NCBI RefSeq assembly: GCF_015714715.1
Contig: NZ_WAHS01000001.1
Location: forward strand, 558,001-622,000
From: Aestuariivirga litoralis
GTDB taxonomy: Bacteria > Pseudomonadota > Alphaproteobacteria > Rhizobiales > Aestuariivirgaceae
Direction: 5' to 3'
Length of the DNA: 64,000 nucleotides
Part shown: positions 1 through 64,000 of the stretch, in pieces
Layout: every line of letters begins with the position of its first letter
Position numbering within the stretch: the stretch's first letter is position 1
Made by a program: the position numbers and the translations under genes
Notes under the pieces: generated by a model
What the model saw: the letters and a program-made list of their open reading frames with translations, nothing else
Databases searched by the model: none
What the model was told of the DNA's origin: nothing

Positions 1-95
1 TCTGCATCCGGCGGCATGGCATCTTCCAGCACAACGCCCGCGGGGTTGCCGCCGCGGGTGCCATCTGAAAAGGCCGCTATGCGCAGGACATTCAC
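1..95 (-). CDS. PhzF-family isomerase/epimerase, N-terminal fragment (cut by window edge)
   Basis: Reading leftward from a GTG at 95, 31 codons stay open to the window edge and give VNVLRIAAFSDGTRGGNPAG followed by VVLEDAMPPDA. The FSDG..GGNPAGVVL pattern is the N-terminal signature of PhzF/diaminopimelate-epimerase-fold proteins. The gene starts 5 bases after the stop of the carnitine dehydrogenase-like gene, so it is probably the last visible member of that operon. The start codon is uncertain because no strong ribosome-binding site precedes the GTG. The rest of the protein lies outside the window, so substrate and completeness cannot be judged. Confidence 0.7.
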   Translation of the reverse strand, partial: MNVLRIAAFSDGTRGGNPAGVVLEDAMPPDA

Positions 96-100
96 GCTCG

Positions 101-1129
101 TTACTTCTTCTTCTTCTTCTTGTTTGATTTCTTGTCAGATTTTTTGGCTGGCTTCTTTTTCTTGGTGGCTTTCTCTTCACGCTCCAGCGACAGGCCTGAG
201 CCGATCTTGTGCTTCTTGAAGAGCTTCATCATGTCCACCAGGATGGCGTTCCGCTTGGCTTCGATCTGGGCCACGCTGCGGCCAGCGGCCTGGGCATCAG
301 TGCCGTCGATCAGGCGCTTCTCGAGAGCGTCATTCCATTTGGGGAATTTGAGATCGGTCCAGGGCAGTTCCAGCGTGGGATCAAACTGCTTCATGAAATC
401 GCGCATGCCGCCGGGGCCGCCGCCGACATGATATGTCATGAAGGAACCCATGAAGGCCCACCGCATGCCGGCGGAATAAACGATGGAGTCATCGATGTCA
501 CCGGTGGTCCCGATGTCCTTATCAAGGATGTGCAGTGCTTCGCGCCACAGGGCTTCCTGCAGGCGGTCACAGATATAGCCGTCGATTTCCTTTTTCAGGC
601 GCAGCACCTGCATGCCCACTTGCTGGAAGTAAGCGTCGGCGCGGTCAAGCGAAGCTGCGTCGGTCTTGTTGCCGGGCACCAGTTCAACAAGCGGCAAAAG
701 ATAGACCGGGTTGAACGGATGGCCGATCACCACGCGCTCAGGATGCTTGATGCATTGCGATTGCAGATTGCTGGGCAGGAAGCCTGAGGAGGATGACGAC
801 AGCACCACGTTGGGTGCGGCAATCGCATCGAGATCGCGGAACAGCTTGATCTTCAGCTCTTCGCGTTCGGGGGCAGCCTCATGGATGAACTCGGCCTTCG
901 ATGCCATCTTTGCCAGATCAGTCGTGAAGGTCAGCTTACCCTTGTTCTTGGACTTGCCGCGCAGTGCGTCGAGTGAGGGCCACGCCGTCTTGATGGCGGC
1001 CTTAAGCTTGGCTTCGGCGGCGGGGGATACGTCATAGGCGATGACGTCGATGCCGCGGTGCATGGCGCGAGCTGCCCAGCCTGCGCCGATGAGGCCGGTG
1101 CCGGCAATGCCGATGGTCTTGATTGTCAT
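101..1129 (-). CDS. L-carnitine dehydrogenase-like 3-hydroxyacyl-CoA dehydrogenase family protein
   Basis: The 342-residue product has an N-terminal NAD-binding Rossmann motif (GTGLIG, residues 10-15), an SSSSSGF stretch, the HPFNP segment with the family catalytic His, and a helical C-terminal domain containing a GMRWAFMG-like segment typical of L-carnitine 3-dehydrogenases. These oxidise L-carnitine to 3-dehydrocarnitine with NAD+. The adjacent BKACE gene, whose family includes the dehydrocarnitine-cleaving enzyme, supports this role. Its ATG overlaps the stop of the upstream 93-residue gene by four bases, indicating translational coupling. An oddity is the C-terminal tail: after the SLEREE segment 15 of the last 23 residues are Lys, encoded largely by AAG runs. 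Substrate identity is inferred from family and context. Confidence 0.85.
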   Translation of the reverse strand: MTIKTIGIAGTGLIGAGWAARAMHRGIDVIAYDVSPAAEAKLKAAIKTAWPSLDALRGKSKNKGKLTFTTDLAKMASKAEFIHEAAPEREELKIKLFRDLDAIAAPNVVLSSSSSGFLPSNLQSQCIKHPERVVIGHPFNPVYLLPLVELVPGNKTDAASLDRADAYFQQVGMQVLRLKKEIDGYICDRLQEALWREALHILDKDIGTTGDIDDSIVYSAGMRWAFMGSFMTYHVGGGPGGMRDFMKQFDPTLELPWTDLKFPKWNDALEKRLIDGTDAQAAGRSVAQIEAKRNAILVDMMKLFKKHKIGSGLSLEREEKATKKKKPAKKSDKKSNKKKKKK

Positions 1130-1407
1130 TCCACATTTTCCATTTCAAAAAGTTCGTTCTTGGCGCCCGAAGCTGCGAGCAAATGTACATGCTGCAGGCG
1201 CCTTGCGTCGCCGCGGTAGGCTTCAAAATCTTCCATCGAGGAAAAAGTAACGATCTGCATTTCGCGCAGGCCATCCTTCGTCCTCAGGCGGCGCTCCAAG
1301 GTGCCGCCATAGTCCTTGATCAAGGGGATCACCTGGCCTTCGTACTCACCAAAGCTGGCAACACCGCCAGCAGGAATGGTTGCAACCATGACCAGAGTGA
1401 GTGCCAT
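1126..1407 (-). CDS. small dimeric alpha/beta-barrel (DUF1330/NIPSNAP-like) protein
   Basis: A 93-residue protein beginning MALTLVMVATIPAGGV with alternating strands and helices, including an EYEGQVIPLIKDYGG segment and a later EMQIVTFSSMEDFEAY segment. This layout resembles the one-domain ferredoxin-like barrels (DUF1330, NIPSNAP, ABM) that dimerise and sometimes act as small oxygenases or isomerases. It lies between the BKACE and the carnitine dehydrogenase-like gene, 5 bases after the former and overlapping the latter, so it probably belongs to carnitine breakdown. An AGGATAGGT segment before the ATG is an acceptable ribosome-binding site. No catalytic residues can be assigned. Confidence 0.75.
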   Translation of the reverse strand: MALTLVMVATIPAGGVASFGEYEGQVIPLIKDYGGTLERRLRTKDGLREMQIVTFSSMEDFEAYRGDARRLQHVHLLAASGAKNELFEMENVE

Positions 1408-1412
1408 TTGAC

Positions 1413-2300
1413 CTATCCTTTTTTGAGCCCCAGGATTTCGCGGCCTTCCGCCGGCGTTGCCACCTTGGTGCCGAGCAGCTCAATCAGCTTCACGGCCTTT
1501 TCGGTGAGGCTGCCGTTGGAGGCGAACACTCCCTTTTCCAGATAGAGGTTGTCTTCCAGGCCGACGCGCACATGGCCGCCCAAAAGCACGGCCTGCGCCA
1601 CCGCATTGAATTGCAGACGGCCGATGGAGAAGGCAGCCCAGATGGCATCCGGCGGAAGCAGGGCCTTCTGATAGGCCATGGTTTCGGGAGAGAAGGGCGC
1701 ACCCCACGGAATGCCAAGGCACAGCTGGTACATCGGCTTCGGATCAATCAGGCCTTCCTTGACCATCTGATTGGCGAACCACAAATTGCCTGAGTCAAAG
1801 ATTTCCATTTCCGGCTTCACGCCGTAGGATTTGATCAGCCTGGCCTGTTCGCGCAGCTGGGTGGGGGTCTGCACCACGATGGACTGGCCATCGCCGAAAT
1901 TCAGCGAGCCGCAATCCAGTGTGCAGATTTCCGGGCGCAGTTCCTTGATGTGGATGAGGCGTTCCAGCGGGCCCACCACGTCGGTGCCTTCTCCGAACTT
2001 CATCGGGGTTTCGCCGTCGCCAATATAAAGGTCACCACCCATGCCGGCGGTGAGGTTGATGATGATGTCCTTGTTCTTGGCGCGGATGCGCTCCATCACG
2101 TCACGGTAATATTCAACCTTGCGCGATCCCTTGCCGGTTTTCGGTTCGCGCACGTGGCAATGCACCACCGTGGCGCCGGCTGATGCTGCTTCGAGAGCGG
2201 CATTGGCGATCTGTTCGGCAGTCACTGGAATGGCTGGATGTTTCCCGACCGAGTCGCCCGAGCCAGTCACGGCGCAGGTGATGATAACTTTTGGCTGCAT
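1413..2300 (-). CDS. BKACE family 3-keto-5-aminohexanoate-cleavage-type enzyme, probable 3-dehydrocarnitine cleavage
   Basis: The 295-residue TIM-barrel protein matches the beta-keto acid cleavage enzyme family, which joins a beta-keto acid with acetyl-CoA to release acetoacetate and a new CoA ester. Visible features are the zinc ligand pair in VVHCHVREP (His47 and His49), the LTAGMGGD loop, the EIFDSGN strand and a late VGLEDNLY segment that supplies the Glu ligand. Next to a carnitine dehydrogenase-like gene the likely substrate is 3-dehydrocarnitine, giving acetoacetate and betainyl-CoA. It is the first gene of the minus-strand operon. Its leader contains a hairpin covering the Shine-Dalgarno sequence and an upstream palindrome (see separate entries). 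Confidence 0.88.
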
Positions 2301-2309
2301 GTGTTTGAT

Positions 2310-2328
2310 GTCTCCCTCAGCAGGAGAC
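2310..2328 (-). promoter_or_regulatory. hairpin enclosing the Shine-Dalgarno of the BKACE gene
   Basis: On the mRNA strand the leader reads GTCTCC-TGCTGAG-GGAGAC, a perfect 6-bp stem with a 7-base loop, ending 9 bases before the ATG at 2300. The 3' arm contains GGGAG, the only good Shine-Dalgarno candidate for this gene. Folding would hide the ribosome site and opening would expose it. Function is inferred. Confidence 0.5.
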
Positions 2329-2329
2329 T

Positions 2330-2348
2330 AGGTGATCTGAATTCACCT
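2330..2348. promoter_or_regulatory. palindromic operator candidate upstream of the carnitine-type operon
   Basis: AGGTGA-TCTGAAT-TCACCT is an inverted repeat with two perfect 6-base arms and a 7-base spacer, directly upstream of the BKACE leader. Its size and position suit a dimeric transcription factor, but none is encoded next to the operon in this window. Confidence 0.4.
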
Positions 2349-2434
2349 GACTAGCTGAATGCGCCTTTCAATTTCCGGTTTTCGACAAATGTGGGGTGGG
2401 AAATTTGAGCGATGGGCAAATTCACCTCACGTGG

Positions 2435-3016
2435 TCAGGCGCCCGCCTGCCAGTTCTTGATGGCCTCCATAGGGTGCAGCAGCATCAGCACATTGAGGGT
2501 GAGGTTGTCGCGGATCACATAGAGGCACAGCAGCTCCATCGCGATGGCGGCCAGCACGACCCATTTGGTGGGCGCACGTGACGCGATGAAAAAACCCAGA
2601 GCCATGCAGGCAATGTCGCTCATCGAATTCACAATCGAGTCGCCGAAATAATCGAGTGAAATGGTGGCAGCGCGATAGCGCTCAATGATGAAACTGGAGT
2701 TCTCGAACACTTCCCAGGCGCATTCGATCAACAGCGCGATGTTCAGACGCCAGAAGAATGAAAGGCGGCGCGCTACCAGCCAGGTTGCGCCATAGAACAG
2801 GAAGCCGTGGATGACATGCGAGAAGGAATACCAGTCAGCGATGTGCTGCGAGTTTTCCGAGCTGTTCACCACCCCGTGCCAGAGTTTCACATAGCCGCAT
2901 TTGCATATGACGATGCGGCCGTTGAACCATTCGGTGATGGCTGTTGCGGCGATGATCAAAGCGCCTAGCACGAGGGCTGGCGCATTGCTGCGGGGAGAGG
3001 TTGCCAGTGTTGCCAT
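2435..3016 (-). CDS. UPF0314 (DUF2585) family inner-membrane protein
   Basis: A 193-residue protein with about four to five hydrophobic spans (near residues 13-28, 65-85, 90-105, 130-150 and 155-172). It carries the conserved [11 protein letters not shown]-like segment seen here as [19 protein letters not shown] and the [12 protein letters not shown] stretch that mark the UPF0314/DUF2585 family, common in Rhizobiales and of unknown function. The Glu, Asp and Asn residues inside or beside membrane spans suggest a catalytic or metal site rather than a simple anchor. It stands alone between the carnitine operon and a DUF4864 gene. Confidence 0.8.
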
Positions 3017-3059
3017 GCGGCTTGCTTAGCACGGCGGGCAGTATTGTGACAGGTTCAGA

Positions 3060-3470
3060 TCAGGCTTCGCCCTTGGCCTTGACGATCACGCAGCCGGAAA
3101 TCTTCCAAGACCCATCTTTCTGCTGCTGCATGAAATACAGCGCGTCATAGAACACCCCATTCTCATCCTGGATCTTCACCAACTGATAGGGGCGGCCAGA
3201 CGGATCAACACCTGAATCCGCGAACACATAGCGTTTGTTGCGGTACACCATCGGGTAGCCGCCACGCACCATGCTCATGAAAATCTCGGCATTCGGAAAA
3301 ATCTGCTGAAGCATGGGTGAGGCATCACTATAGGCTGCGTTGGCATCGCCAGCGGCAATCGCCTGCATCTGATGGGTGATGATCGGCTTGAAAATTTCGG
3401 AAGGCCCATCTTCAGCATGGGCCATGCCGAAAGTGAAAAGAGAGAAAAAGATCAGCGCAGCATATTTCAT
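3060..3470 (-). CDS. exported DUF4864-like protein
   Basis: The start at 3470 is chosen because GGAGG sits seven bases upstream and the next residues form a clear signal peptide, MKYAALIFFSLFTFGMAHA, giving a 136-residue precursor. The mature part contains a helical segment (FKPIITHQMQAIAAGD) followed by strands (DALYFMQQQKDGSWKISGC), the outline of the DUF4864/SnoaL-like cone fold. Function is unknown. It is divergently oriented to the XdhC genes across about 100 bases that must hold both promoters. Confidence 0.7.
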   Translation of the reverse strand: MKYAALIFFSLFTFGMAHAEDGPSEIFKPIITHQMQAIAAGDANAAYSDASPMLQQIFPNAEIFMSMVRGGYPMVYRNKRYVFADSGVDPSGRPYQLVKIQDENGVFYDALYFMQQQKDGSWKISGCVIVKAKGEA

Positions 3471-3573
3471 GGTCGCCTCCAGCTTTAAAAGATTATACGG
3501 GCCGGAGCGCCCGATAGTTCTCTTGAGGGCGAGATAATTTTCACGCATATTCCGCTCACGCGGGGAGATATTT

Positions 3574-3882
3574 ATGCAAGTCACTGAAATTGCTAGTTTT
3601 TGGGTGAGCGAGGGGCGCAAGATCGCGCTTGCCACCGTGGTTGAAACTTGGGGCTCGGCACCACAGCCGGTGGGCGCGCAGCTGGTCATCGATGCCAACG
3701 GGCATTTTGAGGGCGCGGTTTCCGGCGGCTGCGTGGAAGGCGACGTGATCACCACGGCTCAGGATGTGATCGCATCGGGTGCCCCGCAATTGCTGGAATT
3801 CGGCGTGGCCGATGAAACCGCATGGCGTGCCGGGCTGGCCTGCGGTGGGCGCATCAAAATCTATGTCGAGGCTGTGGTTTGA
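3574..3882 (+). CDS. XdhC/CoxI family protein, N-terminal domain only
   Basis: A 102-residue protein equal to the N-terminal XdhC/CoxI domain, with VVETWGSAPQPVGAQL and the conserved SGGCVEGDV motif. XdhC-type proteins insert sulfurated molybdenum cofactor into xanthine dehydrogenase or CO-dehydrogenase-like hydroxylases. In many bacteria this domain is fused to a C-terminal Rossmann domain; here the Rossmann part is a separate gene that overlaps this one by four bases (TTGA). The split looks like a normal two-gene arrangement, since both halves are intact and in different frames. A GGGGAG ribosome site precedes the ATG. Confidence 0.85.
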   Translation: MQVTEIASFWVSEGRKIALATVVETWGSAPQPVGAQLVIDANGHFEGAVSGGCVEGDVITTAQDVIASGAPQLLEFGVADETAWRAGLACGGRIKIYVEAVV

Positions 3883-4541
3883 AAAAAGAACTGCTGGATC
3901 AGCTTGTAGCGGCGCGGCGCGCGCGGCGTGCCGTGGCGCTGGTGAGCGATGTGAAAACTGGCGCGCAAAGGCTGGTCGCGGCCGATGAAGCTGCACCGGA
4001 TTCCGATCTGGCGCAGGCGTTCCGCTTCGACAAGTCTGCTTTGGTGGGTGATGAGTTTTTCCAGATTCACAATCCGCCTCTACGGCTCGTGCTGATTGGT
4101 GCGGTGCTGATTGCGCAAAGCGTGATCCCCATTGCGCGCGCCACCGGCTATGATGTGACGGTGGTTGATCCGCGCGGGGCCTTCGCCACGGGTGCGCGCT
4201 TTCCGGATATTGCGCTGCATGCCGAGTGGCCTCAGGACATCCTGCCTGGCTTCGGGTTGGACCGCCGCACTGCTTTTATCGCGCTGACGCATGACCCGAA
4301 GATCGACGATGAGGGGTTGGATCTGGCGCTGAAGTCAGACGCGTTTTACATCGGCGCATTGGGTTCGCGGAAATCGCATGCCGCTCGGCTGGCGCGGCTG
4401 AAGGCGCGCGGCTTTGATGAAGCAACGCTGGCGCGCATACGTGGCCCAATCGGCCTCGCCATTGGCGCCGTGGGTGCGCCAGAGATTGCGATTTCGATCA
4501 TGGCGGAGATGACCAAGGCGCTGCGCCTTGGTTTGACGTGA
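3879..4541 (+). CDS. XdhC Rossmann-domain protein
   Basis: A TTG at 3879, overlapping the TGA of the upstream gene, gives a 220-residue product. An earlier ATG in frame (3822) would overlap the upstream gene by 61 bases and add residues that do not resemble the family. The protein contains the XdhC C-terminal Rossmann region: LRLVLIGAVLIAQSVIPIARATGYDVTVVDPR and the later FIALTHDPKIDDEGL and YIGALGSRKSH motifs. It should pair with the small CoxI-like protein in molybdenum cofactor delivery. No molybdenum hydroxylase gene is present in this window, so the client enzyme is encoded elsewhere. Confidence 0.85.
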   Translation: MKKELLDQLVAARRARRAVALVSDVKTGAQRLVAADEAAPDSDLAQAFRFDKSALVGDEFFQIHNPPLRLVLIGAVLIAQSVIPIARATGYDVTVVDPRGAFATGARFPDIALHAEWPQDILPGFGLDRRTAFIALTHDPKIDDEGLDLALKSDAFYIGALGSRKSHAARLARLKARGFDEATLARIRGPIGLAIGAVGAPEIAISIMAEMTKALRLGLT

Positions 4542-4551
4542 TGGGCCTTGC

Positions 4552-5151
4552 ATGAGCAACTACCGGATCGCTGCCGTGGTGCTGGCCGCTGGCCAGTCGT
4601 CGCGCATGGGTTTCAACAAACTGCTGGCGGAGCTGAATGGCAAGCCGCTGATCGTGCGCGTGGTGGAGCAGGTGGCGGCGTCCGGCGTCGTGCGGATCAT
4701 CGTGGTGACCGGCCATCAGGCTGACGAGATCAAGGCCGCGCTGAAAGATGCGGAAGTGCAGTTCGTGCACAATTATGATTATGCCCAAGGGCTTTCCACC
4801 TCGCTGCGCGCCGGGCTGCTGGTGGCAAAGGCATTCGATGGCGCCATTGTCTGCCTGGGCGACATGCCGCTGATCGAAGCCGGGCTGATCAAGCGGATGA
4901 TCGCGGCGTTTGAGGCGAAACAAGGCCGCAGCATCGTGGCGCCTGTGGTGAATGGGGAGCTCGGCAATCCGGTTTTGTGGGGGCGCAACCGCCTGGCGGA
5001 ATTGATGAGCCTGCGCGGTGACAAGGGCGCGCGCGGCATCCTTGAAGCTGAACGCGCCGAAGTGGTGGAAATTCCGGTGGTAGGTGAAAGCGTTTTGCTG
5101 GATGCCGATACGCCGGACGCGCTCGCGAAAATCCGACAGACACTCAGCTAA
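4552..5151 (+). CDS. MocA-like molybdenum cofactor nucleotidyltransferase
   Basis: A 199-residue NTP-transferase with the signature LAAGQSSRMGFNKLL near residues 11-25 and the metal-binding GDMP motif at about residues 103-106. The family transfers CMP or GMP to molybdopterin; MocA makes the cytosine dinucleotide used by xanthine dehydrogenase-type enzymes. Position 10 bases after the XdhC pair strongly supports a cofactor role. The exact nucleotide (CTP or GTP) is not certain from reading alone. Confidence 0.85.
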   Translation: MSNYRIAAVVLAAGQSSRMGFNKLLAELNGKPLIVRVVEQVAASGVVRIIVVTGHQADEIKAALKDAEVQFVHNYDYAQGLSTSLRAGLLVAKAFDGAIVCLGDMPLIEAGLIKRMIAAFEAKQGRSIVAPVVNGELGNPVLWGRNRLAELMSLRGDKGARGILEAERAEVVEIPVVGESVLLDADTPDALAKIRQTLS

Positions 5152-5244
5152 GCGCCCAGCGGCGGGCAGGGTCGATCCCATGGCGGTGGTCATTTCGGCC
5201 GCGGAAACTATGCTGCACAGAAAACCAAAACCGAGGAAACCATT

Positions 5245-6486
5245 TTGACTTCATCTGTTGGCGCGGCGCCAAAGGGCGACATTGATTCGGCCTATTCATG
5301 GTTGCGTCTGGTACTGACCGTCTTGCTCGGCACCATTGCCTGTGTGGGCAACTGGACGGTGGTGGTCGTGCTGCCCACGCTGCAAGTGGAATTCGACACG
5401 CTGCGCGGTGGCGCCTCCTTGCCTTACACGCTCACGATGATCGGCTTTGCCAGCGGCGGTCTTGTTATGGGCCGTTTGGCTGACAAGCTGGGTCTGATGG
5501 TTCCGGTTTTTATCGGGGCCTTTTTACTGTGTGGCGGCTATGTTCTGGCGGCCTTCACCACCAGCATCTGGCAGTTTGCGCTTATTTCTGGCGTCATCGG
5601 CTTCGGCTCTGCGGCGGGCTTTGCGCCGCTGGTTTCCGATCTGTCGCACTGGTTCCGGAAGCGGCGCGCGCTTGCCATCGCCTTTGCCGCGTCGGGCAGT
5701 TATCTCGCGGGCACTGTGTGGCCGCTGGTGGTGGAGCATTTCCAAACGCTTTACGGATGGCGCGCCGCCTATCAAGGGATCGGTCTGTTCGCGCTGGCCA
5801 CCATGATTCCACTAGGCCTGATGCTGAACCGCAAGCCCGCAGCCACGACCTATGCGGAGGCCGAAGCCGCCACCGTTGCGGCACGCGGGGAATTAGGCAT
5901 TTCAGCGCGCGCGCTGCAAGCCATTCTGGTGCTGGCTGGCTTTTCCTGCTGCATGGCCATGTCGATGCCGCAAGTTCATATCGTCGCCTATTGCGGCGAT
6001 CTGGGATACGGGATCGCTGTGGGTACCCAGATCATCTCGCTGATGCTGGGCCTGGGCGTGGTCAGCCGGCTTATCTCTGGCGTGGTTGCCGACCGGATCG
6101 GGGCCGGGCCGATGCTGCTGCTTGGCTCTGCCATGCAGGCTGCTGCCTTGCTGCTCTATCTTTTCTTCAACAGCCTCTCTTCACTCTGGGTGATCTCCGG
6201 CCTGTTCGGTCTGTTTCAAGGCGGCATTGTGCCGATGTATGCGGTGATTATCCGGCAGTTCCTGCCGCCGCGTGAAGCGGGCGCCCGCATCAGCATGGTG
6301 TTGACGGCCACTGTGCTGGGCATGGCCTGCGGCGGGTTGGCATCGGGCTTCATCTATGACGCCGCGCATTCCTACCGGCTCGCCTTCCTGCATGGGCTGC
6401 TGTGGAACCTAGTGAACCTTGGTCTGGTGTCCTGGCTGTTGTTCTGGCCGAAGCAGAAGCGGCGCGGCCAATTGTTGGCCGCCTGA
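5245..6486 (+). CDS. MFS transporter
   Basis: The 413-residue product has twelve predicted membrane spans in two halves. Between spans 2 and 3 lies the MFS motif A variant MGRLADKLG, and the corresponding loop in the second half reads SGVVADRIGAG. The start is TTG at 5245 preceded by GAGGA. The substrate cannot be assigned; the sequence resembles the general anion or drug-type MFS carriers, and it follows the XdhC/MocA genes by 93 bases without a clear functional link. Confidence 0.8.
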   Translation: MTSSVGAAPKGDIDSAYSWLRLVLTVLLGTIACVGNWTVVVVLPTLQVEFDTLRGGASLPYTLTMIGFASGGLVMGRLADKLGLMVPVFIGAFLLCGGYVLAAFTTSIWQFALISGVIGFGSAAGFAPLVSDLSHWFRKRRALAIAFAASGSYLAGTVWPLVVEHFQTLYGWRAAYQGIGLFALATMIPLGLMLNRKPAATTYAEAEAATVAARGELGISARALQAILVLAGFSCCMAMSMPQVHIVAYCGDLGYGIAVGTQIISLMLGLGVVSRLISGVVADRIGAGPMLLLGSAMQAAALLLYLFFNSLSSLWVISGLFGLFQGGIVPMYAVIIRQFLPPREAGARISMVLTATVLGMACGGLASGFIYDAAHSYRLAFLHGLLWNLVNLGLVSWLLFWPKQKRRGQLLAA

Positions 6487-6506
6487 TCAGATTGGAACAG
6501 TGATCC

Positions 6507-7241
6507 TCAGATCAGCTGCAGGTTCCTGAAGCTCACATGTCCGCGGCGCGCGATGATGATGTGGTCATGCACCAGGATGTTCAGCTTTTCGGCGGCCGCA
6601 ATGATCTTCTTGGTCATGTCGATATCGGCCATTGATGGCGTGGGATCGCCGGATGGATGGTTGTGCACCATGATGAGGGCAGTGGCGGAAAGCTCGAGTG
6701 CGCGCTTGATCACCTCGCGGGTATAGACCGGGGTGTGGTCCACCGTGCCGCGCTGCTGCAATTCGTCGGCGATCAGGTTGTTCTTCTTGTCGAGAAACAG
6801 CAGGCGGAAACTTTCAGTCTCATCATAGGCCATGGCGGCACGACAATAATCGAGGATGGCATTCCAGGATGACAGCACCGGCTTGTTGATCACGCTGGCG
6901 CGCGTGAGGCGCTGGGCGGCGGCCTGGATGAGTTTCAGTTCGCTGACCACTTTGGGGCCGACGCCCTTTACTTCCTGCAGGCGTTCAGGAGCGGCGCTGA
7001 TCACTTCGGCGAAGGAGCCGAAGCGGGCCAACAAGGCCTTGGCCAGTGGCTTGGTGTCTCCACGCCGGATGGCCCGGAACAGCAGCATCTCCAACAATTC
7101 ATAATCGGGAAGCGCAGAAGGGCCACCTGTCTCAAACCGTTCGCGCAACCGTTCACGGTGGCCGTTATGGGTGAGTTCGGCAGAGAAATCTTCAAGGCCT
7201 TTGGCGCGCAGATCCGGCTTTTCGTCTGCCGCCTTTGACAT
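6507..7241 (-). CDS. radC: RadC family JAB-domain protein
   Basis: A 244-residue protein with an N-terminal helix-hairpin-helix-like segment ([15 protein letters not shown]) and a C-terminal JAMM/MPN metalloprotease fold with the motif [11 protein letters not shown] followed by an Asp at the expected place. RadC was named as a DNA repair gene, but its biochemical role is not settled. It lies 3 bases downstream of map in the same direction, so the two are likely cotranscribed. Confidence 0.92.
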
Positions 7242-7244
7242 GAT

Positions 7245-8048
7245 CTAAGCCTTGTAAGGCGGCTTGTGCATTCCGGCCGGTGAGGTGGTGAAAATCTCCA
7301 CGCCAGATTCCGTCACGCCCACACTGTGCTCAAACTGGGCGGAGAGCGATTTGTCGCGCGTTACCGCCGTCCAGCCATCGCTGAGGAACTTCACTTGCGG
7401 CTTGCCGAGATTGATCATCGGCTCGATGGTGAAGATCATGCCAGGTTTCAGCATCGCGCCATCGCCCTTGCGGCCATAGTGCAAGATATTGGGATGGTCG
7501 TGGAAAAGCTCGCCCAAACCATGCCCGCAGAAATCGCGCACCACCGAGCAACGCTCAGCTTCAGCGTATGACTGAATGGCATAGCCGATATCGCCCAGAT
7601 GGGCACCGGGCTTTACGGCGGCGATGCCGCGCATCATGCTTTCATAGGTCACATCGATCAGGCGTTCGGCGGCGCGCGAGGTCTCACCGATCACATACAT
7701 GCGGCTGCTATCGCCATGCCAGCCATCAACAATCAAAGTGAGATCGACATTGACGATATCGCCGCTGCTCATTGGCTTTGCATTGGGGATGCCGTGGCAG
7801 ACCACATGATTGAGCGAGATGCAGCTGGCCTTGCGGTAACCGCGGTAGCCCAAAGTGGCGGGCAGGGCATTGTGCTTTTCAGCAAAGGCCCAGAAAAAGT
7901 CATCGATTTCCTGGGTGGAGACGCCTTCGCGCACCAGCGGCGTCACATCATCCAGAGCCTGGGCCACAAGCTGGCCGGCCTTGCGCATAGCGGCAAAACC
8001 TTCGGGCCCATGCAGGCGGATGTGTGGCTGTGTTTCAACTCTGGTCAT
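7245..8048 (-). CDS. map: type I methionine aminopeptidase
   Basis: A 267-residue pita-bread fold enzyme that removes N-terminal Met from new proteins. The five metal ligands are recognisable: Asp residues in VNVDLTLIVDGWHGD, His in GHGLGELFHD, Glu in FTIEPMI and Glu in FEHSVGVTE. Length matches the type Ia family. It is upstream of radC with a 3-base gap, a pairing often seen in alphaproteobacteria. Confidence 0.95.
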   Translation of the reverse strand: MTRVETQPHIRLHGPEGFAAMRKAGQLVAQALDDVTPLVREGVSTQEIDDFFWAFAEKHNALPATLGYRGYRKASCISLNHVVCHGIPNAKPMSSGDIVNVDLTLIVDGWHGDSSRMYVIGETSRAAERLIDVTYESMMRGIAAVKPGAHLGDIGYAIQSYAEAERCSVVRDFCGHGLGELFHDHPNILHYGRKGDGAMLKPGMIFTIEPMINLGKPQVKFLSDGWTAVTRDKSLSAQFEHSVGVTESGVEIFTTSPAGMHKPPYKA

Positions 8049-8102
8049 GGGCCTAATGTGGCAGTGCGGTGACGTAAGGTCAATGCCGGGGCAGGGCGTT
8101 GA

Positions 8103-10421
8103 TCAGGCGGCCTTTTCGATGGCTAAAGCGCGCATCACCTTGGCCGTCAGGTCGTTGCGGGTGAAGGGCTTGTTCACCAGCTCTACCTGATCAGGCAAAT
8201 CCTGCATCTGGCGCACGCTGCCGGGCGCATAGCCTGACATGAAAAGAATCTTCAGATCTGGGCGCACTTTCATCGCGTGCTGGGCCAGCTCAGGGCCGGT
8301 CATGCCGCCTGCCATGATCACATCCGAAAGCATGAGGTCAATGTCAGGCATGGTTTCAACCTTGCTCAGGCCATCAGCACCACTGGTGGCGGTGACCGGT
8401 TCAAAGCCCATGTCCTCAATCATGGCGGCTGCCACTTCGCGCACTGAATTGTTGTCTTCGACCACCAGAATCTTCATCTTGCGATCACTGCGTCCGCGAT
8501 TGGCCGAAAGTGGATCGTGCTCCATATCCCCGAAGCGCGATACTTTGGATGCCGCCCTTGTCGCGGTTTCCGCCACCGTCTTGAGGCGCGGCAGATAGAG
8601 CTTCACGGACGTGCCTACGCCCACCTCGGAATAAATCTGCACATGGCCGCCGGATTGCTTGACGAAACCATAGATCATCGAAAGGCCCAGGCCCGAGCCT
8701 GCTTCCGGTGGCTTGGTGGTGAAGAAGGGCTGGAACACCTTTTCCAGGTTTTCGGGTTCGATGCCCGTGCCCGTATCGGTGACCGAAATTTCCACATAGT
8801 CGCCTGCGACCATGTCCGTGTGCTTTTCGGCATAGGCTTCATCCAGTGTGCGGTTGCGCATCTCGATGATAAGCCTGCCGCCTTTGCTGGCCATGGCATC
8901 GCGGGCATTGATGGTGAGGTTGAGCAGGGTGGTTTCCAGCATCGTGCTGTCAGCCTGGATGGGCCAGAGATGCGAAGCAGGAATAACTTCAAGCTCAATC
9001 GACGCGGTGAGGGCTTGCTTCAGCATGTCCTGCATCGCGTTGACCAGTTCATTCACCCGCACTTCACGGTTCTGCAGCGTCTGCTGGCGCGAGAAGGCCA
9101 GCATGCGGCGGGTGAGATCAGAGCCCTTGTCGGCGGCTTCCAGTGCGGCGCGGATGCGCTTGGTTGCCTTCTCGTCTGACTTCACCAGATTTTCGACGAG
9201 CTGCAGATTACCCATCACCACCATCAGCAGATTGTTGAAGTCATGCGCGATGCCACCGGTCAACTGGCCCACGGCTTCCATCTTCTGGGCCTGGTGGAAC
9301 TTGTCTTCCAGCATCTTGCGCTCAGTCACCTGCTGGCAGGCACCGAATATGTTTTCGATTTCGCCATTGTCGTTGGTTTCCGGTTCCATCGAAACATTGA
9401 ACCATTCAATTCTGCCATCGGGCGTTTTCACCGCGATCTCAAGATTCTTGACGATGTTGCCGATCTTGGTCAGCTCGAGACCATCCATGAATTTCTGCCG
9501 GTCGCCCGGTTCGATCATCTTGATGAAGGTATCAAGATTGGGATGGATCATGGCATCGGCCAGGCCGATCATGGCGGCAAGTTCCGCGGTAAGGCGCGAC
9601 ACGCCGCTCTCCAGGCGCAGCTTGAATGAACCGATATGCGACACGGATTGCGAGCGCTTGAGCATCAACTCGGAATTCTTGAGACGATCAAGTGTGAGCA
9701 TCTCGTTGTCGATGTTGCGGCACAGGCCTACGCATTTCTTTGGCCGGCCTGAAGCTGGATCGCGTACCACGGCGGCGAGGCATTCGATCCAGGCATATTT
9801 GCCGCTGCGGGTTTTCACGCGGTAGCGGGTGTGGAACACATCGGTACCGAAGGGCGCGTGGGCGATTTTCTCGTCAATGGACTTGTCGAGGTCTTCGGGA
9901 TGGATGAGCGAATTGAAGCTGCGATAATCCAGGGCCCGGTCGCCCACTTTACCGCCGAAAATTTCGATCATTTCGGGCGCGTTGTAAGTCTCGCCGGTTT
10001 CATAGTCATGATCCCACAGTGCATAGCCGCCCGAACGCAAAGCGAGATTGAGGCGCCGTTCGTTAGCGATCGTGGCTTCCAACTGGTTATGGGTCTGCTG
10101 CTGACCGATCATCAACATGCATTGGTCGTCACCCGCCACAGACTGCGCGCGGAAGACGGATTTGATGGCGCTGCCCAGAGGCGGCGTAAAAATCACTTCG
10201 ATGGTGCGCACATCGGGCTGGCGCGGATCAGGCGGCAAATGACGCGCCGTCAGGATGCCATTTCCGGATTTGAGCAAGGGTTTGCCGATCAGGTCGGTAC
10301 GCAAGCAGTTCCAGCGCACGAGCAGCGCTGAGGAAACCTCACTGACGGAGACTTCCGGCAGCTTCACAACCATGACTTCGAGATTGGCCAGTTCAAAGGC
10401 CTTGAGAAGGGTATTTATCAT
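8103..10421 (-). CDS. hybrid sensor histidine kinase with two PAS domains and a C-terminal receiver
   Basis: The 772-residue cytosolic kinase has no membrane span. Domains in order: an unassigned N-terminal segment (1-115), PAS/PAC (about 120-240), a second PAS/PAC (about 255-370), a HisKA dimerisation helix with phospho-acceptor His393 in GGIAHDFNNLL, the HATPase domain (N box around 501-510, DTGTGI at 549-554, GSGLGL at 575-580) and a REC domain from 649 with acceptor Asp700. This His-to-Asp layout implies an internal relay that may feed a phosphotransferase. The gene is monocistronic and diverges from gpt. The signal is unknown; PAS domains suggest a cytosolic redox or ligand cue. Confidence 0.9.
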   Translation of the reverse strand: MINTLLKAFELANLEVMVVKLPEVSVSEVSSALLVRWNCLRTDLIGKPLLKSGNGILTARHLPPDPRQPDVRTIEVIFTPPLGSAIKSVFRAQSVAGDDQCMLMIGQQQTHNQLEATIANERRLNLALRSGGYALWDHDYETGETYNAPEMIEIFGGKVGDRALDYRSFNSLIHPEDLDKSIDEKIAHAPFGTDVFHTRYRVKTRSGKYAWIECLAAVVRDPASGRPKKCVGLCRNIDNEMLTLDRLKNSELMLKRSQSVSHIGSFKLRLESGVSRLTAELAAMIGLADAMIHPNLDTFIKMIEPGDRQKFMDGLELTKIGNIVKNLEIAVKTPDGRIEWFNVSMEPETNDNGEIENIFGACQQVTERKMLEDKFHQAQKMEAVGQLTGGIAHDFNNLLMVVMGNLQLVENLVKSDEKATKRIRAALEAADKGSDLTRRMLAFSRQQTLQNREVRVNELVNAMQDMLKQALTASIELEVIPASHLWPIQADSTMLETTLLNLTINARDAMASKGGRLIIEMRNRTLDEAYAEKHTDMVAGDYVEISVTDTGTGIEPENLEKVFQPFFTTKPPEAGSGLGLSMIYGFVKQSGGHVQIYSEVGVGTSVKLYLPRLKTVAETATRAASKVSRFGDMEHDPLSANRGRSDRKMKILVVEDNNSVREVAAAMIEDMGFEPVTATSGADGLSKVETMPDIDLMLSDVIMAGGMTGPELAQHAMKVRPDLKILFMSGYAPGSVRQMQDLPDQVELVNKPFTRNDLTAKVMRALAIEKAA

Positions 10422-10537
10422 TCTGTAACCGTCAAAACCGAAACCCCGATCATCTAGGGAAAAGGTGAAACAAGTGTTGATCTTTTGGGTTTCTTGCGCT
10501 TCACCAAGAACCGGTTGGGGATTTTGGGGAGGAAATC

Positions 10538-11035
10538 ATGGACGAGAAATGGCAAAAGAGCTTTCCGGTCTCCTGGGACCAGTTTCACCGGGATGCTCGC
10601 GCACTGGCCTGGCGGCTTTCCGCAGCAGGCCCGTTTCACGCAGTGGTGGCAATCACAAGGGGTGGGCTGGTGCCTGCTGCCGTTGTGGCGCGTGAGCTTG
10701 GCATCCGGGTGGTCGAGACCGTGGGTGTGGCTTCCTATGACTATGAAAAGCAAGGCGAAATCACGGTGTTGAAAACCATTTCACCGGATATCGTGGGCAA
10801 GAACCAGGGGGCTGGTGTGTTGATCGTGGACGACCTGGTGGACACCGGAAACACCGCCAAAGTGGTGCGCGAGATGATGCCGAAGGCGCATTTTGCAACC
10901 GTCTATGCCAAACCGCAGGGGCGCCCGCTGGTTGATACATTCGTGACCGAAGTGAGCCAGGACACCTGGATCTACTTGCCGTGGGACATGGAGCTGCAAT
11001 TCAAGGCGCCGATCGGCGACAAGGCCACGGCCTAG
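10538..11035 (+). CDS. gpt: xanthine (guanine) phosphoribosyltransferase
   Basis: A 165-residue type I phosphoribosyltransferase for purine salvage, joining xanthine or guanine with PRPP. It carries the PRPP loop [13 protein letters not shown] at about residues 91-103 and the [17 protein letters not shown] segment typical of Gpt. GGAGG lies seven bases before the ATG. The 3' end overlaps the convergent cyclase gene by four bases. Confidence 0.93.
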
Positions 11036-13122
11036 CGGTAATCGCCCGCCCGTGCGGTGCGTCGGGTGAGGAAACGCTCATACGCCGAATTAAGTCCGGA
11101 AGCCTTTACTTTGGAACTAAAGGCTTTTTCGGCTTCCAGGTAAGCGTTGTCTCTTGCGGTTCCAAATATGGCGTGGCAGGGCACCGCACCTTCGAGGCCT
11201 TTCAGGTCAAGAGAGCCTGCATGCAGGATCGCCAAGAGTTTCGTGGCCTCGCTGACTGGGCCGGCCAGAATAATATCTGCATCCACATGCTTGCAGGCAG
11301 CTTCGGCGCGGGCGGCCATGTTTACGGTTTCGCCCAGCACCGAGTAATCAAAGCGGGTGGAGGAGCCCATATTGCCCACCGCCGCCGGCCCGCTGGCCAA
11401 GCCGATGCGCATGCCGATGGGCCACAGGCCCTTGGGCTTGAGGGGGGCAGAGAATGCTTCATTGGCATTGAGCTGATCCAACGCCGCCTGGATTTTGAGT
11501 GCAGCTAATGCGGCACGGTGCTGGTGTTCGGGTACGGCCACCGGGGCGTTCCAGAAGGCCATCACGGCATCGCCGATATATTTGTCCAGCGTTCCGTCTT
11601 CCGACAGCACGGTCTCGGTGCAAGCCGAAAGAACGGCATTGACCAATGCCACCAGCTCGCCGGCATCCAGCTTCTGGGTTAGGGGGGTGAAGTTCTTGAT
11701 GTCGGCAAACAATACTGTCACATCACGTTCCTCGCCGCCGAGCTTGAGGGAATCTGGGTGGCGCTCGATCTCGGCCAGCAGGGGTGGCGATATGTAATGG
11801 CTGAAGGCGCGGCGCAAATCGCGGCCGTGACGCTCGGTGACCAGAAGTTTGAAGGCCAGCGTTCCGGCAAAGCTCAGGAAAACTGCAAGCAGCGGCAAGG
11901 TGGCATCCAGCAGAAAGCCAGACAGACGGAAGGCCGCAACCACGCTGATCAGCATCCCGCCCGTCACAAGAATGAGCGCGCCCAAAAGTGTTGCGGGGCG
12001 ATACCTGGCGCTCATTGTTGCGAAGAGCAAGGCAGCCGCCATGATACTGAGAATTTCCAGCTGCGTTGCCCATTGTGGACGCTTCAAGAATTGCCCGGAG
12101 AGGATTTGTTGCAACGCCTGCGCATGGACCGCAACGCCGGGCACACCCTCGCCGAGTGCTGACACGCGGGTATCCAAAAGCCCCGTGGCAGACGTGCCGA
12201 TGAGCACGATGTGGCCGGCAATCTTGCTGCGCACATCGTCGCCGGCGGAAGGTGAAAGTATCTGGGCGACCGGGACTGAGAGTGCTGCATCGTGCTTGGT
12301 GTAATAGACCGTCAGAAACCCCGTTTCAGATGTTGGAATTTCAACGGCACCGATGCGCACCGAATCCATTGCGTTGGCGAGACGGATCGAATTGTTCACA
12401 ACATAGGTCTGCTCACCTTGGGCAACACGCAAGGCTTCAAGCACGAGGCTGGGGTAGAGGTCTTTGCCATCACTCCACAGCAACGGAATCTCGCGGGCAA
12501 CACCGCCATTCGCAGCGAGATCGATATTGATCAGGCCAAGGCCGGTGGCCGCTTCATCCAGTGCGGGCAGGTTGGTGAGCAAGTTCCCCGCATGTGGCAA
12601 CGCGTTGGCATCAAGCCCCGTTTGGGCGAAGCTTGCCTTTGCAACGCGCGCCGACGGGGTCGTTACATCAGGCGTGGCAGACTGGGCGAGAACCACGGGA
12701 GCCGATTTTATGGCATCAGCGAAAAGCTTGTCATTGTCAGGCAAATTGGCACCGGGCACCAATTGCAGCGACGCGGCAAAATTTGGATCAGCCAGGAGTG
12801 CTGTGGGAGAGAGCCTGTCGGGCTCTGGAAATACAATATCGAAAACGATGGCTGCCGCGCCGTCGTCCTTGAGGGCAGTGACCAGCTTTGCCAGCCTGTC
12901 GCGTGGCCAGGGCCATTGGCCAAGCTGGCGCAGCGATTCCTCGTCAATGTCCGCAATGCGCACGGGTTGAACAGGTGACACGCGCGGCCAGAGTTGCTGT
13001 AGCATGTCAAAGCCTGACAGGCGTAACGCTGCAACAGGTGCAGGATCAGCCAGGCGCAGCGAAATGAGAGCCAAGGCGATCAGTGGTCCCAGCAACAACC
13101 CACCCATGTGCCGCAGTTTCAT
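11032..13122 (-). CDS. CHASE2-domain class III adenylate/guanylate cyclase
   Basis: The 696-residue protein has one N-terminal span (about 7-24), a periplasmic CHASE2 sensor (about 35-340), three clustered spans (about 355-425) and a cytosolic class III cyclase domain (about 465-640). Both metal Asp residues are present: D474 in FADIKNFT and D518 in [12 protein letters not shown]514 and D592 (FDYSVLG) fit adenine recognition and R605 fits the transition-state Arg, so it should be active, probably making cAMP. The gene follows a FecR-domain gene by 46 bases, a pairing recurrent in Rhizobiales, which suggests that the exported FecR protein and CHASE2 sense the same periplasmic signal. Confidence 0.92.
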
Positions 13123-13168
13123 TGATAGGACCCATCACCCGAATTCAGACAAGAGCAACAGGTTTGGC

Positions 13169-13879
13169 TCACCGATCCTGCTGGCGGGGGCTGGTTGGAT
13201 TTTGCTGCAGACCACCACCTTCAATCACCGTGAGCTTGTCGCGGCACGAAGAGGTGTTCAGCTTGAAAGCTTGCCGCAGGAATGCCTGGCTCTGCAGATA
13301 GGGCAGGTGGATACTGGCACGTGTCGCAAGTTCCGAATTGGAAAGTTTTCGCGCCTTGCCTGGCTCTGCAATGCCGGCCTGGCAATTGGGGTTGATATCC
13401 ACGCAGGCATTAGATCCCTTGCGGCACAATCGCACTTTGCCTTCCAGCACGACAACGCCGGTATTTTTGTCCACCCAGAAATCAAAGCCGGTGCCGCGAA
13501 TGCCGATGGTCGCATTAGCCGTCTGGATATCATAGGCCGCTTTCGCCGAGGAACCGGTGATGAAGCGGAAGGTGCCGCGCAAGGCGTCAACCGTGAAACT
13601 GCTGACGCTGTTATTGCCCTTCATCAGGTATTTTTCGATCACCAGCGTTGAATTGGCGCCCACCACCAGCTTGGTGCCATCGGTGAACAGCAATTGCACA
13701 TTGCCGCTGCTGACCGCGATCTTGTCATGTTCCTGAACCTGCGCGCCCACAGAAAGCACGCGACCATTGGCTGTGGGTGAGCCATAAAGCCCCGCGACCT
13801 TGGCAATGGCAGCCGCTTCGGCAAAACCGGCCGAGGCAAAAAATAGAGCGATGGAAACGACGAAGGAGCGGAATTGCAT
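13169..13879 (-). CDS. exported FecR-domain protein
   Basis: A 236-residue protein with a signal peptide (about residues 1-22) and a FecR beta domain: VGAQVQEHDKIAVSSGNVQL, FTDGTKLVVGANSTLVI and a GIRGTGF turn, the typical periplasmic FecR pattern. It has no membrane span or sigma-factor-binding N-terminus, so it is not a classical anti-sigma FecR. The C-terminal third has four Cys residues, likely forming disulfides. It is the first gene of a two-gene unit with the CHASE2 cyclase and may act as its periplasmic ligand or cofactor. Confidence 0.85.
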   Translation of the reverse strand: MQFRSFVVSIALFFASAGFAEAAAIAKVAGLYGSPTANGRVLSVGAQVQEHDKIAVSSGNVQLLFTDGTKLVVGANSTLVIEKYLMKGNNSVSSFTVDALRGTFRFITGSSAKAAYDIQTANATIGIRGTGFDFWVDKNTGVVVLEGKVRLCRKGSNACVDINPNCQAGIAEPGKARKLSNSELATRASIHLPYLQSQAFLRQAFKLNTSSCRDKLTVIEGGGLQQNPTSPRQQDR

Positions 13880-13980
13880 GTTGACGCCAACCTGATTGAA
13901 CCCCCGAAGCTTGAACCTTAGAGCCGCTTTCCCATATTTGCAACATCAGGCCACATCGGGCATGTAACAGCATAGAGGAT

Positions 13981-14379
13981 GTGTCACAGGACGAGCAGAT
14001 GACCGCGTTGAACCAGCTTTTTCTTCTTCTGATCCTTTTTCAATTCAAGCACTTTGTGGCTGATGGCCCATTGCAGACAAAAGCCATGGTGGATGAGAAA
14101 AGCCGCTACGGCGCCACGCTCGGCATCGTGCATGCAGGGATCCACGGGATTTTGACCATCGTGGTGGTGATGCTGGTGCTGCATGGATGGGTGTGGGCAG
14201 TGGTGCTCGGCCTGATTGATTTCGCCATTCACTATCATGTCGATTATGTGAAGGAGCGGCTGGTGAAATATTGGGGCTTCACGCCAGCCGATGGACCTTT
14301 CTGGTGGGCGCTGAGTGCAGACCAGATGATGCATCATTTGACCTATATCGGCCTCGCGGCCCTGGCTGCGGCGGCCTAG
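13981..14379 (+). CDS. DUF3307 family membrane protein
   Basis: A 132-residue protein (from GTG at 13981; an ATG at 13999 is an equally possible start giving 126 residues). It has the DUF3307 features: an N-terminal span with FKHFVADGPLQTKAM, a second span rich in Val and Leu (ILTIVVVMLVLHGWVWAVVLG), the IDFAIHYHVDYVKE motif and a C-terminal DQMMHHLTYIG segment. The conserved His and Asp residues at membrane edges suggest a metal site. Function is unknown. Its end overlaps the convergent Popeye-like gene by four bases. Confidence 0.75.
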   Translation: MSQDEQMTALNQLFLLLILFQFKHFVADGPLQTKAMVDEKSRYGATLGIVHAGIHGILTIVVVMLVLHGWVWAVVLGLIDFAIHYHVDYVKERLVKYWGFTPADGPFWWALSADQMMHHLTYIGLAALAAAA

Positions 14380-15065
14380 AGCAGTTCTTCGTTTTCCAGA
14401 ATCTTGCGGGTGTTGGCAGCACGCATTTTTTGCGCAAGGTCGCGGCCCAGAACCTGAAAGAGAATGCCGCTGATCTGCTTGTCGCCCGCCGTAACCTTGG
14501 CGATGCGCACGCGCGAAAAGGCGAGCAGGCGGCCCTTTTCCTCTATAGTGACTTTGGCGGTGGCGGCGTTGCCGGTGAGATAGGCGATTTCACCGATAAA
14601 GGCACCGTCATTCAAATGCGCCACGGTATTTCCATCCACTTCGACCTTGGCCCGGCCGTGCAGCACGAAATACAACGCATCGACGGGTGCATCCTGCCTG
14701 GTGATTACATCGCCCACCTCCACCACGCGCCAATCGGCCGCTTTCAGGAGCTTGGCAATTTGCGGATCGTCTAGGCCATCGAAGGCCCGGCGCAGCATCA
14801 CGGCATCCTGTGCCGGAAGCTTGGTCTGGGCACGCTGCTGGATGAGCAGGATGATTTCGTAGAGATTGATCAGAACGAAAATGATGTCCCATGGCAGACC
14901 CGTGGTGAGAGCCTGGCGGGTAAGGCTGAAATAGATGATTTCCAGTGTGAGGCCCACGCAGGCTGCTACGCGCAGCCACATCATTTTGGTGGTGAAATAG
15001 GATACTGCCAGCACCAGGAAAGACAGATGCTCGACGAGATCGATGGGTTGGAAAAGCGTGTTCAT
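14376..15065 (-). CDS. Popeye-like membrane protein with cyclic-nucleotide-binding domain
   Basis: A 229-residue protein with three N-terminal spans (about 12-28, 32-48 and 58-76), then a helix and a cNMP-binding beta roll (about 110-205). The order short extracellular end, three spans, cNMP domain is that of Popeye (POPDC/BVES) proteins. The phosphate-binding cassette reads FIGEIAYLTGNAATAKV: the Gly-Glu pair is kept but the Arg that holds the cyclic phosphate in CRP-type domains is replaced by Ala. It may therefore bind cAMP in a Popeye-like way or have lost binding. It lies less than 2 kb from a class III cyclase gene. Membrane effector function is inferred. Confidence 0.75.
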   Translation of the reverse strand: MNTLFQPIDLVEHLSFLVLAVSYFTTKMMWLRVAACVGLTLEIIYFSLTRQALTTGLPWDIIFVLINLYEIILLIQQRAQTKLPAQDAVMLRRAFDGLDDPQIAKLLKAADWRVVEVGDVITRQDAPVDALYFVLHGRAKVEVDGNTVAHLNDGAFIGEIAYLTGNAATAKVTIEEKGRLLAFSRVRIAKVTAGDKQISGILFQVLGRDLAQKMRAANTRKILENEELL

Positions 15066-15137
15066 GTGTTCCGGAATTCACGCGATCAAGCATGGCTTGT
15101 CAAGGCGCAGCGCGTTCCGTAAGTGGGTTACCAACAT

Positions 15138-15223
15138 GCGGGCGTGGCGTAATGGTAGCCGCAACGGACTTAAAATCCGTTGGGAGTAATCCCGTGCCGG
15201 TTCGAGTCCGGCCGCCCGTACCA
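15138..15223 (+). tRNA. tRNA-Leu (anticodon TAA)
   Basis: The 86-base sequence folds as a class II tRNA: 7-bp acceptor (GCGGGCG with CGCCCGT, first pair G-U), D stem GCG/CGC, anticodon stem ACGGA/TCCGT around the loop CTTAAAA with TAA at 15171-15173, a long variable arm (GGGAGTAATCCC) and T arm GCCGG-TTCGAGT-CCGGC. CCA is encoded. It reads UUA and UUG codons. Confidence 0.97.
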
Positions 15224-15249
15224 GTGTTGCATTTGCAAGGAGAAGTTCC

Positions 15250-15723
15250 ATGACCAAGAACCTGATCTGCCTCTGGTACAACAATGATGCGGAAAGTGCC
15301 GCAAAGTTTTATGCTCAGACTTTTCCAGACAGCAAGGTGGGCGCAGTTCATCGCGCGCCTTCGGATTTTCCCAGCGGCAAGAAGGGCGATGTGCTGACGG
15401 TGGAATTCACCGTGTGCGGCGTGGCCTGCATCGGGCTCAATGGTGGAGACTATTTCAAGCAGACAGAAGCGTTCTCGTTCCAGATCGCTACTGACGACCA
15501 GGCCGAGACGGATCGCTACTGGAATGCGATTGTCGGCAATGGCGGCAAAGAGAGCGAATGTGGCTGGTGCAAGGACAAGTGGGGCTTGTCGTGGCAGATC
15601 ACGCCACGTGTGCTGACCGAGGCCATGGCCAAGGGTGGCGACGTCGCGAAGCGGGCCTTTGATGCCATGATGACGATGCAGAAAATCGACGTGGCCAAGA
15701 TCGAAGCTGCGGTGCGCGGATAA
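15250..15723 (+). CDS. VOC superfamily (PhnB/3-demethylubiquinone methyltransferase-like) protein
   Basis: A 157-residue protein of the PhnB-like branch of the vicinal oxygen chelate fold. Features are LICLWYNNDAESAAKFYAQTF, the VEFTVCGVACIGLNGGDYF strand pair and the CGWCKDKWGLSWQITPR motif shared by this family. No catalytic metal triad is evident, and most members have no assigned reaction. AAGGAG precedes the ATG. It sits just after tRNA-Leu and before an aminotransferase gene, 19 bases upstream. Confidence 0.8.
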   Translation: MTKNLICLWYNNDAESAAKFYAQTFPDSKVGAVHRAPSDFPSGKKGDVLTVEFTVCGVACIGLNGGDYFKQTEAFSFQIATDDQAETDRYWNAIVGNGGKESECGWCKDKWGLSWQITPRVLTEAMAKGGDVAKRAFDAMMTMQKIDVAKIEAAVRG

Positions 15724-15742
15724 ATCAACTTTGGATTCTGGC

Positions 15743-17029
15743 ATGAATATTGATGACGCATTGAAGGCGGCGGTCGAGCGCTTCGTTGCGGCGCGACCAA
15801 AAACGCTGGCGCTGCATGAGCGGGCAAAAGCCGTGATGCCGGGCGGAAACACCCGCACAGTGTTGTTCACCCAACCGTTTCCGGTGCGCGTGGAGCGGGC
15901 CGAGAACCAGATGGTGCATGATGTGGATGGGCACAGCTACACTGATTTTGTGGGTGAATATTCCGCCGGTGTCTATGGCCATTCCAATCCAGTGATCGCT
16001 GACGCAGTGGCGAAGGCGGTGGCTGGCGGCATCAATTTCGGTGCGCATCACAAGGTCGAAGTGGAGTTTGCCGAGGCGGTGGCCGAGAGGTTCGGGCTGG
16101 AGCGCTTGCGCTTCACCAATTCCGGCACCGAGGCCAATATGATGGCGCTGGCAGCGGCGCGGCATTTCACCGGGCGCAGCAAGGTGATGGCGATGCGTGG
16201 CGGCTATCATGGCGGCACGCTGTATTTTGTGGGCGGGCAATCACCGGTGAATGCGCCGTTTGAGGTGGTGCTGGCACGGTTCAACGATATTGAAGCCACG
16301 CGTGCGCTGATCCATGAGCATGGCAAAGACCTTGCGGCCTTGCTGGTGGAGCCGATGCTGGGCAGCGGCGGTTGCATTCCAGCCTCGCATGATTTCTTGG
16401 CGATGCTGCGTGTGGAAACGGCGGCGAAGGGCATCGTGCTGGTGTTTGACGCGGTTATGACCTCGCGGCTGGGCCCTAACGGTTATGCCAAGGAGCTGGG
16501 GCTCAAGCCCGACATGACCACGCTGGGCAAATATATCGGTGGCGGCATGAGCTTTGGCTGTTTCGGTGGGCGGGCCGACATCATGGATCAGTTTGATCCG
16601 ATGAAACCCGGCTTCCTGCCGCATGCCGGCACGTTCAACAACAATACGCTGACCATGAATGCGGGGCTGGCGGGAATCACCAAGATCTTCACGCCGGAAA
16701 AGGCGGCGGATTTGAATACGCGGGGCGAAAGGCTGAAAGCTTCGCTCAACAAGCTGTTTCAGGATTACCAAGCCAACTGGCAGGTAACAGGCATTGGCTC
16801 ACTGCTCAATCTGCATCCGGTGGCGGGCGTGATTGCACGGGCCGAGGATGCGCAGGCGGGAGACTTGCGGTTGCGGCGATTGCTGTTCCTGCATTTGCTG
16901 GAACAGGGTGTTTACATCGCTGAGCGTGGCTATATGGCGCTGTCTTTAGCTATTACTGATGCTGATTGCGAAAAGCTGCGGGCGGCGGTGGAGCAGTTCC
17001 TGATCCGAACGCGTGGGATGACCGCCTAG
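15743..17029 (+). CDS. class III PLP aminotransferase, glutamate-1-semialdehyde aminomutase-like
   Basis: A 428-residue fold-type I enzyme. The PLP Lys is K263 in TTLGKYIGGGMSFG, with SGTEAN at 128-132 and YHGG at 155-158. It resembles glutamate-1-semialdehyde aminomutase and related amino-acid aminotransferases, but the usual FDEVMT is FDAVMT here (Ala237), so the Glu of that motif is lost and the enzyme is probably not a true HemL. The ATG at 15743 is preferred to an in-frame TTG at 15731; neither has a strong ribosome site. Substrate is unknown. The stop overlaps the convergent downstream gene by four bases. Confidence 0.82.
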   Translation: MNIDDALKAAVERFVAARPKTLALHERAKAVMPGGNTRTVLFTQPFPVRVERAENQMVHDVDGHSYTDFVGEYSAGVYGHSNPVIADAVAKAVAGGINFGAHHKVEVEFAEAVAERFGLERLRFTNSGTEANMMALAAARHFTGRSKVMAMRGGYHGGTLYFVGGQSPVNAPFEVVLARFNDIEATRALIHEHGKDLAALLVEPMLGSGGCIPASHDFLAMLRVETAAKGIVLVFDAVMTSRLGPNGYAKELGLKPDMTTLGKYIGGGMSFGCFGGRADIMDQFDPMKPGFLPHAGTFNNNTLTMNAGLAGITKIFTPEKAADLNTRGERLKASLNKLFQDYQANWQVTGIGSLLNLHPVAGVIARAEDAQAGDLRLRRLLFLHLLEQGVYIAERGYMALSLAITDADCEKLRAAVEQFLIRTRGMTA

Positions 17030-18216
17030 AGATATTTCTGCAGCTCTTTTGCCAAGTTACCCTTGCTGGCGGCATCCAGGCCTTCAAGGCCCAGCCAGTG
17101 CTGCATGCGCTTGAGTTCGGTGGCCAGCGCCTGCGCGGTGGCTGATGGATCAGCGCCGTCTTCGATGTGAATCTGGTTGGCGCGTAGCACGCCGGCTTCG
17201 CGATCGGCCTTCAGGCAGACGCGGCCCACGAGCTTGTCTTCGAACAAAAATGGCAGAACGTAATAGCCATATTTGCGCTTGGGGCCGGGCGTGTAGATTT
17301 CGATGCGGTAGTCGAAATTGAAAATCCGGCTAGCGCGGTCACGGTTCCAGACTAGAGGATCGAAGGGTGAGAGCAGCGCCGTGCCTCCGGCTTTGCGGGC
17401 CTTCTTCACGTTTGGTGTCACATAAGCAAGCTTGGGCCAGCCTTTGACCTGCACTTCGATCAGGCGCTTTTGTTCAATGAGGCGCAGGAGAGCAGCGCGC
17501 GCATCTTTCACCGGCAAGCGGAAATAGTCGCGCAGGTCAATTTCGGTAGCAATGCCCAAAGCCTGCGCCGACATTTCCATCAGCATCTCGAAGGACTCTT
17601 CCTCGGGCGGAGTGGGCAGGGCCTGGATCTCGGCCGGAATCACGCGCTCAGACAGATCATAGATGCGCTCGAACCCGTCGCGGTGCGAGGTGGTGACGAG
17701 GCCATGATCGAACAGGGTTTCAAGAGCCAGCTTGCCCTTGCTCCAGTTCCACCAGCCGACGGAGCTTTTGCCCGCACCCGGAATGCTGCTGGCGGTGACG
17801 GGGCCGAATTTCTCGATATGGGCAAGCGTGGATTTCAGGAAGTTTTTTTCGGTGCGGCTGAAATGGTCATAGGCTTTGTAATTGCCATCGCCATTGCGGG
17901 CGCGGTTCATGCGCCAGCGCATCAGCGGATGCAGCGTGAGCGGCACCAGCGATGCTTCATGCGCCCAGCATTCGAAGACATGGCGCTTGGTGCGCGCCAG
18001 CGTGCGCTTGTCCAGCGTGTCGCGAGGATAATTGCCGAGGCGCGAAAACAGCGGCAGATAATGCGAGCGGATGACAACGTTCACACTGTCGATCTGCAGC
18101 AGATGCAGATCATCAATGGTGCGGGCGATGTGGCCCCAGTTCAACGGCTTGTCACGGTCCTGATGGGTGAAGCCTTGCGCCGCCAGAGCGATGCGGCGGG
18201 CCTCCTGCGGGGTCAT
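17026..18216 (-). CDS. winged-helix DNA glycosylase of the YcaQ/AlkZ family
   Basis: The 396-residue product belongs to the HTH_42 (DUF1006) family of bacterial interstrand-crosslink and alkyl-adduct glycosylases. The catalytic QxD motif is present as Q41-I-D43 in LLQIDSVNVV, where the YcaQ branch has it. Further family marks are FECWAHEASLVP, the LLSPFDPLVWNRDR segment and the YGYYVLPFL strand. The start at 18216 is chosen because upstream in-frame residues are antisense to the zinc-finger gene and have no family likeness. It probably releases bulky or crosslinked bases in the cytosol. The 4-base gap to the upstream zf-CHCC gene suggests cotranscription. Confidence 0.85.
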   Translation of the reverse strand: MTPQEARRIALAAQGFTHQDRDKPLNWGHIARTIDDLHLLQIDSVNVVIRSHYLPLFSRLGNYPRDTLDKRTLARTKRHVFECWAHEASLVPLTLHPLMRWRMNRARNGDGNYKAYDHFSRTEKNFLKSTLAHIEKFGPVTASSIPGAGKSSVGWWNWSKGKLALETLFDHGLVTTSHRDGFERIYDLSERVIPAEIQALPTPPEEESFEMLMEMSAQALGIATEIDLRDYFRLPVKDARAALLRLIEQKRLIEVQVKGWPKLAYVTPNVKKARKAGGTALLSPFDPLVWNRDRASRIFNFDYRIEIYTPGPKRKYGYYVLPFLFEDKLVGRVCLKADREAGVLRANQIHIEDGADPSATAQALATELKRMQHWLGLEGLDAASKGNLAKELQKYL

Positions 18217-18220
18217 GGAA

Positions 18221-18466
18221 CTATGCCGCTTCGTCGTGCCAGAGGGCTTCGGCAGGCTTGGCGGTGCCTGCGGGCAGGGAACCGTTAAACTTGTAGAGCG
18301 TTGAGCAATACGGGCAAACTGTGTCTTCAGCCTTGCCCATATCGATGAACACATGGGGATGATCGAAGGGCGGCTTGGCACCCACGCACATGAATTCCTT
18401 CGCGCTGATTTCGATCACGGCAAGACCCATCGAATTCTGGAAATGCGGTGTTGCGCCCTGTGCCAT
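18221..18466 (-). CDS. zf-CHCC zinc-finger protein (NDUFS6-like)
   Basis: An 81-residue protein whose centre reads CVGAKPPFDHPHVFIDMG, then CPYCSTLYKF, placing a Cys-His-Cys-Cys zinc site like that of the zf-CHCC family. In alphaproteobacteria and mitochondria a member of this family (NDUFS6/13-kDa subunit) is a supernumerary subunit of respiratory complex I. No other complex I genes are nearby, so assignment to complex I rests on family alone. The C-terminal tail carries the usual FNGSLP segment. Confidence 0.8.
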   Translation of the reverse strand: MAQGATPHFQNSMGLAVIEISAKEFMCVGAKPPFDHPHVFIDMGKAEDTVCPYCSTLYKFNGSLPAGTAKPAEALWHDEAA

Positions 18467-18542
18467 GGAAACCTCAGATCAATTTTGCAATGACAAAGCG
18501 ATTAGCATATTTGAGCAAGCGAATACAATATAAGGGCAGGCG

Positions 18543-19310
18543 ATGCACAAATTCAATTCGGCGGGCGTGGACATTGCTTATGAGGAATGGGGTGCCGGCC
18601 CACCCATTCTGCTGATCCATGGCTTTGCCTCCAACATCTATGTGAACTGGCGCGACACAAGCTGGGTGAAAACGCTGACCCACGGCGGTTACCGCGTCGT
18701 CGCCATTGACAATCGCGGGCATGGCGAAAGTGCCAAGCTTTATGACAGCGAGCAATATTCGGCTCCCGCCATGGCGGATGATGCAAGGCGGCTGATGGAC
18801 CATCTGCAGATCGAAAAGGCCGTGGTGATGGGCTATTCGATGGGCGCGCGGATTTCGGCGTTTCTGACCATGCAATATCCGGAGCGCGTGTCTGCCGCGA
18901 TTTTTGCTGGGCTGGCTTCTCGGATGATTACTGGCGTGGGCGGTTCTGAAGAGATCGCCCAAGCGCTGGAGGCTGACAATCTGGCCGAAGTGACAGACCG
19001 GGATGCGCGCGGCTTTCGGATTTTTGCCGACAGCACGAAATCAGACCGCAAAGCCCTGGCCGCCTGCATCCGCTTCTCGCGGGTGAAGATCAAGCCGGAA
19101 GGGCTGGCGGCCATCACTTGCCCGGTTCTAGTGGTGGCGGGCGAGAAGGACGAGGTAGCAGGTGACGTGACGGGCCTGACCAGCGTGATCCCCGGTGCCA
19201 GGGGTGTGGTTCTGGCCAATCGTAACCATATGAATGCAGTAGGGGATAGCGGGTATAAAGCGGCCGTTATCGATTTCCTCAAGGGCCTGCACAAGCCAGC
19301 GGAAATGTGA
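18543..19310 (+). CDS. alpha/beta hydrolase
   Basis: A 255-residue alpha/beta-hydrolase. The oxyanion region is LIHGFASN, the nucleophile elbow is GYSMG with Ser99, and NRNHMNAVGD near the end supplies the His. A DNRGHGES motif precedes the cap. The closest well-known types are 3-oxoadipate enol-lactonase-like and proline-iminopeptidase-like hydrolases, but the substrate is not identifiable. It precedes cysE by 23 bases and is probably cotranscribed. Confidence 0.85.
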   Translation: MHKFNSAGVDIAYEEWGAGPPILLIHGFASNIYVNWRDTSWVKTLTHGGYRVVAIDNRGHGESAKLYDSEQYSAPAMADDARRLMDHLQIEKAVVMGYSMGARISAFLTMQYPERVSAAIFAGLASRMITGVGGSEEIAQALEADNLAEVTDRDARGFRIFADSTKSDRKALAACIRFSRVKIKPEGLAAITCPVLVVAGEKDEVAGDVTGLTSVIPGARGVVLANRNHMNAVGDSGYKAAVIDFLKGLHKPAEM

Positions 19311-19333
19311 TATAGGAAGCCCAGGAGTTTCAC

Positions 19334-20176
19334 ATGGCGCAACACAATTCGCAGAGCAAAACGGTGGAAAGACTGGATCCCGTCTGGGACCGCTTGCGCC
19401 ATGAGGCTGAAGAAATTGCGCGCGCCGAGCCTGGGCTTGGCGGCTTTGTCTATTCGTCAGTTTTGGCCCATTCGTCATTCGAAAATGCCTTGATGCACCG
19501 GTTGGCCCAACGCTTGGGCAGCGCTGATCTGGGTGCTGACGCCATTGTGTCGGCTTTTGGTGATGCGTTGATGCGCGAGCCGGATATTGGCCACGCGGCC
19601 CGTGCCGATATCATCGCCACTTTTGACCGTGATCCGGCCTGCCACCGCTATATCGACCCGCTGCTTTATTTCAAAGGCTGGCAGGCGCTGCAGGCGCACC
19701 GCATGGCGCACCGCCTGTGGGAAATGGGCCGCAAGGATTTCGCGCTTTACCTGCAGAGCCGCTCATCGATTATTTCTTCGATCGACATCAATCCCAATGC
19801 CCGCATCGGCAAGGGCATCATGATTGATCACGGCCATGACATCGTGATCGGTGAGACCAGTGTGATCGAAGACAATGTGTCGATCCTGCAGGGCGTGACG
19901 CTGGGTGGCACGGGCAAGGAATCGGGCGACCGCCATCCCAAGATCCGCCAGGGCGTGCTGATCGGGGCGGGGGCGAAGATCCTTGGCAATATCGAGATTG
20001 GCCGCTGCAGCCGCGTGGCTGCCTGCTCGGTGGTGCTGCATGATGTGCCGCCGAACACCACGGTGGCCGGTGTTCCGGCCAAGATCGTCGGCAAGGCCGG
20101 CTGTGCCGAACCGGCGCGCGCCATGGATCACAATGTGGAATCTGATGACGCTGATTTCGACCTGAACGGCGGCTGA
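19334..20176 (+). CDS. cysE: serine O-acetyltransferase
   Basis: A 280-residue enzyme making O-acetylserine from serine and acetyl-CoA for cysteine synthesis. The N-terminal helical domain (about 1-145) is followed by a left-handed hexapeptide-repeat helix (about 150-250) with the conserved DHGHDIVIGET and GVTLGGTGK motifs; the two His residues are catalytic. The cognate cysK is in this window at 55986-57011, not adjacent. The C-terminal tail ends in DFDLNGG rather than the Ile that anchors SAT in the classical cysteine synthase complex, so complex formation is uncertain. Confidence 0.94.
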   Translation: MAQHNSQSKTVERLDPVWDRLRHEAEEIARAEPGLGGFVYSSVLAHSSFENALMHRLAQRLGSADLGADAIVSAFGDALMREPDIGHAARADIIATFDRDPACHRYIDPLLYFKGWQALQAHRMAHRLWEMGRKDFALYLQSRSSIISSIDINPNARIGKGIMIDHGHDIVIGETSVIEDNVSILQGVTLGGTGKESGDRHPKIRQGVLIGAGAKILGNIEIGRCSRVAACSVVLHDVPPNTTVAGVPAKIVGKAGCAEPARAMDHNVESDDADFDLNGG

Positions 20177-20261
20177 ATAGTCTCTTCAGGTTGAATTCAA
20201 GCCAAGCCCTGCAAGTTCCCTCCATCAGGCCGGTAGTTCGGGCTCAGCATTGGAGGTTCAC

Positions 20262-20693
20262 ATGATCACCAAGACCATTATTGCTTCGCTTGCTGTTGCC
20301 GGCACCTTGACTGGCGCTTCGATGCTTTCGGCCACGGCTGCTTCAGCCAAGCCACATTGCGGCATGGGCTTTCCTTGCGGTGGCTTTCCCATGGGTGGTG
20401 GCATGGGCCCTCCCCATACTGTTCACCCGATCGGCCCGATCGTGGACCCGATCCATCCGCCGCATGGTGGTCATGGCCACGGCCACGGTGGCTTCGGCAT
20501 CTATGTCAATCTTGAGAACCAAGACTATGGCGTGAGCTGCAAGACGGCCAAGAGCATCGTGCGTTCCAGCGGCTTCCACGCCGTGAAGACGCAGAGCTGC
20601 GGCGGTCCGGTTTACAGTTTCACCGGGTTGAAGCACGGCCAGCTGTTTGACATCGATGTGTCGCGCCGCGGCCGCATCGTTTCGGTTGACTAA
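20262..20693 (+). CDS. exported Gly/His-rich protein with conserved C-terminal domain (paralogue A)
   Basis: The ATG at 20262 has GGAGG six bases upstream and starts a signal peptide ending in SAKA-like residues (ATAASAKPH). The 143-residue product has a low-complexity Gly, Pro and His-rich middle (GGHGHGHGG) and a C-terminal domain of about 50 residues with two Cys: SCKTAKSIVRSSGFHAVKTQ, SCGG and the end DVSRRGRIVSVD. This domain recurs in the next gene. It is probably periplasmic or cell-surface; the His-rich linker may bind metal. No known function. Confidence 0.75.
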   Translation: MITKTIIASLAVAGTLTGASMLSATAASAKPHCGMGFPCGGFPMGGGMGPPHTVHPIGPIVDPIHPPHGGHGHGHGGFGIYVNLENQDYGVSCKTAKSIVRSSGFHAVKTQSCGGPVYSFTGLKHGQLFDIDVSRRGRIVSVD

Positions 20694-20723
20694 GACCTGG
20701 GGTTTTCCCTGACCTAAGGTCTC

Positions 20724-20755
20724 GGCGGAGGTGGACTGGAGGGTCCGCCTCCGCC
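20724..20755 (+). terminator. strong hairpin after paralogue A
   Basis: GGCGGAGGTGGAC and GTCCGCCTCCGCC form a 13-bp stem (one G-U pair) with a 6-base loop, 30 bases after the stop at 20693. The following bases are TTCC only, so termination may be imperfect and allow some read-through to paralogue B. Confidence 0.65.
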
Positions 20756-20864
20756 TTCCAATATGAACGGCAGATGAACGGCACCTTCAGGGCGCGTTAA
20801 CGCGGGCTGGAACAATTATGGTCTTCAGCGATTGGCCTTTCTGGTTCAACGCACGGAGAAAACC

Positions 20865-21377
20865 ATGTTCATCAAATCGATTCTCGCTGTCACGGCCATT
20901 GCAGGCATGCTGGCCGGAACCTCCATCCTTTCATCGAACGCGGCTTCCGCCAAGCAATGGTGCGGCAATCCGGGCCAGCAGCCTTGCGTGGATCAGGGTA
21001 ATATGAATCAGGGCAATCCGCCGCCGCCCAACATGCCGCCTCCCGGCAATCCGCCGAGGACGCACGGCAATAACAACGGTAACCCGAATTTCAATCTCGA
21101 CATCACCATCGGCGATGGCGGTGGCTATGACGACAATGGTTATGGCGGCAATGGTGGCTGGCACAAGCCGCGTCACGGCTTTGGCGGTGGCTACGGTGGG
21201 CCGTTTGTGAGTTGCATGCAGGCAAAGTCCATCGTGCGCTATAATGGTTTCCGCGGCGTGCAGACGCAAAGCTGTGGCGGCCCGGTTCACACCTTTCTGG
21301 GAATGAAGAAGGGCCGGCTGTTCGAGATCGATGTGTCGCGCCGCGGCCGTATCGTCAACATAGACCGGGCCTATTGA
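20865..21377 (+). CDS. exported Gly/Asn/Pro-rich protein with the same C-terminal domain (paralogue B)
   Basis: A 170-residue precursor with a signal peptide (MFIKSILAVTAIAGMLAG to ASAKQ), a Pro/Asn/Gly-rich linker (about 45-115) and a C-terminal domain that matches paralogue A: SCMQAKSIVRYNGFRGVQTQ, SCGG and DVSRRGRIVNIDRAY. The two genes evidently arose by tandem duplication and diverged mainly in the linkers. CGGAGA lies before the ATG. A terminator follows. The function is unknown; a small secreted, disulfide-bonded domain is likely. Confidence 0.75.
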   Translation: MFIKSILAVTAIAGMLAGTSILSSNAASAKQWCGNPGQQPCVDQGNMNQGNPPPPNMPPPGNPPRTHGNNNGNPNFNLDITIGDGGGYDDNGYGGNGGWHKPRHGFGGGYGGPFVSCMQAKSIVRYNGFRGVQTQSCGGPVHTFLGMKKGRLFEIDVSRRGRIVNIDRAY

Positions 21378-21407
21378 TCCAGGTTCATGCATAAACAACC
21401 GGGGGCA

Positions 21408-21436
21408 GGGCGGGTCTATATGACCCGCCCCTTTTT
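21408..21436 (+). terminator. rho-independent terminator after paralogue B
   Basis: GGGCGGGTC-TATAT-GACCCGCCC is a perfect 9-bp stem with a 5-base loop followed by CTTTTT, 30 bases after the stop of paralogue B. Confidence 0.88.
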
Positions 21437-21506
21437 CATGGCCGATCCGGTTGATAGGTGCGGCGATCCGGTCTAAACCCAACACACACCCGCGCAGGAG
21501 ACTTCA

Positions 21507-21716
21507 TTGAAACCCGACGAACTTGCCAAGCTCACGGCTTATTTCCGCAAGACTTTCAACAATCCTTCGATTGTTGCCAAGGCACGGCCGCAGAAGAAAG
21601 ATTCCTGTGAGCTTTATGTGGGTGAGGAATTCCTCGGCGTGATCTCGCGCGACGATGAAGACGGCGACTTGTCGTATAATTTCTCAATGGCTATTCTGGA
21701 TATCGATCTGGAATAG
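21507..21716 (+). CDS. DUF3126 family small protein
   Basis: A 69-residue protein starting at TTG 21507 with CAGGAG six bases upstream. It begins MKPDELAKLTAYFRKTFNN and ends with NFSMAILDIDLE, the typical DUF3126 pattern with SCELYVGEEFLGVISRDDEDGD in between (split here across two strands). The family is restricted mainly to alphaproteobacteria and has no known function. Its size and acidic strands suggest a cytosolic alpha/beta protein. Confidence 0.82.
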   Translation: MKPDELAKLTAYFRKTFNNPSIVAKARPQKKDSCELYVGEEFLGVISRDDEDGDLSYNFSMAILDIDLE

Positions 21717-21726
21717 GCAACCCCGC

Positions 21727-21758
21727 GCCGTTTGGTTAACCAAACCTTACCAAACGGC
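21727..21758. promoter_or_regulatory. nested inverted repeats downstream of DUF3126
   Basis: GCCGTTTGG (21727-21735) pairs with CCAAACGGC (21750-21758). Inside it, GTTTGGTTAACCAAAC (21730-21745) is a perfect 16-base palindrome. The two foldings exclude each other. It may be a terminator of the DUF3126 gene or an operator for the next gene, whose start is 76 bases away. Confidence 0.45.
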
Positions 21759-21833
21759 CTGCGCTTTGCATCGTGATCCCCTACAGGAAAGACTGTTCCA
21801 CATCGGAACAGGCTTCGGGTTTTGGGGAAAGCC

Positions 21834-22142
21834 ATGGACTATCATTATGTCGCATATCTGTTTGCGATGGCCGCCGGGATAGCCTCTTCGGGTGCCATTG
21901 GCAGCCTGTGGGCGATTGCCACCGACGAAGCACCGGTGTTTTCCGGTCTGAGTGAACCTGATCTTCTGACTCCCATCCGCGCCATCGTATTGGTGTTCAG
22001 CGCGCCGACGACTTTGATGATTTCCGGCATTTTCTATCTGATCGCCAAGCCGCCTTTGGGCCTTCTGTGCGTGGCCCTTGGGTTATGCTGGAGCTTTGTG
22101 CAGGGAATCTTTATCCTCAACCAGGTGTTTGGTGTGACATGA
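21834..22142 (+). CDS. small inner-membrane protein (possibly DUF6949)
   Basis: A 102-residue protein with three predicted membrane spans (about 4-28, 43-68 and 70-92) and few charged residues. The ATG at 21834 follows GGGGAAAG. The segment LTPIRAIVLVFSAPTTLMISG is the most distinctive part. It resembles small uncharacterised rhizobial membrane proteins that may be DUF6949, but this assignment is from memory and not certain. It precedes the gamma-carbonic-anhydrase-like gene by 9 bases, so cotranscription is likely. Confidence 0.6.
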   Translation: MDYHYVAYLFAMAAGIASSGAIGSLWAIATDEAPVFSGLSEPDLLTPIRAIVLVFSAPTTLMISGIFYLIAKPPLGLLCVALGLCWSFVQGIFILNQVFGVT

Positions 22143-22151
22143 GGATGAGCC

Positions 22152-22673
22152 ATGACCCTTTATGCGCTGGATGGTGTTTCGCCTGAGATCGATCCGCAAG
22201 GCTGGGTAGCGCCTACCGCCGATGTGGCGGGCAAGGTGCGCCTCGCCAAAGGCGGCAGCATCTGGTTTGGTGCCGTGCTGCGCGGCGACAATGAATGGAT
22301 ATCCATTGGTGAAGGCTCCAACGTGCAAGACCTGTGCGTGCTGCATACCGACATGGGTGCACCGATGGACATCGGCCGCAACTGCACCATTGGCCACCGC
22401 GCCATTCTGCACGGATGCAAGATTGGCGAACAGAGCCTGATCGGCATGGGGGCGGTGATCCTGAATCACGCGCAGATCGGCGCGCGCTGTCTTATCGGTG
22501 CGCACGCGTTAATCCCGGAAGGCAAGATTATTCCGGATGGATCACTGGTGATCGGTGCGCCCGGCAAGGTGGCGCGTGTGCTGAATGAGGAGGAGCAGGG
22601 AAAGCTGCTGCTCTCGGCGCAGGGCTATCAGCGGAATGCGCTCAGGTTTCGGGCAGGGCTTAAGCCCCTCTAA
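22152..22673 (+). CDS. gamma-carbonic-anhydrase-like hexapeptide protein
   Basis: A 173-residue left-handed beta-helix protein of the YrdA/PaaY/CaiE group. Family features are WVAPTADVAGKVRLAKGGSI, WFGAVLRGDNEWISIGEGSN, and the zinc-binding His residues in VLHTDMG, IGHRAILHGCKIG. It forms trimers with interfacial metal sites. Such proteins may be carbonic anhydrases or CoA thioesterases; the gene context does not decide. A GAGGATGAG element precedes the ATG. Confidence 0.88.
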   Translation: MTLYALDGVSPEIDPQGWVAPTADVAGKVRLAKGGSIWFGAVLRGDNEWISIGEGSNVQDLCVLHTDMGAPMDIGRNCTIGHRAILHGCKIGEQSLIGMGAVILNHAQIGARCLIGAHALIPEGKIIPDGSLVIGAPGKVARVLNEEEQGKLLLSAQGYQRNALRFRAGLKPL

Positions 22674-22682
22674 AAAGAAAAT

Positions 22683-22716
22683 GGAGCCGGTACCGAGTGG
22701 GGGCGGTACCGGCTCC
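22683..22716. terminator. 13-bp hairpin between convergent genes
   Basis: GGAGCCGGTACCG and CGGTACCGGCTCC form a perfect 13-bp stem with an 8-base loop (AGTGGGGG), 10 bases after the carbonic-anhydrase-like gene. No T tract follows on either strand. As the flanking genes converge, it probably ends or protects both transcripts. Confidence 0.6.
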
Positions 22717-22723
22717 TAGTGAA

Positions 22724-22759
22724 CCCGGCTGATTGGGGGATGGGGGGACGCCAGCCGGG
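22724..22759. terminator. second hairpin between convergent genes
   Basis: CCCGGCTG and CAGCCGGG form an 8-bp stem with a 20-base G-rich loop, seven bases after the first hairpin and 31 bases from the stop of the peptidase gene on the other strand. A T tract is lacking. Confidence 0.45.
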
Positions 22760-22789
22760 CAGAGGTATCCTTTGCAGGGATCCGGGGTT

Positions 22790-23440
22790 TTAGTTTCCTT
22801 TGGTCGAGACGAAGAGGTTGGACGAGACGGTCTGGCTTGGGCCCTTCTGCAGGCTGACCCAGATGTTGGAAGCGGCCTGTGATTGACGCTTCAGGAAAAT
22901 GTATCCAGTTTCATTCCAGCGCAGTATGTCCTGGCGGCGATTGTCGAGCACCAGATCGCCCTTGTCGGTGGGGATCGTCATTACGGCGTGGCCGTCACCA
23001 TTCTCGTCGAGCACAACGGTGATCAGCAACTGATCCGGATTGTAGCCGAGCTGTTCAAAATAGCGCTTCTTCAGCAGCACGAAATCTTCGCAATCGCCAG
23101 CGTCGACGGGATAGGTCCAGTAATCAGCCATGCCATAGAGTTCCTGATCGGTGGCCGGACGGATCTTGGTGTTGACGTAGTGGTTGACCTTGTTGATCTC
23201 GGCCCAGTTGGCGTTGGTCAAAGCCACACGCTCATTGGTGCCGCCGGTGAATTTGCATTCGTCTTCGCCGCGGCCACAGAAAGCCACGTAGCCGGCAGGC
23301 GGCAAGGTTGAGCCATAGACGGTGGCGGCAGGAGCCGCAGTCGGCTTCTCGAAATTGCCCTTGAGCGCGGCGGAATGAGCGGGCGCAAAGCCTAGAACCA
23401 GACTTGTAAGGATAGTCCCCAGAACGGTGTTGATCTTCAT
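22790..23440 (-). CDS. exported bacterial transglutaminase-like cysteine peptidase (BTLCP)
   Basis: The start at 23440 gives a 216-residue precursor with signal peptide MKINTVLGTILTSLVLGFA to SAA. The mature domain carries the BTLCP (DUF920) triad: Cys in DAGDCEDFVLLKKRYF, His in DGHAVMTI and Asp in DLVLDNRRQ. Two extra Cys residues (FCGRGEDECKF) may form a disulfide. BTLCP proteins such as LapG act in the periplasm on surface adhesins; no LapD partner or adhesin gene is present here, so the substrate is open. The gene stands alone. Confidence 0.88.
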   Translation of the reverse strand: MKINTVLGTILTSLVLGFAPAHSAALKGNFEKPTAAPAATVYGSTLPPAGYVAFCGRGEDECKFTGGTNERVALTNANWAEINKVNHYVNTKIRPATDQELYGMADYWTYPVDAGDCEDFVLLKKRYFEQLGYNPDQLLITVVLDENGDGHAVMTIPTDKGDLVLDNRRQDILRWNETGYIFLKRQSQAASNIWVSLQKGPSQTVSSNLFVSTKGN

Positions 23441-23654
23441 GTTAGCCCCGACTGTTTTTTTGTTGTGAGGCAAAAGTAACAGTCAGAAATTTCCGGCTTC
23501 TCAGAAAAAACGATCTAAGTCTCTGCAAACATTAGGCATTTTCTAGAGTCATTTTTAACCATGACGATTGTGGTGAAGATTCCGTAGCGACCACAGTTCA
23601 GGGGTTGCGGAAATTGAAAACGCCTGATATTTGCCAGCTGTTTCGGTGTGGCGA

Positions 23655-23739
23655 GCGGTCGTGGCGGAATTGGTAGACGCACTACCTTGAGGTGGTAACG
23701 GGGAAACTCGTGGAGGTTCGAGTCCTCTCGGCCGCACCA
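23655..23739 (+). tRNA. tRNA-Leu (anticodon GAG)
   Basis: The 85-base class II tRNA has acceptor GCGGTCG/CGGCCGC, anticodon loop TTGAGGT with GAG at 23689-23691, a long variable arm, T arm and encoded CCA. The first pair of the anticodon stem is a C-A mismatch (23682 with 23698), whereas most bacterial tRNA-Leu(GAG) have a normal pair there. It reads CUC and CUU. Confidence 0.96.
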
Positions 23740-23786
23740 TTTCCAAACAATTTGATGGAAGCGCGATACAGCGCGTTAAGCAAGGT

Positions 23787-25199
23787 TTGGAATGGCACAA
23801 GATGGATGTAGTCCACGAAGCAGTGCTGCGCGACCAATGGGGCGCTCTCCGGCCTGAATTTCTCTCTGATCTGAAGGGTGCGATCGGCGGGCAGGATGGC
23901 AAGCAGGCCCGCACCCTGACGCGGGAGCTGCACGCCGCCGACTTGGCTGACGTGATGGAGGCCATCGGGTCTTCCGACTCCATCGTCCTCATCAATCTGC
24001 TCGGCAAGAATTTCGACGTTGAGGCGCTGGCCGAACTGGATTCCGGCACACGTGACGCCGTGGTGGAGGAATTGCCGCCGGAAGTGATGGTCAACGCCAT
24101 CAAGCGGCTGGATACCGACGACGCTGTTTACCTGATCGAGGATCTTGACCGGCAACAGCGCAGCGAAATCCTCGCCAAGATTCCCAAGGAAGACCGGGTC
24201 GCGCTGAACCGCGCGCTGGATTACCCGGAAGACACCGCCGGCCGCCTGATGCAGACGGATTACGTCGCTGTGCCGGAATTCTGGAATGTGGAAAAGGTGC
24301 TGGATCACACCCGCGCCACCCGCGGGCTTCCCGATGATTTCAGCGAAATCTACGTCACCAATGCAAGCTTCCATCTGATCGGCTGGCTGCCGCTGTCGCG
24401 CATCCTGCGCGCCAACCGGTTCAAGCCCGTCAAGGATCTGATGGATGATGACCAAGTGCCCCTGAAGGTGACTGACACCAAGGAAGAGGTGGCCTATCAA
24501 TTCGAGCAGTATAACCTTGTGTCAGCCCCGGTAATTGACGCCAATGGCCGCCTTGTGGGCGTCCTCACGGTCGATGACGTGGTGGACATCATCCAGGAGC
24601 GCGCTGAGGACGACATGTTGCGCCTCGGTGGTGTTGCGGCTTCGGAGGAGCTTCTGTCTTCGGTGGTTTCGATCACAAGGTCGCGCTTCTCCTGGCTGTT
24701 CGTCAACTTGCTGACTGCCATTCTCGCCTCCTGGGTGATCTCTTGGTTTGACGCTACCATCCAGCAGATGGTGCAGATCGCCATCCTGATGCCCATCGTG
24801 GCGTCGATGGGCGGCAATGCCGGCACCCAGACCATGACGGTTGCGGTGCGCGCACTCGCTACCCGCCAGCTCGGGCCCTTCAATGCCATCCGCGTGGTGT
24901 TCCGCGAATGCAGCGTGGGCCTAATCAACGGCTTTCTGTTCGCACTCATCATGGGCCTGTTCACCTGGTGGTGGTTTGGCTTCCAGGCGCTGGGCTTGAT
25001 CATCGCTTTGGCCATGATCATCAATCTTCTGGCGGCGGCCCTGGCTGGCATACTGTTGCCGTTGGCGCTGGACAAGCTGGACCAGGACCCAGCGGTTTCG
25101 GCTGCCGTGTTCCTGACCACGGTGACCGATGTGACCGGGTTCTTCTCGTTCCTGGGCCTGGCCACGCTGTGGCTCAAAATGGGCGGCGGGTTCCACTAG
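23787..25199 (+). CDS. mgtE: MgtE-type magnesium transporter
   Basis: A 470-residue protein with an N-terminal MgtE helical domain (about 30-135), two CBS domains (about 150-275) and five membrane spans (about 300-465). Characteristic motifs are PEDTAGRLMQTDYV at the start of CBS1 and the pore segment MGGNAGTQTMTVAVRAL. It should be a dimeric Mg2+ channel gated by cytosolic Mg2+ binding at the N and CBS domains. The start may be TTG 23787 or ATG 23802; neither has a strong ribosome site. It follows tRNA-Leu(GAG) by 47 bases. Confidence 0.92.
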   Translation: MEWHKMDVVHEAVLRDQWGALRPEFLSDLKGAIGGQDGKQARTLTRELHAADLADVMEAIGSSDSIVLINLLGKNFDVEALAELDSGTRDAVVEELPPEVMVNAIKRLDTDDAVYLIEDLDRQQRSEILAKIPKEDRVALNRALDYPEDTAGRLMQTDYVAVPEFWNVEKVLDHTRATRGLPDDFSEIYVTNASFHLIGWLPLSRILRANRFKPVKDLMDDDQVPLKVTDTKEEVAYQFEQYNLVSAPVIDANGRLVGVLTVDDVVDIIQERAEDDMLRLGGVAASEELLSSVVSITRSRFSWLFVNLLTAILASWVISWFDATIQQMVQIAILMPIVASMGGNAGTQTMTVAVRALATRQLGPFNAIRVVFRECSVGLINGFLFALIMGLFTWWWFGFQALGLIIALAMIINLLAAALAGILLPLALDKLDQDPAVSAAVFLTTVTDVTGFFSFLGLATLWLKMGGGFH

Positions 25200-25271
25200 C
25201 CCAAGGGGCTTGCAATGGGCGGGCAGGGCGGTTAGAAGGCCGCAAATCCCCGATTTCAGGAGTATCTTGCA

Positions 25272-25676
25272 TTGGCACGTGTGACCATTGAAGACTGCAT
25301 TGACAAGTTGCCCAACCGTTTTGAGCTCGTTCTGCTCTCGGCCCACCGCGCCCGCAATATTGCGCAGGGTTCGCAGATCATGGTCGAACGCGACAATGAC
25401 AAGGACCCCGTGGTTTCGCTGCGCGAAATCGCTGCCGAGCACATCAATTCCGATGACCTGCGTGAGGAATTCATCCACGCCATGCAGAAGCAGGTTGAAG
25501 TTGATGAAGCCGAAGAAACCGAAGTGCCGCTGATTGCCCAGTCCGGCGACATGTCGCTGGTTGATGATTCGGCCGAACTCGGCACGATGGAACAGATGAC
25601 CGAAGAAGAGTTGCTGCGCGGCCTTGAAGGCCTGCCGCCGGCCGAAAGCCCCGGCAGCCAACGCAACGGCTTCTAA
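25272..25676 (+). CDS. rpoZ: RNA polymerase omega subunit
   Basis: A 134-residue omega subunit starting at TTG 25272, with AGGAG nine bases upstream. The core reads [19 protein letters not shown] then [11 protein letters not shown] and the [10 protein letters not shown] motif. The acidic C-terminal tail (about 75-134) is longer than in E. coli and typical of alphaproteobacteria. Omega promotes RNA polymerase assembly and forms part of the ppGpp site, and the neighbouring downstream gene encodes the ppGpp synthetase/hydrolase. Confidence 0.95.
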
Positions 25677-25700
25677 GCGATCTAACAATTTGGTTACCCA

Positions 25701-25730
25701 GCGCCCGCTTCATGCGGGCGTTGTTGTTTC
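25701..25730 (+). terminator. hairpin terminator after rpoZ
   Basis: CGCCCGC-TTCAT-GCGGGCG gives a 7-bp GC-rich stem, 25 bases after the rpoZ stop, followed by TTGTTGTTT. It separates rpoZ from rsh. Confidence 0.75.
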
Positions 25731-25772
25731 AGGACTGGCGCTCGGCGGAATTTTGCTTATCTTAGCTGCATC

Positions 25773-27938
25773 ATGATGCGCCAATATGAACTGGTTGAGC
25801 GGGTCATCCGCTACGACCCGCAGGCGGATGAAGACCTTCTGAACCGAGCCTATGTCTATGCCATGAAGGCTCATGGCAACCAGAAGCGTGCTTCTGGCGA
25901 GGCCTATTTCAACCACCCGCTGGAAGTGGCGGCGATTCTGACTGACATGAAGCTGGACAGCGCCACGATTGCCGCTGCACTTTTGCATGACACGGTGGAA
26001 GACACTGAAGCCACCGCGCAGGAAATTGCCGACAAGTTCGGCTTTGAAATTGCCTCACTGGTGGATGGCCTGACCAAGATTGCCAAGCTGGACATGGTGA
26101 CCAAGGAGGCCACCCAGGCGGAGAATCTGCGCAAGCTTCTGCTCGCCATGTCGCGCGATGTACGGGTGCTGCTGGTGAAGCTGGCGGACCGCCTGCACAA
26201 TATGCGCACGCTGCAATTCGTGAAGCCGGAAAAGCGCCGGCGCATCGCGCAGGAAACGATGGAAATCTATGCGCCTCTCGCGGGCCGCATGGGCATGCAG
26301 CTGGTGCGCGAAGAGATGGAAGATCTGGCTTTTGCGGTGCTGAACCCGGAAGCCAGCAAGCTGATCGTTGAACGTTTGGCGCGCCTGCATTCTGAAAGTG
26401 GCGGACTGCTCCAGGAAATTGAAAACACCCTGAGCAAGGCGTTGGGCGATCATGGCATCAAGGCCGAAGTGAAGGGCCGCGAGAAGCGCGCTTATTCAAT
26501 CTTCGCCAAGATGGAGCGCAGCAATCTTTCGCTTGATCAGCTTTCGGATGTGTTCGGTTTTCGGGTGCTGGTGGATACGATTGATGATTGTTACCGCGCA
26601 TTGGGCGTGGTGCATCAGAAATGGCTGATCGTGCCGGGCCGTTTCAAGGACTACATTTCCAGCCCGAAACAGAATGACTACCGCTCGATCCATACCATCG
26701 TGATCGGCCCGCATTCGCAGCGCGTGGAGGTGCAGATCCGCACCCATGCCATGCATGAAATTGCCGAACGTGGTGTTGCCGCGCATGCGCTCTACAAGGA
26801 TGTACGCGAGGCCAAGTTGGCCAAGGAAGGCGTGCGCATTCCGGCGTCGGAATCCTCCGCCTATCGCTGGCTGCGGCGTTTGATGGAAACCCTGCAGGAG
26901 GGCGACAGCCCGAAGGAATTCCTTGAGCACACGCGGCTCGAACTTTTCTATGATCAGATTTTCTGCTTCACGCCCAAGGGCAAATTGATTGCTCTGCCGC
27001 GCGGCGCAACGCCGATTGATTTTGCCTATGCGCTGCATACGTCTATTGGCGACAGTTGCGTGGGCTGCAAGGTGAATGGGCGCACAGTGGCGCTGGTCAC
27101 CAAATTGCAGAATGGTGATGAAGTGGTGATCATCCGTTCGGATGCGGCCACACCTCCGCCCGCCTGGGAAGCCATCGTGGTGACGGGCAAGGCCAAGGCC
27201 GCGATCAGGCGTGCCACACGGGCCGACATCCGCAAGCAATATGCTGGCATTGGACGCGAGTTGGTCGAAAAGCTGCTTGCGCGACAAAAGAAAACCTTCA
27301 ACGAAAAAGAGGCCGCTGCTGCTGTCCCCCGGCTTGGCCACCGTAATCTTGATGATGCACTGGCTGCGATCGGGCGGGGTGATCTTTCGGCGGGTGATCT
27401 GTTGAAGGCGCTGGGCCTTGAGGTGGACGACAAGGATTTGCGTGCGGTGCGCCGCCGCGCCACAGCCAAGGAAGACAGCGCCTTCTCGGTGCCGGTGCGC
27501 GGTGCCGCCGCCAATATGGCGCTGAAGATTTTCAACGTGACGGGTGCTGTGCCGGGCGAGCGGATTGTGGGCATCGTCACCCCGGGCGAAGGCATCACCA
27601 TTTATCCGATCTTCGCGGCGGCGCTTGAGCAGTTTGACCAGGAGCCTGAACGCTGGGTCGATTTGGCCTGGGGCGTGGCCGAGGAGGGGCGGCGTTTTCC
27701 GGCGCGCATTTCCATCACCCTGGCCAATGAAGTGGGTGCGCTGGCGCAAGTGACGCAAGTGATCGGCGATCATGGCGGCAATATTGACGAGCTCAATTTG
27801 CATGCGCGCCACGGGGTGCGAGATTTCTTCGATTTGGTGATATTGCTGGAAGTTTTCGACATCCGCCATTTGAATGAAATCATGAATGAGCTAAAGGCGA
27901 AGCCGCTGGTTTCGGATGTGAACAGGGTGACGGAATAA
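25773..27938 (+). CDS. rsh: bifunctional (p)ppGpp synthetase/hydrolase, RelA/SpoT homologue
   Basis: The 721-residue protein has all Rsh domains in order: HD hydrolase (about 25-180, with HDTVEDT), synthetase (about 235-350, with [19 protein letters not shown]), TGS (about 385-450, [17 protein letters not shown]), a helical and conserved-Cys region, and a C-terminal ACT domain (about 640-715). The RFKDY signature is that of bifunctional Rsh enzymes. It is the alarmone control point for stringent response. Its stop shares a base with the pyrE start (TAATG), so pyrE is translationally coupled. Confidence 0.95.
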
Positions 27939-28531
27939 TGGCTTTGACGCATGAGCAGGTTCTCGATGAATTCCGCGCGGCGGGCGCCTTGCTCGAAGGG
28001 CATTTCGTTTTGTCATCGGGCCTGCATTCGGCGCGCTATCTGCAATGCGCCCGCGTGCTGATGGACCCGGCGCGCGCGGCGCGGCTGTGTGCTGATCTGG
28101 CTGCCCGCGTGAAGGCGGGTGGTCATGGCCAGATTGATCTCGTGGTTTCGCCTGCGATGGGTGGCGTGGTTGTAGGCTATGAAATGGCGCGGCAACTGGG
28201 TGTGCCGTCCATCTTCTTTGAACGCGTGGATGGCAAGCTGGCGTTGCGCCGCGGTTTCAATATCGAGAAGGGTGCCCGCGTGCTGATGGTCGAAGATATT
28301 GTGACCACAGGCCTTTCATCGCGCGAATGCATCGAAGGCATCACGGAAGAGGGCGGCGTGACGGTGGCGGCTGCCTGCCTGATCAACCGCTCTGGCGGCA
28401 AGGCCGATGTGGGCGTGCCGCTGCATGCGCTGACATCGCTCGATGTACCCACCTATGAGGCCGACAAGTTGCCACCAGAACTGGCCGCCATTCCCGCCTA
28501 CAAGCCTGGCAGCCGGGGCATGAAAAAATGA
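27938..28531 (+). CDS. pyrE: orotate phosphoribosyltransferase
   Basis: A 197-residue enzyme that joins orotate with PRPP to give OMP in pyrimidine synthesis. It shows [35 protein letters not shown] and the PRPP motif [14 protein letters not shown] (about 114-127). The length fits the longer alphaproteobacterial type. The gene overlaps rsh by one base and acpS by four, placing it in the rsh-pyrE-acpS operon. Confidence 0.94.
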
Positions 28532-28920
28532 TCATCGGGCTGGGCAATGACATTGTGAGCATTGAACGTGTGCAGGAAACACTGGACCGTTTCGGCGACC
28601 GCTTTACCAACCGCATTTTCACCGAAATCGAACGCAAGAAATCCGACCGCCGTGCGCAACGCGCTGCCTCCTATGCCAAGCGCTTCGCCGCCAAGGAAGC
28701 GTGTTCCAAGGCCCTAGGCACGGGTTTCAACATGGGTGTGTATTGGAAGGATATGGGCGTGGTGAATGAGCCTTCGGGCCGGCCCACTATGGTTCTGACC
28801 GGTGGCGCCAAGGATCGCCTCGACCAAATGACGCCTGCGGGTATGACTGCCAAAGTCTGGTTGACGATTACCGACGATCACCCCTGGGCGCAGGCGGTGG
28901 TAATGATCGAAGCTTTGTGA
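28528..28920 (+). CDS. acpS: holo-(acyl-carrier-protein) synthase
   Basis: A 130-residue 4-phosphopantetheinyl transferase that activates acyl carrier protein. The metal-binding motifs are [12 protein letters not shown] (Asp8) and [13 protein letters not shown] (Glu58). It overlaps pyrE by four bases and precedes lepB after 142 bases. Confidence 0.95.
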
Positions 28921-29062
28921 AAAGCCTGTCATATTCCGCACTTGTTCGCACTGTGTCATGACTGCCACAGTTGCCTGCCATGAAAGCGGCTTTATTGCGC
29001 TGCACAGCAGCCTCAAGATAGAATGCGTGAAAAGGGGGCCTTAATTTTTGGGCCTGAAGTGC

Positions 29063-29875
29063 ATGAGCAACAAGCATAGCGTCACAGTAGAACGTTCGGC
29101 CGCCGGTGAGATCTGGGATACTGCCAAGGTGATCATCGAGGCGCTGGCGATTGCGTTTTTCGTGCGCCTGTTCCTGTTTCAGCCGTTCAACATTCCGTCC
29201 GCGTCAATGTATCCGACTTTGCGGATTGGCGATTATCTTTTTGTTTCAAAGCTTTCTTACGGTTATGGCAAGTATTCGTTTAACTTCCAGTTCAGCGGGC
29301 TTTCGAGCCAGCCGCTGGTGCAATGCTGCTCCTTCATTGATTTCCCCGGCCGCCGCGTTTGGGTCGATCTGCCGAAGACCGGAGATGTGGCCGTTTTCAA
29401 ATATCCAGGTGACACCTCGATCGACTATATCAAGCGGGTGATCGGCCAGCCGGGCGACCACATCCAGATGAAGCACGGCGTGCTTTACATCAACAATCAG
29501 GAAGTGAAGAAAGAGCCGGTTGAGGCTTTTGAAGACCCGCAGGGCGAGAGCGGCAGCGGGCCTCTGGTCAAGCAGTTCAAGGAAACGCTGCCCAATGGCG
29601 TTTCGTATAACGTGCTGGATTTCGGCGACATTCCGGAAGTCGATGACACCCAGGAATATGTTGTGCCGGAAGGCCATTATTTCATGATGGGCGATAACCG
29701 CGACAACAGCCAGGATTCTCGCTTCCTCAACAAGGTGGGCTATGTGCCGATCGAGAACTTTGTCGGCAAGGCCGATGTGATCTTCTTCTCGTTCAAGCCT
29801 GATGCCTCGCTGTTCCGCCCGTGGGAATGGCCGTTTGAGATCCGCTGGTCGCGGTTCTTCAACTGGGTTGGCTGA
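29063..29875 (+). CDS. lepB: signal peptidase I
   Basis: A 270-residue type I signal peptidase with one N-terminal span (about 22-40). The catalytic Ser lies in PSASMYPTL and the Lys in DYIKRVIGQPGD; the GDNRDNSQDSR box is the family signature. It cleaves signal peptides of exported proteins at the outer face of the inner membrane. The ATG at 29063 is preferred to an in-frame TTG at 29048. It forms an operon with rnc, era and recO, the standard arrangement. Confidence 0.95.
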   Translation: MSNKHSVTVERSAAGEIWDTAKVIIEALAIAFFVRLFLFQPFNIPSASMYPTLRIGDYLFVSKLSYGYGKYSFNFQFSGLSSQPLVQCCSFIDFPGRRVWVDLPKTGDVAVFKYPGDTSIDYIKRVIGQPGDHIQMKHGVLYINNQEVKKEPVEAFEDPQGESGSGPLVKQFKETLPNGVSYNVLDFGDIPEVDDTQEYVVPEGHYFMMGDNRDNSQDSRFLNKVGYVPIENFVGKADVIFFSFKPDASLFRPWEWPFEIRWSRFFNWVG

Positions 29876-29891
29876 AGGGCTCCCGAAGGCG

Positions 29892-30563
29892 ATGAGGAGC
29901 CTTTCCAAAGTTGAGGAACGGCTTGAATACCAGTTCAAAAGCCAGATCCTAATTTCGGCGGCGCTGACCCATGGCAGCCAGCAGAAGGCCGAACGCGACT
30001 ATCAGCGGCTGGAATTTCTGGGTGACCGGGTTTTGAACCTCGTGATCGCGGACGAACTCTACGCGCGTTTCCCAGATGAGAAGGAAGGCCCCTTGGCAGC
30101 GCGCTTGAGCCTGCTGGTGCGGGCCGAGGCGTGCACGCGGGTGGGCGAGGCGTTGGGCCTGCAAGCGTTTATCGCCGTGGGTGCGATGGAGCGCAAACAG
30201 GGTGTGCAGCGCATGGCATCTGTGCTTTCCGATGTGGTGGAAGCGCTGATTGGCGCACTTTACCTCGATGGCGGTATGGATGTGGCGCGAGGCTTCATCC
30301 TGAAGCAGTGGCAAGCGATGTTGACGCAAGCGCCGGAGACGCTCAAAGACGCCAAGACATTCGTGCAGGAATGGGCTTTAGGCCGCGGGCTTCCGCTTCC
30401 GGCTTACGTCGTGCAAAATCGCGAAGGGCCGGACCATGCGCCGCGCTTCACGATCAGCCTGCAAGTGGGTGATCTGGCCAGCGTGCACGGCCAGGGTCTG
30501 TCGAAACAATTGGCGGAAATGGACGCAGCAAGCGCCTTCATTGCCAGAGAAGGATTGAGATGA
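29892..30563 (+). CDS. rnc: ribonuclease III
   Basis: A 223-residue double-strand RNA endonuclease. The RNase III signature is QRLEFLGDRVLNLV with catalytic acids there and in the DVVEALIGALYLDGG segment; the dsRNA-binding domain (about 155-220) ends with ASAFIAREGL. ATG 29892 follows GAAGGCG; an in-frame TTG at 29868 overlapping the lepB stop is an alternative start. The stop overlaps era by four bases. Confidence 0.95.
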   Translation: MRSLSKVEERLEYQFKSQILISAALTHGSQQKAERDYQRLEFLGDRVLNLVIADELYARFPDEKEGPLAARLSLLVRAEACTRVGEALGLQAFIAVGAMERKQGVQRMASVLSDVVEALIGALYLDGGMDVARGFILKQWQAMLTQAPETLKDAKTFVQEWALGRGLPLPAYVVQNREGPDHAPRFTISLQVGDLASVHGQGLSKQLAEMDAASAFIAREGLR

Positions 30564-31462
30564 CGGCTGTTGAAGCCACTACAAAGCGCTGCGGTTTTGC
30601 CGCCATTCTGGGTGCGCCCAATGCGGGCAAATCCACGTTGGTGAACAAGCTGATCGGCACCAAGATCTCCATCGTCTCACATAAAGTGCAGACGACGCGG
30701 GCGCGCATCCGCGCGATTTATATGAACGGCCAGTCCCAAGTGGTGCTGGTTGATACGCCCGGCATTTTCAAGCCGCGCCGCAAGCTGGACGAGGCGATGG
30801 TGGGCAATGCCTGGGGCGGGGCGACGGAAGCCGACGCTGTGGCTTTGATGGTCGATGCACGCCACATTACCGATGAAGTGAAAGAGATCATCGAAACGAT
30901 CAAGGCGCAGAATTTGAAGGCGATGCTGATCCTCAACAAGATTGATCTGGTCCCCGCTGAAAAGCTGCTGCCAATCTCGGAAGAGCTGAATGCGCTTTAT
31001 CCTTTTACCGAGACTTTCATGGTGAGTGCGCAGACGGGTTCAGGCGTTGAAAAGCTCGGTTCGCGCTTGGCCGCCTTGATGCCGGAAGGCGAATGGCTTT
31101 ACCCCGAGGACCAGACGGCTGATCTCAATCTGCGTTTCCTCGCTTCGGAAATCACCCGCGAGAAAATCTATGAGCGCCTGCATGAGGAATTGCCTTACGC
31201 CTCCACCGTCGAGACCGAGACGTGGGAAGAGCGCAAGGATGGCTCGGTGAAAATCCAGCAGGTGGTTTTCGTGGCGCGTGACAGCCAGAAGGCCATTGTG
31301 CTGGGCAAAGGCGGCGCCCAAATCAAGTTGCTGGGCCAGTTGGCGCGTGCTGAAATGGAAGAATCGTTCGGGCGCAAGGTACACTTGTTCCTGTTCGTGA
31401 AGGTCCGTGAAAATTGGGCCGAAGATCCGGAGCGCCTGCGCATGATGGGCCTCGAACTTTAG
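30560..31462 (+). CDS. era: GTPase Era
   Basis: A 300-residue ribosome-assembly GTPase. Motifs: G1 GAPNAGKST, G3 DTPGIF, G4 NKID and a C-terminal KH domain with VVFVARDSQKAIVLGKGG that binds the 3' end of 16S rRNA. The gene is tightly packed between rnc (4-base overlap) and recO (12-base gap). Confidence 0.96.
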   Translation: MTAVEATTKRCGFAAILGAPNAGKSTLVNKLIGTKISIVSHKVQTTRARIRAIYMNGQSQVVLVDTPGIFKPRRKLDEAMVGNAWGGATEADAVALMVDARHITDEVKEIIETIKAQNLKAMLILNKIDLVPAEKLLPISEELNALYPFTETFMVSAQTGSGVEKLGSRLAALMPEGEWLYPEDQTADLNLRFLASEITREKIYERLHEELPYASTVETETWEERKDGSVKIQQVVFVARDSQKAIVLGKGGAQIKLLGQLARAEMEESFGRKVHLFLFVKVRENWAEDPERLRMMGLEL

Positions 31463-31474
31463 GGAACAAAGCCG

Positions 31475-32200
31475 ATGGAATGGCGGGACGAGGGGGTTGT
31501 GATCGGGCTGCGCCCGCATGGCGAAACCTCCGCCATTGCCGAAATCCTCACCGCTGAACATGGCCGCTGCATGGGCATGGTGCGGGGCGGGCGGTCGCGC
31601 CTTCTGCGCCCGGTTTTGCAAACCGGCAATTTGGTCATGGCCACCTGGCGCGCGCGGCTGGATGAGCATCTCGGCACGTTTCAGATCGAAGGTTTGAATT
31701 TGCGCGCCGGATTTATTCTGGCGCATCCGTTGCGGCTGGCGGGCATGAACACATTGACCGCGCTGGCGCAATTGCTGCCGGAGCGTGAGCCGCATCCCAG
31801 GCTTTACGAGGCCGCGCATGTGGTGCTTTCTGCCATGGACGATGATGCCGTGTGGCCCGCACTTCTCGTGCGCTGGGAAATGGGCCTGCTGGATGAATTG
31901 GGCTTCGGCCTTGATCTGTCGCGCTGTGCGTCCACCGGTCAGACCGATGACCTCGCTTACATTTCACCGCGCACCGGGCGTGCCGTGAGCCGCGAGGCGG
32001 GCAAGCCCTATCATGAGCGGCTGTTTCAATTGCCGGCTTTCCTGTGCGGCGGGCAGGGCTCATCGGCGGAGGATGTGCTGGAAGGTTTCAAGCTCACCGG
32101 ATTTTTCCTCGAGCGCCATATTTTTGCGCCAAGGCAAGTGGCGATGCCGCCATCGCGTGCCTGGCTGTTTGATGGTTTGCGCCAAAGGCTGGCCGCGTGA
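31475..32200 (+). CDS. recO: DNA repair protein RecO
   Basis: A 241-residue RecF-pathway mediator. It starts MEWRDEGVVIGLRPHGETSA with an OB-fold (about 1-80) and a helical domain; the FAST-like turn GLRPHGETSAIAEILT and LLRPVLQTGNLV are family features. The usual zinc-finger Cys set of many RecO proteins is reduced here (Cys near 149 and 190 only), as in other alphaproteobacterial RecO. It overlaps the epimerase gene by four bases. Confidence 0.9.
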   Translation: MEWRDEGVVIGLRPHGETSAIAEILTAEHGRCMGMVRGGRSRLLRPVLQTGNLVMATWRARLDEHLGTFQIEGLNLRAGFILAHPLRLAGMNTLTALAQLLPEREPHPRLYEAAHVVLSAMDDDAVWPALLVRWEMGLLDELGFGLDLSRCASTGQTDDLAYISPRTGRAVSREAGKPYHERLFQLPAFLCGGQGSSAEDVLEGFKLTGFFLERHIFAPRQVAMPPSRAWLFDGLRQRLAA

Positions 32201-32601
32201 TCGGCAGGCTGAACCATGTGGCGCTGGTGGTGCCTGATCTGGAACAGGCGGCACAGAGCTATCGTCAGAGCCTGGGTGCGACCATATCTCCCGTGCAGGA
32301 ATTGCCGGACCATGGTGTGAAGGTGGTGTTCGTGGAATTGCCCAACACCAAGATCGAGCTTCTGGAAGTTCTGGGCGAGGCGTCACCGATCAAGGCGTTT
32401 CTCGACAAGAATCCGAGTGGCGGCATGCATCACCTTTGCTATGAAGTGGATGATATTCTGGCGGCGCGTGACCAGCTCAAGGCGGCGGGCGCGCGGGTGC
32501 TCGGTGATGGCGCTCCGAAAACGGGTGCCCATGGCAAGCCGGTGCTGTTTCTGCATCCCAAGGATTTTTTTGGCACGCTGATCGAGTTGGAGCAGGCATG
32601 A
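32197..32601 (+). CDS. mce: methylmalonyl-CoA epimerase
   Basis: A 134-residue VOC-fold protein starting at GTG 32197. The metal ligands fit: His in RLNHVALVV, Glu or Gln in the ELPNTKIELLE strand, His in GGMHHLCYEVDD and Glu near the end (FGTLIELEQ). It interconverts methylmalonyl-CoA stereoisomers in propionate and odd-chain or branched substrate use; a B12-dependent mutase normally acts next, and the window carries B12 genes. Four-base overlaps with recO and the DUF1467 gene. Confidence 0.9.
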   Translation: MIGRLNHVALVVPDLEQAAQSYRQSLGATISPVQELPDHGVKVVFVELPNTKIELLEVLGEASPIKAFLDKNPSGGMHHLCYEVDDILAARDQLKAAGARVLGDGAPKTGAHGKPVLFLHPKDFFGTLIELEQA

Positions 32602-32834
32602 AAATTCAAAGCATGATCGCGGTCTATTTCGTGATCTGGTGGATCACGCTGTTCGCCGTGCTACCATTGGGCGTGAAGAGCGCGCATGAAACTGGCACGC
32701 AAGTGGAAGAGGGCCATGATCCCGGCGCGCCCGCAGTCACGCGTGTCTGGCGCGTGGTGAGCATCAACACCGTAGTGGCCGCCTTTGCCTTTGCGCTGGT
32801 CTATTACATGTACACGCACGGCTGGTTCGGCTGA
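32598..32834 (+). CDS. DUF1467 family membrane protein
   Basis: A 78-residue protein with two spans (about 5-26 and 53-74) and the motif WWITLFAVLPLGVKSAHE typical of DUF1467. It is a conserved alphaproteobacterial neighbour of methylmalonyl-CoA epimerase. Function is unknown. Confidence 0.85.
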   Translation: MKIQSMIAVYFVIWWITLFAVLPLGVKSAHETGTQVEEGHDPGAPAVTRVWRVVSINTVVAAFAFALVYYMYTHGWFG

Positions 32835-32855
32835 CATATTTGCGCAAACGCTAAT

Positions 32856-32878
32856 CGCAAAAGTCTGCAACTTTTGCG
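32856..32878. terminator. hairpin between convergent DUF1467 and betC genes
   Basis: CGCAAAAGT-CTGCA-ACTTTTGCG is a perfect 9-bp stem with a 5-base loop. It starts 22 bases after the DUF1467 stop and ends 10 bases from the betC stop. No T tract follows on either strand, so efficiency is uncertain; a two-way role is likely. Confidence 0.55.
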
Positions 32879-32887
32879 GCGTGTGCT

Positions 32888-34429
32888 CTACTTCACCCGC
32901 TTATCCTCGATATCCTGCGCCTGCGGGAATCTTGATTTCAAGTCGCGCTCGGTCACGCTCATGTGGTTCCTCGTATATTGTTCCGAGGCGTCGCGCAGGG
33001 GCTGGAAGTCCCACGGGAAATGGCTGCCGCTTTTCATTGCTTCAAACATCATCAGGCGCGCCTGCTGGCTTTCTAGAACCTGCTGGTGGATGGCGGGGAT
33101 GTTGAATTTCGCCTCGACCTCGGCGCGCATGCTCTTGCCCAGCGGATGCGTGGCGGCAAGGTTGTTCAACTCATTGGGATCATCCACCAGATTGAACAGC
33201 TGATCGGGATCGGTGGGGGCGTGAATGAATTTCCAGGGGCCCCGGCGCAGCATGTACATGGGCGAGACTGTACCTTCGGCGAGATATTCGCCCCAGGTTT
33301 CGGCCTTCGGGTCTTCTGTGCCACCCTGCAGCAAGGGCAGCAGTGAACGGCCATCGACAGGGCGGGCCAGCTTGTCCTGCCCACCGATAGCGCAGAGTGT
33401 GGGCATGATGTCGGCCAGTGAAACTGGTTCTTTCACGCGGCGGGGCTTCACGCTTTTCGGGTGCCAGACGATCAGCGGAACGTGGGCTGATGGCTCGAGA
33501 TAACTCATCTTGTACCAGAGCCCGCGCTCGCCGAGGAAATCGCCATGATCCGAGGTGAACACGATCACCGTGTCGTCCAGCTTGCCCAGGGCTTCGAGCG
33601 TATTCACCAGTTGGCCGATAAGATCATCCACATAAGAGATGTTGGCATAATAGCCGTGGCGGGCGGCGCGGATGTCGGCCTCGGTGACTTTGTAGTCATC
33701 CATGGCGCTCACATCATAGAGGCGCTGCGAATGCGCATCGAGCTGATCGCGTGTCATATGCGGCACGGAGGGCAGGTCAATGTCCTCATCCTTGTAGAGA
33801 TCCCAGAACTGCTTGCGCGCCGCATAGGGATCATGCGGATGGGTGAAGGAGACCATCATGGCGAAAGGTTTTTCGGGCGAGAAGCGCGCGTAATCATAAA
33901 GTCTGCGCTTGGCTTGGAAGGCCACGTCGTCATCATATTCCAGCTGGTTGGTGATTTCAGCGATGCCGGGCTGCAGCACCGACGTCATGTTGTGGTACCA
34001 CCAGTCGATGCGCTCTTGCTTCAGGCGCCAATCCGGCGTCCAGCCGAAATCGGCCGGATAGATATCGGTGGTCAGGCGTTCTTCCAGGCCGTGCAGCTGG
34101 TCGGGGCCGACGAAATGCATCTTGCCGGATAAGCAAGTGTGGTAGCCCGCCAAACGCAGATGATGTGCCCAAGTGGGAATGGCAGAGGGGAATTCCGCCG
34201 CATTGTCATAGCAACCGGTGCGCGAGGGCAGCAGGCCGTTCATCACCGTGGCGCGGGCAGGGGCGCAGAGTGGGGAAGTGGAATAGCAGTTTTCGAATAC
34301 CACACCCTCACGTGCCAGGCGGGCCAGATTGGGCGTCTGGACCAATTTGTGGCCATAGACTGACAGAGCGCGGGCGGCCATCTGGTCGGCCATCACAAAG
34401 AGAATGTTGGGTTTGCTGGTCTGCGCCAC
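32888..34429 (-). CDS. betC: choline-sulfatase
   Basis: A 513-residue type I sulfatase that hydrolyses choline-O-sulfate to choline and sulfate. The formylglycine site is Cys55 in CAPARA (CxPxR), with metal residues in FVMADQM and FTSDHGDFLGERG. The C-terminal VLESQQARLMMFEAMKSG and DASEQYTRNH segments are specific to choline sulfatases. The start is GTG 34429 with GAGGG upstream. The betA, betB and betI genes are not nearby. It diverges from yidD across only 12 bases. Confidence 0.93.
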   Translation of the reverse strand: MAQTSKPNILFVMADQMAARALSVYGHKLVQTPNLARLAREGVVFENCYSTSPLCAPARATVMNGLLPSRTGCYDNAAEFPSAIPTWAHHLRLAGYHTCLSGKMHFVGPDQLHGLEERLTTDIYPADFGWTPDWRLKQERIDWWYHNMTSVLQPGIAEITNQLEYDDDVAFQAKRRLYDYARFSPEKPFAMMVSFTHPHDPYAARKQFWDLYKDEDIDLPSVPHMTRDQLDAHSQRLYDVSAMDDYKVTEADIRAARHGYYANISYVDDLIGQLVNTLEALGKLDDTVIVFTSDHGDFLGERGLWYKMSYLEPSAHVPLIVWHPKSVKPRRVKEPVSLADIMPTLCAIGGQDKLARPVDGRSLLPLLQGGTEDPKAETWGEYLAEGTVSPMYMLRRGPWKFIHAPTDPDQLFNLVDDPNELNNLAATHPLGKSMRAEVEAKFNIPAIHQQVLESQQARLMMFEAMKSGSHFPWDFQPLRDASEQYTRNHMSVTERDLKSRFPQAQDIEDKRVK

Positions 34430-34441
34430 TATATTGCCCTC

Positions 34442-34687
34442 ATGAAATTCGCTGTCCTGCTGCTGATCAGGCTTTACCAGCTCACCCTATCATCCCTGAT
34501 GGGGCGGACTTGCCGGTTTTTGCCGACTTGTTCTGAATATGCGACAGAGGCGATTGAACGTCATGGGGTTTGGTGCGGCGGCGGGCTGGCGCTGAAGCGC
34601 ATCGCAAGCTGTAACCCGCTGGGTGGATCAGGCTTTGACCCGGTGCCCGAAAGCTGCGGCTGCGGACATAAAAAAGGGCCGGCATAG
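34442..34687 (+). CDS. yidD: membrane protein insertion efficiency factor YidD
   Basis: An 81-residue amphipathic protein with the YidD signature RLYQLTLSSLMG, CRFLPTCSEYATEAIERHG and a GGLALKRIASCNPLGGSGFDPVP stretch (shown here in parts). It helps YidC insert membrane proteins. No ribosome-binding site precedes the ATG and only 12 bases separate it from betC, so translation may be leaderless. Its last codons overlap a terminator hairpin that serves the opposing gene. Confidence 0.92.
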   Translation: MKFAVLLLIRLYQLTLSSLMGRTCRFLPTCSEYATEAIERHGVWCGGGLALKRIASCNPLGGSGFDPVPESCGCGHKKGPA

Positions 34688-34696
34688 AGCCGGCCC
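34670..34696 (-). terminator. rho-independent terminator of the outer-membrane barrel gene, nested in yidD
   Basis: Read on the minus strand, GGGCCGGC-TCTAT-GCCGGCCC is a perfect 8-bp stem followed directly by TTTTTT (complement of 34670-34675). It lies 25 bases past the stop of the minus-strand barrel gene and covers the last five codons of yidD on the other strand. Confidence 0.85.
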
Positions 34697-34721
34697 AGTT
34701 AGTGCTGTTTTGCAAATAAAA

Positions 34722-35411
34722 TCAGAAGGCCCAGATCGCTGCCGCGCGGACTTCATGCTCGTTGCCGCCACCATGGACATCGCAACCACCGCAACCGGTG
34801 AAGTGGGTATCCTGGAATTGGGTGTAGAGATAGTCGAAGCGCAGACGCAGGCTGTCGGTAACGGCGCTTTCAACACCAGCGCCCACACTCCAGCCCCACT
34901 GGCCGGCTCTTTCATCGGAACCGCCAAGCGAAACATTGTCCACAAGGTGGCCCATGCCGTAGGCGCCGCCAGCCTGCAGGAAGAACAAGGTTGAATCCAT
35001 CGCATAGCCGAAGCGGCCATTGACGCGGCCGATATAGTCGTAGCCGAACTTGAAATCTGCGCCGGTTTGCATGTTGTAAACAAGGTTGCCGGTGGTTTCG
35101 AGATTGCCTTCGATGCCAAACACAAACTGATCCATCTGGACGTTGTAGCCCACGAGGCCGCCACCCTTCACGCCGCAGCCGGCATTCAGATAGCTAAGGC
35201 TCGTAGTGGAGTCGGTGATTGAACCATCCATACAGGCCATGCCCACATAGGCACCCACATAAGCGCCGGACCAGTCATAGGTCGCGGGACGCAAGTGATC
35301 GACTGGCGGAGGAGGCGGAGGAGGAAGCGTGTCGAGATCGGCAGCAAGCGAAGTAGCGGCGGGAAGCAACATAGACAACGCGACAGAAAGAAGGATCAAA
35401 TACTTTTTCAT
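34722..35411 (-). CDS. outer-membrane beta-barrel protein (Omp25/31-like)
   Basis: A 229-residue protein with a signal peptide ending SLAADLDT, a Pro-rich linker (PPPPPPV) and an eight-strand barrel of alternating hydrophobic residues from YDWSGAYVGAYVG on, ending with aromatic Phe (AAIWAF) as required for barrel assembly. This is the rhizobial/Brucella Omp25-Omp31 family of small surface porin-like proteins. Two Cys pairs (GMACMDG, GCGVKGG and CGGCDVHGG) are less usual in barrels. A 202-base region with several TTAA elements lies upstream toward thrS. Confidence 0.85.
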   Translation of the reverse strand: MKKYLILLSVALSMLLPAATSLAADLDTLPPPPPPPVDHLRPATYDWSGAYVGAYVGMACMDGSITDSTTSLSYLNAGCGVKGGGLVGYNVQMDQFVFGIEGNLETTGNLVYNMQTGADFKFGYDYIGRVNGRFGYAMDSTLFFLQAGGAYGMGHLVDNVSLGGSDERAGQWGWSVGAGVESAVTDSLRLRFDYLYTQFQDTHFTGCGGCDVHGGGNEHEVRAAAIWAF

Positions 35412-35463
35412 AGGTACCCCTGAACTTGAACTTACAGTTGGGGGGCATCATGGTGTGTTAAGG

Positions 35464-35478
35464 TTAATCCCCGGTTAG
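35464..35478. promoter_or_regulatory. CtrA-like box upstream of the outer-membrane barrel gene
   Basis: TTAA-TCCCCGG-TTAG matches the CtrA consensus TTAA-N7-TTAA in seven of eight defined bases, 53 bases upstream of the barrel gene start. A further TTAA lies at 35458. This is motif matching only. Confidence 0.3.
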
Positions 35479-35613
35479 CGAAAACTGAACAGCGGGTTAA
35501 TCTGTGCGATTTGCCGGGCTTGACGTGGCAGAAATGCCACGGCAATTGCTGTGCTGTTCACTTAACGATTTGCCTACCCGGGCCGTAGCCGGGAGTGGGC
35601 TGGAAGGAAGATC

Positions 35614-37569
35614 ATGATTACGCTCACGTTCCCCGATGGCACCAAGCGCGAAGTTGAAAGCGGGGCCTCGGCCGCACAAGTCGCAGCCTCAATCGCCAAA
35701 TCCCTTGAGAAAAAAGCCGTGGCCGCCTTGGTCAATGGCAAGCTGGTTGATCTGGCTGATCCGATCACTGCTGACAGCACGCTGAAGATCGTGACGCGCG
35801 ATGATGATGAGGCGCTGGAACTCATCCGCCATGACGCGGCTCACGTGCTGGCCGAAGCGGTGCAGGAGCTTTTCCCCGGCACGCAGGTGACCATTGGCCC
35901 GGTGATCGAGAATGGCTTCTATTACGACTTCTTCCGCAACGAGCCTTTCACGCCCGCCGATTTCCCGGCCATCGAGAAAAAGATGCGCGAGATCATTGCG
36001 CGCGACAAGCCGTTCACCAAATCGACGAAGACGCGCGAAGAGGCGAAGCAATTCTTCCGCGACAAGGGCGAGATGTTCAAGGTTGAGCTGGTGGATGCGA
36101 TCCCCGGCAATGAAGACATCAAGTTCTATGATCAGGGTGGCTGGATCGATCTGTGCCGTGGCCCGCATATGACGAGCACGGGCAAGATCGGTGGCTCCTT
36201 CAAGCTGATGAAGGTGGCCGGCGCTTACTGGCGCGGTGATTCAAAGAACCCGATGCTGACGCGCATCTATGCGACCGCCTGGGCCAATGACAAGGATATG
36301 GCCACCTATGTCACGGCGCTGGAAGAAGCTGAAAAGCGCGACCACCGCAAGCTGGGCCGCGAGATGGACCTGTTCCATTTCCAAGAGGAAGGCCCCGGCG
36401 TGGTGTTCTGGCATCCGAAGGGCTGGACCATGTTCCAGCAGCTCATCGCCTACATGCGCCGCCGCTTGAATCGTTTGGGCTATGACGAAGTGAACGCGCC
36501 GCAGTTGCTTGACAAGAGCTTGTGGGAAACGTCTGGCCATTGGGGCTGGTACAAGGAAGCCATGTTCGGTGCTACGCCGGCGGGAGAAGAAGCCGAGGAC
36601 GGCGACCGTATTTATGCGATCAAGCCGATGAACTGCCCGGGCCATGTGCAGATTTTCAAGCACGGCCTGCGCTCCTACCGCGAGTTGCCGATGCGGCTGG
36701 CGGAATTTGGCGCAGTGCATCGCTATGAACCTTCGGGCGCGCTGCATGGCCTGATGCGTGTGCGTGGGTTTACGCAGGACGATGCGCATATTTTCTGCAC
36801 GGATGCGCAGATGCGCGACGAGTGCTTGAAGATCAATGATCTTATCCTCTCGACCTACCGCGATTTCGGCTTCGAGCAGATCGTAGTGAAGCTTTCGACG
36901 CGCCCTGAAAAGCGCGTGGGCAGTGACGAGGCCTGGGACCGCGCCGAAAAGATCATGGGCGAAGTGCTGGAGCAGATTGCCTCCGAGAGTAACGGTGCGA
37001 TCAAGACGTCGATCAATCCGGGCGAGGGCGCGTTCTATGGCCCCAAGTTCGAATATGTGTTGCGCGATGCGATCGGCCGTGACTGGCAGTGCGGCACCAC
37101 GCAGGTCGATTTCAACCTGCCGGAACGCTTCGGCGCGTTTTACATCGGTGAGGATGGCAACAAGCATGTGCCGGTGATGATCCACCGCGCCATCTGCGGC
37201 TCGATGGAGCGCTATCTCGGCATTCTGATCGAGCATTTCGCCGGGCATTTCCCGCTCTGGCTGGCGCCGCAGCAGGTGATGGTGTGCACCATTACCAGCG
37301 ATGCGGATGAATATGCCGTTCAGGTAACAGAGCAGCTCAAGGCCGCCGGCATCCGCGCCAATGTCGATCTGCGCAATGAGAAGATCAACTACAAGGTCCG
37401 CGAACATTCGGTGACGAAGGTTCCGGTAATCCTGGTCGTCGGCAAGCGCGAGATGGAAGAGCAGGCGGTGAATATGCGCCGGCTGGGTTCACAGGCGCAG
37501 CAGCCGATGACGCTGGCGGACGCCATCGCGTCGTTGAAGACAGAAGCTGTGCCACCTGATCTAAGGTGA
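35614..37569 (+). CDS. thrS: threonyl-tRNA synthetase
   Basis: A 651-residue class II synthetase with an N-terminal TGS domain (1-62), an SAD editing domain (about 65-225, with [11 protein letters not shown] and the CRGPHM motif), the catalytic core with motif 2 and the zinc ligands (Cys in KPMNCPGHV, two later His), and a C-terminal anticodon-binding domain (about 545-640). Complete length and all motifs indicate an essential functional gene. GGAAGG precedes the ATG. It stands alone on plus. Confidence 0.97.
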
Positions 37570-37600
37570 TCCAACGCCCCACGCAGCCCGTAATGGCGGC

Positions 37601-38326
37601 ATGGGGAGATTCATCATCATCGGAACGGCAGGCATCGGTGGCGCGCTGGCGCGCAAGCTGAAGGCGCAGGGGCATGAGCCTTTCCTGATCGGCCGCAACG
37701 CAGGGCAATTGTCTGAACTTGGGTCTGAACTCACCTGCGAGCATGCGGTGGCGGATGTGACCGATATGGATGCGCTGATGGTGGCCGTGCATTCGGCAGG
37801 AACAATTCTGGATGGGCTGGCCTATTGCGTTGGCACCATCAACTTGAAACCGGTAACACGGTTTACGGAGGCGGATGTAAGCCGTGATTTTGAAGTGAAT
37901 GCGTTGGGAGCCTTCCGTGCGGTTCAGTCGGCGCTGCCTGCCCTCAAGGCTTCGACTCAAGATACTGCGTCCATTCTTTTGTTCTCCACCGTGGCCGTGG
38001 GGCAGGGGTTTGCATCACATGTGAGCGTAGCGATGGCTAAGGGTGCGGTCGAGGGTATGACCCGCGCTTTGGCTGCGGAACTGGCGCCCAAGATCAGGGT
38101 AAATGCGATTGCACCTTCGCTGACCCAGACTCCGTTGGCCGAGTCGCTCACGCGCAATGCAGCTACCGCGCAAGCGTTGGCTGCTCTTCATCCACTGCAA
38201 CGGCTTGGAACCTCAGAGGATATGGCTTCTCTTGGCGCTTTCCTGCTGGGGCCGGAAGCCAGCTGGATAACCGGACAAATCATAGGCGTCGACGGCGGGC
38301 GCGGCACCCTGCGCACCAAAGGGTGA
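37601..38326 (+). CDS. SDR-family protein lacking the catalytic Tyr
   Basis: A 241-residue short-chain dehydrogenase-like protein. The glycine motif is GTAGIGG (residues 8-14), shorter than the classical TGxxxGIG. The central NAG-like region and the Ser segment LLFSTVAV are kept, as is the Lys of the active site, but the YxxxK motif reads VAMAK, with Val in place of Tyr. It ends with the usual [16 protein letters not shown]. Without Tyr the standard hydride transfer is unlikely, so it may catalyse another reaction or bind nucleotide for regulation. It overlaps the downstream DUF2256 gene by one base. Confidence 0.85.
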
Positions 38327-38484
38327 TGCGCAAGCACCCGAAGTCCGAACTCCCCACAAAGATTTGTGCATGTTGCGGACGTCCATTCACTTGGCGTAAA
38401 AAATGGGAAAAGGTGTGGCTGGAAGTAAAATATTGTTCGGATCGCTGCCGGGCCTTGAAGCGTAACAAAATAAGTTCCATATAG
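38326..38484 (+). CDS. DUF2256 zinc-ribbon mini-protein
   Basis: A 52-residue protein whose ATG shares the A of the upstream TGA (TGATG). It translates as [52 protein letters not shown]. The two CxxC-like pairs (CACC and CSDRC) form a treble-clef-like zinc site, and PFTWRKKW is the DUF2256 hallmark. Such proteins are often near photolyase/cryptochrome-type or SDR genes; function is unknown. Coupled translation with the SDR gene is likely. Its 8-base distance to the next gene suggests a three-gene operon. Confidence 0.85.
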
Positions 38485-38492
38485 CCCGCATC

Positions 38493-39512
38493 ATGGAAAT
38501 TGGCATTTACACATTTGCAGACGTTCCCGCGGGCAAGCCTGAATTTGGCGGGCAGCGGTTGCGCAATTTGGTTGAAGAGATGGAGCTGGCCGATCAAGTC
38601 GGGCTCGATGTCATTGCCGTGGGTGAGCACCACCGGGCTGACTATGCCGTCTCGTCGCCGCCGGTTATTCTCGCTGCTGGCGCAGCTCGGACGAAGAAGA
38701 TCAAGCTGTCTTCCGCGGTGACCGTGCTGTCTTCCGATGATCCGGTGCGTGTGTACCAGCAGTTCGCCACCGTTGATGGCATCTCCAATGGGCGCGCTGA
38801 GATCATGGCGGGGCGGGGCTCGTTTATCGAGAGTTATCCACTTTTTGGCTATGATCTCGATGATTATGATGCGCTGTTTGCCGAGAAGCTTGATCTGTTG
38901 ATGAAGCTGAATGAGGGCGAGCGCATTACATGGAATGGCAAATTGCGGCCTTCGCTGAACGATGCAGGGATTTATCCTCGCCCTGAGCAGAAGAAGCTGC
39001 CGATCTGGATCGCTGTGGGGGGCACGCCGCAATCGGTGGTGCGGGCGGCCACGCTCAACCTGCCGATGGCACTGGCTATCATTGGTGGCGACCCGCGCCG
39101 CTTCAAGCCGTTCTTTGATCTGTACCGCGAGACGCATGCCAAGGCCGGGCATGACCCGAAGGACATTCAGCTGTCGCTGAACATGCATGGCTTTGTGTCG
39201 GATACCCTCGACAATGCCAAGAAAATCTATGGTGCTGCCGAGATCGAGGTGATGAACCGCATTGGCGGTGAGCGCGGCTGGCCCAAGCAGGGTTGGAGCC
39301 ATTTCGAAGCGGCTGCAGGTCCCAATGGGAACCTGATCGTAGGTGACGCCGAGCGCGTTGCCGCACGGTTGATCGAGCTGCACGAGATTTTCGGCAATAC
39401 CCGCATCCTGATCCAGATGGCTTTGGGCACCGTGCCGCATGCTGAACAGATGAAGGCCATCGAGATTTTGGGCCACAAGGTGGCGCCGATTGTGCGCAAG
39501 GCGATCGGTTAG
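38493..39512 (+). CDS. LLM-class flavin-dependent oxidoreductase
   Basis: A 339-residue TIM-barrel enzyme of the bacterial luciferase-like family that uses FMNH2 and oxygen. Features are the N-terminal MEIGIYTFADVPAG, GLDVIAVGEHHRADYAVSSP (shown in part) and SSDDPVRVYQQFATVDGISN, all close to the group of LLM enzymes that occur with nitroreductase-type flavin enzymes. Substrate is unknown. It may be cotranscribed with the SDR and DUF2256 genes. Confidence 0.88.
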   Translation: MEIGIYTFADVPAGKPEFGGQRLRNLVEEMELADQVGLDVIAVGEHHRADYAVSSPPVILAAGAARTKKIKLSSAVTVLSSDDPVRVYQQFATVDGISNGRAEIMAGRGSFIESYPLFGYDLDDYDALFAEKLDLLMKLNEGERITWNGKLRPSLNDAGIYPRPEQKKLPIWIAVGGTPQSVVRAATLNLPMALAIIGGDPRRFKPFFDLYRETHAKAGHDPKDIQLSLNMHGFVSDTLDNAKKIYGAAEIEVMNRIGGERGWPKQGWSHFEAAAGPNGNLIVGDAERVAARLIELHEIFGNTRILIQMALGTVPHAEQMKAIEILGHKVAPIVRKAIG

Positions 39513-39603
39513 TTTCCAGCCGATACAACGCCTAACGACTTCGTGATTGATCTTGATTTGCTCCCCGCGCGTAAAAGCTTGATATTGGGGCAAGGAGAGA
39601 TTC

Positions 39604-40236
39604 ATGGCGCAAAAGGTTTTGGTTCACCGGCTCTATGTCCGGATATTCCATTGGCTGAACGCCATTGCGATGTTCATGATGATCACCAGCGGCTGGCGCA
39701 TCTACAATGCCTCGCCGCTTTTCGACTTTTCATTTCCCGATGCGATCACGTTAGGCGACTGGCTGGGTGGCGCGCTGCAATGGCACTTCGCGGCCATGTG
39801 GCTGTTTGTTATCAATCTCGGCGTTTACATCGTGCTCGGACTGGCCACAGGGCATTTCCGCCGGAAGTTCCTGCCGCTCAGCCCGCGCGCATTGGTGCAT
39901 GACGTGAATGACGCGCTGCATCTCAAACTGGCCCATGATAGCCACGACTATAACGCCGTGCAAAAGCTGTTCTATATCGGCATTACACTGGTGATGATAC
40001 TCACCTTCATTTCTGGCCTGGCAGTTTGGAAGTCGGTGCAGTTCCAACTGATCGGCCATCTATTCGGAGGCTATGAGGGCGCGCGGCTGGTGCATTTTGC
40101 CGGCATGAGCCTGATCTGCGCTTTCGTCGTGGTGCATCTGGCGCTGGTGCTGCTCGTGCCTTCGACGCTCCTTCCCATGATCACGGGTAAGGGCAAAGCG
40201 TTCCCCAAGGATGTGGAGAAAAATCATGTTGCTTAA
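39604..40236 (+). CDS. cytochrome b-type membrane subunit (cytochrome b561/Ni-hydrogenase cyt-b-like)
   Basis: A 210-residue protein with four membrane spans (about 12-32, 60-82, 120-142 and 162-190). Four His residues in or near spans, H16, H61, H164 and H178, fit two b-type hemes. The fold is that of the N-terminal cytochrome b/b6 domain that passes electrons from quinol to periplasmic enzymes. It overlaps the molybdopterin oxidoreductase gene by 11 bases, so the two very likely form one enzyme. It differs from MsrQ, which is a six-span protein with another motif set. CAAGGAGAG precedes the ATG. Confidence 0.87.
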   Translation: MAQKVLVHRLYVRIFHWLNAIAMFMMITSGWRIYNASPLFDFSFPDAITLGDWLGGALQWHFAAMWLFVINLGVYIVLGLATGHFRRKFLPLSPRALVHDVNDALHLKLAHDSHDYNAVQKLFYIGITLVMILTFISGLAVWKSVQFQLIGHLFGGYEGARLVHFAGMSLICAFVVVHLALVLLVPSTLLPMITGKGKAFPKDVEKNHVA

Positions 40237-40984
40237 GCGCAAAGAGCCGAAGCTGTTGCTGCCCCGCACAACGGAGGTTATCAGTCTTGAGCGCCGCTTG
40301 TTCATGGGCAAGGCGCTGTCGCTCGGTGCGCTCACCATGCTCACCGGTTGCAATGTGGCCGACGATGGTCAGGCACAGAAGATCCTCGATGTCATGTCGA
40401 AATGGAATGACAAGGCGCAGGCCGCTCTGTTCAACCCGAACCGCATGGCGCTGACTTACTCGGAAGCAGAGATCACCGAGCCATTTCCCTTTAACGCCTA
40501 TTATTCCGAAGACCAGGCACCTGAGGTGAAGGAGGAGGGCTACAAGCTCGAACTTTCCGGCCTGATCGACAAGAAAGACCCTTGGACGCTCGACAAGCTT
40601 CGTGCCCTGCCGCAGGAAAGCCAGATCACAAGGCATATCTGCGTGGAAGGCTGGAGTGCCATTGGCAAATGGGGCGGCGTGCCGCTCGGCAATTTCCTGC
40701 GCATGGTGGGGGCTGATCTCACCGCCAAATATGTCGGCTTCAAATGCGCGGATGATTATTACCAGTCGATCGACATGGCCTCGGCACTGCATCCGCAAAC
40801 CATCATTGCACTCACCTGGCGTGATCAGGTGCTGCCGCGCAAATATGGTTTCCCGATGAAGGTGCGTATCCCCACCAAGCTCGGTTACAAGAATCCTAAA
40901 TACATCACGGCCATGTATGTGACCAATGATTATCCCGGTGGCTATTGGGAAGACCAGGGTTACAATTGGTATGGCGGTTCGTGA
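40226..40984 (+). CDS. periplasmic molybdopterin-dependent oxidoreductase (sulfite-oxidase fold)
   Basis: A 252-residue protein. The N-terminus has a twin-Arg pair (R23-R24 in ERRLFMGK), a hydrophobic stretch and a lipobox-like LTGC at 39-42, so it is probably exported by Tat and may be lipid-anchored. The sulfite-oxidase-type molybdopterin domain shows RHICVEGWSAIGKWGGVPL with the Mo-ligand Cys139, and SGLIDKKDPWTL. GGAGA lies before ATG 40226. With the cytochrome b partner it should be a quinol-linked reductase or oxidase; MsrP-like sulfoxide reduction is one possibility, not proven. Confidence 0.88.
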   Translation: MLLKRKEPKLLLPRTTEVISLERRLFMGKALSLGALTMLTGCNVADDGQAQKILDVMSKWNDKAQAALFNPNRMALTYSEAEITEPFPFNAYYSEDQAPEVKEEGYKLELSGLIDKKDPWTLDKLRALPQESQITRHICVEGWSAIGKWGGVPLGNFLRMVGADLTAKYVGFKCADDYYQSIDMASALHPQTIIALTWRDQVLPRKYGFPMKVRIPTKLGYKNPKYITAMYVTNDYPGGYWEDQGYNWYGGS

Positions 40985-41103
40985 ACCTCGCGAACCATCA
41001 CAGCTTCGTGTTGTGAGTTTATTTGAGTCCTGAACTGAGCTCAGCCAAGTTGACAAGATGGAACAATGAAGTTCCGCAAATTCTAACTCCCAGGAGAAAC
41101 CCC

Positions 41104-41385
41104 ATGATCAAGTCAATTTTTGCTGCCGCCGTTCTTGTTGCTGCATTCTCTGCTCCGGCTTTCGCCGAAGACATGATGAAGTGCGACGACGCATCCATGA
41201 AGATGATGCATGATGAAATGGACAAGATGGGTGGCTCGATGGCCAAGCAGACCGATGCCATGAAAAAGGGCATGGAAATGGCCAAGGACAACATGATGAA
41301 GGCCGGCGAAGCGATGAAGGCCGGCAATATGGACGAATGCTCCAAGCAGATGGGCATGGCCAAGACCAACATGATGATGAAGTAA
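41104..41385 (+). CDS. exported Met-rich peptide, MXKDX-pentapeptide-like
   Basis: A 93-residue precursor with signal peptide MIKSIFAAAVLVAAFSAPAFA and a mature part of 72 residues that holds 20 Met, many Lys, Asp and Gly, and two Cys. Repeating units such as MAKDN, AMKKG and MMKAG resemble the pentapeptide MXKDX repeat family. CAGGAGA precedes the ATG. A terminator follows. It lies 119 bases after the molybdoenzyme gene. Met-rich periplasmic peptides can bind Cu(I) or act as sacrificial oxidant sinks that are re-reduced by a Met-sulfoxide reductase; both are inferences here. Confidence 0.82.
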   Translation: MIKSIFAAAVLVAAFSAPAFAEDMMKCDDASMKMMHDEMDKMGGSMAKQTDAMKKGMEMAKDNMMKAGEAMKAGNMDECSKQMGMAKTNMMMK

Positions 41386-41410
41386 GCAGGGCAGACCTGC
41401 ACAATCTGAA

Positions 41411-41439
41411 AGGGCGGCCCGTTTGGTGCCGCCCTTTTT
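41411..41439 (+). terminator. rho-independent terminator after the Met-rich peptide gene
   Basis: AGGGCGGC and GCCGCCCT form an 8-bp stem with a 9-base loop, followed by TTTTT (41435-41439). It separates the redox gene set from pirin, whose start is only 18 bases further on. Confidence 0.9.
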
Positions 41440-41456
41440 GTTGCTATATAGGCAAC

Positions 41457-42374
41457 ATGACCCTTCCTCACATTCCAGACCCCATTCCCGGCGATGCCGC
41501 TTCGGTTGATGCCATTGAACATGTTATTGTGCCGCGGGTGCGCGACATTGGCGATTTCGAAGTGCACCGGGCGCTGCCTGCCGCAGAGCGGCAGATGATT
41601 GGGCCGTTTATTTTCTTTGACCGTTTTGGCCCGGTTATGATGAAGGCGGGCAAGGGCATGGATGTGCGCCCGCATCCGCATATTGGGCTTTCCACGGTGA
41701 CATGGCTGTTCGATGGCGTGATCTATCACCGTGACAGTTTGGGTTCCGAGCAGCCGATCTCGCCCGGCGAACTGAATTGGATGACGGCGGGCAAAGGCAT
41801 CGTGCATTCCGAACGCACGCCGGCGCTGGAGCGCACCTCAGGCCAGAGCATGTTCGGGCTGCAAAGCTGGGTGGCACTGCCGAAACAATTTGAAGAGACT
41901 TCGCCAGGCTTTGAGCATGTTGCGGAAGCGCAGATGCCAATTATGGAAGACAATGGGCGCTGGGTGAAAGTGATCGCCGGTGAGATGTTCGGTGAACGCT
42001 CACCCGTCAAAACTCATTCCGATTTGTTCTATGGCGATGTGCGACTGGAGCCGGGCGCGATCCTGCCTTTGCCGCCCGAGCATGAAGAACGCGGACTTTA
42101 TCTGATCAATGGCCGCATTGAGATTGCCGGGCGTGAGATCGAGGCGGGCAAGCTCGTCTCGTTCAAGCCCAAGGCAGAGATTCTGGTGAAGGCGCTTGAG
42201 CACTCACATTTCATGCTGCTGGGCGGCGAGCCGATGGATGGGCCGCGTCACATCTGGTGGAATTTCGTGTCATCCTCGAAAGAGAAGATCGATGCCGCCA
42301 AGGAAGAATGGCGCACCGGCAAATTCAAGATCGTGCCGGGGGACGACAAGGAATTCATCCCGCTGCCAGTATAG
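41457..42374 (+). CDS. pirin family protein
   Basis: A 305-residue bicupin. The start at 41457 follows the terminator; an earlier in-frame start would run through the Met-rich gene and terminator. The iron-binding N-cupin has PHPHIGLSTVTWLF and HSERTP, and the NWMTAGKGIVHSE segment is a pirin hallmark. Bacterial pirins may act as quercetinases or regulators of pyruvate metabolism; no choice is possible here. No ribosome site is obvious within the 18-base gap. Confidence 0.9.
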   Translation: MTLPHIPDPIPGDAASVDAIEHVIVPRVRDIGDFEVHRALPAAERQMIGPFIFFDRFGPVMMKAGKGMDVRPHPHIGLSTVTWLFDGVIYHRDSLGSEQPISPGELNWMTAGKGIVHSERTPALERTSGQSMFGLQSWVALPKQFEETSPGFEHVAEAQMPIMEDNGRWVKVIAGEMFGERSPVKTHSDLFYGDVRLEPGAILPLPPEHEERGLYLINGRIEIAGREIEAGKLVSFKPKAEILVKALEHSHFMLLGGEPMDGPRHIWWNFVSSSKEKIDAAKEEWRTGKFKIVPGDDKEFIPLPV

Positions 42375-42379
42375 GCCCG

Positions 42380-42475
42380 AACAGAAACGCCACCCAGTCC
42401 TGCCGCCGTTGCAGCGAAACCCGGTGGCGTGGACGCGAGGGGGCAGGGTGCAAATCGCCCGACGCGTGGTCTGTT
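42380..42475 (+). ncRNA. three-way-junction RNA candidate, C4-antisense-RNA-like
   Basis: The region folds by eye into a closed three-way junction: outer stem AACAGA (42380-42385)/TCTGTT (42470-42475); arm one CGCCACC (42388-42394)/GGTGGCG (42423-42429) with inner hairpin CTGC/GCAG (42400-42403, 42411-42414); arm two ACGCG (42433-42437)/CGCGT (42463-42467) with inner GGGC/GCCC (42441-42444, 42457-42460). The sequence around GCCCGACGCGTGGTCTGTTA recalls, from memory, the C4 antisense RNA of phages P1 and P7 and their relatives. No phage gene is present in the window. Processing and function are inferred. Confidence 0.5.
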
Positions 42476-42528
42476 AGAAACTCCCCCCAACTCTTCGGCT
42501 GGCGTGATGCTGTTCTCGCATGATCGCT

Positions 42529-42560
42529 CCACCAGTCTCAAGCTTATGCTTAAGGGGTGG
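42529..42560 (+). promoter_or_regulatory. leader hairpin upstream of the nitroreductase gene
   Basis: CCACC (42529-42533) pairs with GGTGG (42556-42560) around an inner hairpin AAGC-TTAT-GCTT. The GGGTGG at 42555-42560 is also complementary to CCACCC at 42390-42395 in the structured RNA candidate, so the two segments could compete. It ends 53 bases before the ATG at 42614. Confidence 0.35.
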
Positions 42561-42613
42561 TTAACCGCGCAGCGCATGTTGAATTCAAAGGTCAAAAAAG
42601 CCAAACTGGCGGC

Positions 42614-43198
42614 ATGACCCAACTCAACGATACCAGTTCGCTACTGAGCTTCCTCAAGACTCGCAAATCAGCTTCCGCCAAGGCGATGGGGGGGGAAGGC
42701 CCCAACGCCTCGCAGCTCGACCAGATTCTGCAATTGGCCGTCCGCGTTCCGGATCACGGCAAGCTGGCGCCTTGGCGCTTCATCATTTTCCAAGACGGAG
42801 CGCGCGCTGCGGTCGGAGAAAAATTCCGTTCGCGTTGGGCTGAGATGAACCCGGCGCATGGGCCAGACATCCTGAATTTTCAGGCGGCGCTGTTCACCCG
42901 CGCACCGATGGTAATTGTGGTTGTGTCGGCGACACAGACGCATCCGAAAATCCCGCCATGGGAACAGCAGATGTCGGCTGCTGCGGTATGTTTCAATCTG
43001 GAACTGGCGGCGCAGGCTTTGGGCTTTGACGTGCAATGGCAGACCGATTGGGTGTCCTATGATGACGGTGCCAAGGCCGCCATGGGCATGACGTCTGACG
43101 AGCAGGTGGCGGGGCTGATATACATTGGCAAAACCACAGTGCCGCTGGAAGACCGGCCGCGGCCTGACATTTCCAAACTTGTCACCAACTGGAGCTGA
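42614..43198 (+). CDS. nitroreductase family protein
   Basis: A 194-residue FMN-dependent oxidoreductase of the YdjA-like branch, with LKTRKSASAKAMGGEGPN, RVPDHGKLAPWRFIIF (FMN-binding) and the AAAVCFNLELAAQALGFDVQWQTDW helix region (given in parts). YdjA-type members are smaller than classical nitroreductases and reduce quinones or nitro groups. ATG 42614 is preferred over an in-frame GTG at 42557 because the intervening residues have no family match and lie in the leader hairpin. It precedes the HAD gene by two bases. Confidence 0.9.
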   Translation: MTQLNDTSSLLSFLKTRKSASAKAMGGEGPNASQLDQILQLAVRVPDHGKLAPWRFIIFQDGARAAVGEKFRSRWAEMNPAHGPDILNFQAALFTRAPMVIVVVSATQTHPKIPPWEQQMSAAAVCFNLELAAQALGFDVQWQTDWVSYDDGAKAAMGMTSDEQVAGLIYIGKTTVPLEDRPRPDISKLVTNWS

Positions 43199-43200
43199 AC

Positions 43201-43908
43201 ATGGCGATCAAGGGAATCCTCTTTGACAAGGACGGCACGCTGATCGAGGTGAATGGCACCTGGATCCCGGTTTATCAGGCCATGCTGGCTGATGTGTTCG
43301 GGCATTCGATGGGCGAGATCGTCGAGTTCCTGGAGCTCGCCGGCTATGACAGGGCGTCGGGCCATATCCAGGCTGGCTCTGTGATGGCGCATGGCACGAC
43401 GCGCGAACTGGTTGCCCTGTGGTGGCCGGAGCTGAATGCCGACCAGCAGCGCCAGCGCGCACATCTGATCGACAATGATCTTGCCCCCAAGGCTCTGTCC
43501 TATGTGAAGCCGCTAATGGATTTGCAGCCTATTTTTGATGAGCTGCACGCCATGGGGCTGGTTCTGGGCGTTGGCACCAATGACTCGGAAGCCTCCGGCA
43601 CTGCACATATGAAACACCTCAAGGTGCATCACTATTTCGATCTGGTGATCGGTGCGGACAGTGTGGACGTGCCGAAACCATCAGGTCAAATGATTGCACG
43701 CTTTGCCGAGAAGACCGGCTTGAAGCCCTCTGAAATTGCGATGGTGGGTGACAACACGCATGACATGGACGAAGCCAAGGCCGGAGGTGCTGGCATGGCG
43801 ATCGGCGTTCTCTCTGGCAATGCCAGGCATGAAGACATCGGCCACCTTGCGGATCATGTGATCGTCAGCGTGGCAGAGCTTCCAGCACTGCTGAAAGCCC
43901 ACGGCTGA
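43201..43908 (+). CDS. HAD-family hydrolase, phosphoglycolate-phosphatase-like
   Basis: A 235-residue HAD phosphatase. Motif I is LFDKDGTLIE, motif II the GTNDSEASGTA segment, motif III Lys in VPKPSGQ and motif IV GDNTHDMDEAKAGG. The helical cap places it in the Gph-like subfamily I. It could hydrolyse 2-phosphoglycolate or another small phosphate ester. It shares one base with the flavin reductase gene (TGATG), indicating coupled expression with it and the nitroreductase. Confidence 0.9.
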   Translation: MAIKGILFDKDGTLIEVNGTWIPVYQAMLADVFGHSMGEIVEFLELAGYDRASGHIQAGSVMAHGTTRELVALWWPELNADQQRQRAHLIDNDLAPKALSYVKPLMDLQPIFDELHAMGLVLGVGTNDSEASGTAHMKHLKVHHYFDLVIGADSVDVPKPSGQMIARFAEKTGLKPSEIAMVGDNTHDMDEAKAGGAGMAIGVLSGNARHEDIGHLADHVIVSVAELPALLKAHG

Positions 43909-44495
43909 TGTTCTACGAGACGAAGGCGGGCTCTGGGCTGGCGCTTGATCCGTTCAAGGCCATTGTGGTGCCGCGCCCCATCGGCTGGATTTCAACCTTG
44001 TCGGCCAGCGGTCATGCCAATCTGGCGCCCTATAGTTTCTTTAATGCTTTTGCCGGGCCGCCGGAATATGTGGCCTTCGGCTCCGGTGGCATGAAGCACA
44101 CATTGGCGAACATCGAAGCCACGGGCGAGTTCGTGGTCAATCTTGCGACTTATCCACTGCGTGAGGCGATGAACGCTACCTCGACGCACCAACAGGGCGA
44201 CGAGTTCGAATTGGCTGGGTTGGAGAAGGCACCTTGCCATCTGGTCAAGCCGCCGCGCGTGGCGGCAAGCCCTGCCGCTTTGGAGTGCCGGCATTTTCAT
44301 ACTGTTCCTTTGCCGCAGGATAACGGGCAGGTGGATGACTGGCTGGTGATTGGCCGGGTGGTCGCGGTTCACATCGATGACCAGTTCATCAAGGCTGGCC
44401 GGGTCGATATTGCCGCCATGCAACCTCTGGCCCGTCTTGGTTACGCCGAATATGCGACGATTGACGATATTTGGCGGATGCGGCGCCCGGACTAG
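43908..44495 (+). CDS. flavin reductase family protein
   Basis: A 195-residue FMN-binding split-barrel protein of the DIM6/NTAB type. The FMN-contact segment reads VPRPIGWISTLSASGHANLA, and FFNAFAGPPEYVAFGS and the ATGEFVVNLATYPLREAMN stretch fit the family. Such proteins give reduced flavin to monooxygenases or are flavoproteins of unknown role. It is the last gene of the nitroreductase-HAD-flavin reductase unit. Confidence 0.88.
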   Translation: MFYETKAGSGLALDPFKAIVVPRPIGWISTLSASGHANLAPYSFFNAFAGPPEYVAFGSGGMKHTLANIEATGEFVVNLATYPLREAMNATSTHQQGDEFELAGLEKAPCHLVKPPRVAASPAALECRHFHTVPLPQDNGQVDDWLVIGRVVAVHIDDQFIKAGRVDIAAMQPLARLGYAEYATIDDIWRMRRPD

Positions 44496-44594
44496 TTTTT
44501 ACTGCAACTGGGAATTGCTATTTTTGGCGCCTACCGAGTCGGGCGAGAAGGGCCCAGAAGAGTCAGATTTTCGCCTGATCCACGTTTGATCCGC

Positions 44595-44694
44595 TGTGGA
44601 TAAGTCTGCGGACAACCCTTGACCCGCGTTTTGATTCAATAGCTTATAGCGAAGCGCGCCCTGTGGATAACTCTGTTTATATCTCGTTAACCAT
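44595..44694. promoter_or_regulatory. two perfect DnaA boxes and a CtrA-like half site
   Basis: TGTGGATAA occurs at 44595-44603 and 44662-44670 (both are the DnaA box TTATCCACA on the minus strand), 67 bases apart, with an AT-rich tract between them, and TTAACCAT at 44687-44694 resembles a CtrA half site. The region is 253 bases long and leads to the receiver-like gene. It could be a DnaA- and CtrA-controlled promoter; a replication origin is less likely as no typical origin neighbours are present. Confidence 0.5.
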
Positions 44695-44748
44695 TCGGAG
44701 TCAGGACTCGCACAGGTTGCCAGTTTTCGCAAATGGTGCAGGTAAATC

Positions 44749-45126
44749 ATGGTTCGGTGTTTGCTGATCGAAAACAATACAAATGAAGGGCAGAGGCTCT
44801 CCGCCATGCTCGAAGGATTTGGCTTTTCTTGCGAAGCCTCCACCGCGCAGGCGGCGCATCCGATGCTCATGGACAGTGTTCCGGACCTCGTGCTGATGGA
44901 AGCCCGTGACGAGCCTGCGGTGCGTGAAATTCTCCGCCTGGTGCAATATCATGCCGAAGCCGGACGTGGCCCCGTGGTGATCCTCTATGCCGAGGCGCCT
45001 AGCCTTGACGATGTGGGCCTTTCGATTGTCTCCGGCGCGTCTGACTTTTTGGTGAAGCCCTTTGATGCCGAATTGCTGCAGTTCAAGCTGGAGCAGGCTG
45101 GCCTTCTGCACCGGCCTGCGGCTTAA
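44749..45126 (+). CDS. degenerate response-regulator receiver protein
   Basis: A 125-residue single-domain receiver. The fold and the late Lys (K103 in LVKPFD) are kept, but the phospho-acceptor Asp is Glu51 (LVLMEARDE), the acidic pair at the N-terminus is IENN (only Glu8) and the switch Thr is Tyr80. It should not be phosphorylated in the usual way and may be locked in one state or act by protein binding. It precedes the DUF2336 gene by 108 bases. The upstream region has DnaA and CtrA-like sites. Confidence 0.8.
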   Translation: MVRCLLIENNTNEGQRLSAMLEGFGFSCEASTAQAAHPMLMDSVPDLVLMEARDEPAVREILRLVQYHAEAGRGPVVILYAEAPSLDDVGLSIVSGASDFLVKPFDAELLQFKLEQAGLLHRPAA

Positions 45127-45234
45127 GCAGCTCCTTCAAAAGTTAACGGAACATCACCGTTTAGGGTGAACGGCTTATTAAGGCTTAAGCTGTAGCTTGG
45201 CCCTGTCTCTGTTGTTTGTGTGGGTTGAGATAGT

Positions 45235-46410
45235 ATGTTTGCAAGTCAGTCAAAAGTAATTCCGGGTCTGGATGTTTCCATCTTCAAGTCTGTGCTTGAA
45301 GGCCCCGACGTCAAGGCGCGCCAGGAATTGGCGCAGCAGCTTTCTCAACTCTATGCCAATCCTGCCACCGCCGCTTTCGAGCGCGAGCAGATTGCGCCGA
45401 TCTTTTTCAAGTTGGCCGAAGACGGCGAGACTGAAGTGCGCGCTGTGATGGCCGAAGAACTGGCACTCGCCGCAGAACTACCCAGCGATCTTATTTTTGC
45501 AATTGTCGCTGATGAAGATGAGATTGCGCTGCCGTTTCTGCTGAACGCCCTTTCCATCAGCAGCAATGAATGCGCAGTGATCCTGAAAGTGGGCGAGGAA
45601 CTGCGACAGAAGACGTTGGCCACGCGTGCCGGCCTCACGCCTGAAACTATCGACATCATTGTGGACGAGGGCAGCCTACTTGCGGCCTCGGCATTGCTGG
45701 ACAATGAGTCAGCAGAATTGTCCGCTCGCCACTACCACGCGCTTTACACGCGCTTTGGCGGTTCGGCTGAAATGGCCGAGCGCATGCTGGGCCGTGCTGA
45801 TCTGCCCTTTGATATTCGCATCCTTCAGGCCAGGCGTGCCGCCAGCCGCCTGCGCCAGATGATGGCGGCCAAGGGCTGGGTGCCTGCCAATGACGCGCGG
45901 GAAATCTGCGCTGAAGCTGAAGATAATGCGGTGATGCAGGTGCTGTTTGAAATTCATGCCGATGACCGGGCCCATGCCATGGCCTTCCTCGCGGCGAAAA
46001 ACTTGCTCACGCCGGCGTTTATCGTGCGCGCGGCAGCCACTGGCCAGATGACCATTGTTGAGGCCGCACTGGCTCACCTTTCGGGCCTGCGTGGCCAGGA
46101 AGCCGCTGCACAAATGTATGCGCTGAACGGCAATGCGTTCAAATCGCTGTTCCGCCGTTCCGGCCTGCCGCAGGGTTGCTTCGGCTTTCTGCGTGCCGCT
46201 TGCGATGTGGTGATTGAAATTCAGGAAGAGGGGCTGGATATCAGCTCCACCGAATTTGGCGGACGGGTGCTGGAAGCGCTGATGACGCGCTATGAAGCGA
46301 TGTCACCGGCTGATCGGGCAAGGCAGATCGAATATCTGGGCCGCTTCGGTGAAGACAAGATTCGCAAAGTGGCCAAGCGAGTGAAGGTCGATTTCCTGCG
46401 GGCGGCCTGA
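45235..46410 (+). CDS. DUF2336 domain-containing protein
   Basis: A 391-residue all-helical protein rich in Ala, Glu and Leu. It carries the DUF2336 pattern: EGPDVKARQELAQQLSQLY, EDGETEVRAVMAEELA and LPFLLNALSIS near the N-terminus, resembling HEAT-like repeats. The family is frequent in alphaproteobacteria and has no known function, though members are sometimes near two-component genes, as here. No membrane span or signal peptide is seen. Confidence 0.85.
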   Translation: MFASQSKVIPGLDVSIFKSVLEGPDVKARQELAQQLSQLYANPATAAFEREQIAPIFFKLAEDGETEVRAVMAEELALAAELPSDLIFAIVADEDEIALPFLLNALSISSNECAVILKVGEELRQKTLATRAGLTPETIDIIVDEGSLLAASALLDNESAELSARHYHALYTRFGGSAEMAERMLGRADLPFDIRILQARRAASRLRQMMAAKGWVPANDAREICAEAEDNAVMQVLFEIHADDRAHAMAFLAAKNLLTPAFIVRAAATGQMTIVEAALAHLSGLRGQEAAAQMYALNGNAFKSLFRRSGLPQGCFGFLRAACDVVIEIQEEGLDISSTEFGGRVLEALMTRYEAMSPADRARQIEYLGRFGEDKIRKVAKRVKVDFLRAA

Positions 46411-46416
46411 TTTTCG

Positions 46417-46434
46417 CTAAAGCTGCCGCTTTAG
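46417..46434. terminator. hairpin between convergent DUF2336 and nadK genes
   Basis: CTAAAGC-TGCC-GCTTTAG is a perfect 7-bp stem with a 4-base loop in the 20-base gap and including the nadK stop codon. On minus it is followed by CGAAAAT and on plus by TATTTG, so only weak T runs follow. Confidence 0.4.
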
Positions 46435-47198
46435 TATTTGAACTGCTCGTTCAACACCCGCTCTGCTAGCCCATGGCCGTTTTCAAACAGCATACGCACG
46501 CCGCGTTTGGTGTCGACCGCGATGTCCACACTCGCAATGTTGCGCACTTCATCGTGGTCGGCCACGGCAGCCACCGGGCGCTTGTCGGCTTCCAGAACTT
46601 CGATGCGGACCTTTGAATCATCCGGCAGGATGGCTCCGCGCCAGCGCCTTGGCCGGAAGACGCTGAGCGGCGTCAAGGCGAGAAGTGGAGTTCCGATCGG
46701 CAGAATGGGACCGTGGGCCGACAGATTGTAAGCAGTGGAACCGACGGGCGTTGAGAGGATGATGCCGTCGGCACTCATCTCATCGAGGCGCACTTGCCCG
46801 TCGATCACCAATTTCAATTTGGCGGCTTGTGACCTTTGCCGCAGCAGCGAGACTTCGTTGAAGGCCAGTCGCTCGTGCTTTTTGCCATCTGGCGTCTTGG
46901 CGATCATGGCCAGCGGCCGGATCAAGGTTTCATGGGCAGACGCCAGCCTGTCCTGCAGATCAGGTTCCACCAGATCATGCATCAGGAAGCCCACCGAGCC
47001 GCAATTCATGCCGTAAACCGGCAGGCCCGATTTCAGGCATTCATGCAAGGCCTGCAGCATCAGCCCGTCACCGCCCAGGGCCACCGTTACATCGGCATCA
47101 TCGGCTTTGGCATTCCCATAGCGTTTGGCCAGGCGGCGCAAAGCGCGCTGCGCTTGGGGCGCGTCAGAAGCCAGGAAATGGATGCGTTCGAATTTCAT
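46431..47198 (-). CDS. nadK: NAD kinase
   Basis: A 255-residue ATP-NAD kinase making NADP. Motifs are VALGGDGLMLQALHE (GGDG), the AFNEVSLLR NE/D motif and DGIILSTPVGSTAYNLSAHG. Start at 47198 excludes an upstream in-frame extension with no family match. It diverges from the DUF1636 gene over 70 bases that include a palindrome. Confidence 0.95.
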   Translation of the reverse strand: MKFERIHFLASDAPQAQRALRRLAKRYGNAKADDADVTVALGGDGLMLQALHECLKSGLPVYGMNCGSVGFLMHDLVEPDLQDRLASAHETLIRPLAMIAKTPDGKKHERLAFNEVSLLRQRSQAAKLKLVIDGQVRLDEMSADGIILSTPVGSTAYNLSAHGPILPIGTPLLALTPLSVFRPRRWRGAILPDDSKVRIEVLEADKRPVAAVADHDEVRNIASVDIAVDTKRGVRMLFENGHGLAERVLNEQFKY

Positions 47199-47232
47199 GT
47201 GTTTATGCGGCGCAGTTGGAGTATGGAACCGA

Positions 47233-47245
47233 CTATCATTGATAG
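47233..47245. promoter_or_regulatory. palindromic operator candidate between nadK and the B12 cluster
   Basis: CTATCA-T-TGATAG is a perfect inverted repeat of 6-base arms and one central base. It lies 24 bases before the DUF1636 ATG (47269) and 35 bases before the nadK start (47198). Its AT-rich symmetry suits a metal- or iron-responsive regulator, but none is identified. Confidence 0.4.
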
Positions 47246-47268
47246 ACGGATTTTTGTCCACAACTCCC

Positions 47269-47655
47269 ATGCGCCGCCTGATCATCTGTTCCACTTGCAA
47301 ATTTTCGCCCGAGTCCAAGACCGGGCCGGATGGCCGCACCGGCGGGCAGATGATGCATGATGCGGTGCAGGCGGTGCTGACCAAACAGGACCGCAGCGAT
47401 GTTGATGTGACAACGCAATCCTGCATGTGGAATTGCGATCGGCCGTGCAGCGTGGTGGCGCAGGATGACCAGCGCTTCTCCTATGTGACGGGGCATAACA
47501 AGCCGACAGAAGAACAGGCCGAAGCGATCATCGCCTGGTTTGATGCGCATGGCGCAACCGACGACGGGATCGTGCCGTTTCGCCTGTGGCCGCAATTGAT
47601 GCGCGGGCATTTCATCGCGCGGATGCCGCCGATGAAGGGGGAAGACAAGGCGTGA
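47269..47655 (+). CDS. DUF1636 family protein, B12-cluster associated
   Basis: A 128-residue protein with a CxxC-type start (MRRLIICSTCKFSPESK) and a second Cys group in TQSCMWNCDRPCSVV, together a thioredoxin-like ferredoxin-type metal site. DUF1636 genes recur in cobalamin gene clusters of alphaproteobacteria, where the protein may handle metal or redox in corrin synthesis. It overlaps the cobP start by four bases (GTGA). The exact role is unknown. Confidence 0.85.
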   Translation: MRRLIICSTCKFSPESKTGPDGRTGGQMMHDAVQAVLTKQDRSDVDVTTQSCMWNCDRPCSVVAQDDQRFSYVTGHNKPTEEQAEAIIAWFDAHGATDDGIVPFRLWPQLMRGHFIARMPPMKGEDKA

Positions 47656-48179
47656 GCATCATCCTCGTTCTGGGCGGTGCGGCTTCCGGCAAAAGCAAGT
47701 ATGCCGAAAGCCTGTGCGCCAAGCCCCGTGCTTATGTGGCCACGGCGCAGGCCTTTGATGATGAGATGCGCGCCAAAATCGCCAAGCACCGTACGCAAAG
47801 GGGCCGGGAATGGATCACGGTGGAACAACCGATTGATCTGGTGGGTGCGCTGCAGGCGGCGGAGGCCGAGGCGCCGACCATTCTGGTCGATTGCCTGACG
47901 CTGTGGCTTACCAATCTCGTGATGGCGGAGAAGGATTGCGCTGCCGAGGTTTCAAAGCTGCTGGCGCAATTGCGCGGCATGAAGGGTAAAGTCGTTCTGG
48001 TTTCGAATGAACTGGGCCTCGGCATTGTTCCCGAACATGGATTGGGCCGGCGCTTTCGTGACCTTCATGGCGTGATGAATCAGCGTGTGGCGGAAGCGGC
48101 GGATGTGGTGGTGTTCACCGTGGCCGGGATGCCGCAAGTGCTTAAAGGGCAAAGGCCAGAGCCGCCCCCAGCAGCATGA
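47652..48179 (+). CDS. cobP: bifunctional adenosylcobinamide kinase/adenosylcobinamide-phosphate guanylyltransferase
   Basis: A 175-residue enzyme (CobU/CobP) that phosphorylates adenosylcobinamide and adds GMP. The GTP P-loop is VLGGAASGKSKYAE (residues 6-19), followed by YVATAQAFDDEM with the guanylylated His region (KHRTQRG) and DCLTLWLTNL. The start is GTG 47652 overlapping the DUF1636 stop. Its last 38 bases overlap the convergent cbiB gene. Confidence 0.93.
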   Translation: MSIILVLGGAASGKSKYAESLCAKPRAYVATAQAFDDEMRAKIAKHRTQRGREWITVEQPIDLVGALQAAEAEAPTILVDCLTLWLTNLVMAEKDCAAEVSKLLAQLRGMKGKVVLVSNELGLGIVPEHGLGRRFRDLHGVMNQRVAEAADVVVFTVAGMPQVLKGQRPEPPPAA

Positions 48180-49098
48180 GCAAGGTCATGGCGTTGCGGA
48201 ACAAGCTTAAGCCCTCCGCAATGTCCTTCGGCCCCTCAGGCGCGCGCCCTTGGCCCATAGTGGGCAGATCTACCAACTCACCATGGTAAGTGCGCGGGCC
48301 GCCGAAGCTGAGGCCAAGTGCGCCCGCCATCGAAGCCTCCGGCCAGCCAGCATTGGGTGACTGGTGCTTTCCAGCATCGCGCCACATCGCAGCCCATGCG
48401 GCCTTCATCGGGGCTGCACCTTTGAGACGCGCAGCGCCTGCAAAGAGCAAGCCGGTGAGGCGTGAAGCGGGTAGGTTCACCAGATCATCCAGCCGCGCCG
48501 AAGCCCAGCCGAAATTCAGATATTGATCCGACTTGTGGCCGATCATTGAGTCCGCGGTGTTGATCGCCTTGTAGGCGAGGAGGCCGGGCAGGCCGAGAAT
48601 CGCGTACCAGAGGGCAGGTGCCACGACACCGTCTGAGGCATTCTCCGCGAGGCTTTCAAGCGCGCCTTTGGCGATGCCTTTTTCATCCAGCGTTTCGGGA
48701 TCGCGGCCGACGATCTTGCCGACAGCGAGGCGGGCGGCGGGAAGCGAGTTGCCCAGCGCGCGTTCCACTTCGCCGACATGATCTGACAGGGATTTCTGCG
48801 CAATGAGCGTGGTGGCGATGAGAACATTGATCACCCAGCCATAGGGAATGGAGGCCAAAATCCATGCCGCGATCATCCCTGGTAGCGCGCAGCATAGGAT
48901 CAGTACCACGAGGGCGATGACGCCGTTGAGGCGGTTGCTGGCGGGGCTGGCATCGGGATCATTCAGGCCTTCATCCAGGAAGGTGATTAGCTTGCCCATC
49001 CATTGCACCGGGTGGCCGATCGATGATTGCAGCAGGCGGGGATAGCCGGCGAGGCTTTCGATGAGCAGGGCGAGGGTAGCCATCCACAATTGGTTCAT
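48142..49098 (-). CDS. cbiB: adenosylcobinamide-phosphate synthase (CbiB/CobD)
   Basis: A 318-residue membrane enzyme that attaches the aminopropanol arm to adenosylcobyric acid. It has hydrophobic spans near residues 45-70, 75-95, 150-170 and the end, and the family motifs [28 protein letters not shown] and [12 protein letters not shown]. It is last in the cobA-cobB-cobQ-cbiB minus arm and overlaps cobQ by four bases. Confidence 0.93.
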
Positions 49099-50558
49099 GC
49101 GACTGGTTTGGCAAATTCCAGGATGGCGTCAAGATCAAGATGCTGTTCCAGATGTGCGGCCAGCGCATCAAGGGTTTCCTCAATCACCTGCTCATAGGCC
49201 AGCGATGAAGAGGTGGCGCCGAGGCTTTTGAGAAAGGCAGCGCGGAAACCGTCATTGGAAAAGCAGCCGTGGAGATAGGTGCCCATCACGTGGCCTGACG
49301 TGTTGATCGCACCTTCCGGGCCGTTCGCCGTTTGCGCAAAGGGGCGGGCGGTGTCGGGACCGGTGGTGGCGCCGATATGGATTTCATAGGCGCTGATTTT
49401 TTCGCCGCTGGCGGCGTGGGTGGCACTGGTGAGGGTGGTGGTTTTTTCCGGCGTCATCACGGTGGCCACTTCCAGCAGGCCGAGGCCTTCGACGGTTTGC
49501 GGCTTGCCTTCGATGCCGTCCGGGTCAGCAATGGTTTTGCCCAGCATCTGATAACCGCCGCAGAGGCCCAGAACTGCGCCGCCGCGCCGGGCATGGGCAG
49601 CGAGATCAATGTCCCAGCCGGTGGCGCGCAAGGCCGCGAGATCGCTGATGGTGGATTTGCTGCCGGGCAGGATGACCAGAGTAGCATCGCCGGGAATGGG
49701 CATTCCAGGTTTCAGGAAGCTGAGCGCTACGCCGGGTTCAAGCCGCAGGGGGTCCAAATCATCAAAATTGGCAATGCGGGGCAATTGCAGAACGCAGATT
49801 TTTATGCCTTTTGAATCGCTTGCTGCCGCTTCTTCCAAAGCTACTGCATCTTCCGCCGGGAGTTTTGAAGCGCCGGCAAAATGCGGCACCACCCCCAGGC
49901 AGGGCCAGTCGGTGCGCTTTGCGATGAGATCCCGCCCCTCATGAAAGAGTTCAGGATCACCGTGGAACTTGTTGATCAGGAATCCTTTTATATGTTTCTG
50001 ATCGGCCTCATCCAGTACCGCCTGGGTTCCGACCAGCGAAGCGATCACCCCGCCGCGATGGATATCACCAATGAGAACGGCCGGAATATCCGCCGCTGCT
50101 GCAAATCCCATATTGGCCAAATCGCCTTGGCGCAGATTGGCCTCCGCTGGGCTGCCTGCACCTTCCACCAGGATCAGATCATGGTCTTGAGCCAGAATGG
50201 CAAAACTTTCCAGAATGGCGGGCATATAGCTTTGCCGCTCGCGAAAGAAATCGCGCGCCTTCAGCGTGGTGCGGCGCTTGCCTTGCACGATCACCTGCGC
50301 GCCCGTCTCGCTTTCGGGCTTCAGCAGGATGGGGTTCATATGCACAGATGGCGCAATCCGCGAGGCGCGGGCCTGCAGATGCTGGGCGCGGCCGATTTCG
50401 CCACCATCAATGGTCACCGCCGCGTTGTTGGACATGTTCTGCGGTTTGAAGGGCGCTACTTTCAGGCCGCGCTTTAGGAAGGCGCGGGCGAGGCCAGCCA
50501 CGATCAGGCTTTTGCCCACGTCCGACCCTGTGCCCATGAACATGATGGCCTTAGCCAT
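49095..50558 (-). CDS. cobQ: cobyric acid synthase
   Basis: A 487-residue glutamine-dependent amidotransferase that amidates four side chains of adenosylcobyrinic acid a,c-diamide. The N-terminal dethiobiotin-synthase-like P-loop is [11 protein letters not shown] (residues 9-19), with NPILLKPE and [11 protein letters not shown]. The C-terminal GATase has its Cys in [10 protein letters not shown] and the His near YLHGCF. It overlaps cobB by eight bases. Confidence 0.95.
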
Positions 50559-51837
50559 TGGGTGCCACGCTGATCACATGGGCATAGGAGCCCATGACAT
50601 TGCCAAGCTTGTGGCCCATCACGCCGAGATCATTGCCCGCCGCGTCCTTTGCTTCGAACAGAGCTGGGGCCTGGCCTTCGGAGACAAGCGTAGAATAGTG
50701 GAATTCGTGCCCGCGCACGGGCATGGACCAAGGCCCATTCCATGATTTGAGTTGGCGGTAGCCAAGATGCAATTTGCGCTTGGCAAAGCTGGTGGTGACC
50801 GGCAGCAGACCCGCCATGGCGTGGCGCTGGCCGTCCTTGTCGATCAAGCCATCGCCCAACACCATATAGCCACCGCATTCGCCATAGATCACGCCCTTGA
50901 ACGCGCGCAGGCCATCGAGGAAGCGATTGTTGGCGGCAAGTTTGCCCGCGTGGAGTTCAGGGTAGCCGCCTGGGAGGAAAAGGGCATCGGCCTGCGGTGG
51001 GGCTTCATCGGCTAAAGGCGAGAAGAACTTCAATTCCGCACCGGCTTTGCGCCAAGCCTCCAGCAGATGGGCGTAGATGAAGCTGAAGGCGACGTCTTTG
51101 GCGACGGTGACCGATTGGGCCAAAGGCGGCAGGATTTGCGGGTTCGAATCAGTGAAATTCAGCGAAACTGTTGATTCGAGAATGTTGTCAAGAAATGTTT
51201 CACGTGCGACTCCTGAAGCAGCACTTTCGATAAAGCTTTCAAGCTCTTGATTCTCTTGAGCTTGCACTAGGCCGAGATGGCGCGAGGGGATATTGAGAGA
51301 GTCAATCTGACGCAGTGCGCCGATGACTTTTGCACCGATGGCCGATAGCGCCTCGCGCAGCATGCCTTCGTGCCGGTCGCTCGAGACGCGGTTCAAGATC
51401 ACGCCGGTCACATGCACATCGGCTCGAAAATTCTGGAAGCCTTGCACAAGAGCAGCCACTGAGCCGCTCTGGCGGGCGGCGTCCACGACCAGCAGCACGG
51501 GCAAGCCCAAAGCTGCGGCAAGGTCGGCGGTGGAGCCGGGTGCACCTTGCGGGCCATCGAAAAGGCCCATGACGCCTTCGACGATCAGCAGGTCGGCATC
51601 CCTCGCCTGAGCGGTGGCGAGGCTGCGCGTAACGGCTTCGCCCATGGCCCAATGGTCAAGGTTGATGCACGGCCTGCCGGTAGCGGCGGCATGGAAGCCG
51701 GGATCGATATAGTCCGGCCCGGCCTTGGCGGAGGAGACCTTCAACCCGCGATTTCTGAGGGCCCGCAACAGGCCAAGCGTCACCAGGGTTTTGCCGCTGC
51801 CGGAATGCGGCGCGGCGATGACCAGTCCCTTAGCCAA
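50551..51837 (-). CDS. cobB: cobyrinic acid a,c-diamide synthase
   Basis: A 428-residue enzyme (CobB/CbiA) that amidates the a and c positions. P-loop [19 protein letters not shown] and GLMGLFDG are near the N-terminus; the GATase Cys lies in [13 protein letters not shown]. It overlaps the cobA gene by eight bases. In aerobic pathways the substrate is hydrogenobyrinic acid, in anaerobic ones cobyrinic acid; the window does not decide this. Confidence 0.95.
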
Positions 51838-52693
51838 TCGGGTTGGCCTTCAGGGCTGGCGAATACCAATCCAGTATATCGCGCCAGTCGCTGGCATGGC
51901 CTACGACTACGATAGCGGGGGTGGGTGGTTCGTTCTTGGCCACCTCTGCCGCGCAGGTGGCCAGCGTGCTGCTCATCACCTGTTGCTGCGGCAGGGAGGC
52001 ATTGGAAATGATGGTGACCGGGTCATCACCCTTGCGGCCGCCTTCCAGCAAGGCAGCGGCGATCTCGCCGAGATTTTTCACTGCCATATACATGACGATC
52101 ACAGGAGACGCCAAAGCCACGGCCTTCCAGTTCACATTGACCGGCATCTTGCCCGTGGCATCGTGGCCGGTGAGGAAGATCACCGAATGATTGGTGTCGC
52201 GGTGGGTGGCGGGAATGCCGGCATAAGCCAGCCCGCCCACACCAGCCGTGATGCCCGGCACGATGCGGAAGGGCACGGCGGCCTTGGCCAGCATCTGGCT
52301 TTCTTCGCCGCCACGGCCGAACATGAAGGGGTCTCCGCCTTTCAAACGCAGCACGCGCTTTCCGGCTTGAGCGAGTTCGATGAGGCGCAGCGAAATATCG
52401 CGCTGGGTGGGTGAGGGCTTGCCGCCGCGCTTGCCTGCATATTCAAGTTCAGCACCAGTGCGCACCCAGCGCAGGATGTCGGGGTTCACCAGAGCGTCAT
52501 AGACCACCACGTCGCAGTTCTGCATGGCGTGATAGCAGAGCAATGACATCAGGCCGGGCGCGCCTGGGCCAGCGCCCACGAGCCAGACCCAGCCCTTTTC
52601 AAAAACCGGGAAAGCCTCTGCGTCGAGACGCGCGAAACCCTGCGGGTTTCCGCTTTGCCAGCTTGCGACGGTTTTGGTGGTTTCAGAAGCCAT
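51830..52693 (-). CDS. cobA: uroporphyrinogen-III C-methyltransferase
   Basis: A 288-residue SUMT that methylates uroporphyrinogen III at C2 and C7, the branch point to siroheme and cobalamin. SAM-binding segments are LVGAGPGAPGLMSL, RLKGGDPFMFGRGGEE and IVPGITAG. There is no CysG-type dehydrogenase part. The start at 52693 has AAGGG upstream; the next divergent start is only 22 bases away. Confidence 0.94.
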   Translation of the reverse strand: MASETTKTVASWQSGNPQGFARLDAEAFPVFEKGWVWLVGAGPGAPGLMSLLCYHAMQNCDVVVYDALVNPDILRWVRTGAELEYAGKRGGKPSPTQRDISLRLIELAQAGKRVLRLKGGDPFMFGRGGEESQMLAKAAVPFRIVPGITAGVGGLAYAGIPATHRDTNHSVIFLTGHDATGKMPVNVNWKAVALASPVIVMYMAVKNLGEIAAALLEGGRKGDDPVTIISNASLPQQQVMSSTLATCAAEVAKNEPPTPAIVVVGHASDWRDILDWYSPALKANPIG

Positions 52694-52715
52694 GTTGCCC
52701 TTATACACTGGCCTC
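52694..52715. promoter_or_regulatory. shared divergent promoter candidate between cobA and cbiD
   Basis: The entire gap is 22 bases, GTTGCCCTTATACACTGGCC plus TC. TTATAC/TATACA on plus and GTATAA on minus are -10-like and overlap, so both arms of the B12 cluster may start from one symmetric element, with transcripts beginning at or close to the start codons. cbiD has no Shine-Dalgarno; cobA has AAGGG. Confidence 0.45.
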
Positions 52716-53756
52716 ATGCGACAAGAGAAGCCCGAGGGGAGTTTAAAGCGTGGCTGGACCACCGGGGCATGCGCGACTGCGGCAGTGAAGGCGGCTTATA
52801 CGGCATTGCTGACGGGGGCTTTCCCTGACCCGGTCACCATCACCTTGCCCAAGGGTGAGCAGCCGGCTTTTGCGCTGGCGATCACCGAGCTGAAGGATGG
52901 CTTTGCCCGCGTGGGCATCGTGAAGGATGCCGGGGATGACCCGGATGTGACGCATGGCTGCACGGTAGTGGCCAAGGTATGGCGCGGCGGCAAGGATGTG
53001 AGTTTCAAGGCGGGCGAGGGTGTGGGCATGGTGACCAAGCCGGGCCTGCCAATCGCGGTGGGTGAGCCTGCGATCAACCCGGGGCCGCGCGCGATGATGA
53101 TGGCCGAGATTGCAGCGCTGGGCGGCGGCGATGTGGAGATCGAAATTTCCATTCCCGGCGGTGCCGCGCTGGCCGCGAAAACATGGAACCCGAGGCTTGG
53201 CATTGTGGGCGGGCTTTCGGTGCTGGGCACGACCGGCATTGTACACCCGTTTTCCTGTGCGGCCTGGATCGCCTCGATCCACCGCGGCATTGATGTGGCT
53301 CGCGCGCTGGGCTTGGCTCATGTGGCGGGATGCACGGGCTCTACCTCTGAGGATTCAGTTCGCGCGCATTACGGCCTGCCACTGGAGGCGATGCTCGACA
53401 TGGGGGATTTCGCCGGTGGTGTGCTGAAATATGTGCGGGCGCATCCGGTGCCGCGCCTCACGATTGGCGGTGGCTTCGGCAAAATGGTGAAGCTGGCGCA
53501 GGGGCATATGGATTTGCATTCTGGCCGGTCTCAGGTGGATTTTGAGTGGCTGGCGGCGCGCGCGCCTGACGCCCTCAAAGCGCAAGTGCTGGCTGCTAAT
53601 TCGGCCTTGGAAGTTCTCGAATTGTGCGGGCAGGGTCTCGCGCAAAAGATTGCGCAAGAAGCGCAGGTGCAGGCAGCAGTGGTGCTGGGCAGTGCGACTA
53701 CGCTTGATGTGATCGTGGTGGACCGGGTGGGAAAGATCATCGGCCATGCCGCGTAA
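52716..53756 (+). CDS. cbiD: cobalt-precorrin-5B (C1)-methyltransferase
   Basis: A 346-residue protein with the CbiD start LKRGWTTGACATAAVKAAY, the strand pattern VEIEISIPGGAALAAKT, and GTTGIVHPFS and TGSTSEDSVR-like motifs. It methylates C1 of the corrin ring. CbiD is the anaerobic-type enzyme (the aerobic route usually has CobF), yet it occurs in many alphaproteobacteria next to CobK, as here. It overlaps cobK by 11 bases. The start at 52716 lacks a ribosome-binding site. Confidence 0.93.
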   Translation: MRQEKPEGSLKRGWTTGACATAAVKAAYTALLTGAFPDPVTITLPKGEQPAFALAITELKDGFARVGIVKDAGDDPDVTHGCTVVAKVWRGGKDVSFKAGEGVGMVTKPGLPIAVGEPAINPGPRAMMMAEIAALGGGDVEIEISIPGGAALAAKTWNPRLGIVGGLSVLGTTGIVHPFSCAAWIASIHRGIDVARALGLAHVAGCTGSTSEDSVRAHYGLPLEAMLDMGDFAGGVLKYVRAHPVPRLTIGGGFGKMVKLAQGHMDLHSGRSQVDFEWLAARAPDALKAQVLAANSALEVLELCGQGLAQKIAQEAQVQAAVVLGSATTLDVIVVDRVGKIIGHAA

Positions 53757-54462
53757 AATTCTCATCCTCGGTGGCACCGGCCTGGCGCGCGATGCGGCCA
53801 ATGCGCTGCATGACGCAGGCTGCGCCGTGCTCACCTCGCTGGCGGGTGTGACGCAATATCCGATCCTGCCAAAGGGAGAGATCCGCAAGGGCGGGTTCGG
53901 CGGCGTTGACGGCATGGTGGCGTTTCTCAAAGAGGCGCAGTTTGATCTGGTGGTAGATGCCACGCATCCTTTCGCGGCACAGATTTCACGCCACGCTGCA
54001 GAGGCCTGTGGGGCCACGCACACGCGGCTGATCCGGCTTGAGCCCCCAGTGTGGAAGCCGCAAAAATCGGACCGCTGGATGGAAGTGGGGTCGGTGGCAA
54101 ATGCCGTGGCAGCGCTCGATGAAAATGTGCGCGTGGCCGTCACCGTCGGGCGTAAGGAAATCGGCGCCTTCTTTGGGCGCTACGATATTTCCGGCGTGGC
54201 GCGGATGATCGAGCCGCCCGCCGTGGCTGTGCCGTCCTACTGGATGTTGGAACTCGCTCGCCCGCCTTTCACACTGGAACACGAACTGGCGCTGCTGGGC
54301 GATAACCAAATCAATGTGGTAGTGAGCAAGAATGCCGGTGGTGTGCGCGTGGCGAAGCTGGATGCTGCCGCACAATTAGGGCTCCCGGTGATCATGGTGC
54401 AGAGGCCGGAGAAACCGAAGGTGCAGACAGTCGCCAGCGTGGAAGCGCTTATGGGCCCGTAA
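53746..54462 (+). CDS. cobK: precorrin-6A/cobalt-precorrin-6A reductase
   Basis: A 238-residue NADPH-dependent reductase with the N-terminal LILGGTGLARDAANALH, DLVVDATHPFAAQISRHA and VTVGRKEIGAFF segments of CobK/CbiJ. It reduces precorrin-6A in the corrin ring pathway. It overlaps cbiD by 11 bases at the 5' end and the convergent sseA by 14 bases at the 3' end. Confidence 0.93.
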   Translation: MPRKILILGGTGLARDAANALHDAGCAVLTSLAGVTQYPILPKGEIRKGGFGGVDGMVAFLKEAQFDLVVDATHPFAAQISRHAAEACGATHTRLIRLEPPVWKPQKSDRWMEVGSVANAVAALDENVRVAVTVGRKEIGAFFGRYDISGVARMIEPPAVAVPSYWMLELARPPFTLEHELALLGDNQINVVVSKNAGGVRVAKLDAAAQLGLPVIMVQRPEKPKVQTVASVEALMGP

Positions 54463-55276
54463 CAATCTTCTCGCTACTGGCACCCCATTCGGCCCAGGAG
54501 CCGTCATAGAGCGCGTGGTCTTTCACGCCGAGTTCTTCCAGCGCGAGAGTGAGGATCGCGGCTGTGACCCCAGAGCCACAGGAGGTGATGATGGGCTTGG
54601 CGAGGTCGACGCCATTGGCAGTGAATTTTTCGCGCAGGGCGCTCGGCTGCTTGAGCGTGCCTTGCTCGGTGATCATTCCAGAATAATGCACATTGTGGGC
54701 GCCGGGCATGTGGCCGGGTTTCACGCCGGGGCGGGGCTCTTGCTCCTCACCGCGGAAGCGGGTGCCGGAGCGAGCGTCGGCGATCTGGTCGCCGGTTGCA
54801 GCGACTTGTTTCAGGTTTCGCACCATGCCTGCGTTCAAAGTGGCGGTGAAAGTGGCCGGGGTGACGGATGCGGTTTCGCCGATTTCAAGGCTGCGGTTTT
54901 CGGCATTCCATTTTTTCAGGCCACCATCCAGCACCGAGACTTTCGTATGGCCGAAGACCTTGAACATCCACCAGCAGCGGGCAGCCGAGAACAGGCCGTA
55001 GGAATCATAGGCCACGACATGCATGTCATTGCCGATGCCGAGGGCGCTCATGGCGGCGGCGAAATCTTCCGCCTTGGGTAGCATGTGGGGCAGGGTGGTG
55101 TTGCGGTCAGAGGTTTTGTCGAGATCAAAGAAACGCGCACCGGGAATGTGCCCGGTGGCGAATTCGGCTTTGGCATCGCGCTTGGCGGTGGGCAGGTGCC
55201 AGCTGGCATCGAGGATGACGAGATTGGCATCGCCCAAGTGATCGGCCAGCCACTGTGTGGAAACGAGATTGCTCAT
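54449..55276 (-). CDS. sseA: 3-mercaptopyruvate sulfurtransferase
   Basis: A 275-residue double-rhodanese protein. The active-site loop in the second domain is TSCGSGVTAA with the persulfide Cys; GSGVT-type loops mark mercaptopyruvate over thiosulfate as donor. The N-terminal rhodanese domain shows VILDASWHLP and HIPGARFFDLD. It links cysteine breakdown to sulfane sulfur and H2S. It overlaps the alaX gene by four bases and lies in the cysK-alaX-sseA operon. Confidence 0.92.
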   Translation of the reverse strand: MSNLVSTQWLADHLGDANLVILDASWHLPTAKRDAKAEFATGHIPGARFFDLDKTSDRNTTLPHMLPKAEDFAAAMSALGIGNDMHVVAYDSYGLFSAARCWWMFKVFGHTKVSVLDGGLKKWNAENRSLEIGETASVTPATFTATLNAGMVRNLKQVAATGDQIADARSGTRFRGEEQEPRPGVKPGHMPGAHNVHYSGMITEQGTLKQPSALREKFTANGVDLAKPIITSCGSGVTAAILTLALEELGVKDHALYDGSWAEWGASSEKIVTGP

Positions 55277-55989
55277 GCGAAAGCCACCCTGATGCGGCGG
55301 TTGATCTTGCCTTTGTTTTCAATCTTGGTCACGGCGATGGGGCCGATTTCACTGGTGCGGTTTACATGCGTGCCGCCGCAGGGCTGCAAGTCGATCTTGC
55401 CGCCTTCGCCGATCAGCACCAGGCGAATGATGCCTGCACCGCGTGGCGGTTTGACCAGCAGCGTGCGCACCAGTTCGGGCCGCGCGTCGAGTTCGGCTTC
55501 GGTCATCGATGAAATGGAGATGACGTGGTCATCGGCAATCAGCTGGTTGATACGTGCCGTAAGTTCTTCTTTTTTCGGAATCTGATCTTCGGGAATGTCG
55601 AAATCAATGCGGCCGCCATCGGTGCTGATTGCGCTGCCGGTGACGCCGAAGGGCACCGAGCGGCACAGAAGATGCATCAGCGTGTGGGCGCGCATGTTGC
55701 GGTAACGCGCGGCCCAATCGAGTTTGAGTTTGACTCTCTCGCCCACAGCGGGAAGCGTCTGGCCTTCGGCCGGCACATGCATGGGCGTTTTGGTTTCATC
55801 GTAAATGGTGGTGGCGATGGTGACGGCCCCCTGTGCCGTGATCAGCGTGCCGGCATCGCCGGGTTGGCCACCCGCCGTTGCGTAGAAATTGGTTTGATCG
55901 AGGATGATGCCGCCGCGTTCGTTGAGGCCCACGACGACAGCTTCTGCTTCCTGCAAATAGGAATCGTCACGGAACAGAAGTTTTGTCAC
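55273..55989 (-). CDS. alaX: alanyl-tRNA editing protein AlaX
   Basis: A 238-residue free-standing editing domain that hydrolyses mischarged Ser- or Gly-tRNA-Ala. The zinc ligands fit: two His in RAHTLMHLL and Cys and His in QPCGGTHV. The NFYATAGGQPGDAGT segment is typical of the full-length AlaX-M type with an N-terminal barrel. It overlaps both cysK and sseA by four bases, which points to shared expression with cysteine metabolism genes. Confidence 0.93.
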   Translation of the reverse strand: MTKLLFRDDSYLQEAEAVVVGLNERGGIILDQTNFYATAGGQPGDAGTLITAQGAVTIATTIYDETKTPMHVPAEGQTLPAVGERVKLKLDWAARYRNMRAHTLMHLLCRSVPFGVTGSAISTDGGRIDFDIPEDQIPKKEELTARINQLIADDHVISISSMTEAELDARPELVRTLLVKPPRGAGIIRLVLIGEGGKIDLQPCGGTHVNRTSEIGPIAVTKIENKGKINRRIRVAFA

Positions 55990-57011
55990 TTCGGCACGTC
56001 TTCAAACACTTTGGGCACATCCGACTTGGCTTCAAGCCAGGTGGGCACGGGAAGATTCTTGGAGCGCAGGAAATCCGGATTGAACAGCTTGGACGCATAG
56101 CGCGTGCCATAGTCGCAGAGCACGGTCACGATGGTGTGGCCCGGGCCCATCTGCTTCGCCAGGCGGATGGCGCCGGCAACATTGACGCCGGTGGAGCCGC
56201 CCATGCAAAGGCCTTCATGGCGCAGCAGATCAAAACAGATTTGCACGGCTTCATCATCGTGGATCTGGAATGCGTCGTCGACGACGGCACCCTCCAGATT
56301 GGCGGTGATGCGGCCCTGGCCGATACCTTCGGTGATCGACGAGCCTTCGGATTTCAGTTCACCGGTTTTGTAATAGCTGTAAAGCGCAGCACCCATCGGG
56401 TCAGCCAGCGCGATTCTGATGTTTTTGTTTTTGGCCTTGAGGCCCATGGATACGCCAGCCAGCGTACCGCCAGAACCCACGGCGCTGACAAAGCCATCCA
56501 CCTTGCCATCGGTCTGGGCCCAGATTTCGGGGGCGGTGCCCTCGATATGAGCCTCGCGGTTGGCCACATTGTCGAACTGGTTGGCCCAGAACGCACCCAT
56601 CTTTTGAGCGAGGCGGCCGGAGTAGCGCACATAGTTGTTGGGGTTCTTGTAAGGCGCTGCCGGCACTTCAACCAGTTCTGCACCGAGTTGACGCAGAGCA
56701 TCTTTCTTTTCCTGACTCTGCGTTTCAGGAATGACGATCACGGTTTTATAGCCCAGCGCATTGGCCACCACGGAAAGCCCGATGCCGGTATTGCCGGCTG
56801 TTCCCTCCACAATGGTGCCGCCTGGCTTCAACGCACCGGCTTTTTCTGCAGCGCGGATGATGAACAGGGCGGCGCGGTCTTTCACCGACTGGCCGGGATT
56901 CATGAATTCGGCTTTGCCCAGAATGGTGCAGCCGGTGACCACGGAAGCCTTCTTAAGCTTGATGAGGGGCGTATTGCCAATGGCTTCGATAACGTTCTGG
57001 CGAATGTTCAT
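55986..57011 (-). CDS. cysK: cysteine synthase (O-acetylserine sulfhydrylase) family
   Basis: A 341-residue fold-type II PLP enzyme. The PLP Lys is K44 in NPGQSVKDRAA, with EGTAGNTGIG for substrate binding and GSGGTLAGVSMGLK for the phosphate. EGTAGNTG rather than EPTSGNTG is typical of the alphaproteobacterial CysK type. It makes cysteine from O-acetylserine, the product of CysE at 19334-20176. It is first in an operon with alaX and sseA. Confidence 0.92.
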   Translation of the reverse strand: MNIRQNVIEAIGNTPLIKLKKASVVTGCTILGKAEFMNPGQSVKDRAALFIIRAAEKAGALKPGGTIVEGTAGNTGIGLSVVANALGYKTVIVIPETQSQEKKDALRQLGAELVEVPAAPYKNPNNYVRYSGRLAQKMGAFWANQFDNVANREAHIEGTAPEIWAQTDGKVDGFVSAVGSGGTLAGVSMGLKAKNKNIRIALADPMGAALYSYYKTGELKSEGSSITEGIGQGRITANLEGAVVDDAFQIHDDEAVQICFDLLRHEGLCMGGSTGVNVAGAIRLAKQMGPGHTIVTVLCDYGTRYASKLFNPDFLRSKNLPVPTWLEAKSDVPKVFEDVPK

Positions 57012-57101
57012 GTCCCTGTCCTTGCTGCACTTGTATTGCAGCAAATGGGGCGCATCCGTCAAACGGCAAGCACGCAGCGACACATGAGATTTTTGGAAAG
57101 A

Positions 57102-57176
57102 TGGCTCCTCGACCTGGGATCGAACCAGGGACCATTCGATTAACAGTCGAATGCTCTACCGCTGAGCTATCGAGGA
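57102..57176 (-). tRNA. tRNA-Asn (anticodon GTT)
   Basis: The 75-base minus-strand tRNA has acceptor TCCTCGA/TCGAGGA with discriminator G, D arm, anticodon loop with GTT (57142-57144 on plus as AAC), T arm with GGTTCGATCC and encoded CCA. It reads AAC and AAU. Confidence 0.97.
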
Positions 57177-57218
57177 ACGTGGGCGCGCTATAGCAAAAGC
57201 CTTCGCGACTGCAAACCC

Positions 57219-58088
57219 TTATTTTGCGGCAATGGCTTCGTCCACAATCGACGTGATTGTGGCGATGTCAGCCCCCAAAGATGATTGGATGCAGACGGCG
57301 GACTGATGCGGTGCCAACGTAAGGCAGAACTCGCGTACATCGACGCCGACCGCCTGGTCCCTGGTCCACAGGGATTTGCAGTAGAGCAATTCGTCATCAA
57401 AGAGGTGTGGGTTGTTCTTCTGCACATAGAGCACATAGGTGCCGTAGAGATGGTATTCCGCGAAGTTCAATTTCCGGCCGATGGCTTCGTGCCAGGGCTT
57501 GCCCTGCAGCTTGGTTATATAGTCAAGCATGTCGAGCACCGTCTGGCGATGCCAAGTCACGATCTGCTCTTGGCCCCAGAAGGCAGTTTTGTCGGGCGTT
57601 GGTTCCACGCCGACAATCCGCATGCTGCTGGCCACGTCAGCATTTTCCCACAGGAAAACGTGCACAGAAGGGTTGAAGCGCACCTTGTGGCCTTTTGCAA
57701 AAGTGCCAATGTCGAACGGGCGCAGGAAGAAGACATCCGAATCGAAGAAGGCCATGGCCTCTTCCTCAAGAAGGCCCGCCATCAGCATTTTTACATATTG
57801 CTGCATCTGCCAGCCAAAGACCGGCCCGTGGCGCAGCGACCACCACCAGCGGCCCAAGCGTATCAAGGGTATTTTGCCGCCGAAGTGGAAGCCCTTGGGC
57901 AGAACGTCTTTCTTGTTGATGATGGTACGGCGCGGCCCGGCCAGCGGCAAAAACAACGGCAAATCCACTGGATCAACAATGATGTAATGGTGCCAAGGCC
58001 CCGCCAGGAATGCATCCATGCTGCGGCAGAGGAGTTGGCAGCGTTCGAGATCAAGACTGTAGCTGGGGGTCACCACAGCCCAGCGCAT
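57219..58088 (-). CDS. DUF6492-like putative glycosyltransferase
   Basis: A 289-residue protein with a glycosyltransferase-A-like start (RWAVVTPSYSLDLERCQLLC), a metal-binding FFDSDVFFLRPFD DxD motif and the HYIIVDPVDLPLF strand. These fit the DUF6492 family of putative glycosyltransferases, probably acting on polysaccharide or lipid at the cytosolic membrane face. Donor and acceptor are unknown. It lies alone between tRNA-Asn and tRNA-Cys; the ATG at 58088 is preferred because the upstream in-frame residues run through the tRNA-Cys gene. Confidence 0.78.
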   Translation of the reverse strand: MRWAVVTPSYSLDLERCQLLCRSMDAFLAGPWHHYIIVDPVDLPLFLPLAGPRRTIINKKDVLPKGFHFGGKIPLIRLGRWWWSLRHGPVFGWQMQQYVKMLMAGLLEEEAMAFFDSDVFFLRPFDIGTFAKGHKVRFNPSVHVFLWENADVASSMRIVGVEPTPDKTAFWGQEQIVTWHRQTVLDMLDYITKLQGKPWHEAIGRKLNFAEYHLYGTYVLYVQKNNPHLFDDELLYCKSLWTRDQAVGVDVREFCLTLAPHQSAVCIQSSLGADIATITSIVDEAIAAK

Positions 58089-58150
58089 CTGCGCTTCGGG
58101 GCCGCGTTTTTTCGTCTGCGCCACTTTGTGGATGTTTCCCAACAATAAAA

Positions 58151-58224
58151 TGGAGGTTCCGGAGGGAATCGAACCCCCATGCAAGGATTTGCAGTCCTCT
58201 GCGTAGCCATTCCGCCACGGAACC
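58151..58224 (-). tRNA. tRNA-Cys (anticodon GCA)
   Basis: The 74-base minus-strand tRNA has acceptor GGTTCCG/CGGAACC, discriminator T typical of tRNA-Cys, anticodon loop CTGCAAA with GCA (58190-58192 on plus as TGC), T arm GGGGGTTCGATTCCCTCC and encoded CCA. It reads UGC and UGU. Confidence 0.97.
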
Positions 58225-58503
58225 CAAAGATTGGCCGGGTCTATAAGGGAATGTTTCGGGTAGCACAATAAGGCAGCGGACTTTTGGAGACAGCCGCATT
58301 TTGGTACCGGATAACGACCAGTATTCGATTGTACACGACCAAAATGGCTGCCATGTGTAAATTAGTGGTTAAGATTGGTGATCCGTGTTTGCATTGCGGT
58401 ACGGATGACCATATATCGGATTGTCATAGGTCGGTGGCGGCGGGTGGCGTAAATACAACCCCCGCTGGCCTTGAGAAACTTGTGTTGACCGAGGGGTGTT
58501 GTT

Positions 58504-59889
58504 TTGCGTCTTGTTGCGAAAATTTCCGCTGTGGCTTTGGTTGCGGTGATGTCCACGTCGTTTGTTTCTTTGGTGCATGCCGAGTCGTTGGCAGGCGCAC
58601 TGCTGGAAGCATATCGCAAGAATCCCACCCTCAATAGCGCCCGCGCCGGCCAGCGCGCGGTTGACGAAGCCGTGCCGCAGGCCCTTTCGGGCTGGCGTCC
58701 AACGGTGACGGCCACCGGGAGCGTAAGCGCTGAAGATAGTTATGCGGGTTCGCAACTCGGTGGCTACACCAGCACCAAGGGCACATCCGAAAATCTGTCC
58801 ATCAAGCTGGACCAGCCATTGTTCCGTGGCTTCCGCACCACGGAAAGCACGGCAGCGGCCGAAGCCACTGTGAAGGCCGGGCGCCAGCAGCTTCTTTCGA
58901 CCGAGCAGAATGTGCTGCTTCTGGCCGTGAAGGCCTATGTCGATGTGATCCGCGACCGGCAGATCGTGGCACTGCGCCGACAGAATCTTGGTGTTCTGCA
59001 GGGCCAGTCCCGCGCCACCAGTGAACGTTTCAAGGCGGGTGAACTGACCCGCACGGATACGGCCCAGGCGCAAGCCGGTGTGGCCAGTGCGCAGGCCCAA
59101 TTGCAACTGGCCATCGCCAACATGCAAACCAGCGAAGCGAGCTTTGCACAATATGTGGGCCATCACCCCACGCAACTTTCGCCCGCACCAGCGGCCAAGC
59201 CGCCACGTAGCCTCGATGAGGCTTATAGTGTGGCGCATGAAACCAATCCGCAGATCCTGGCTGCCGCGCAAAGCGCTGTGGCCGCCGATCACAATGTAGG
59301 CGTGGTGGGATCGAGCCTCCTGCCGCAGGCTGATCTCGTCGGCAGCTACAGCATCACCAGCAACCAGTTCACCACCAACGGCCTCGGCAATGATGGCAGC
59401 GCCAGCACTGGCACGATTTCGGGCGTGGTCACTGTTCCGATCTATGAACAGGGTCTGGTTTATTCACAGGTGCGCGCCGCCAAGCAGCGCGCCAGCCAGA
59501 GCCGCATCGCGGTGATTGATGCCACCCGTCAAGTGCGCCAGGCAGTTGCGGCCTCCTGGGCCAGCTATGCAGCGGCCCGTCAGGCTTCAGCTTCAAATGC
59601 GCAGAGCGTTTCCGCCTCGCAGTTGGCTTACAGCGGCGTGCGGCAGGAATATCAGGTGGGCTCGCGTTCAACGATCGACGTGCTGAATGCCGAGCTGACC
59701 TTGCTGACGGCGCAAATTGCGCAAGTTTCTGCCCAGCATGACCAGATCCTCGCTTCCTACCAGCTGCAGGCGGCGATCGGCCACCTGACCGGCGATCATC
59801 TGCGCCTGTTCCCGGTCTATGATGCCAAGCAGAACTACGAAGAAGTGCGCAACAAGTGGGCTGGCACCAAAGCTGATACGCTGCAATAA
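58504..59889 (+). CDS. TolC-family outer-membrane efflux protein
   Basis: A 461-residue protein (TTG start at 58504) with a signal peptide ending VSLVHAES, then two homologous OEP repeats (about 25-215 and 235-440). The long helices and the Gly- and Ser-rich beta strands (TVTATGSVSAEDSYAG and ADLVGSYSITSNQFTTNG) fit the TolC trimer. It would serve type I secretion or RND efflux pumps; no inner-membrane pump is adjacent. The neighbour popZ and valS order is standard in Rhizobiales. The 234 bases upstream hold its promoter; no regulator site was recognised. Confidence 0.92.
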   Translation: MRLVAKISAVALVAVMSTSFVSLVHAESLAGALLEAYRKNPTLNSARAGQRAVDEAVPQALSGWRPTVTATGSVSAEDSYAGSQLGGYTSTKGTSENLSIKLDQPLFRGFRTTESTAAAEATVKAGRQQLLSTEQNVLLLAVKAYVDVIRDRQIVALRRQNLGVLQGQSRATSERFKAGELTRTDTAQAQAGVASAQAQLQLAIANMQTSEASFAQYVGHHPTQLSPAPAAKPPRSLDEAYSVAHETNPQILAAAQSAVAADHNVGVVGSSLLPQADLVGSYSITSNQFTTNGLGNDGSASTGTISGVVTVPIYEQGLVYSQVRAAKQRASQSRIAVIDATRQVRQAVAASWASYAAARQASASNAQSVSASQLAYSGVRQEYQVGSRSTIDVLNAELTLLTAQIAQVSAQHDQILASYQLQAAIGHLTGDHLRLFPVYDAKQNYEEVRNKWAGTKADTLQ

Positions 59890-59978
59890 GCGGCGGCGGC
59901 ACTGGCATAAACCATAGCGGCGGGTGAGGGGTGCTGCCCAATCGACAAATCGCGGCACTTCACTTAAACTTTGCCCCT

Positions 59979-60018
59979 AGAGCGTTTTGATGTTTCATTG
60001 AAACATCAAAATCGCCCT
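59979..60018. repeat. palindromic repeat element downstream of tolC
   Basis: TTTTGATGTTTCA (59985-59997) and TGAAACATCAAAA (59999-60011) are perfect inverted arms around one T, and outer GCG/CGC bases add to the stem with a single bulge. The resulting hairpin of about 16 to 20 bp resembles intergenic palindromes scattered in Rhizobiales genomes. It may also end the tolC transcript, 90 bases downstream of the stop. Confidence 0.6.
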
Positions 60019-60106
60019 AATTTATTATTGTCGATCAATTTGTCTGACTTTTGACGATGCCGTCAAAGTCAGATTGATCTAGATTGCAGCATTGGCGGAA
60101 AGACAA

Positions 60107-60847
60107 GTGACGTCGGAACCACGCGTGGAAGAGTTGTTGGCGTCGATACGCCGCGCCATCGACCATGACATCAGCGAGCTTGATCGCCGGGCCCAAGAAG
60201 GCAGCGGCAGCCCTGCTGCGGCCCGTGCCAAGGCCGAACCGCCCGCACCCTTGCGCGGCACGCTCAATGAATTTCAGAATAAATATGCAAGCTCGGTGAT
60301 GCCCGATGCGGATGCCGATATCGCCAAGCTGCGCCGCCGGGTGAAGCACAACCGGCTGGAGGAGACGCCTCCGGCCCCGCCGCAGAAGCCCAATCTGCAG
60401 CCAGATCGTTCGTCGGCTTTCAGCACCATTCTCTCCACCCCGCAGCGGGCGGAACCGAAATTCCGGCCCGCGCCCGCAGCGCCGCCGCCGGTCGTGGAAG
60501 AGTTGCCGCCTGAGTCTTATGATGCCTACGATTCGTATGACCAGGGCGTGTGGCAGGAGCAGCAGGCCGCAGCCGAACAGCAGGGTTATTATCCGCCCGC
60601 GGTTTCCGGCTACATCGATCCGCAAAACGGTTTGATGTCACCCGACAGTGCCTATGCGGCCCAAGGTTCTTTTCAGGCTTTGGCGGAATTGGCCATGGCA
60701 CGTGTTGGCGGCGATGCCGGCCTGCAGGCCATGACGCGCGACATCCTGCACCAGCTTTTGCGCGAATGGCTGGACCGCAATCTGCCGCCTCTGGTCGAAC
60801 AACTGGTGCGCGAAGAAATCGCCCGCGTGGCGCGCGGCGGCAGGTAA
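60107..60847 (+). CDS. popZ: PopZ-like (DUF2497) polar organising protein
   Basis: A 246-residue protein with the PopZ plan: an N-terminal helix (SEPRVEELLASIRRAIDHD), a long acidic, Pro-rich disordered linker (about 25-180) and three C-terminal helices (LAELAMARVGGDAGLQ, ILHQLLREWLDRNLP, LVEQLVREEIARVARG) that drive self-assembly. PopZ condenses at cell poles and organises ParB and cell-cycle proteins. GTG 60107 is preferred over TTG 60092, as GGAAAG lies four bases before it and the resulting N-terminus matches the family. It precedes valS, as in related genomes. Confidence 0.88.
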   Translation: MTSEPRVEELLASIRRAIDHDISELDRRAQEGSGSPAAARAKAEPPAPLRGTLNEFQNKYASSVMPDADADIAKLRRRVKHNRLEETPPAPPQKPNLQPDRSSAFSTILSTPQRAEPKFRPAPAAPPPVVEELPPESYDAYDSYDQGVWQEQQAAAEQQGYYPPAVSGYIDPQNGLMSPDSAYAAQGSFQALAELAMARVGGDAGLQAMTRDILHQLLREWLDRNLPPLVEQLVREEIARVARGGR

Positions 60848-60922
60848 TTCCCGCGCAGGGTTGCCCTTGGGCCCAAGCCCTGCTTTAAGCGCCCAAAATC
60901 CCAATTGATTGAAGAATCTGCC

Positions 60923-63574
60923 ATGGCGCTCGACAAGACATTTGACCCAAAGGAAATGGAAACCCGGCTGTACGACGCCTGGGAAGAGGGCGGCTATTTC
61001 AAGCCCGGCAAGAACAAGGGCGGCAAACCTTTCACAATTGTGATTCCGCCACCCAATGTGACGGGCTCTCTTCATATGGGCCACGCGCTCAACAACACGA
61101 TCCAAGACATTCTCTCGCGCTTTGAACGCATGCGCGGGCGCGATGTGTTGTGGCAGCCGGGCACTGATCACGCCGGCATCGCCACGCAGATGGTTGTCGA
61201 GCGCTTGCTTGCCAAGGAAAACAATACCGACCGCCGCACGATGGGCCGTGAGGCCTTCCTCAAACGCGTGTGGGAATGGAAGGACGAATCTGGCGGCATC
61301 ATCACCAAGCAGCTGCGCCGCCTGGGTGCATCCTGCGACTGGAGCCGCGAGCGCTTCACCATGGATGAGGGCCTGTCGCGCGCCGTCGCCAAGGTGTTCG
61401 TGCAGCTCTACAAGGAAGGCCTGATCTACAAGGACCAGCGCCTGGTGAACTGGGACCCAGTGTTTGAAACCGCGATCTCCGATCTGGAAGTGGAGACGCG
61501 CGAAACCAAGGGATCGATGTGGTCCTTTGCTTATCCGCTGGTGGACGGGCCTGTCGACGGCATTTCAGAAATCGTGATTTCCACCACCCGGCCTGAAACC
61601 ATGCTGGGCGATGGTGCTGTCGCCGTGCATCCATCCGATGAGCGCTACAAAAACCTGATCGGCAAGCTGGTGCGCCTGCCGATCGCCGAACGTCACATCC
61701 CGATCATCGCTGATGAATACCCCGATCCGGAATTCGGCACGGGTGCAGTGAAGATCACTGGCGCGCATGACGAGAACGATTTCCATGTGGCCAAGCGCAA
61801 CAACATTCCGCTGATCGTGCTGATGGACAAGAAGGCGCGGATGATCTCCACGCCGGAAAACCATGTGCCTGCGCATTATGACGGCAAGGACCGTTATGAA
61901 GCCCGCAAGATGGTGCTCGAAGAAATCGAGGCGCTGGGCTTCTATCGTGGCAAAGAAGACAAGGTTATTGCGCAGCCGTTCGGTGACCGCTCTGGCGTGG
62001 TCATCGAGCCGATGCTGACCGAGCAATGGTATGTGAATGCCGGTGAGTTGGCCAAGCCGGCTATCGCCGCTGTTGAATCCGGCAAGACCAAATTCGTGCC
62101 GCCCAACTGGGATAAGACCTATTACGAATGGATGCGCAACATCCAGCCCTGGTGCATTTCGCGCCAGCTGTGGTGGGGCCATCAGATTCCGGCCTGGTAT
62201 GGTTCGGACGGCAAGATTTATGTCGAGGAAACCGAGGCTGAGGCGATCGAGGCCGCTGGGCCGGGTGTGACCCTCACGCGCGACGAAGATGTGCTCGACA
62301 CCTGGTTCTCATCCGCACTGTGGCCGTTCTCGACTTTGGGCTGGCCCGACAAGACTCCGGAACTGAAGCGGCATTATCCGACCAACACGCTGGTCACCGG
62401 CTTCGACATCATCTTCTTCTGGGTGGCCCGCATGATGATGATGGGCCTGCATTTCATGAAGGATGTGCCGTTTGACACGGTTTACATCCACGCCCTCGTG
62501 CGCGACGAGAAGGGGCAGAAAATGTCCAAATCCAAGGGCAATGTGATTGACCCGCTGGATCTGATGGATGAATTCGGCGCTGACGCGTTGCGCTTCACGC
62601 TGGCCGCGATGGCCGCGCAGGGCCGCGACATCAAGCTGGCCAAGCAACGCGTGGAAGGCTACCGCAATTTCGCAACCAAGCTGTGGAACGCGGCGCGCTT
62701 TGCCGAAATGAACGGCGTGGCGCGGGATGAAAATTTTGATCCCGTGGCCGCACGCGTCACCGTCAACCGCTGGATCGCGGGTGAAGCCGCGCGCACGCGT
62801 GACACGGTGACCAAGGCGATTGAAGAGCACAAATATAACGAGGCTGCGGCCTCGCTCTATCAGTTCGCCTGGAATGTTTATTGCGACTGGTATGTGGAAT
62901 TGATCAAGCCGATCCTCAGCGGCAATGACGAAGTGGCAAAGGCCGAAACGCGTGCCTGCGCCGCCTGGGCGTTTGAGCAGATTTTGCATCTGCTGCATCC
63001 CTTCATGCCTTTCATCACCGAAGAGCTGTGGCAGAAAACTGCCGCGCGCGACCATATGCTGATCGCCGCAGAGTGGCCGTGCTACAAGGGCCTCGGCGAT
63101 GCCAAGGCCGATGCCGAGATGAACTGGGTGATCCGCCTGGTTTCGGAAGTGCGCTCGGTGCGTTCGGAAATGAACGTCAATGCCGGCGCAAAAATCCCCT
63201 GCGTCATCGTCGGCGCAGGCCAGGAAGCGCGCCGCCGGGCCAATGCCTGGGAAGCCGAGATCATGCGTCTCGCACGCCTGTCATCGCTGACTTTCGAGGA
63301 CGCTGTGCCTGCGGCTTCGGCCCAGATCGCGCTCGATGAAGCCACGGTGGCATTGCCGCTGGAAGGCATGATCGATTTCGCCGCTGAGCGCGCCCGCCTG
63401 ACCAAGGAGTTGGAGAAAAACGCCAAAGACATCAGCATTATCGACGGCCGCCTGAACAACGCCAATTTCGTCGCCAAGGCCCCACCGGAAGCGCTGGAAG
63501 AAAGCCGCGACCTGAAGGTCGCGCTGGAGGCGAAGAAGGCGAAGCTGCAAGAGGCGTTGAAGAGGCTGGGGTGA
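60923..63574 (+). CDS. valS: valyl-tRNA synthetase
   Basis: An 883-residue class Ia synthetase with the HIGH motif in NVTGSLHMGHALNN (about 44-57) and KMSKS in KGQKMSKSKGNV (about 532-543), an editing CP1 domain, the anticodon-binding domain and a C-terminal coiled coil (about 815-880). ATG 60923 is preferred to an in-frame TTG at 60905. The stop overlaps the downstream GNAT start by four bases (GTGA). Confidence 0.97.
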   Translation: MALDKTFDPKEMETRLYDAWEEGGYFKPGKNKGGKPFTIVIPPPNVTGSLHMGHALNNTIQDILSRFERMRGRDVLWQPGTDHAGIATQMVVERLLAKENNTDRRTMGREAFLKRVWEWKDESGGIITKQLRRLGASCDWSRERFTMDEGLSRAVAKVFVQLYKEGLIYKDQRLVNWDPVFETAISDLEVETRETKGSMWSFAYPLVDGPVDGISEIVISTTRPETMLGDGAVAVHPSDERYKNLIGKLVRLPIAERHIPIIADEYPDPEFGTGAVKITGAHDENDFHVAKRNNIPLIVLMDKKARMISTPENHVPAHYDGKDRYEARKMVLEEIEALGFYRGKEDKVIAQPFGDRSGVVIEPMLTEQWYVNAGELAKPAIAAVESGKTKFVPPNWDKTYYEWMRNIQPWCISRQLWWGHQIPAWYGSDGKIYVEETEAEAIEAAGPGVTLTRDEDVLDTWFSSALWPFSTLGWPDKTPELKRHYPTNTLVTGFDIIFFWVARMMMMGLHFMKDVPFDTVYIHALVRDEKGQKMSKSKGNVIDPLDLMDEFGADALRFTLAAMAAQGRDIKLAKQRVEGYRNFATKLWNAARFAEMNGVARDENFDPVAARVTVNRWIAGEAARTRDTVTKAIEEHKYNEAAASLYQFAWNVYCDWYVELIKPILSGNDEVAKAETRACAAWAFEQILHLLHPFMPFITEELWQKTAARDHMLIAAEWPCYKGLGDAKADAEMNWVIRLVSEVRSVRSEMNVNAGAKIPCVIVGAGQEARRRANAWEAEIMRLARLSSLTFEDAVPAASAQIALDEATVALPLEGMIDFAAERARLTKELEKNAKDISIIDGRLNNANFVAKAPPEALEESRDLKVALEAKKAKLQEALKRLG

Positions 63575-64000
63575 GGACGAAGTTCAACATCAGAACCGCT
63601 GGCCCCGAAGATGCGGGAATCATTGCGGAGCTGTGTGTTGAGTTTGAGAAGTTCTTCCTCACCATGGCGGGCACCAAGAAGAAGCCCCCGTCGCAGAAAT
63701 CGTACGAGCGGCAGGTGAAGCATGCGCTGTCGGGCTCTGCGCCTTATGCCCATACGATCCTGCTGGAGCAGAAGGGCAAGGCCATTGGCCATGCCACTTT
63801 CAATTACTATTACGCCACCGCCCATAATTGCCGAGGCCTCTATGTGCAGGACCTGTTCGTGCGCGAGGAAGCGCGCGCCAGCGGAGGCGGGAAGGCGCTG
63901 ATGGATGCTCTGATGCAGGTCGCCAGGGAGCAACGCTGCGGCGTGCTTGAGCTTGCCGTCTGGAATCTCAACGCCAAGGCGCTGGGCTTCTACCTCAAGC
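63571..64000 (+). CDS. GNAT N-acetyltransferase, truncated at the window edge
   Basis: From GTG 63571, overlapping the valS stop, the frame stays open for 143 codons to the window end. The protein starts MRTKFNIRTAGPEDAGIIAE, has VQDLFVREEARASGGGKALM, which is the GNAT acetyl-CoA-binding V/I-x-x-x-x-Q/R-x-x-G region in variant form, and LAVWNLNAKALGFYLK near the edge. It is a complete-looking N-acetyltransferase lacking only the last strands. Substrate is unknown. Confidence 0.85.
   Translation, partial: MRTKFNIRTAGPEDAGIIAELCVEFEKFFLTMAGTKKKPPSQKSYERQVKHALSGSAPYAHTILLEQKGKAIGHATFNYYYATAHNCRGLYVQDLFVREEARASGGGKALMDALMQVAREQRCGVLELAVWNLNAKALGFYLK

Follow-up and report, generated by a model that had tools for sequence, protein, structure and literature searches.

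According to the available text of a 2020 review, MsrP is the sole molybdenum-dependent sulfoxide reductase that does not belong to the DMSO reductase family, and the enzymes of group 1A (YedY, 35 kDa) and group 1B (YedY-like, 30 kDa) have different cytochromes (PMC7759655). Perchlorate islands carry sigF/nrsF, yedYZ and mrpX, as described in the accessible part of a paper that cites the Azospira work (PMC4623255), and in Brucella an MXKDX peptide and MsrQP homologues make up the HOCl-induced bcrXQP, which is run by an ECF sigma/anti-sigma pair (PMC8315932, in the sections available). In uropathogenic E. coli, the OrhKR-controlled genes c3566-c3568 encode a 'cytochrome B', an MsrP-like protein and a small Met-rich peptide, and deletion mutants of c3566 and c3567 showed weaker growth under tert-butyl hydroperoxide; the authors regard the C3566-C3567 pair as homologous to MsrPQ, with identities of 27.6 and 23.1%, the 27.6% being relative to MsrP (available text of PMC8550376). 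In the part accessible to us, nSor of Acidocella is described as YedY-like and as paired with a di-haem cytochrome b similar to that of formate dehydrogenase (PMC10715153).

The window, which is the whole 64-kb stretch of DNA analysed here, contains a set of three genes encoding a b561-type cytochrome, a molybdoprotein and a Met-rich exported peptide (Table 1). A sequence-only reading of the same DNA had given the coordinates, gene order, strand, an 11-base overlap of the first two genes and a 119-base gap before the third, all of which were found to be correct, the overlap (40226-40236) applying to ATG 40226 as the start of the molybdoprotein gene. It had also placed a strong terminator behind the set, and the hairpin found there, followed by a T run, has a folding energy of -25.5 kcal/mol (z -5.2) that none of 200 shuffles equalled; it is absent from the output of a simple terminator scan. 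The block GTGATTGATCTTGATTTGC was recognisable in most of the ten aligned genus loci, as judged by eye and not by statistics, and is possibly a promoter or operator. Ahead of the peptide gene (40985-41103), where the window has the inverted repeat TCACA...TGTGA, several genus loci show a TCACA/TTNGTG block that is similar to it by eye, and the upstream and intergenic blocks could be sites of a common regulator. The sigma-70 promoter scan returned one promoter against 1.4 expected, and Rfam returned four tRNAs and nothing else on the 64-kb window. The neighbouring genes that were identified are luciferase-like, pirin and SDR genes.

Table 1. Positions of the genes and sequence elements of the set in the window.
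Feature	Position	Strand	Remark
b561-type cytochrome gene	39604..40236	+	210 aa
Molybdoprotein gene	40226..40984	+	252 aa; alternative ATG at 40211
Met-rich peptide gene	41104..41385	+	93 aa
Twin-arginine pair (R23, R24) to lipobox C42 of the molybdoprotein	40292..40351	+	17-row alignment
Hairpin then T run (presumed terminator)	41408..41440	+	fold energy
Inverted repeat TCACA...TGTGA in the molybdoprotein-peptide gap	40998..41016	+	
Block GTGATTGATCTTGATTTGC (GTGATNGAA..) upstream of the b561 gene	39543..39561	+	by-eye alignment

The molybdoprotein matches PF00174 (E 2.9e-27), a molybdopterin oxidoreductase family of the sulfite-oxidase fold, and its nearest solved relatives by both sequence and fold are 1xdq (E. 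coli YedY/MsrP) and 1xdy, the structure model having a mean pLDDT of 76 with a poor N-terminus. The cysteine region ITRHICVEGW is invariant except for one position in 17 aligned rows, and its RHICVEGW aligns with RMRCVEAW of YedY/MsrP; we take this motif to be unlike the C-x-GN-R pattern of sulfite oxidases, and no sulfite dehydrogenase model scored above about 35 bits. A tree was built from 136 rows, its bootstrap still short of full convergence. Eight rows labelled MsrP-type lie behind a 100/100 branch apart from the window enzyme (one of the eight, L135, was tested by HMM), and the b561-linked rows include the genus as a 98/99 group. A canonical MsrPQ system was rejected on the score against the MsrP equivalog NF003767 (87 bits, below the cut-off of 207), on a partner that is not MsrQ and on this placement in the tree. 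The own genome holds one match of the molybdoprotein family at E 1e-10. R23, R24, L39, G41 and C42 are shared by all 17 aligned sequences, and the molybdoprotein is accordingly predicted from its sequence to be a membrane-tethered, Tat-exported lipoprotein, in agreement with the Tat export and lipobox proposed earlier. To our knowledge, no activity is known for the YedY-like b561-linked branch. By analogy the molybdoprotein would reduce Met sulfoxide, the reductive direction being suggested by its similarity to MsrP and by the phenotype in uropathogenic E. coli.

The membrane partner matches PF01292 (E 1.2e-24, 87.5 bits) and is not of the MsrQ type (NF003831, PF01794), as the sequence-only reading had it when naming a cytochrome b-type protein in place of MsrQ. 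His 16, 61, 164 and 178 are invariant in 17 rows and probably ligate two b haems, and the protein is presumed to be the quinol-side electron donor. It also scores against formate dehydrogenase gamma and hydrogenase cytochromes, below their cut-offs. The own genome gave no MsrQ (NF003831) match at E 1e-10. MsrQ-like matches were found in three of the ten genomes bearing the set, at 131.6 bits in G024, 128.7 in G027 and 123.5 in G036, of which one exceeds the MsrQ cut-off of 130 bits.

The mature peptide has 72 residues with 20 Met, two Cys and no Trp, Tyr or Phe, matching the exported peptide with 20 Met in about 72 mature residues noted before; the Sec-type signal was judged from the sequence and its cleavage site after AFA is a manual reading. 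'Units like MAKDN', also claimed for it, proved overstated, as M.KD occurs just once, with three units under a looser pattern, so that the window peptide is rich in Met without clearly being a repeat protein. The NCBIfam MXKDX model TIGR02953, at its cut-off of 41 bits, did not list the window peptide as a match and found only one of the 11 members of the peptide family (E 0.19), and on this HMM result a plain MXKDX repeat protein was rejected as the identity of the peptide; neither Pfam nor NCBIfam gave a family for it. Loose MXKDX-like units number three in the window peptide and one or two in the other ten members. Because the window peptide also has three, the loose pattern alone fails to separate the peptide families, whereas the HMM does separate that of the window from MXKDX.

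Within this family of 11, both Cys are invariant and each mature chain has 14-20 Met, the positions of which drift, with 40 alignment columns holding Met in some member and three in all. Such drifting positions with kept Met content are as expected for a bulk oxidant sink. The AlphaFold model has three helices in the mature part (overall mean pLDDT 67), and a fold search of the PDB with the peptide returned nothing at E 0.001, the best hit being at E 2.3. In a three-helix bundle both Cys would lie at the same end, which makes a Cys27-Cys79 disulfide plausible. The family has members in 15 of 61 relatives including the own genome, all within the genus, and outside the genus in 2 of 385 genomes of the class as weak matches. 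The window peptide belongs to a new two-Cys, Met-rich family outside the MXKDX model that occupies the sink slot, and for which no published description was found in the open-licence literature. A sacrificial oxidant sink is proposed as its role.

Conservation was surveyed in 61 genomes, of which 37 belong to the genus, the own genome included. A close enzyme was present in ten of the 61, the own genome and nine others at 61-74% identity, and in all ten full genus loci (window counted) it is immediately preceded by the b561 gene and immediately followed by the gene of the Met-rich exported peptide. The wider surroundings were read for eight of them, G027 and G033 being left out. In the window and G013 the set is flanked by luciferase-like and pirin genes, in G003, G021, G022, G023 and G036 it follows a pirin gene, and in G024 it has another gene context; given this differing placement, the trio stays together beyond local gene order, and the three genes are a conserved set.

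In G002, G008, G010, G012 and G017 the peptide gene also turned up with no intact enzyme gene next to it, as did a second copy in G024. The sequence read around it, in some cases only a short contig, showed neither an enzyme gene nor a b561 gene in G008 (L169), G010 (L171), G012 (L172), G017 (L168) and the second site of G024 (L170). In G002 (L175) the peptide lies beside a remaining 38-residue match to the end of the enzyme. These six genomes, counting that second copy, suit an explanation in which the peptide is a sink repaired by another reductase while the pair repairs envelope proteins in general in the manner of MsrPQ, and SurA and Pal are named as MsrP substrates in the available text of PMC7759655. 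The strong gene adjacency and an own genome without a separate MsrQ at E 1e-10 speak against such a division of labour, which we hold to be unlikely as the explanation of the set; it overlaps with recycling of the peptide by the pair, and both could be true together.

Outside the genus, a scan of GTDB contigs gave at least 583 confirmed relatives, nearly all proteobacterial by record title, and the best 80 of these, a sample that therefore leans to close kin, were examined. The b561 gene was adjacent in all 80; counting every group surveyed, it adjoined the enzyme gene in 126 of 126 loci. A Met-rich exported ORF was found in 47 of these best 80, 44 of them downstream within 800 bp and three upstream, and each of the 47 has at least three loose MXKDX-like units. 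Chance adjacency was rejected, since 44 of 80 loci with the ORF downstream compare with a background of three Met-rich exported ORFs across 641 kb of flanking DNA on the same strand; the 44 are a lower bound because the Met-rich rule misses some, among them L049 with its MXKDX-like ORF, and because three loci end after the enzyme. The survey of co-occurrence suggested with the sequence-only reading has in this way placed a Met-rich gene beside the pair in 10 of 10 genus loci and 47 of the best 80 of at least 583 GTDB relatives, so that the refuting case named there, a Met-rich gene seldom next to the pair, did not arise. This wide linkage of YedY-like, b561-paired enzymes to Met-rich peptides is new, no published account of it having been found in the open-licence literature. 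Among distant members of the branch (34-41% identical), b561 was found in 18 of 18 and a Met-rich ORF in 1 of 18, and among 385 genomes across the class there were ten others with a close enzyme, with b561 in ten of ten and a Met-rich ORF in three of ten. In one distant branch member (L173 of G058; L012) the b561 gene is clustered with genes for NrsF, an ECF sigma factor and an MXKDX-like peptide. In L018 (1468-3192, minus strand) an ORF of 574 aa has a molybdoenzyme-like domain at its C-terminal end and is perhaps a fusion like Sco3746, as described in the available part of PMC5449189.

By the rule used, 33 of the best 80 of at least 583 GTDB loci have no Met-rich ORF, as would also be seen if the pair were an oxidase of sulfite or another reduced sulfur compound that feeds the quinone pool, and the peptide an independent stress protein. 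The scores of the b561 protein below the cut-offs of hydrogenase and formate dehydrogenase cytochromes agree with an oxidase, as does the proposal for nSor in the accessible part of the Acidocella report (PMC10715153). It is nevertheless an unlikely explanation, as the cysteine-ligand motif and the fold are nearest to YedY/MsrP, the sulfite dehydrogenase models stay at their low scores, and many relatives cluster the pair with oxidative-stress regulators and Met-rich peptides.

Nineteen of the 33 loci carry instead an unrelated exported low-Met protein, hypL32 (example L032:4657-5262), which never occurs together with a Met-rich peptide in 126 loci (tblastn E 1e-6) and may be another substrate of the molybdoenzyme. 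Binding of Cu(I) by exported Met-rich peptides is known from other systems, and the peptide could itself be a copper or silver chaperone or store, binding Cu(I) by its Met and two Cys, with the pair repairing Met oxidised under copper stress. CusR-type regulators adjoin some relatives, and MsrPQ and CusF have been studied under copper stress (available text of PMC9302797). These regulators track the partner that is not Met-rich, however, being found beside hypL32 in 17 of 19 loci and beside none of the 47 Met-rich loci; the Met positions of the peptide are not fixed, and the three identified neighbours of the set include no copper gene, all of which makes a copper function rather unlikely.

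Plasmids yielded 404 records with a relative of the enzyme at E 1e-10, and since 366 of them are under 60% identical, other sulfite-oxidase-family proteins are among these matches; the eight plasmid loci read are a chosen sample of the 404. On one of them, the 6376-bp plasmid of Klebsiella variicola (L033), which is typed as mobilizable, the pair was found with an IS3 transposase; the MXKDX gene annotated there is on the opposite strand, and the ORF counted by the script is a different one. DNA like a Klebsiella plasmid copy of the pair was found in 350 of 5426 E. coli genomes, in 72 over at least 80% of that copy.

In other genomes the branch is linked to oxidative-stress regulators. Among the 47 Met-rich GTDB loci, eight have ECF/NrsF, 12 a two-component pair and 27 neither. 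The reference for the two-component pair was a Rahnella plasmid locus, and as the regulator beside C3566 of strain CFT073 is 66% identical to that of Rahnella, pairs of this type are called OrhKR-like. Neither an OrhKR-like pair nor ECF/NrsF or another regulator tested was found in the 64-kb window, and the first two are likewise absent from the ten genus loci (3-4 kb each). NrsF was not found in the own genome and a SigF-type promoter motif is absent at the b561 and peptide genes of the ten genus loci, and on these grounds control by SigF/NrsF was rejected for the own genome.

It is fairly probable, in our assessment, that the set forms a periplasmic Met redox buffer, in which the peptide is a sink recycled by a YedY-like molybdoenzyme fed by b561. 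Sec would export the peptide to the periplasm, where its Met would react with hypochlorite, peroxide or similar oxidants to Met sulfoxide. Electrons from the quinol pool would pass through the two b haems of the b561-type protein to the tethered molybdoenzyme, which would reduce the Met sulfoxide of the peptide to Met; since the sulfoxides would be returned to Met, the peptide would work catalytically. The set would then represent a YedY-like branch parallel to MsrPQ and MrpX. We infer the direction of electron flow, the reduction of sulfoxide and the peptide as substrate. Met-based scavenging, as first proposed, has remained the best reading. Several points stand against the redox buffer, namely the loci without a Met-rich ORF (33 of the best 80 of at least 583 in GTDB, 17 of 18 distant members and 7 of 10 in the class), the electron direction proposed for nSor, the scores of the b561 protein against formate dehydrogenase gamma below its cut-off, the peptide genes with no intact enzyme gene next to them, the MsrQ-like matches in three of ten and the negative result for the tested regulators in the window.

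The set probably combines a Met-based oxidant sink and a reductase of its own. If so, periplasmic Met recycling arose or was rewired twice in one fold, Met-rich sink peptides are the natural substrate of the YedY-like branch, and the substrate of the YedY-like group becomes directly testable. The pair is common, with relatives in plasmid records and E. coli genomes. As a wider and more tentative proposal, which is possible and which we would not yet call probable, group 1B-type enzymes might be a second, widespread branch of Met-sulfoxide recycling for co-encoded sinks, apart from MsrPQ and with b561 replacing MsrQ. The cassette would be mobile as a unit and its sink slot interchangeable, holding MXKDX peptides, the two-Cys helical peptide or the CusR-linked low-Met protein, and the Cys pair of the genus may add a disulfide that gives a folded, possibly sensing buffer.

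In comparison with the known systems, the set has the same order of b561, molybdoprotein and Met-rich exported peptide as C3566-C3568 of CFT073, with close homology of the first two proteins. C3567 is 49% identical to the window enzyme over 242 aa, and the tree groups it with a copy from Citrobacter among the Met-linked rows; the b561 proteins are 51-53% identical in two pieces. The b561 gene of the CFT073 assembly (L167:130-728) is annotated as frameshifted, the adjacent enzyme and peptide genes being open. The CFT073 peptide looks nearer to MXKDX, by appearance and not by HMM score, whereas that of the window is of another family with two fixed Cys; an OrhKR-like pair adjoins C3566, whereas the window set has no such neighbouring control. 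The window pair also fits, on its features, the published YedY-like group 1B, a name that reportedly goes back to Kappler 2008. It is filed there by features, showing a molybdenum subunit smaller than MsrP (252 aa, about 28 kDa estimated) with a cytochrome that is not MsrQ; the available text of the review does not name the cytochrome family, a lipobox or Met-rich peptides for this group (PMC7759655). The nSor pair is proposed as a quinone reductase, with the opposite direction of electrons, and is likened to the window pair by description and not by sequence; a Met-rich peptide is not mentioned in the accessible part of its report (PMC10715153).

MrpX-YedYZ of Azospira suillum and BcrXQP of Brucella likewise combine a Met-rich peptide, a molybdoenzyme and a membrane haem protein in hypochlorite defence, and in the parts of their reports available they are of the YedYZ/MsrPQ types by description, whereas the window enzyme and cytochrome belong to other subfamilies. 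Chlorite-dismutase neighbourhoods were searched in 249 genomes of one family, nine of which had a match, and of the ten regions read L135 alone matched the molybdoprotein. Its genes beside the chlorite dismutase score 456.6 bits for MsrP, 189.6 for MsrQ and 67.3 for the MXKDX peptide, and relatives of NrsF and ECF are also present. The window set departs from this MrpX type in all three parts: the branch of the enzyme, the membrane partner and the family of the peptide. The 'distinct version' of Met-based scavenging suggested by the sequence-only reading holds with respect to MsrPQ and MrpX, but group 1B and C3566-C3568 had already been published.
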